Shown here: one piece after another, positions 1-20,027 of the stretch
Layout: each line of letters starts with the position of its first letter
Numbering within the stretch: the first letter of the stretch is position 1
Source of the DNA: a virus
Virus record (IMG/VR): IMGVR_UViG_3300003177_000338
Location: 1 to 20,027 of that record
Direction: 5' to 3' (one strand)
Length of the DNA: 20,027 nt
Notes under the pieces: model-generated
The model's input: only the letters and a program-made list of their open reading frames with translations
Told to the model about the DNA's origin: nothing
Databases searched by the model: none
Program-made: the position numbers and the translations under genes

Positions 1-1
1 A

Positions 2-100
2 CCGACGAACTTCCATACAACAAATAAGGATATTATAGAATTGAGAATTGCTATAGAAAAGAAGAGAAAAGAATTACTAAATATAAAAGGGTTAAAATGA
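2..100 (+). CDS. C-terminal end of an unrecognised protein (partial)
   Basis: An open frame runs in from the left edge of the window for 32 codons and stops at the TGA at 98-100. That TGA overlaps the ATG of the next gene (ATGA arrangement), which is typical of translationally coupled phage genes and supports this frame over the other two, which hit stops early. The visible tail is rich in charged residues (ending ELLNIKGLK) and looks helical. Too little is present to assign a function. Confidence 0.6.
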   Translation, partial: PTNFHTTNKDIIELRIAIEKKRKELLNIKGLK

Positions 101-1053
101 GCATCTTAAGTTGTAGTCATACAGACTTAGACGGTATATCTTGTCAAATAGTATTAAGAAAAGCTTTTGGTGATATAACAAGAATGAATATATCTTATTC
201 TAAAATAGATGAGTACCTTTTTATTATAGAAAGTTATTGTATAAACAGTTCACCTTCTAAAGTTTTTATAACAGATTTATCTTATACTTATGAACAACTA
301 GAAGCTCTTTCAAAATTAACAGATAATTTTCCACATATAAACTTTTATTTTATAGATCACCACCCTTTTAAAGATGATTACAAACATTTAATTAAAAGTA
401 ATTTTACGATAGTAATAACAAAAAAAGCTTCTGCAACTAAATTAACATATTTATTTTGTAAAGCTAACAAATATATTACAGAAGATAGTGAATTATTAAC
501 ATATGTTAACTACGTTAATGCATATGATATATGGTTAAATGAAACAAAGGAATTTAAAGTGGGTTTTGTTTATAATGAGCTGTTCTGGCAATATAAGATT
601 AGCTATTTCTGGAGTAAGTTTAAAGATAATTATAAATTAAGACAAACAGATAAAGATTATTATAAAGACTTAATGAAGAAGAAAATAAAATTATTTGATA
701 AATTAGACTCTTCTGGTAGAATGTTTAAACTAGGCGATAAGGATATATTTGCTGTTTTTATAGATGACTTCAGGAGTCATATAACATTAGATTATCCAGA
801 TTATAAGATATATGTAATATGTGCATCTTATGGCGGCATATCTATTAGACTAAGTGATAGTATAAATGAACAAGAAGATTTTAAAGATAAAGTATTAGAT
901 AAAATAAATTTATTGGATAATGTTAGTAATTCAGGCGGACATCCTGCTGCTTTTGGTATAACACTTAAAGACACGAGTGCACACGAACAAGTAGAATTTA
1001 TTAAATCTGTTATACCAATTTTAGACAAAGAATTAGACAATATAAAGGAATAA
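97..1053 (+). CDS. DHH/DHHA1 family phosphoesterase
   Basis: A 318-residue protein of the DHH superfamily (RecJ, nanoRNase NrnA, cyclic-dinucleotide phosphodiesterases). Visible motifs in order: SHTDLDG near the N-terminus (D10, D12), FITD (D60), the signature IDHHP (D87-H88-H89), a further Asp in NAYDIW (D144), and a C-terminal DHHA1 motif SGGHPAAFG (279-287). These Asp and His residues bind the catalytic metal ions in the family, so the protein looks active. It lacks the extra domains of full-length RecJ and is close in length to NrnA-type enzymes, which degrade short oligonucleotides. It directly precedes the replicative helicase with one base between the genes, so a role in primer or short-oligonucleotide processing at the fork is a reasonable inference. 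Degradation of a cyclic-nucleotide signal is an alternative. The substrate cannot be told from sequence. Confidence 0.85.
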   Translation: MSILSCSHTDLDGISCQIVLRKAFGDITRMNISYSKIDEYLFIIESYCINSSPSKVFITDLSYTYEQLEALSKLTDNFPHINFYFIDHHPFKDDYKHLIKSNFTIVITKKASATKLTYLFCKANKYITEDSELLTYVNYVNAYDIWLNETKEFKVGFVYNELFWQYKISYFWSKFKDNYKLRQTDKDYYKDLMKKKIKLFDKLDSSGRMFKLGDKDIFAVFIDDFRSHITLDYPDYKIYVICASYGGISIRLSDSINEQEDFKDKVLDKINLLDNVSNSGGHPAAFGITLKDTSAHEQVEFIKSVIPILDKELDNIKE

Positions 1054-1054
1054 T

Positions 1055-2410
1055 ATGGAAGAAACAATATTACAAAATATAATGATGAATGATAGATTTT
1101 TCTCTAAAGCTTATAATCATTTGGATAAAGACTTATTCCAATCACCTGAAAATGCAACAATTTTCGATACAATAAAAACATATGTTAACGAATTTTCAAC
1201 TAAGCCGAATATGAAAGAAATAGCTCTTACTATTAAAGAGTCAAATAAAATAAACTCAACATTAAAAAAAGCAACTATAGATAAATTTAAAGAAATAGCT
1301 ACAGAGGCAAAGATAGATAATACAGATTTTTTATTATCTAAAACAGAAACATGGGTACAAAAACAAAAACTTACAAAATCAATATTTGAAGCAGCAGATA
1401 TAATCCAAGCAGATGGAGCATTTGAACCAATTATAGGTATGGTAACTGATTCTTTACAAGTATCCTTTGATACAGAAGTTGGTTTGGAATTTAATACAGC
1501 ATCAGACAAAAGAATAGAATATTATAAAAATAAAAACATAAGTACACCAATAGGAATACGTACTGTTGACGAAGCATTAGGCGGCGGTATAAGACCTAGT
1601 TCGTTGTTTTTATTTATTGGCCCTACGCACTCAGGAAAAACTGCAGCAAAAGTTTTTACAACATGTAGCTTATTGTTAAAGAAAGAGAATGTTCTTTTTG
1701 TTACATTAGAAATGACCGAATTAGAAATAGCAAAAAGAGTAGATGCGAATCTTTTGGGTACAACAATAAATGAATTAGAAACACTTCCTTCAGATGAATT
1801 GAAAAAGAGAATGGGTTCAATAGTACCACTAATAGGTAATTTAGTAATTAAAGAGTTTGGAGCAGGAACATTTAATGCGTTGCATCTAAAAAGTTTATTA
1901 GATGAACTAAAAACTAAAAACAATTTCATACCTGATGCTATTGTTGTAGATTATTTAGGATTAATGGTATCGCATAGAGCAAGTATTCAATCTAACTCAT
2001 ATGATATGTTAGGTAAAGTCGCAGAGGACTTACATGCTATAGGTAAAGAAACGTACGATAGTAAAGGAAACAAGGGCGTAAAAATGATAACATCTAGTCA
2101 GGCTAATAGGTCAGCTATAGGTAATGTAGATGCAGGTATGGAAAATATAAGTGAGTCTCTAAAAATAGCAATGACGGCAGATGTATCAATATTTTTATTA
2201 AAAACTGACTCGATGGCTGAACAAAACCAACAACTATGGAAAATAGTAAAAAACAGATATACAGGTGATATGCGTAGTATATTAGTAGAAACAGATTTTT
2301 CTAGAATGACATATAGTGAATTTAATAATTCTGAAGTATCAAGTATAGATAATATACCTTCTGCAGAATCATTAGATACCGGATTAGATTTAGGTTCTTT
2401 TAATTTCTAA
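1055..2410 (+). CDS. 41: Replicative DNA helicase, DnaB/T4 gp41 type
   Basis: A 451-residue hexameric-helicase protein, matching DnaB-family length. The N-terminal 130 residues are a helical domain of the DnaB-N kind. The RecA-like motor follows: Walker A GPTHSGKT (189-196), FVTLEMTELEIAKRV, Walker B IVVDY with D299, TSSQANRS (347-353), and an arginine-finger region KNRYTGDMR (399-407). The LEM and SSQ-NR signatures are those of DnaB/gp41 rather than of RecA or RadA. It unwinds the phage replication fork ahead of the polymerase. The ATG follows the preceding stop by one base and has an AAGGA ribosome site at about 1046. The polymerase genes lie downstream, separated by one inserted late gene. 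Confidence 0.9.
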   Translation: MEETILQNIMMNDRFFSKAYNHLDKDLFQSPENATIFDTIKTYVNEFSTKPNMKEIALTIKESNKINSTLKKATIDKFKEIATEAKIDNTDFLLSKTETWVQKQKLTKSIFEAADIIQADGAFEPIIGMVTDSLQVSFDTEVGLEFNTASDKRIEYYKNKNISTPIGIRTVDEALGGGIRPSSLFLFIGPTHSGKTAAKVFTTCSLLLKKENVLFVTLEMTELEIAKRVDANLLGTTINELETLPSDELKKRMGSIVPLIGNLVIKEFGAGTFNALHLKSLLDELKTKNNFIPDAIVVDYLGLMVSHRASIQSNSYDMLGKVAEDLHAIGKETYDSKGNKGVKMITSSQANRSAIGNVDAGMENISESLKIAMTADVSIFLLKTDSMAEQNQQLWKIVKNRYTGDMRSILVETDFSRMTYSEFNNSEVSSIDNIPSAESLDTGLDLGSFNF

Positions 2411-2442
2411 AGTAATATAAATAATAAAAAAAGAGGTATTAA
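2411..2442 (+). promoter_or_regulatory. T4-type late promoter and leader
   Basis: TATAAATA, the T4 late -10 consensus, lies at 2416-2423, 19 bases before the ATG at 2443, with an AAAGAGG ribosome site in between. The same layout with the same leader pattern is found at 6937-6962, before another gene with a head-protein tag. The octamer alone is not rare in such AT-rich DNA; its repeated position before this gene class is the support. Confidence 0.6.
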
Positions 2443-2937
2443 ATGAAAAGTTTTAAAGAATATATAAACGAAGTTAAAATAGAGGATATAGACGAATTTA
2501 CAGATGATTTAGGGGATATTTTCGACGAAGTAAAATATAAGTCAAATGTGTTAAGATGTATTTATCTATTAGAAACAGGTAGAGGATATGACGCGAGTGA
2601 GTTAGAAGGTGAGTTAGAAGAAATAGCTGAAAAGCATAATATAAAAATAAAGAGCACTACATATGACGATCCGTTTATAGAAGCAAATATTAAACTATCT
2701 AGTAAAGCTAGCAAAGAGGATATGAGTTCATTTACGGATTCTTTAGATGAATTTTTTGATGAAGTAAAAGTAAAAAAATCTACATTAGTAAATGTTAAAT
2801 ATAATTTTTACGATAGTTATTTTTCAGCAAAAGACGAAATGTTAGACGAAATAGAAGAAAGAGCTGGAGACAATAATATAGAAACGGGAAATATTATAGT
2901 AGAAGATGCTTATATAGAAATTATAGCAAAATTATAA
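2443..2937 (+). CDS. Candidate packaged head protein with N-terminal capsid-targeting tag
   Basis: A 164-residue acidic protein. It begins MKSFKEYINE, which resembles the capsid-targeting sequence of T4 internal proteins (for example MKTYQEFIAE in IPII). In T4 the tag sends the protein into the prohead and is cut off by the gp21 protease after [LI]-x-E; here I8-N9-E10 fits that rule. The rest appears to be two related halves: FTDDLGDIFDEVKYKSN at about 21-37 and FTDSLDEFFDEVKVKKS at about 101-117 are clearly similar, so the protein is an internal duplication of an approximately 80-residue unit. It is preceded by a late promoter although it sits between replication genes. Injection with the DNA and action in the host is an inference; the biochemical role is unknown. 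Confidence 0.65.
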   Translation: MKSFKEYINEVKIEDIDEFTDDLGDIFDEVKYKSNVLRCIYLLETGRGYDASELEGELEEIAEKHNIKIKSTTYDDPFIEANIKLSSKASKEDMSSFTDSLDEFFDEVKVKKSTLVNVKYNFYDSYFSAKDEMLDEIEERAGDNNIETGNIIVEDAYIEIIAKL

Positions 2938-3004
2938 TTTTATTAAGTGTATTTTATATATAATTATATATAAGAAATAAATAGAATTTAAACTTTACGA
3001 AAAC
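2938..3004 (+). promoter_or_regulatory. AT-rich leader of the polymerase gene, promoter-like
   Basis: A 67-base gap containing TATATAATTATATATAAG at about 2957-2974. It resembles the TATAATTATA leaders found before several small genes later in the window. No strong ribosome site stands before the GTG at 3005; a weak TAAGAAA lies at 2971-2977. Confidence 0.4.
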
Positions 3005-4900
3005 GTGTTTAAAGCAAGAAATACACTCTATGCTAGAACGTATGACACAGAAACAAAAGAGTCTTCTCTTAATGCTGTTAAATATATACCGAGTATATAT
3101 ATTGAAACACCTAACGAATCAACTATAAAATCTGTATTTGGTGATAATTTAAAGGAAATATCTTTTAAAACTAACAAAGAATATAAGGAAACCCATAGTC
3201 TTTATAGTTCTTCAAATGTTAAAATGTATGGTAATAAATCTCAAGAACAAGGTTTTATAAGAGATAATTGGCCTGTACCAACCGAATGTGATCATAAGTT
3301 CCATTATTGGGCTTGGGATATAGAAGTAGGTAATGGAGATAAATATATTACAGAAAATGATATATCTACAAATGTTATAGTTAACGGTAAAAATAAATCA
3401 TTATTATTATCACAGTTAAATATTCTAGAAGATAAAAATATAGAATATGAAACTACTGAAGACTTATCAAAATACATATTTAATAAAGATTCATGGAAAC
3501 CCCAAGGTGAATTCGGTAGTACTGCCGTAATAACATCTATACAGATATATGATTCAAAACACAAAGAATATTATATTTTAGGTCTAAATAAAGAATGGGA
3601 AAATAAAAATAATTTAGTTGACGAATATGGAAAAATTAACTATTTTAGAATGGCAGATGAAGAATCTTTATTAAAAGAATTTCTTAGGCTTTTAGCATAT
3701 AAAAATCCAACAATTTTATTTGGTTGGAACACATCTGGATATGATGTCCCATATATAACTACAAGAATAATAAGAATTTTAGATAAAGAAACTGAAATTT
3801 ATTCTTATGATTCTAAAGTACAAAGATGGAGATTTAATACAGAATTATTATCTGGTTCTTATGTATCCCAATTATCACCCGTTTCATTAATACAACATAG
3901 AGAAGTCGATACGAATTATGGCGTTAGAGATGAATTTTCTTGGAAAGGTATATTTCTAGAAGATTATTTAGATTTATATAAAAAATATACTTTTACAGTT
4001 CATACTTCTTATAGTTTAGATACGGTTGCGTCATACGAATTAGGCGATAATAAAGTATCTCATGATGATCATTTAGATTTTGGAGAATTCTATAAAAAAG
4101 ATTTTAATACGTTTATAGAATACGGTATAAAAGATGTAAATTTACTTGTTTCATTAGATAACAAATTATTGTTATTAGATTTAGCCAAAACAATAGGTTA
4201 TATTTGTGGAGTAACATTAGACGATATTAGAGGCACTGTAAAACAATGGAACTCATTAATGTTTAATACATACAAAGAACATAATATGATATTACCTTTG
4301 GAAACCCAGTTTAAAACAAATGATATTGAACTATTAATGAGAAGTAAAGATCTAAATATAAGTGAAGATTTAAAAGAAAAATTTAGTAGATTGTTATTAG
4401 ATGAAGATTTACATGGTCAGAAATTTTGTGGTGGTATTACAAGAGGGACAGGCAAATTTTGGCAAGAAGTATTTTCTCTTGATTACGGTTCTTTATATCC
4501 ATCTTGTATACAATGGGCTAATATAGGTATAGATACATTAATATTACCAAAAGATGTACCTGAAGAATTATTAGAGTTAAGAGCTAAATATGCAATATAT
4601 TATGAAAAAGATTGTGAATCAAAAGACCTCATAAAGTTTGATTATGAATTCATTGAAAAGTCCATATATAATAAAGATAATGCTGCAGAAATAGAAAGAG
4701 TTCTTAAAAAACATAATGTTACTATGACACCAAACGGTATGTTTTTCAGAAGTGATAGAAGAAGTGTTTTATCATTATCTATGGAAAATATTATAACAAA
4801 ACGTAAAGTTCATAAGAAAAACATGAAAAATTATTTAAGAGAAATAGAAGAACTAAAAGCTAAAAAGGAAAAGTTAGAAAATAAACTATCACAACTATAA
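3005..4900 (+). CDS. 43A: DNA polymerase family B, N-terminal subunit (exonuclease and palm; T4 gp43 type, split gene A)
   Basis: The first 631 residues of a T4 gp43-like replicative polymerase. The 3'-5' exonuclease shows WAWDIEVG (Exo I, D105, E107), GWNTSGYDVPY (Exo II, D247) and YGIKD (Exo III, Y373, D377), so proofreading looks intact. Palm motif A is LDYGSLYPS (D493). A stretch of about 60 residues between Exo I and the next strand is an insertion relative to T4. The protein ends in a charged helix (about 605-631) that corresponds to the outgoing fingers helix; the rest of the polymerase is encoded by the next gene. The GTG start has no good ribosome site, and codons upstream in the same frame (2981-3004) encode EFKLYENV, which resembles the conserved N-terminal strand of T4-like polymerases. 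The true start may therefore be at 2981, where the codon is ATA. Confidence 0.92.
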   Translation: MFKARNTLYARTYDTETKESSLNAVKYIPSIYIETPNESTIKSVFGDNLKEISFKTNKEYKETHSLYSSSNVKMYGNKSQEQGFIRDNWPVPTECDHKFHYWAWDIEVGNGDKYITENDISTNVIVNGKNKSLLLSQLNILEDKNIEYETTEDLSKYIFNKDSWKPQGEFGSTAVITSIQIYDSKHKEYYILGLNKEWENKNNLVDEYGKINYFRMADEESLLKEFLRLLAYKNPTILFGWNTSGYDVPYITTRIIRILDKETEIYSYDSKVQRWRFNTELLSGSYVSQLSPVSLIQHREVDTNYGVRDEFSWKGIFLEDYLDLYKKYTFTVHTSYSLDTVASYELGDNKVSHDDHLDFGEFYKKDFNTFIEYGIKDVNLLVSLDNKLLLLDLAKTIGYICGVTLDDIRGTVKQWNSLMFNTYKEHNMILPLETQFKTNDIELLMRSKDLNISEDLKEKFSRLLLDEDLHGQKFCGGITRGTGKFWQEVFSLDYGSLYPSCIQWANIGIDTLILPKDVPEELLELRAKYAIYYEKDCESKDLIKFDYEFIEKSIYNKDNAAEIERVLKKHNVTMTPNGMFFRSDRRSVLSLSMENIITKRKVHKKNMKNYLREIEELKAKKEKLENKLSQL

Positions 4901-4941
4901 CTTTCTAAAAAGGATAAAATATACTATTAAAAAGGAATATC

Positions 4942-6933
4942 ATGACAGATGAAGAAATAAAAATACAGATAGAAGATATAGATAATAAAATAAGAGAATT
5001 AAATGCATTAGCAGATAGAGAGGAAGTATTTCAATTAGCGCTTAAAGTTTTGGTTTAACAAGAAGACCCTTTATATAGTAATATATAATAGATAACCCAT
5101 TGAATTGCTGGAACGTCTGGATAATACTTAAATACTACAATATAGGAGAAATCACTATATGAGAGTTTAAAAAATTTAAGGTAAAGAAAATCAGCAGCCA
5201 AGCTTCTAAGGTATATAATACTAAGAAGAAGGTTCAACGACTATTCCGTAAGGAAGTAGGAACTAAGTAGTTCCGAAGTGGTGGGCATCCTAATATTAGG
5301 TTAAGGATGAAGATATAGTCTAGTCTATATGGAGACATATAGAAGTTCATAATAGGACTGCTTAGTAGTAACGATACTAAGTGAATACATCGAACAGTGC
5401 ATATGGATCCTTATCCATGTTGGCGACTCTTTTTGCTGGTCATGTGGAATATTTTTCTGTTGCAGTAACTAGCTCTGCTAGAATATCTAATCTTATTGCA
5501 GGACAAGTTAATTCTGAAAAAATAAATGAGATATGCGGATTATCAAATATAGAGCAAAAATATGGTTATTACACTAAACTAGATCATATACCACAACAGG
5601 ATACGGACAGTGTCATAGGCGATAGTATTGTATATTCTATGAAAATACAAATGGAAATATAGAAAAAAGAGACTATAATAATTATATTAAGCATATTGAA
5701 GATGATGTTTATACATTATCTTTAAATAAAGACGAAAATATTTTAGAAAACAAGAGGGTCAAATATATAATGGCCCATAAAGTTAAAAAAAGAATGTACA
5801 AAATTAAACATGAGAATAATGAGGTAGTTGTAACAGAAGACCATAGTGTAATTATTAAAAGAGATAATAAATATATCGACGTAAAACCAAAAAACATCAT
5901 AAAAGGTGACAAAATTATAAAAAACAAAATCTTTAATATGACAGAAACAGAAGATTTTGTTGTCGAAGATATAGGCATTTTAGAAGAATGGGTATATGAT
6001 ATAGAAGTTGAAGATAATCATAACTTTTTTGCTAACGATATATGCGTACATAATAGTAATTATGTATCTATACAACCTGTTGTGGAAAAGAAATTTAGCA
6101 AAAATTATAGAGAACTAATAGAAGATCCTAATAATGATTTAACAAGAAGAAGAATAACCGAGTTTACTGAAAATTATATTAATAAAGTATCTTTGCCTAT
6201 AACGTATGATGCATTAGAAAATATGTATAGTAAAACATTGAATGCATATTTACCAGAAAAACTTATAGAAGATCCCGAAGTTATTTGCGATAATTTTATT
6301 AGTTTAGCCCCAAAAATGTATTTTTGTCGTAAAGCCTGGGAGGAGGGCCTATACCTTAATAAGCCTAAGCTAAAGGTAACAGGTCTTAGTATGGTTAGAA
6401 GTTCTACACCAAAGTTTTATAGAGGTGAACTAGCAAAAGCGATGGATATTTTAATAGATGCAGATTTACCAAAAGTTATAGAATTCTGTTCATGTGTAGA
6501 AAAAGCTACGAATGAACAGAAGCCTTCTGATATATGTATAAATCAGGGTGTGTCTAGTTTAGATTATACATGGGATGAAACAATAAAGAAGTTTAGAAGA
6601 TGGGTACCAGATAAGAATAAATTTTTATCTGCTCCTGTTAATTCTAGAGCTGCTTTGGTACATAATAAGTACATAAACGATAATAGTATAAAGATAAAAG
6701 ACATAGAACCAGGTGATAAAATATCTTTTATCTATATGAAAGAACCAAATATAACAGGTTCTAATGCTTTTGCTTTTCAGAATGAGAAAGTTTTTGGATA
6801 TGGGTTAGGAGATTTTATAGATAGAAAAACAATGTTCGAAAAAGGATTTATGAAACCTATAAAGTTAATAACAGACCCTCTTAAGTGGGATCTAACACCT
6901 CCAGAGCAACTAATAGATGAAGATGAATGGTAA
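4942..6933 (+). CDS. 43B: DNA polymerase family B, C-terminal subunit (fingers to thumb; split gene B, interrupted by intron and intein)
   Basis: This gene supplies the remainder of the polymerase. Its ATG has an AAAAAGGAA ribosome site at about 4930. Exon 1 (4942-5055, 38 codons) is the returning fingers helix and ends ALKVLV. Exon 2 starts at 5384 with NTSNSAYGSL. Joined, they form motif B (K-x3-N-x-S/N-S-x-YG). Exon 2 reads to the catalytic DTD at 5600-5608, where an intein begins, and the C-terminal extein runs from S6055-codon SNYVSI to 6933. It includes the conserved LKVTGL-SSTPK element and MFEKGFMKP near the end, as in T4 gp43. After splicing the subunit would be about 405 residues, and both subunits together about 1036 (T4: 898). 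As given, a one-base deletion at 5642-5645 breaks the frame inside the intein. One added A restores it. Confidence 0.85.
5056..5383 (+). ncRNA. Group I self-splicing intron (no endonuclease gene)
   Basis: A 328-nt intron inside polymerase motif B. The 5' exon ends GGUU (5052-5055), which pairs with GACC at 5065-5068 to form P1 with the required U-G pair at the splice site. P4 is UUGCUG (5105-5110) with CAGCAG (5192-5197). P7 is GACUAU (5239-5244) with AUAGUC (5315-5320). The flanking sequences match the P, Q, R and S core elements (for example AAUCAGCAGCCAAG and GUUCAACGACUAU). A hairpin with a GAGA tetraloop (5325-5342) fits P9, and a last stem (5361-5381) precedes the terminal G at 5383. 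Exact joining gives an uninterrupted motif B. The extra stems between P7 strands suggest subgroup IA, as in T4 introns. No open frame of note lies inside, so it is not self-mobile now. Confidence 0.9.
5609..6054 (+). mobile_element. Mini-intein in the polymerase active site (frameshifted as given)
   Basis: The intein starts with Ser1 in SVIGDSIVYS directly after the catalytic DTD, a block A like that of archaeal polymerase inteins. Block B is VVVTEDHSVII with the T-x2-H motif at about 5836-5850. Blocks F and G are VYDIEVEDNHNFFAND and ICVHN, followed by the +1 Ser of the extein. These are all residues needed for protein splicing. It is 446 nt as given; with one A added to the run at 5642-5645 it becomes 149 codons and the frame is restored through NTNGNIEKRDY. 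At that size there is no room for a LAGLIDADG or other homing endonuclease, so it is a minimal intein. Splicing would restore DTDSNYVSI, the polymerase motif C. Confidence 0.88.
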
Positions 6934-6936
6934 ACA

Positions 6937-6962
6937 TATAAATAATTATAAAGAGGTTTTAG
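6937..6962 (+). promoter_or_regulatory. T4-type late promoter and leader
   Basis: TATAAATA at 6937-6944, 18 bases before the ATG at 6963, with AAAGAGG as ribosome site. The leader closely matches that at 2416-2442 in order and spacing, and both precede genes with a head-protein tag. Confidence 0.6.
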
Positions 6963-7313
6963 ATGAAGACTTATACTGAATATGTTAGAGAGAACTCGAT
7001 AAAAGAGTTAGATGAAGCTTATACTAAAGAAGAATTAGTTGAGATATTAGGTTTTGCAATAAAAGACGAAGATAGGTATTTAATATTTAAAAAAATAAGA
7101 AGTGAGTCTGATAAGTTACCTGATGGTTTAAGTTTTATATATGATATTAAGGATATAGTATTAGATATAGTAAAAAAATGTAAAAAATGTAGTAGAAAAG
7201 TTTTAGCTAAGGTTATTGAACTTATTAAAGATCTTATAAAAAACGCAGATTATAAATCATTAACAAGAGACTCTGTATTGGCTAGTATAGAAAATACTGT
7301 AGCGATTGCGTAA
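6963..7313 (+). CDS. Candidate packaged head protein, 116 aa, with capsid-targeting-like tag
   Basis: Begins MKTYTEYVRE, very close to the T4 internal-protein tag MKTYQEFIAE. Possible prohead-protease sites of the [LI]-x-E form are IKE (13-15) and LDE (16-18). The remainder is helical and Lys-rich, with a short CKKCSRK segment (about 73-79) whose two Cys are too few for a zinc finger. The next gene starts directly after its TAA and has a tag of its own, so the two form a late operon. I do not recognise a family for the body of the protein. A role as an internal protein delivered with the genome is an inference from the tag and promoter. Confidence 0.6.
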   Translation: MKTYTEYVRENSIKELDEAYTKEELVEILGFAIKDEDRYLIFKKIRSESDKLPDGLSFIYDIKDIVLDIVKKCKKCSRKVLAKVIELIKDLIKNADYKSLTRDSVLASIENTVAIA

Positions 7314-8033
7314 ATGCATTTTAAAGATTTTATTAATGAAGCAACTACACTATTTAAGAGATTAGACCTACTTAGTAAATCTTTTATACCTATAGACAGA
7401 AATATGATGGATAATTTAGGCTATTCGTATAATTCAGATGCGTATCATATAACATCTGTACAGTGGTTAAAAAAACTAAAATCTATAGAAGGAACTAATA
7501 AACAAATTAGTTGTTTTAGTAAAGGTTCTACAGAACTTATGAAATTACCGTCTAATCCAAATGTTTTAGTAAAATTAAAAGGGAATGTTGTTATATCGGG
7601 TAAATCTGACATATGGACATGGCTCGACTCTAAAGGGTATAGATGGATAGATAGTAAAAATAAAAAGCTAGAAAATGATATAAAAAATATTATAATAAAG
7701 CTTATGAAAGAATTTAACTTGAACGTGTCTAATATTAAAGATAGTAAAAATATATCTACTAATATTAGAACACTAGAAATAAAAGAAATAAAACTTTTTA
7801 TAAAGAACTATTTAGACAGATTAGAAAAATATTTAGACAAGGGTGGCTATAAATTATTAAATGAATCCTTAAATAATATAACATATAGATATAATGAACT
7901 TATAATGGATAATATAGAAATAATCGGTGCATATAGTATAGAAAATGATACCAAAAAAGAAGATATTCAAAAAGAGAATATCAAATATTTAGGTATAATT
8001 TCTATGAAAGAAATAGATAAAATATCTGATTAA
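7314..8033 (+). CDS. Candidate packaged effector protein, 239 aa, with capsid-targeting-like tag
   Basis: Begins MHFKDFINEA, a variant of the head tag with I7-N8-E9 as a likely cut site. After the tag comes AYHITSVQWLKKL (about 43-55), then KQISCFSK (about 63-70), a strand region VLVKLKGNVVISG and GYRWID (about 108-113). The spacing of an H-x-T/S motif, an IS-x-F motif and G-x-RW recalls internal proteins of other T4-like phages thought to have an ADP-ribosyltransferase-like fold. That is from memory and weak. The C-terminal half is charged and helical. It has no ribosome site of its own: ATG follows the preceding TAA without a gap, suggesting coupled translation. Its end overlaps the end of the converging minus-strand gene by four bases. 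T4 delivers the ADP-ribosyltransferase Alt in its head, so an injected modifier is a fair hypothesis. Confidence 0.6.
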   Translation: MHFKDFINEATTLFKRLDLLSKSFIPIDRNMMDNLGYSYNSDAYHITSVQWLKKLKSIEGTNKQISCFSKGSTELMKLPSNPNVLVKLKGNVVISGKSDIWTWLDSKGYRWIDSKNKKLENDIKNIIIKLMKEFNLNVSNIKDSKNISTNIRTLEIKEIKLFIKNYLDRLEKYLDKGGYKLLNESLNNITYRYNELIMDNIEIIGAYSIENDTKKEDIQKENIKYLGIISMKEIDKISD

Positions 8034-9163
8034 AATCTATGAGTAAAAATAATTCTAAACATAGTTATTTTTTTAATAGATGGACTTAAAAAATCTTCAA
8101 CAGGAATAGCAACAGCTGGAGTTCCTATTTTACCTCTTTCACTTATATCCATAATAGTATAAGTGGCTCTTATTAGTGAAGAATCATTAACAACATATCC
8201 ACCATTTAAGTAATACGAATCGTCTCTAACATTAAGTGCTTCATTATTTTTAGGTGTATATAAATTACCTTGATTACCAGAACTCCAATGATTATATACA
8301 TGGAACCATTCTGCGTTTATAAAAAATTCGTTTCTCATAAAATCAAAATCTTTTCTAAATCCTAATAAACTAGCTCCACCATAATATGTTTTATTATCAA
8401 ATAGAAAACTATCAGGATTTTGAGCTTTTATATAATCACCATAAGCAGCTTTATCTTTTAATACAGCTTTATATATTGTTTCTTTACTATCTTTATTATC
8501 GTTCATATATATACTTAAACCTAAATTTGTATATAAGCTCCATCCGCTATCCTGAGAGTCGTCATATACTATAGACGTTCCCATTATTATAACATCACTT
8601 AGTTTTTTAGTTTTATATTTTAGATAATTATATAATATCTCGTTAGTTATTTTAAATTTATTTAATTTTATATCGTTTATTAAAAATGCTGTATAACTTT
8701 CACTATATTTTATATTTTTAGTAATATATGTGCCCGTGGGAACAAGTATTCTCGTACTTTGCAAAAATGGTTGTTAAAACACTATCGTTAAGCATATATA
8801 TACCTTCGCCGTCTTGGATATAATCTCTATTATATCCAACAGGTGTAGAATTACTAAATGACTTCTAAAGAACATATCATTCTTTTTTATCGGCTCTAAA
8901 TAATTCGGCATTGTTATACCTTCTGGTCCAAAATCTGTATCATACATATATCCAAATAAAGAAGATTGTATATAGAGGTTTTCACTATAGTAGTCTAGAT
9001 TTATTTGCATGTTTGCTATATTAGTTTCTACTCTCTTTTTAGGTTCATTCTTTGACATATCTAAATCAACATTATTATACCAGTAATTAAGCTCAACAGA
9101 TTTCTTAATTGAACTAGCATAAGTAAAACATGTTATCATAAATATTAATAGTAGTGTTTTCAT
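8030..9163 (-). CDS. Outer-membrane beta-barrel protein, two compensating frameshifts
   Basis: Start at 9163 with a signal peptide MKTLLLIFMITCFTYASS and an AAAAGGGA ribosome site. The frame is good to about 8865, then turns into unlikely hydrophobic sequence ending at 8774. In the -1 frame a convincing stretch reads SNSTPVGYNRDYIQDGEG and MLNDSVLTTI (about 8860-8768). The first frame resumes at the T5 run 8763-8767 and goes on to 8030. One missing base near 8855-8865 and one extra T make a single 377-residue protein. Alternating polar and hydrophobic strands, many Tyr, Trp and Asn, and a C-terminal strand ending in Phe (MFRIIFTHRF) are marks of Gram-negative outer-membrane barrels. It vaguely recalls porin-like proteins of Campylobacterota. 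It is the last gene of the minus-strand operon; the ATG overlaps the preceding stop (TAATG). A role in blocking other phages or replacing a receptor is speculation. Confidence 0.7.
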
Positions 9164-9426
9164 TATCTAATTTCCCTTTTGTATTTTTCTGAGTTTTTAT
9201 CTACTTTTGACTTAAAAAACAAAACAAGTTTGTTTCTATTATCCTCTGTAATATCTGGAAAATATTCTTTTGTTCTATCACTAGAATTAAAAACTCTTAG
9301 CCAGCCTCTACTAGATTTTGCATATATATCCACCTTGTATTGTTCGAATATTTTATCTTCATAAGTATATCCATATAAACTTAAACAAGATACAGCTAGA
9401 AATACAAATATAATTTTTGATATCAT
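9163..9426 (-). CDS. Small exported protein, 87 aa
   Basis: Begins with a signal peptide MISKIIFVFLAVSCLSLYG followed by a charged soluble domain of about 67 residues (KVDIYAKSSRGWLRVFNS and a Lys/Arg-rich end). VSCLSL contains a Cys in a position that could be a lipoprotein site, but the lipobox is poor, so periplasmic secretion is more likely. A GGGAAAG ribosome site stands before the ATG. The stop overlaps the ATG of the outer-membrane protein gene, and the kinase gene ends 11 bases upstream, so it is firmly inside the operon. It could be a periplasmic partner of the kinase sensor domain or of the barrel. No family recognised. Confidence 0.65.
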   Translation of the reverse strand: MISKIIFVFLAVSCLSLYGYTYEDKIFEQYKVDIYAKSSRGWLRVFNSSDRTKEYFPDITEDNRNKLVLFFKSKVDKNSEKYKREIR

Positions 9427-9437
9427 TATAACTTTCC

Positions 9438-10646
9438 CTATCTTTCTTTTGATGGAATTATTAATTCCATTGTAGTACCTTTTTTAGATGTTTCTATCAA
9501 ATGTACATCTCCGTCTACATTATTTAATATATACTTATTAAGATACATACCATTACCTCTAACGCCATAATCATCATTTTTTGTACTATAATTAGCTTTA
9601 AAAATTTTATCTATAACATTAAAAGTCGTAAATGATATAAAAATTTTATCTGCATTCGCTTCGAGTGAATTTTTTATATGATTTATTATAATACTTAATA
9701 GCTCAGCATTTTTTAGTTTTAATAGACTGTAATTATTTAGTCTTTCATCTATTTTATACCAAAAGTCACCATTACTTATATTTATGATTTTAAATGCTCC
9801 CTCAAAAATATCGAAAATACTTTTGTTACCATTACTATATCTAAGATGCTTAAAACTTTTCATTTTATCCAATACGCCATATATTTGTTCGCCACTTAAT
9901 TTAATAAATTCAAAATCTTCCTCCAAATCAATTAATTTTTTATTTCTTTTTATTCTATCTTCCGGCACCATGTCTAGATCTTTAGTATATTTTAGTTCGT
10001 CGACTATTACTTCATTTAATATTCTATGGATTTTTTCTACTTTATTATCTATTACCTCTAATGGGGTATTTAATTCATGATGTATATTTTCTGCAATATT
10101 TATCATAGACTTATTTGCTAAAAGAGCTTCGTTACCAGCTAACATTATTATTGTTTCTTTTTGTTCTTCTTTTATACTAAAATATAAGGGTATTGTAAAT
10201 AAAAATAATAAGAATATAATAAAAGATATTATTAGTAGACCATAATGTTTTAAAAATGTTGTATTTAAGTAGTAATAAGACTGAGATTCTTTATTAAATA
10301 TTTTAATATTAAAGTCTTTATCAACATATATGTTTTTTGTAAAGTTGTAATTTTGTAAATATTCATGATTATCATCTATTATTAAATGCTGCTGAGAGTT
10401 TACTAAATAGAATTTATTTTCTTTTATAAAGTCGACTCTATGACATTTTGATAGTTTACATAGTTGTTCTCTATCTATTTCGCCATATTCTTTTATATTG
10501 TATACTAATTCATCGGATATATAATTTATATGATATGTAAATATTGTACCTATAGATAATGTAACAACGATGGTTATACCTATTAAGAACAATAGTAAGC
10601 GTTTTGCATTTTTTCTAAGTATATTATTAGTTATAATTTCATTCAT
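9438..10646 (-). CDS. Two-pass membrane histidine-kinase-like protein with degenerate ATP site
   Basis: A 402-residue protein with the layout of a sensor kinase: TM1 at about 17-38, an extracytoplasmic domain of about 95 residues, TM2 at about 134-156, then a phospho-acceptor helix NIAENIHHELNTPLEVI (His190 in H-E-x-x-T-P) and a HATPase domain. In the latter, an N-box IINHIKNSLEANADKI (320-335) and a G2-like GVRGNGMYLNKY (361-372) are clear, as is the terminal GTTMELIIP. The G1 box (D-x-G-x-G), which contacts the adenine base in active kinases, is not found between IFISFTTFN and IDKIF, where only a shortened segment remains. AAGGAAA precedes the ATG. The receiver protein gene lies just upstream. 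Kinases are very rare in phages; this may be a working kinase of an unusual kind, a phosphatase, or a decoy. Confidence 0.8.
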   Translation of the reverse strand: MNEIITNNILRKNAKRLLLFLIGITIVVTLSIGTIFTYHINYISDELVYNIKEYGEIDREQLCKLSKCHRVDFIKENKFYLVNSQQHLIIDDNHEYLQNYNFTKNIYVDKDFNIKIFNKESQSYYYLNTTFLKHYGLLIISFIIFLLFLFTIPLYFSIKEEQKETIIMLAGNEALLANKSMINIAENIHHELNTPLEVIDNKVEKIHRILNEVIVDELKYTKDLDMVPEDRIKRNKKLIDLEEDFEFIKLSGEQIYGVLDKMKSFKHLRYSNGNKSIFDIFEGAFKIINISNGDFWYKIDERLNNYSLLKLKNAELLSIIINHIKNSLEANADKIFISFTTFNVIDKIFKANYSTKNDDYGVRGNGMYLNKYILNNVDGDVHLIETSKKGTTMELIIPSKER

Positions 10647-10677
10647 TTATTTTCCTTATCTAAAAACAATCGTTCTT

Positions 10678-11343
10678 TTAGTGCTTCTCTTCTTTCTTTT
10701 TCGTACTAGCAAATAGTTTATCTTTAATATATTTTCTTCTATTGTCCATATCCATACTTGTTTTAAATAGTACATCTTCCATTATATCTTTACCATCTGA
10801 TAATTCTTTAAATTTATCTATTAATATACTATTACTTCTTATATAAGGATTTAAATTGTTACCTGTATAAAATAAAAATTTAAAATTTTTATTATGTTCT
10901 TTTAGGATTTTATATACGTCAACGCCTGTATATATTATATTACCGTCTTTAGACATAACTGAACCGCCAAACGTTATGTCTATTATTGCCCATTTTATAT
11001 TAAGATTATTATATTTTTCTTGTAATGCTTCATATTTAAATACAGCGTGAGAGCTATGAATGGATATTATATTAATATCATTATCTATAATTCCCTCTTC
11101 TTTAAAGTATTCTATATCATCTATTAGAAAAGACACCATTCCTATATTATCATCTATTATAAGTATGGTGTCTTTATCTTTAGAAAAATCTTTAGGCAAT
11201 GATATATTCCATTTATCTATATTATTAGGGTCTTTAGGATTATACTCTAAAATATCTTCTTTATCGTCTACAAAAAGTTCTCTAGCCGTTAAACTTTCTG
11301 TTTTTTCTGTTTTAATAAATAATTTTTTTATAAAATCTAACAT
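10678..11343 (-). CDS. Stand-alone response-regulator receiver protein
   Basis: A 221-residue protein with a 57-residue N-terminal extension and a receiver domain at about 58-200. All receiver residues are visible: acidic pair D64-D65 in ILIIDDN, phospho-acceptor D122 in WAIIDITFGG, Thr160 in FLFYTGN and Lys194 in VLFKTS. The family is known to take phosphate from a histidine kinase onto that Asp. No DNA-binding or enzymatic output domain follows, so it probably works by protein contact. The first helix (MLDFIKKLFIK) is amphipathic and could touch the membrane. It is encoded 31 bases before the kinase-like gene and 10 bases after the coiled-coil gene, with an AAGGAGA ribosome site. The pair therefore forms a phage-borne two-component-like unit. 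Confidence 0.82.
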   Translation of the reverse strand: MLDFIKKLFIKTEKTESLTARELFVDDKEDILEYNPKDPNNIDKWNISLPKDFSKDKDTILIIDDNIGMVSFLIDDIEYFKEEGIIDNDINIISIHSSHAVFKYEALQEKYNNLNIKWAIIDITFGGSVMSKDGNIIYTGVDVYKILKEHNKNFKFLFYTGNNLNPYIRSNSILIDKFKELSDGKDIMEDVLFKTSMDMDNRRKYIKDKLFASTKKKEEKH

Positions 11344-11353
11344 GATTCTCTCC

Positions 11354-11797
11354 TTATAATATCTTAGCTAAAGCTTGTACTACATTTAAAAACGCATGAG
11401 GAGCAAATATTACGCCTACGGCTATCGCTATTATTGAAAGTGTTACAAGTATTATCTTAATATCTTTAAATGTTTTAATTTTAGATATAAAAGAGGTATT
11501 TTTAATAGAAGATTCTTGTTTATCGTCTATAAGATTATATAATAAATCTTTCTTTATTTTTACTAACTCATTAAATGAGTCTGATAAAACTTCGCTAAAT
11601 ATACTATGTTGTGTTGTTAATCTATCATTTACAGAAACTATAAAATGTATTATTTCTTTATGGTCTGGATATTTTGCTGTTAATTCTATTAAAGCTTTAT
11701 GAAATTCTGTAGAATCTGTACCTATGGCTTCTAACTGTTTATTAAAATCGTCGTGAAGTTTTTCTAGAGAGTTTTCAATCTTTTTTAGATTCTTCAT
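11354..11797 (-). CDS. Coiled-coil protein with C-terminal membrane anchor, 147 aa
   Basis: First gene of the minus-strand operon. The start at 11797 (MKNLKKIENSLEKL) is fixed by an AAAGGAGG ribosome site right before it, the strongest in the window; the open frame continues upstream but there it only mirrors the ClpX gene. About 110 residues of helical, heptad-like sequence are followed by a transmembrane segment (IILVTLSIIAIAVGVIF, about 115-131) and a short amphipathic end (FLNVVQALAKIL). This is the form of a tail-anchored cytoplasmic scaffold. No family recognised. Its position directly before the receiver and kinase genes suggests that it holds them at the inner membrane. Confidence 0.7.
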   Translation of the reverse strand: MKNLKKIENSLEKLHDDFNKQLEAIGTDSTEFHKALIELTAKYPDHKEIIHFIVSVNDRLTTQHSIFSEVLSDSFNELVKIKKDLLYNLIDDKQESSIKNTSFISKIKTFKDIKIILVTLSIIAIAVGVIFAPHAFLNVVQALAKIL

Positions 11798-11810
11798 ATT
11801 TACCTCCTTT
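11798..11810. promoter_or_regulatory. 13-bp gap between divergent start codons
   Basis: The minus-strand operon starts at 11797 and the plus-strand ClpX gene at 11811. The gap holds only the ribosome site of the minus-strand gene (AGGAGG on that strand). Promoters for both directions must therefore lie inside the opposite coding region. On the minus strand, TATTAT in TTAATATTATCC (about 11815-11826) is a possible -10 or leader element. Confidence 0.6.
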
Positions 11811-12989
11811 ATGGATAATATTAATAAAGAAAAAATATGCTCTTTTTGTAAAGCAAAAGAAACAAAAAATAATAATATAGTAGAAGGAAAAGAACATACA
11901 ATATGTAAATCCTGTATAGAAACCGCTTTATGTTTAACAGAAATAGACGACTCTAAATTATCTATTAACGAAATAAGCGCGACAAAATATATAGTAAATA
12001 AACCCACTTATTATAAGGGTATATTAGATAACTTTATAATAGGACAAGATAAAGCTAAGAAGTTACTATCTGTATCTGTTCATAATCATATGCTAAGGAT
12101 AAATAATCCTGACGTTAAAGTTAATAAATCAAATATATTATTTATTGGGCCAACTGGTACAGGTAAAACATATTTAGCAGAAACAATATCCAAAAGTCTA
12201 GATATACCTTTAGCTATTGTTAATACATCTTCTTTAACTGCTTCTGGATATGTTGGTGAAGATACGTCATCTATATTAGAACGTTTATGGAAAAATGCTG
12301 GAGAGGATGTTGAAAAAGCAGAAAAAGGTATTATATTTTTAGACGAAATAGATAAAAATACATCTAGTTCAGGTGGTACTAACGATAAAGATGTTTCTGG
12401 TAAAGCTGTTCAACAAGAATTATTAAAAATGTTAGAAGGAGATATTGTAAAAATATATCCAGAAGGGTCTAAAAATAATAAAAAGAGTGGCTCTCCTATA
12501 GAAATAAATACAAAAGATATATTATTTATAGCTGGTGGGGCATTTGTAGGACTAAAAGATAAACCTGGTATAAGTATTAATGCCCTTGGTAAATCTGATA
12601 AAGAAACAGACGATATTAGTAATGTTCGTATGCAAGAATTATTAGATAATTATGGAATTATACCAGAATTTTACGGTAGATTTAATAATATTGTTGAATT
12701 AGAGCATCTAGATGTAGATGCTCTTGAGAAAATTATGATTGAACCAAAAGATAGTGTTGTTAAACAATATAAAAATTTATTTGATTTAAGCGGAACTAAA
12801 TTAGAACTAACTAAAAAGTTTATATCTAAAGTAGCTAATGACGCATTAGAAGTAAAAACAGGCGCAAGAGGTTTAAAAACAATCATGGAAGATATTTTAT
12901 CTCCTATAATGTTCGATATTGAAAAATACGAAAATAAAACAATAAAAATAGATTGTAAGGAAGATAATATTACTATTATAGAATGCTAA
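11811..12989 (+). CDS. clpX: ClpX-like AAA+ unfoldase, without the ClpP-docking IGF motif
   Basis: A 392-residue ClpX homologue (E. coli 424). The N-terminal zinc domain is complete (C10-x2-C13 and C32-x2-C35). The AAA+ module has Walker A GPTGTGKT (113-120), pore loop GYVG (146-149), Walker B IIFLDEID (D178, E179), an arginine finger in PEFYGR (R290) and sensor 2 GARGLK (R353). Two loops differ from cellular ClpX. The RKH loop is replaced by GSKNNKKSGSP (about 219-229), and the IGF loop that docks on ClpP is replaced by GISINALGK (253-261), which has no I-G-F. Substrate unfolding should work, but docking on host ClpP is doubtful. The ATG has no visible ribosome site. In a phage, it may remodel complexes, replace host ClpX adaptors or recruit substrates through the zinc domain. 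Confidence 0.9.
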   Translation: MDNINKEKICSFCKAKETKNNNIVEGKEHTICKSCIETALCLTEIDDSKLSINEISATKYIVNKPTYYKGILDNFIIGQDKAKKLLSVSVHNHMLRINNPDVKVNKSNILFIGPTGTGKTYLAETISKSLDIPLAIVNTSSLTASGYVGEDTSSILERLWKNAGEDVEKAEKGIIFLDEIDKNTSSSGGTNDKDVSGKAVQQELLKMLEGDIVKIYPEGSKNNKKSGSPIEINTKDILFIAGGAFVGLKDKPGISINALGKSDKETDDISNVRMQELLDNYGIIPEFYGRFNNIVELEHLDVDALEKIMIEPKDSVVKQYKNLFDLSGTKLELTKKFISKVANDALEVKTGARGLKTIMEDILSPIMFDIEKYENKTIKIDCKEDNITIIEC

Positions 12990-13053
12990 CATTTTAATTT
13001 TACTTTAATATTTTTTATATTATAATTCTTTAAACACTTGAAGGATATTAAGA
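12990..13053 (+). promoter_or_regulatory. Leader with TTTAAT stretch and TATAAT box
   Basis: A 64-base gap with TTTAAT repeats at about 12993-13009, a run of T, TATAAT at 13021-13026 and an AAGGA ribosome site before the ATG at 13054. It shares the order of elements with the leaders at 14091, 15213, 15806 and 18126. Confidence 0.45.
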
Positions 13054-13569
13054 ATGACTATATTTAAGTTTAAGAGAATAGACAATATATGGCATGTTAA
13101 AGACACAGAACATGTAAAAGAAACAAGAGATGGAGATCGCAAACCAAGAAACCATCTCTATACGAAAGAAAAATTGAAAGAAATATTTGATAAAGCAATT
13201 TGCAGTATGACACAATATAGAAAAGATTATATATCTGTTACTTTCTTCAACGAATATGGTGGAACAAATGCAATTTTATGCAAATTAGAAGAAAGTAATA
13301 TAATAATTATAACGATGCTCCATAATGTTGATAGAGATGTTAGAGACGTTTTCAGAAATGCTAAACATGTATTTCTAAGAGATTATATTTTTAAAATACC
13401 TAGTAGAAAAGAAATTGTAGAAGATTCTAAACAAAAACCTAGAAAAGTAAAAAACTTTAAAACAGGTCAAAATATAAAGAAGAAAGAAATAAAAACAAAA
13501 ATCTTAAAAATAAAAACAAGTGAAGATGAAATATTTTTAAATAGAATGAAAAATATAAAAAGGATATAA
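13054..13569 (+). CDS. Unrecognised basic protein, 171 aa
   Basis: The N-terminal 120 residues look like a folded alpha/beta domain with strands YISVTFF, NAILCKL and NIIIITML and a preceding helix (YTKEKLKEIFDKAI). The C-terminal 50 residues are very rich in Lys (for example NIKKKEIKTKILKIK) and suggest nucleic-acid binding. ATG has a good AAGGA site and follows a promoter-like leader. I do not recognise the family. Its stop at 13567 is followed at once by the start of the next, frameshifted gene; fusion of the two by a frameshift is possible but less likely because the next gene has its own ribosome site. Confidence 0.65.
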   Translation: MTIFKFKRIDNIWHVKDTEHVKETRDGDRKPRNHLYTKEKLKEIFDKAICSMTQYRKDYISVTFFNEYGGTNAILCKLEESNIIIITMLHNVDRDVRDVFRNAKHVFLRDYIFKIPSRKEIVEDSKQKPRKVKNFKTGQNIKKKEIKTKILKIKTSEDEIFLNRMKNIKRI

Positions 13570-13571
13570 AA

Positions 13572-14050
13572 ATGAGGATTATTTACGTAATTTTTCTATT
13601 AATAGGCTACTGTCTATAAAAGGTTTACCTAATATATGTGTTGTTAGATATGGTACACCCGATGAACATGCTAAAATTATAAATAAGCTAAGTGTAGCAA
13701 AAGCAAAAGAATATATTAAAGAAAAATCTGAGTATGGTGATTTAGATCTAGAAACAGATTTAGTATCTAGTAGATACGATTATATAAACGATGTTAATAA
13801 AGGACAGCCACAATATCCTAAAAAATTAATTCTTAAAAGCAAAGAAGAGTTAGAAGATATAAGCTATAAAGATGATTCGTATGGTTCTCTTGTAAAAAAA
13901 ATAAAAAATGTAGATAGTATTATAAGTATATCAGAAACAGATAAGATTGTAGAATGTGCAAAACTAAGACAAGACTTTTTTGATTATGAGTTTGTATTGT
14001 TTAAGCCTAAAGGCGGCGTATCAAACGTAAATGCAGAGGTATTTAAATAA
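13572..14050 (+). CDS. Unrecognised protein, about 159 aa, frameshifted just after the start codon
   Basis: A frame of about 157 codons without any internal stop runs from 13574 to the TAA at 14048-14050, but has no usable start codon of its own. An ATG with an AAAAAGGATA ribosome site lies at 13572, one base out of frame. A single missing base at about 13574-13580 would make one gene starting M-x-DYLRNFSINRLL. The protein-like composition (NICVVRYGTPDEHAKIINK, KLRQDFFDYEFVLFK) and absence of stops in such AT-rich DNA show that it is coding. No family recognised. A gene finder working on intact frames would miss it completely. Confidence 0.65.
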
Positions 14051-14067
14051 ACACTTATAAATGGGAT

Positions 14068-14150
14068 TTCTTAAGTCATTATATTTAATAACCATTTAAT
14101 ATACTATTAATATAATTATAGTATATAAAGGATATATAATGACTTAAGAA
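14068..14150. repeat. Perfect 17-bp inverted repeat around a promoter-like leader
   Basis: The left arm 14068-14084 (TTCTTAAGTCATTATAT) is the exact reverse complement of the right arm 14134-14150. The 49 bases between them hold the leader TATAAT and AAAGGA elements of the next gene, and the right arm contains that gene's ATG. It could be an operator, a cruciform, or the border of an invertible or inserted segment. Confidence 0.8.
14091..14138 (+). promoter_or_regulatory. Leader with TTTAAT, TATAAT and ATATAAAGGA
   Basis: Contains TTTAATA, TATAATTATAG (about 14111-14121) and GTATATAAAGGATATATA before the ATG at 14139. It matches the leaders at 15213-15269 and 15806-15860 from the TATAAT box onward. 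Confidence 0.55.
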
Positions 14151-14554
14151 CAAATATTAAAACACAAAGAAGATGCTAGTCTATTGTACGAAGATAGGAC
14201 TGGTAATCTATGGGACAATATAGCACCATTAGAGTTTATACAAACATTAAAGGATGAGAAGTTTGAGTACCCTATGTGGTTTGAAAGCAAGAACGGAAAA
14301 ATAGTAAAATTTACTGGAATAAAATCAGGTGAAGTTATCATAAAGTCAAAAATACTTTTTGATATAGGTCATTTTTGCACAGATTTATTTCCCCCCATAC
14401 AGATACAAGCGTTTGGACTCAAGTAGAAGACCCTAGTAAACTTAAAGACAAAGACTTAGTATACTGCTGGGATGACTCACACGAAAAAGTACCCCCTGAA
14501 ATAGAAGGTACTATGGATTGGGTAGAAGAAGCCAGAAAAAGCTTAGAGGACTAG
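14139..14554 (+). pseudogene. Unrecognised 138-codon gene with an early stop and a frameshift
   Basis: A strong leader and AAAGGA site lead to ATG ACT TAA: the third codon is a stop. Beyond it the same frame continues with EQILKHKEDASLLYEDRTG and WDNIAPLEFIQTL up to a run of six C at 14391-14396. There the frame breaks, and the next frame carries on with HTDTSVWTQVEDPSKLK and ends EEARKSLED at 14554. One more C in the run would join the two. The early TAA is not a homopolymer error and lies inside the inverted repeat arm; it may be a real nonsense mutation (CAA or AAA to TAA), or translation may begin at the TTG at 14184. GC is about 38%, higher than in the flanking genes. Function unknown. 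Confidence 0.6.
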
Positions 14555-14557
14555 ATT

Positions 14558-14743
14558 ATGAGAGAATTTATAATAGCAATATTAATTGTGATGCTGTTTG
14601 TGCTTGCTACTACTGGTTTTCATTCAGTAATAGAAGACACAACAACCGTAAGCTCTAAATGTATATTATTTGATACTAAATACGGCACATGTAAAGAAGT
14701 CGTTTATATTAAAGATGATATAGTGTATAGAGCTGTTAAGTGA
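14558..14743 (+). CDS. Small membrane-anchored protein, 61 aa
   Basis: Starts 3 bases after the preceding stop. An N-terminal hydrophobic segment FIIAILIVMLFVLATTGF (about 4-21) serves as signal anchor, followed by a short domain with two Cys (SKCILFDTKYGTCKEVVYIK), about 40 residues, which could form a disulfide if exported. A further protein-like stretch in the +1 frame (LLSEVLNDFIQKWLIDNP, about 14734-14804, stop TAG at 14802) follows without a start codon of its own. One extra base near 14735 would make that the tail of this gene, giving about 81 residues. Function unknown. Confidence 0.5.
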   Translation: MREFIIAILIVMLFVLATTGFHSVIEDTTTVSSKCILFDTKYGTCKEVVYIKDDIVYRAVK

Positions 14744-14807
14744 AGTATTAAATGATTTTATTCAAAAGTGGTTAATTGATAACCCTAAAAATACAAAGGA
14801 ATAGCCT

Positions 14808-14921
14808 ATGACTGTAATAGAATAACTAAATGAGATAGCATTTAGTGATAATATAGATAACAACTGGAGGATTAAACTATGGAAAATTCAGAACACGAAA
14901 GATGTAAACACCTATTACTAA
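14808..14921 (+). pseudogene. Small gene interrupted by a TAA at codon 6
   Basis: ATG at 14808 has an AAAGGA ribosome site at 14795-14800. The frame reads MTVIE, then TAA at 14823, then continues with LNEIAFSDNIDNNWRIKL, which is protein-like. Reading the stop as CAA would give MTVIEQLNEIAF. As with the gene at 14139, a C to T change could have made the stop. The end overlaps the start of the next gene. Confidence 0.4.
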
Positions 14922-15067
14922 ATATGGTCACATCTATGGAAGTAACGCTTAAAGCTATTAAAGAACTTAGTAGTATGAGTGGAAATTTAGTTGATACATC
15001 ATTTGTAGAACAGGACTTGTCTAACATTTTTAAATGTCTTGAAGATAAGGGAGAAGAAGATGACTAG
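14879..15067 (+). CDS. Unrecognised small protein, 62 aa
   Basis: ATG preceded by a good CTGGAGGA ribosome site. The protein is helical and acidic at the end (CLEDKGEEDD), with Met-rich segments (LLLNMVTSMEVTLKAIKEL). Its last codons overlap the start of the next small gene at 15060, in the usual manner of phage operons. GC of about 33% belongs to the higher-GC block 14139-15182. No family recognised. Confidence 0.6.
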   Translation: MENSEHERCKHLLLNMVTSMEVTLKAIKELSSMSGNLVDTSFVEQDLSNIFKCLEDKGEEDD

Positions 15068-15182
15068 AGAAGAAGCACACATTAAAATATTAGATAATTT
15101 GATACCAAGGTTGAGTCTAACGGTCTTTGCTAGCGATTACCGCGATTATGTTGATTTGGACTTTGGAAAGATGATAGTATAA
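15060..15182 (+). CDS. Unrecognised small protein, 40 aa
   Basis: Begins MTREEAHIKILDNLIPRL and ends FGKMIV, 40 codons. The start overlaps the stop of the preceding gene, and GGGAGAAG about 8 bases upstream is a fair ribosome site. Codons such as ACG GTC, AGC GAT TAC CGC are unlike the AT-ending codons of the rest of the window, consistent with imported DNA. Possibly truncated; the 3' side passes directly into the next leader. Confidence 0.45.
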   Translation: MTREEAHIKILDNLIPRLSLTVFASDYRDYVDLDFGKMIV

Positions 15183-15212
15183 GATTTATATGCTATTTCC
15201 AATGATAAATCA

Positions 15213-15269
15213 TTTTAATATCGGTTTAATTTTATTAAATTATAATTATAAGTATATAAAGGATATAAA
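15213..15269 (+). promoter_or_regulatory. Repeated leader/promoter, copy 1
   Basis: TTTTAATAT, then TTTAATTTTATTAAA (itself an inverted repeat, TTTAAT and ATTAAA), TATAATTATAAG (15241-15252) and ATATAAAGGATA before the ATG at 15270. It is nearly identical to 15805-15857 over about 52 bases, differing by a few substitutions and a two-base gap. Confidence 0.65.
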
Positions 15270-15542
15270 ATGAAAGATGAACAATTACTCGCATTAGATA
15301 TAGTTAATCCATTCACTAAAGAAATTAAGACTGATGGTATTAACGAACTCATAAGAAGATGTAATGAATATAATTGTTACGATAAAGTTGGGTATTGGTT
15401 TTATACAATCGAAGACATAATGAATGGAGATATGTCTAGACCGGATAATTTCAGTGATTATGTTGTAGAGTGGTTAAACCATATAGATTCGTTAAAATAT
15501 ACAAAAAAGACTTTAAATTTTAGATTGGAGTTGTTTAAATGA
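15270..15542 (+). CDS. Unrecognised protein, 90 aa
   Basis: A compact protein with Trp, Tyr and Cys residues (NEYNCYDKVGYWFYTIED, VVEWLNHIDSL), acidic to neutral, without membrane segments. ATG with an AAAGGA site after the repeated leader. Its end overlaps the ATG of the next gene (ATGA), so both are translated as a unit. No family recognised. Confidence 0.6.
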   Translation: MKDEQLLALDIVNPFTKEIKTDGINELIRRCNEYNCYDKVGYWFYTIEDIMNGDMSRPDNFSDYVVEWLNHIDSLKYTKKTLNFRLELFK

Positions 15543-15805
15543 ATTTAGTAGAAACAAACTCAGGCTTAGGTTATTTAGAAGTCGCATATTTTGTAGAAAC
15601 CAACGAAAATGGAATTTATTTATGTATTTATGAAAATTCAGACGAAGATAATTTCTGGAAAACATATCGTGTAGGAAAAATATATGAATTAGATAATTCA
15701 GAATTAGATACTATAATTGAGAGTAAACATAAAATGATTATAGAAAAATCTGAGATAGCTAATACATATCTTTTTAAACTTTTTCTAGAAAATCTTAAGA
15801 ATTAA
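15539..15805 (+). CDS. Unrecognised protein, 88 aa
   Basis: Overlaps the preceding gene by four bases (ATGA). The sequence suggests a small beta-rich domain (YLEVAYFVETNENGIYLCIY, then WKTYRVGKIYEL) followed by a C-terminal helix (IEKSEIANTYLFKLFLENL). Strongly acidic. The stop lies at the start of the second copy of the repeated leader. No family recognised. Confidence 0.6.
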   Translation: MNLVETNSGLGYLEVAYFVETNENGIYLCIYENSDEDNFWKTYRVGKIYELDNSELDTIIESKHKMIIEKSEIANTYLFKLFLENLKN

Positions 15806-15860
15806 CTTTAATATAGTTTTAATTTTATTAAATTATAATATAAGTATATAAAGGAATAAT
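15806..15860 (+). promoter_or_regulatory. Repeated leader/promoter, copy 2
   Basis: TTTAATATAG, TTTTAATTTTATTAAATTA, TATAATATAAG and TATATAAAGGAATA before the ATG at 15861. The spacing between the first TTTAAT and the TATAAT box (21 bases) equals that in copy 1. Confidence 0.65.
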
Positions 15861-16064
15861 ATGCTAGTTTTACTTACATATATAGTTACAGTTATACTTT
15901 CATTGTCTTATTTTGATAAGTACTATAGATACATATCCAATCCAAGTAAAAAAATAAAATGGATTATTAGTTTAATCCCTATTATAAACATATATGCAAT
16001 AATACAAAATATAATTTGGATTGATAATATTGAAAACGAAAATAAAATAAAGGATAAAGCATGA
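15861..16064 (+). CDS. Small membrane protein with two transmembrane segments, 67 aa
   Basis: Segment 1 is LVLLTYIVTVILSLSYF (2-18) and segment 2 is WIISLIPIINIYAIIQNIIW (34-53), with a Lys-rich loop between them (PSKKIK) that predicts a cytoplasmic loop and a hairpin in the inner membrane. The charged end (ENENKIKDKA) overlaps the start of the RNA ligase gene by four bases. Size and layout would allow a holin- or antiholin-like role, but nothing specific shows it. Confidence 0.55.
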   Translation: MLVLLTYIVTVILSLSYFDKYYRYISNPSKKIKWIISLIPIINIYAIIQNIIWIDNIENENKIKDKA

Positions 16065-17235
16065 AATTTAATTTACCAACAAGAGACAAATGTAAAGCAA
16101 TAGTAAATAGAACAGACTCTTTTTATTGCGCTGAGCGAGTTGTTGAAGGACAGAAGGTAGAATTATACGACTATCGTCTTGCGTCTATTTCAGACTTCGT
16201 TGATAACAACGCTTTTGAACTTCGTGGCTTATGCTTTGTAGAGCAATCAGACGGTACATGGGAAAGAAATTTATTACTAAATAAATTTTTCAATTATTCA
16301 CAAACAATTGGTTGGATGCCAGAAGATTTAGATAATAAGAATATCGTTAGAGTACAAGACAAATGTGATGGAAGTATTATAGGTTTTGTTCAGTTCCAAA
16401 ATGGTAAAATAAGAGCTAAATCTAAAATGTCATTTATTTCTGAACAAGCTGTAATGGCACAAAAAATATTTGATAAAGAAATATATAATAAAAGAACAGA
16501 TACAAATTGTGATAGTAATATAAAACAATTTGTAAAAGATTGTTTTACTGCTAATTTAATTCCTGTGTTTGAATTAGTTAGTCCTGAGAATCAGATAGTT
16601 TTGGAATATCAAAATACAGAATTAGTTTTGTTACAAATTCGTAGAAATAATGGAATTTATTTAACCACAGAAGAAATGAATAGATTATCTAATCATTATA
16701 ATATTACTTGTACTAAAGATTATAATTTAAGTAAGCTAGAAAATGAAGCGAATTTATTAGGTGAAAAAGGTATTTTAGGAACTTTATTATGGCATAAAAA
16801 ACATAATAATGATGATATCGAAGGATGGGTAGTTACTTTTGACGATGGACAAATGGCAAAGATAAAAACAGATCACTACATAAGTCTTCACGGACTTATC
16901 GGTCCCGATACTTTTAGAGAAAATTTGCTTGTAGAAACTATCATAGAAGGAAATATTGATGACGTTATTGCTGCGTTGGTTGAAGGTGAAAAGAAAAATA
17001 ATATTATTGCTATGGAAGAAAAGGTTACTAAAGAATTCAATCGTTTAGTTTTAGAATTCATAGCATTAAGAATGGATTATTTTTATACGTATGAAGAAAG
17101 CCGTAAAGATTTTGCTCTAGCATTAAGAGATAAACCAATGTTTGTGAGAAAATTGCTGAAAATGCTGTTAAAGAATATATTCTTAGAGTTAGTAACTCTT
17201 TAGGTAAAGCAAAAGAATGGATAGGAGGTCTATAA
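16061..17235 (+). CDS. rnlA: T4 Rnl1-type RNA ligase (frameshift near the 3' end)
   Basis: ATP-dependent RNA ligase that seals broken RNA through a covalent lysyl-AMP; T4 Rnl1 repairs tRNA cut by the host anticodon nuclease. The nucleotidyltransferase motifs match T4 Rnl1 in order and spacing: RGLCFVE (R56), motif I DKCDGS with K101 (T4 K99), motif III FELVSPENQIVLEYQ (E171), motif IV EGWVV (E254) and motif V AKIKTDHYISLH (K267, K269). The frame as given ends at 17203 in an odd Leu/Lys-rich tail. From 17146 the next frame gives EKIAENAVKEYILRV and KEWIGGL with stop at 17233, a much better end. One base is missing near 17141-17146. The joined protein would be 391 residues (T4: 374). Its presence suggests a host with RNA-cutting defences. 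Confidence 0.9.
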
Positions 17236-17399
17236 AATGTGTAGAATTTGAATATACATATATTCTTATAACAGATAGTCCAGAAGAAACTATTGAAGAA
17301 TATATGGAATTGGAAGAAACAGGCAAATCATATGAATATGACATTAAAGAAGATACAGATTGTACATTAGTATCTGCAAGAATAACAAAAGGATTATAG
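17217..17399 (+). CDS. Unrecognised acidic protein, about 53-60 aa
   Basis: The frame continues from 17217, but the visible ribosome site GGAGGT (17224-17229) points to an ATG at 17237 that is one base out of frame with the protein VEFEYTYILITDSPEETI. Either translation begins at 17217 with MDRRSIK, or one extra base follows the ATG at 17237. The protein has a short beta pattern followed by an acidic helix (EEYMELEETGKSYEYD). The stop is followed at once by the next ATG. Function unknown. Confidence 0.5.
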   Translation: MDRRSIKCVEFEYTYILITDSPEETIEEYMELEETGKSYEYDIKEDTDCTLVSARITKGL

Positions 17400-17615
17400 A
17401 TGTCACATTATTATTTTTTATATAAAGATGTAAGTTGTAGATGGAATAATGCAGTAAATCCTGTTTTTATAGCAAAACATACTCATTGTAGAGCAATACC
17501 AAAAGAGATTGTTAATGGTTTTGGTTATGAATCTGTAGCAGATTTTATTTTCGATTTGAACGAAAATAAAAATCAAAAACTTTCAAGCATCATTTTTGAA
17601 TGGAACTTAGTATGA
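17400..17615 (+). CDS. Unrecognised protein, 71 aa
   Basis: ATG directly after the TAG of the preceding gene, so translation is probably coupled. Contains YYFLYKDVSCRWNNAV, then FIAKHTHCRAIPKEI and a helical end. Two Cys and two His (C13, H27, H29, C30) are present, but their spacing does not clearly make a metal site. No family recognised. Confidence 0.55.
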   Translation: MSHYYFLYKDVSCRWNNAVNPVFIAKHTHCRAIPKEIVNGFGYESVADFIFDLNENKNQKLSSIIFEWNLV

Positions 17616-17668
17616 ATGAAATTGCTGATTTTAACTATTTATCGCCAGACAAAAAGGATTATAAATGA
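17612..17668 (+). CDS. Very small open frame, 18 aa
   Basis: MNEIADFNYLSPDKKDYK. It overlaps the gene before it (TATGA) and the ATG of the gene after it (AAATGA), and carries the AAAAAGGA ribosome site of the latter. It may be a true coupled peptide or the remains of a longer gene. Confidence 0.3.
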   Translation: MNEIADFNYLSPDKKDYK

Positions 17669-17784
17669 AAGATAATATAGACAAAATAATGGAAATTATT
17701 GAAAAAAATACCGAACTATACTATTCTGAGTTGGTTAGTATTGAAAAAGAGCTAAAAGAGTATTTTAAAAGAAAGCCTCTTTAA
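17665..17784 (+). CDS. Small coiled-coil-like protein, 39 aa
   Basis: MKDNIDKIMEIIEKNTELYY and then a charged helix (VSIEKELKEYFKRKPL). ATG preceded by AAAAAGGA. The heptad-like pattern suggests a single helix. The stop may be due to one extra A in the run AAAAG near 17766, because the other frame continues FKESLFNN before a TAG at 17789. No function recognised. Confidence 0.45.
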   Translation: MKDNIDKIMEIIEKNTELYYSELVSIEKELKEYFKRKPL

Positions 17785-17791
17785 TAATTAG

Positions 17792-17875
17792 TGGGTTTTT
17801 AAAGATAAACAATATCCAAGGAATGAATGGGAATATGATTTTCATGAAAATTATAATTTAATAAGGAGAAAATAA
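17792..17875 (+). pseudogene. Coding remnant without a start codon
   Basis: Twenty-seven codons read WVFKDKQYPRNEWEYDFHEN and on to LIRRK, with TAA at 17873-17875 overlapping the next ATG (TAATG). Composition and the overlap show a protein end. An in-frame TAG at 17789 and no start codon indicate a broken gene, possibly the tail of the gene at 17665. Confidence 0.4.
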
Positions 17876-17980
17876 TGAAAGATATAAAAGATATAGCAGA
17901 TGCTGCTTAAAACAGAGAGAATTTTAGAACAATTAGAAATTAATGGTGTTGATAATTGGCAAGGTTATACCATATTATGA
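17875..17980 (+). pseudogene. Small gene, about 34 aa, frameshifted
   Basis: ATG with an excellent AAGGAGA site. It reads MKDIKDIADA, then hits TAA; in the +1 frame LKTERILEQLEINGVDNWQG continues to a TGA at 17978. One extra base near 17907 explains it. GVDNWQGY is a motif I associate with short phage proteins. A second one-base shift near 17968 would join it to the following frame and give a single protein of 82 residues. Confidence 0.5.
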
Positions 17981-18125
17981 TGAAGAAGATGATAAAACGT
18001 ATGTTTCTCATGGTATTAATACTGATACAGGCGAATGTATAGTTTTACCCCAAGATGAGTATAAAAGATTTGTATATGAAAATTGTTTTTTAAACACTAA
18101 TACAAATGAATATGTAATTAAATAA
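17943..18125 (+). CDS. Unrecognised acidic protein, up to 60 aa
   Basis: Convincing coding sequence from PYYDEEDDKTYVSHGINTDT to NEYVIK. The nominal start at 17943 has no ribosome site and its first codons overlap the convincing frame of the gene upstream, so the real N-terminus probably comes from that gene through a frameshift. The stop is followed by a promoter-like leader. Function unknown. Confidence 0.5.
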   Translation: MVLIIGKVIPYYDEEDDKTYVSHGINTDTGECIVLPQDEYKRFVYENCFLNTNTNEYVIK

Positions 18126-18183
18126 ATTAATGTTATTTTAATAAAATTAATTTTATAATTATATAAAATATAAAGGAATAAAA
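18126..18183 (+). promoter_or_regulatory. Leader with TATAATTATA and ATATAAAGGA
   Basis: AT-only stretch with TTTTAATAAAATTAATTT, TATAATTATATAA (18151-18163) and AATATAAAGGAATA before the ATG at 18184. Same order of elements as the leaders at 14091, 15213 and 15806. Confidence 0.55.
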
Positions 18184-18447
18184 ATGAAGACGACAATTGG
18201 ATTTATAACGGGTTTTGCAGGTTTATTAGGTATTATAGGATCATTTATATCTATAAGATTTTGGTTAATAACTATTATTATAATGAGTATATTAAAATTA
18301 ACAGGCTTACTTGTAATACCTTGGTTTACAAGTATTTTTGCTGCAGGTGCTATATCTACTGGATTATGGATGTTATTCGGTGGTTTAATTTTAATGGGTA
18401 TTAGTTTTCTTATAGGTGTTGCATCTGTTGCATTATTGGACAAATAA
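18184..18447 (+). CDS. Small integral membrane protein, 87 aa
   Basis: Nearly the whole chain is hydrophobic, with Gly-rich segments at about 4-24, 27-48 and 56-84 (for example LWMLFGGLILMGISFLIGVA), so three membrane passes are likely. Its ATG has an AAAGGA site behind a promoter-like leader. The next gene starts directly after the stop. Such Gly-rich hydrophobic proteins include phage holins, but nothing specific supports that here. Confidence 0.6.
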   Translation: MKTTIGFITGFAGLLGIIGSFISIRFWLITIIIMSILKLTGLLVIPWFTSIFAAGAISTGLWMLFGGLILMGISFLIGVASVALLDK

Positions 18448-18858
18448 ATGAGCTATTTTAGTAACGCAAAAGAAAAAGAAGAAGTATTTGGTTTAATATA
18501 TGGTAAAGGCATTATTAGATCAGTATGGGAAAATAGTTATTATAGCTTTGAGGTAGAGTATAATAATGGACAGGTTGTACCTTATACAGAAGATGGTTAT
18601 CCTGCGTGGATAACCAATAAAAATGAATTCCAAACGGTCTTTTATGCAAAAGACATAGATTTGCAGAATTTAGATTTTTCTTGTTCTACTAAAGTTTTAG
18701 ACGCTAAAAAAATTATAAAACTTAGAAATAAAAATAAATTAGAAGTAAAAGGTCCTTCTGGTATATGGCAAAGTACAGATAAATTTCCTGACATGCTACA
18801 ACAAGAATATTTAGAAGATAATAAGCTTCATTTATTTAGAAAGGTTTTAAATGAATAA
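18448..18858 (+). CDS. Unrecognised soluble protein, 136 aa
   Basis: The N-terminal half reads as a small beta barrel: EVFGLIYGKGIIRSVWEN, then YYSFEVEYNNGQVVPYTEDG and AWITN. The pattern 'V-G--YGKG-I--V...F-V-Y-NG----Y--DG' is common among phage proteins of SH3-like form, often small accessory proteins of unknown role. The C-terminal half is charged and more helical. The gene follows a membrane protein gene without a gap and overlaps the next gene by eight bases. Confidence 0.6.
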   Translation: MSYFSNAKEKEEVFGLIYGKGIIRSVWENSYYSFEVEYNNGQVVPYTEDGYPAWITNKNEFQTVFYAKDIDLQNLDFSCSTKVLDAKKIIKLRNKNKLEVKGPSGIWQSTDKFPDMLQQEYLEDNKLHLFRKVLNE

Positions 18859-19056
18859 AGAAAAATTTATAGAGACATGGGAAACGATGGATGATGAAAT
18901 GAGATGTAGATGGTTATCCAAAATATCAGAACAAAAATATATTCCTATGAAGTCGATTATGATGATCAAACAAAATTATATTTTAATAATTTTGGTTATT
19001 ATTTGTTACCATATTTGTTCAAAGCAATGGGTATTAAAAATGCAGATTTGGTATAA
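18851..19056 (+). CDS. Unrecognised protein, about 68 aa, frameshifted at an A run
   Basis: Begins MNKEKFIETWETMDDEMRCR. After the run of five A at 18933-18937 the frame as given becomes Ile/Met-rich and unlikely. The neighbouring frame gives YSYEVDYDDQTKLYFNNFGY and ends MGIKNADLV with TAA at 19054-19056, exactly before the next ATG. One more A in the run joins the two. The resulting protein is soluble and acidic. Function unknown. Confidence 0.6.
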
Positions 19057-19410
19057 ATGAAAGTATTTTTAAGAATTGTTGGTATAGCAAGTGTAATAAT
19101 CTACTCATTAAGTTTTCTGATTTTATTAGAAATAATTAGAACAATAGTTGATTACATTATAAAATCTGAACATAGAGTAAAAATTAGATATATAATAGAT
19201 GGTGGTTTACTTTTTGGTATGAGAGAGTTATTTGTTGGCTGGGTAATGCTAAAAGTTCCTGGTACATCAGGTATTATTCTAGGAACATTTATAGTTCCAT
19301 CTGCATTATTAGGATTAGTAATAATGACTATTTCGTTAATATCAATAGGTATTTTAATAAATTTTAGATACAAAGTTATAATGAGTTCACCAGATAAATT
19401 AGAAAAATAA
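19057..19410 (+). CDS. Membrane protein, 117 aa
   Basis: Hydrophobic segments at about 4-30 (VGIASVIIYSLSFLILLEII) and about 68-106 (SGIILGTFIVPSALLGLVIM followed by TISLISIGILI) with a basic loop between them suggest three to four membrane passes. Ends in a charged tail. Starts directly after the stop of the preceding gene and is followed after 8 bases by another membrane protein gene. No family recognised. Confidence 0.6.
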   Translation: MKVFLRIVGIASVIIYSLSFLILLEIIRTIVDYIIKSEHRVKIRYIIDGGLLFGMRELFVGWVMLKVPGTSGIILGTFIVPSALLGLVIMTISLISIGILINFRYKVIMSSPDKLEK

Positions 19411-19418
19411 GGATATAC

Positions 19419-19972
19419 ATGCTAAGAAACTACAGAAAAATAAATGAATTTGATAGAGTGACAAAATTCAGACTACAAAAAAAGGTATATATTTGGCAGC
19501 CTATGTTATTTCTGTTTTTTCAATAATTCAGACTCTTGCTGTTAAGACAAATAATTATATCGTAGAAAATATATCTATAAGAACAATGTTCAAAATAGGT
19601 ATATTTATTCATCTTGGTTTCACGATAATATCAGGAATATATTTTTATTCACCATTACTTATGGTAATTTTGGATAGTATCCTTGGTATAATCGAGGTTG
19701 CAATTTTTTCTTCTTTTAGTATTTCTCTTAATAATTACTTAACAGATAATTATCCTAAAGATATGTCGAAATTCCAGATATTCAGAAATAGTATTTGGTC
19801 AGATGGTTTCCTATTAGGTTTATTCATTATCACTTTAACAACATATTTTAGTTCTGTAGGAACAGGAATATTAGTTTTTATGTTATTTAATGTCTTATTT
19901 AGTATATGGATGTTTATTAACTGGCATATATATGATGAAAATGAATATTGCTGTAATACAGTATTGAATTAA
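19419..19972 (+). CDS. Membrane protein, about 184 aa, frameshifted at an A run
   Basis: ATG with an AAGGATA site reads MLRNYRKINEFDRVTKF, then breaks after a run of seven A at 19477-19483. With eight A the frame passes into GIYLAAYVISVFSIIQTLAV and on to 19972. Four hydrophobic segments can be seen in the long frame (about 19500-19545, 19590-19650, 19655-19720, 19800-19920 in bases). The downstream frame alone starts at a TTG without a ribosome site, so the joined form is better. No known transporter motif found. Function unknown. Confidence 0.6.
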
Positions 19973-20027
19973 TAAACATTTAATATTTGACGTGTTATAA
20001 TTATATAATAACAAAGAAATATAAATT
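19973..20027 (+). promoter_or_regulatory. Promoter-like leader at the right edge
   Basis: TTTAATATTTGACG, then TATAATTATATAATAAC (about 19997-20013). It resembles the other TTTAAT/TATAATTATA leaders; the gene it would serve lies outside the window. Confidence 0.4.

What the first reader, a model, noticed from the sequence alone, without database searches (positions are those of the whole stretch)
4890..6060. Three separate interruptions of one DNA polymerase within 1.2 kb
Between palm motif A and the C-terminal extein the polymerase is split into two genes (4900/4942), carries a group I intron in motif B (5056-5383) and an intein in motif C (5609-6054). All three hit the most conserved active-site region. 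Making one polymerase needs two polypeptides, RNA splicing and protein splicing. The combination in a single gene is exceptional and offers several possible control points for replication.
Basis: seen in the sequence. Interest (0 to 1): 0.85.

Follow-up and report, generated by a model that had tools for sequence, protein, structure and literature searches.

The report
Phage DNA polymerase interrupted three times

Summary
The window is a 20-kb fragment of an uncultured phage with a T4-like (gp43) family-B polymerase. (1) The gene is split at the fingers: gene A 3005-4900, gene B from ATG 4942. (2) Gene B carries a group I intron (Rfam RF00028, 85 bits). It spans 5056-5392, not 5056-5383; all uninterrupted relatives require the 5055/5393 junction. 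(3) A Ser1/Ser+1 intein sits in motif C (DTD|S), 5609-6054. However, compared with its closest relative (73% identical) the intein lacks 31 nt near its start. This shifts the frame, so the chain stops at 5662, 17 residues into the intein. It is the only one of 47 homologous N-intein halves that is broken. As sequenced, the protein-splicing step cannot happen; the deletion is either very recent or an assembly error. The combination is not unique. Aeromonas phages Aes508 and Aes516 are annotated with split gene, intron and split intein, and two further viral contigs (L040, L088) show all three. Verdict: a new member of a known kind, with a damaged intein.

The parts
3005..4900 (+). gp43-like PolB gene A: exonuclease domain, palm motif A (SLYPS), first part of fingers; homology begins upstream at about 2981
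   Evidence: PHROG 262 E 1.3e-97; Pfam DNA_pol_B and DNA_pol_B_exo1; tblastn to relatives from 2990/2993
4901..4941 (+). 41-nt intercistronic gap that splits the polymerase in the fingers region, with an AAGGA ribosome-binding site before ATG 4942
   Evidence: sequence; relatives L002, L003, L019-L021 run through without a break
4942..5055 (+). gene B, exon 1 (MTDEEIK...FQLALKVLV)
5056..5392 (+). group I intron, 337 nt, no ORF; P1 pairs exon GGUU (5052-5055) with GACC (5065-5068), U5055.G5065 wobble; omega-G at 5392
   Evidence: RF00028 85.2 bits; minimum-energy fold contains this P1; spliced frame open
5393..5608 (+). gene B, exon 2: motif B NSAYG to motif C DTD
   Evidence: 62.5% identical to L021 over 72 codons
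5609..5662 (+). start of the intein in frame A (SVIGDSIVYSMKIQMEI-stop), Ser1 class, cut short by a frameshift
5633..5640 (+). junction of the 31-nt deletion: L021 has 33 nt between GTATAT and TATGAAAATAC, the window has TC
5626..6054 (+). rest of the intein in frame B (FYENTNG...TEDHS...DNHNFFANDICVHN), N and C halves joined without an endonuclease gene
   Evidence: Pfam Intein_splicing E 2.1e-10; dN/dS 0.12 and 0.06 against L021
6055..6933 (+). C-extein (SNYVSI...DEDEW), palm end and thumb
   Evidence: 64-69% identical to L002, L003, L004; PHROG 262 E 1.2e-48

Best explanation
This is a T4-type phage polymerase gene (gp43 homologue) whose conserved active-site stretch has collected three insertions or breaks of kinds that recur at the same place in other phages. 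Inferred working: gene A and gene B products fold together non-covalently, as shown for phage 25; the group I intron removes itself from the gene B mRNA at 5055/5393; an intact version of the pol-c Ser1 intein would then splice the protein to give DTDS-NYVSI. In this contig the last step is broken by a 31-nt frameshifting deletion in the intein, which is either a very recent mutation in a defective genome or an assembly or sequencing error. Shown by sequence: the three interruptions, the splice junctions by homology, the deletion. Inferred: subunit assembly, ribozyme activity, and that an intact intein exists in the population.
For: Intron: RF00028 85.2 bits. A homologous intron in L004 sits 7 nt upstream, and its guide sequence matches its own exon: AGAU/GUCU there, GGUU/GACC here, with U.G at the cut in both. 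Five introns spliced in silico all restore motif B, each exon ending in U and each intron in G. Intein: a Ser1/Ser+1 pol-c intein 73% identical to the naturally split, endonuclease-bearing intein of L021, a relative by its polymerase. 31-nt deletion in the DNA alignment; 46 of 47 homologous N-inteins are open through motif N3 and only this one is not. The remainder of the intein shows strong constraint and no second lesion, so the break is recent or artefactual. Split: the same break region as gp43A/gp43B of Aes508, Aes516 and Aes123; phage 25 43A and 43B co-purify with polymerase activity (PMC2988022).
Against: No reads, RNA or protein are available. The homologous start of gene A also lacks an ATG (ATA 2981, weak Shine-Dalgarno), which could mean wider decay of this gene. 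The whole genome is not held, so a replacement polymerase cannot be excluded.
Confidence: 0.82

Rival explanations
1. The deletion is real and the polymerase gene is decaying; the phage is defective or uses another polymerase encoded outside this 20-kb fragment.
For: Three mechanical faults in one gene: no ATG at the homologous start, a split found in no clade relative, and the frameshifted intein.
Against: All catalytic motifs (DIE, SLYPS, KxxxNSxYG, DTDS) are intact, and exteins and intein show dN/dS of 0.06-0.35 with no stop elsewhere. Split and intron are compatible with function in phage 25 (PMC2988022, PMC2993671).
Confidence: 0.25
2. The intein is an atypically split intein: frame A supplies a 17-residue N-fragment (SVIGDSIVYSMKIQMEI) and a separately started C-fragment completes it in trans, as in PolB16 OarG.
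For: PolB16 OarG is a Ser1/Ser+1 PolB intein with a 15-residue N-fragment and extein GDTD (PMC10189870). The window N-fragment has 17 residues.
Against: Frame B has no ATG, GTG or TTG between 5626 and 5770; a start at 5770 would drop about 40 residues of the Hint fold, and the later ATG 5938 has no Shine-Dalgarno. FYENTNG... homology in frame B abuts the deletion.
Confidence: 0.06
3. Programmed -1 frameshifting between 5626 and 5662 joins the two intein frames.
For: The frame change is -1 and the two frames overlap by 37 nt.
Against: No X XXY YYZ heptamer in the overlap. The product would still lack about 10 residues that every homologue has.
Confidence: 0.03
4. The three interruptions were assembled by selection to control replication in stages.
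For: Co-occurrence in several lineages.
Against: The relatives show all subsets: none (L002, L003, L019, L020), intron only (L004), intein only (L021, L013), so the elements come and go independently. Homing into conserved sequence is sufficient.
Confidence: 0.04

Closest known systems
gp43A/gp43B1/gp43B2 of Aeromonas phages Aes508 and Aes516 (JN377894, JN377905)
   Same: Polymerase split at the fingers, group I intron in motif B, Ser1/Ser+1 intein at DTD|S; all three in one polymerase
   Different: Intron lies further downstream (NSLYGA-T|TA-G); the intein is split into N and C genes, with a VSR-like gene between them in Aes508. In the window the intein halves are joined but frameshifted.
Aes123 PolB1 (CL) intein
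   Same: Same insertion site and cysteine-free catalytic chemistry (Ser1, Ser+1); 39% identical over the N-half of the query
   Different: Aes123 is a working split intein (PMC11923092); the window copy is contiguous and carries a frameshift.
Split gp43 with group I intron of Aeromonas phage 25
   Same: 43A and 43B encoded separately; group I intron in 43B without its own endonuclease (PMC2993671, PMC2988022)
   Different: No intein mentioned there in the passages read.
PolB16 OarG atypically split intein
   Same: Ser1/Ser+1, PolB, GDTD extein, 15-residue N-fragment (PMC10189870)
   Different: It has a separate C-fragment of 168 residues; the window has no normal start for one that keeps the fold.
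Fractured genes with split inteins and VSR-like endonuclease (cited as Dassa et al. 2009, PMC2677866; not read here)
   Same: L021, closest intein relative, has the layout N-intein gene, endonuclease-like ORF, C-intein gene
   Different: The window has no endonuclease ORF in the intein.

Membership tests
T4-type family-B DNA polymerase (gp43) | exonuclease and palm motifs A, B, C and overall homology to gp43 | tested here: met
   PHROG 262 E 1.3e-97 and 1.2e-48; Pfam PF00136, PF03104; a clade relative (L019) matches RB69 gp43 structures
Group I intron | conserved catalytic core P3-P8 | tested here: met
   RF00028 85.2 bits over the full model, gathering score 50
Group I intron | P1 with U.G at the 5' splice site and omega-G at the 3' end | tested here: met
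   U5055.G5065 in the minimum-energy fold; G5392 last
Group I intron | self-splicing | not testable with these tools
   needs RNA
Class 1 intein (Ser1, pol-c site) | blocks A, B, F, G with Ser1, TxxH, HN and Ser+1 | tested here: met
   SVIGDS, VTEDHS, HNFFANDICVHN|S; Pfam PF14890 E 2.1e-10
Class 1 intein (Ser1, pol-c site) | one open reading frame through the intein, or two complete split halves | tested here: not met
   stop at 5660-5662 after a 31-nt deletion; no normal start for a separate C part that keeps the fold
Split gp43 (43A/43B) as in phage 25 and 44RR | stop and restart in the fingers, upstream of motif B, with its own ribosome-binding site | tested here: met
   TAA 4900, AAGGA, ATG 4942; same break region as Aes508 43A/43B
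Split gp43 (43A/43B) as in phage 25 and 44RR | the two chains assemble into an active polymerase | not testable with these tools
   shown for phage 25 only (PMC2988022)
Atypically split intein (PolB16 type) | N-fragment of about 15 residues plus a separately started C-fragment | tested here: not met
   no ATG/GTG/TTG in frame B before 5770

The most novel reading that the evidence does not exclude
The 31-nt deletion is real and fixed, and the phage still makes polymerase: either a short 17-residue N-intein splices in trans with a C-part started at a non-standard codon, or the polymerase works as three separate chains divided inside catalytic motif C.
Probability: 0.06. Interest if true: 0.75.

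Novelty: new member of a known kind. Interest (0 to 1): 0.36.

Why it matters
It shows that the fingers-to-motif-C stretch of phage PolB is a shared landing zone for gene splits, group I introns and inteins: the triple combination occurs in at least four lineages. Group I introns were seen at five positions within motif B, and two related introns have guide sequences matched to sites 7 nt apart. It is also a caution: a reader can recognise an intein by its motifs and overlook that the frame is broken. Candidate Ser1 inteins from these loci are of use for cysteine-free protein splicing.

Tried and rejected
Exact search for the deletion junction in IMG/VR: no other contig carries it, but the window's own record is left out of such searches. 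Bacterial and archaeal genomes (pol query) and plasmids (intein query): no relatives. Second polymerase: none in the 20-kb record, uninformative for the rest of the genome. Canonical -1 slippery heptamer: none. Inserts in motif B of L025 and L038: not recognised by Rfam at E 0.01, left open. One tblastn run failed through a wrong option and was repeated.

Full report
What is there. The window is a 20,027-base virus record from an uncultured phage whose polymerase is nearest, among named phages, to those of Campylobacter phages (28-32% identity) and clearly of the T4 gp43 family. Its close relatives are IMG/VR contigs L002, L003, L004/L022, L005, L019, L020 and L021 (about 50-69% identity).

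Gene split. Gene A (3005-4900) ends after KKEKLENKLSQL. Gene B starts at ATG 4942 behind AAGGA, and the frames on either side of the 41-nt gap do not join. The clade relatives that cover this region read through it without a break. The break lies in the fingers, between motif A and motif B, as in gp43A/gp43B of Aes508, Aes516 and Aes123. Phage 25 43A and 43B co-purify and are active, and phage 44RR is split by an untranslated intercistronic sequence (PMC2988022).

Intron. RF00028 matches 5040-5342 with 85.2 bits. The relatives read KKTLNNSAYG, KILLNSMYG and KILINSAYG across the site. The minimum-energy fold contains P1 with U5055.G5065. L004 carries a homologous intron 7 nt upstream whose guide sequence matches its own exon. 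All five motif-B introns tested (window, L004, L088, L040, Aes516) give an open spliced frame, with U before the intron and G at its end. They occupy five different positions within roughly 30 nt of motif B.

Intein. Ser1 is at 5609-5611 and the C-terminal HN|S at 6054/6055. Homologues with the same site (DTD|S) are common in phage PolB genes. The closest is L021: 73% identical, split at the usual place with an endonuclease-like ORF between the halves. In the window the halves are joined in one frame (frame B), but the beginning is in frame A. The DNA alignment shows 33 nt in L021 against 2 nt in the window between GTATAT and TATGAAAATAC, a deletion of 31 nt. The gene B chain therefore stops at 5662. 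Of 47 N-intein halves found by one pattern (some are near-duplicates, one may be a chance match), 46 are open through the TxxH motif and the window's is not. The rest of the intein is under strong constraint against L021 (dN/dS 0.12 for the N part and 0.06 for the C part). The break is thus recent, or an error in the sequence. A PolB16-like short N-fragment (PMC10189870) was considered. It fails because frame B has no normal start codon before 5770.

How unusual is the combination? GenBank records of Aes508 and Aes516 annotate split gene, group I intron and split intein in one polymerase; the introns are confirmed here by Rfam. In IMG/VR, L040 has gene A, an endonuclease-like ORF, gene B, intron and intein. 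L088 has a stop-split gene, intron and intein, cut by the contig end. L088 is 87% identical over the N-terminal region to L039, which lacks the intron and split, so intron and split can be gained quickly. Intron plus intein in one gene is also reported for the terminase gene of Campylobacter phage IBB_35 and the SPbeta ribonucleotide reductase (PMC3322345). The literature searches found no paper describing all three in one polymerase, but the library is incomplete.

Interpretation. Independent mobile elements repeatedly enter the best-conserved stretch of this essential gene; relatives with none, one, two or three of the interruptions exist. No evidence supports a control function. Confidence is high for the split and the intron. 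For the intein it is high for identity, and high that the written sequence cannot splice. It is open whether the deletion exists in the phage.

Noticed in passing
window 2978-3007: The homologous N-terminus of gene A (KLYENVF) lies upstream of GTG 3005. Where relatives have a strong ribosome-binding site and usually ATG, the window has ATA directly after a TAA stop, with only AAGAA upstream.
   Followed up: partly
L004 771-1376: The DnaB-type helicase gene of this relative carries the C-terminal part of an intein (..NLFYANDILTHN|SAMGNTDAG).
   Followed up: no
L005 5763-5821: This relative's polymerase changes frame inside the exonuclease domain, again a break or an error.
   Followed up: no
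L025 3264-3776 and L038 3534-3758: Inserts in motif B of intein-bearing polymerases that Rfam does not recognise as group I introns at E 0.01; they may be unusual introns.
   Followed up: partly
L088 versus L039: Polymerases 87% identical over the N-terminal region, one uninterrupted upstream of the intein and one with a stop split and an intron: a recent gain.
   Followed up: partly
window 11811-12989: A ClpX-like AAA+ protease subunit gene in a phage contig, beside a membrane protein with a weak histidine-kinase ATPase match at 9438-10646 on the minus strand.
   Followed up: no
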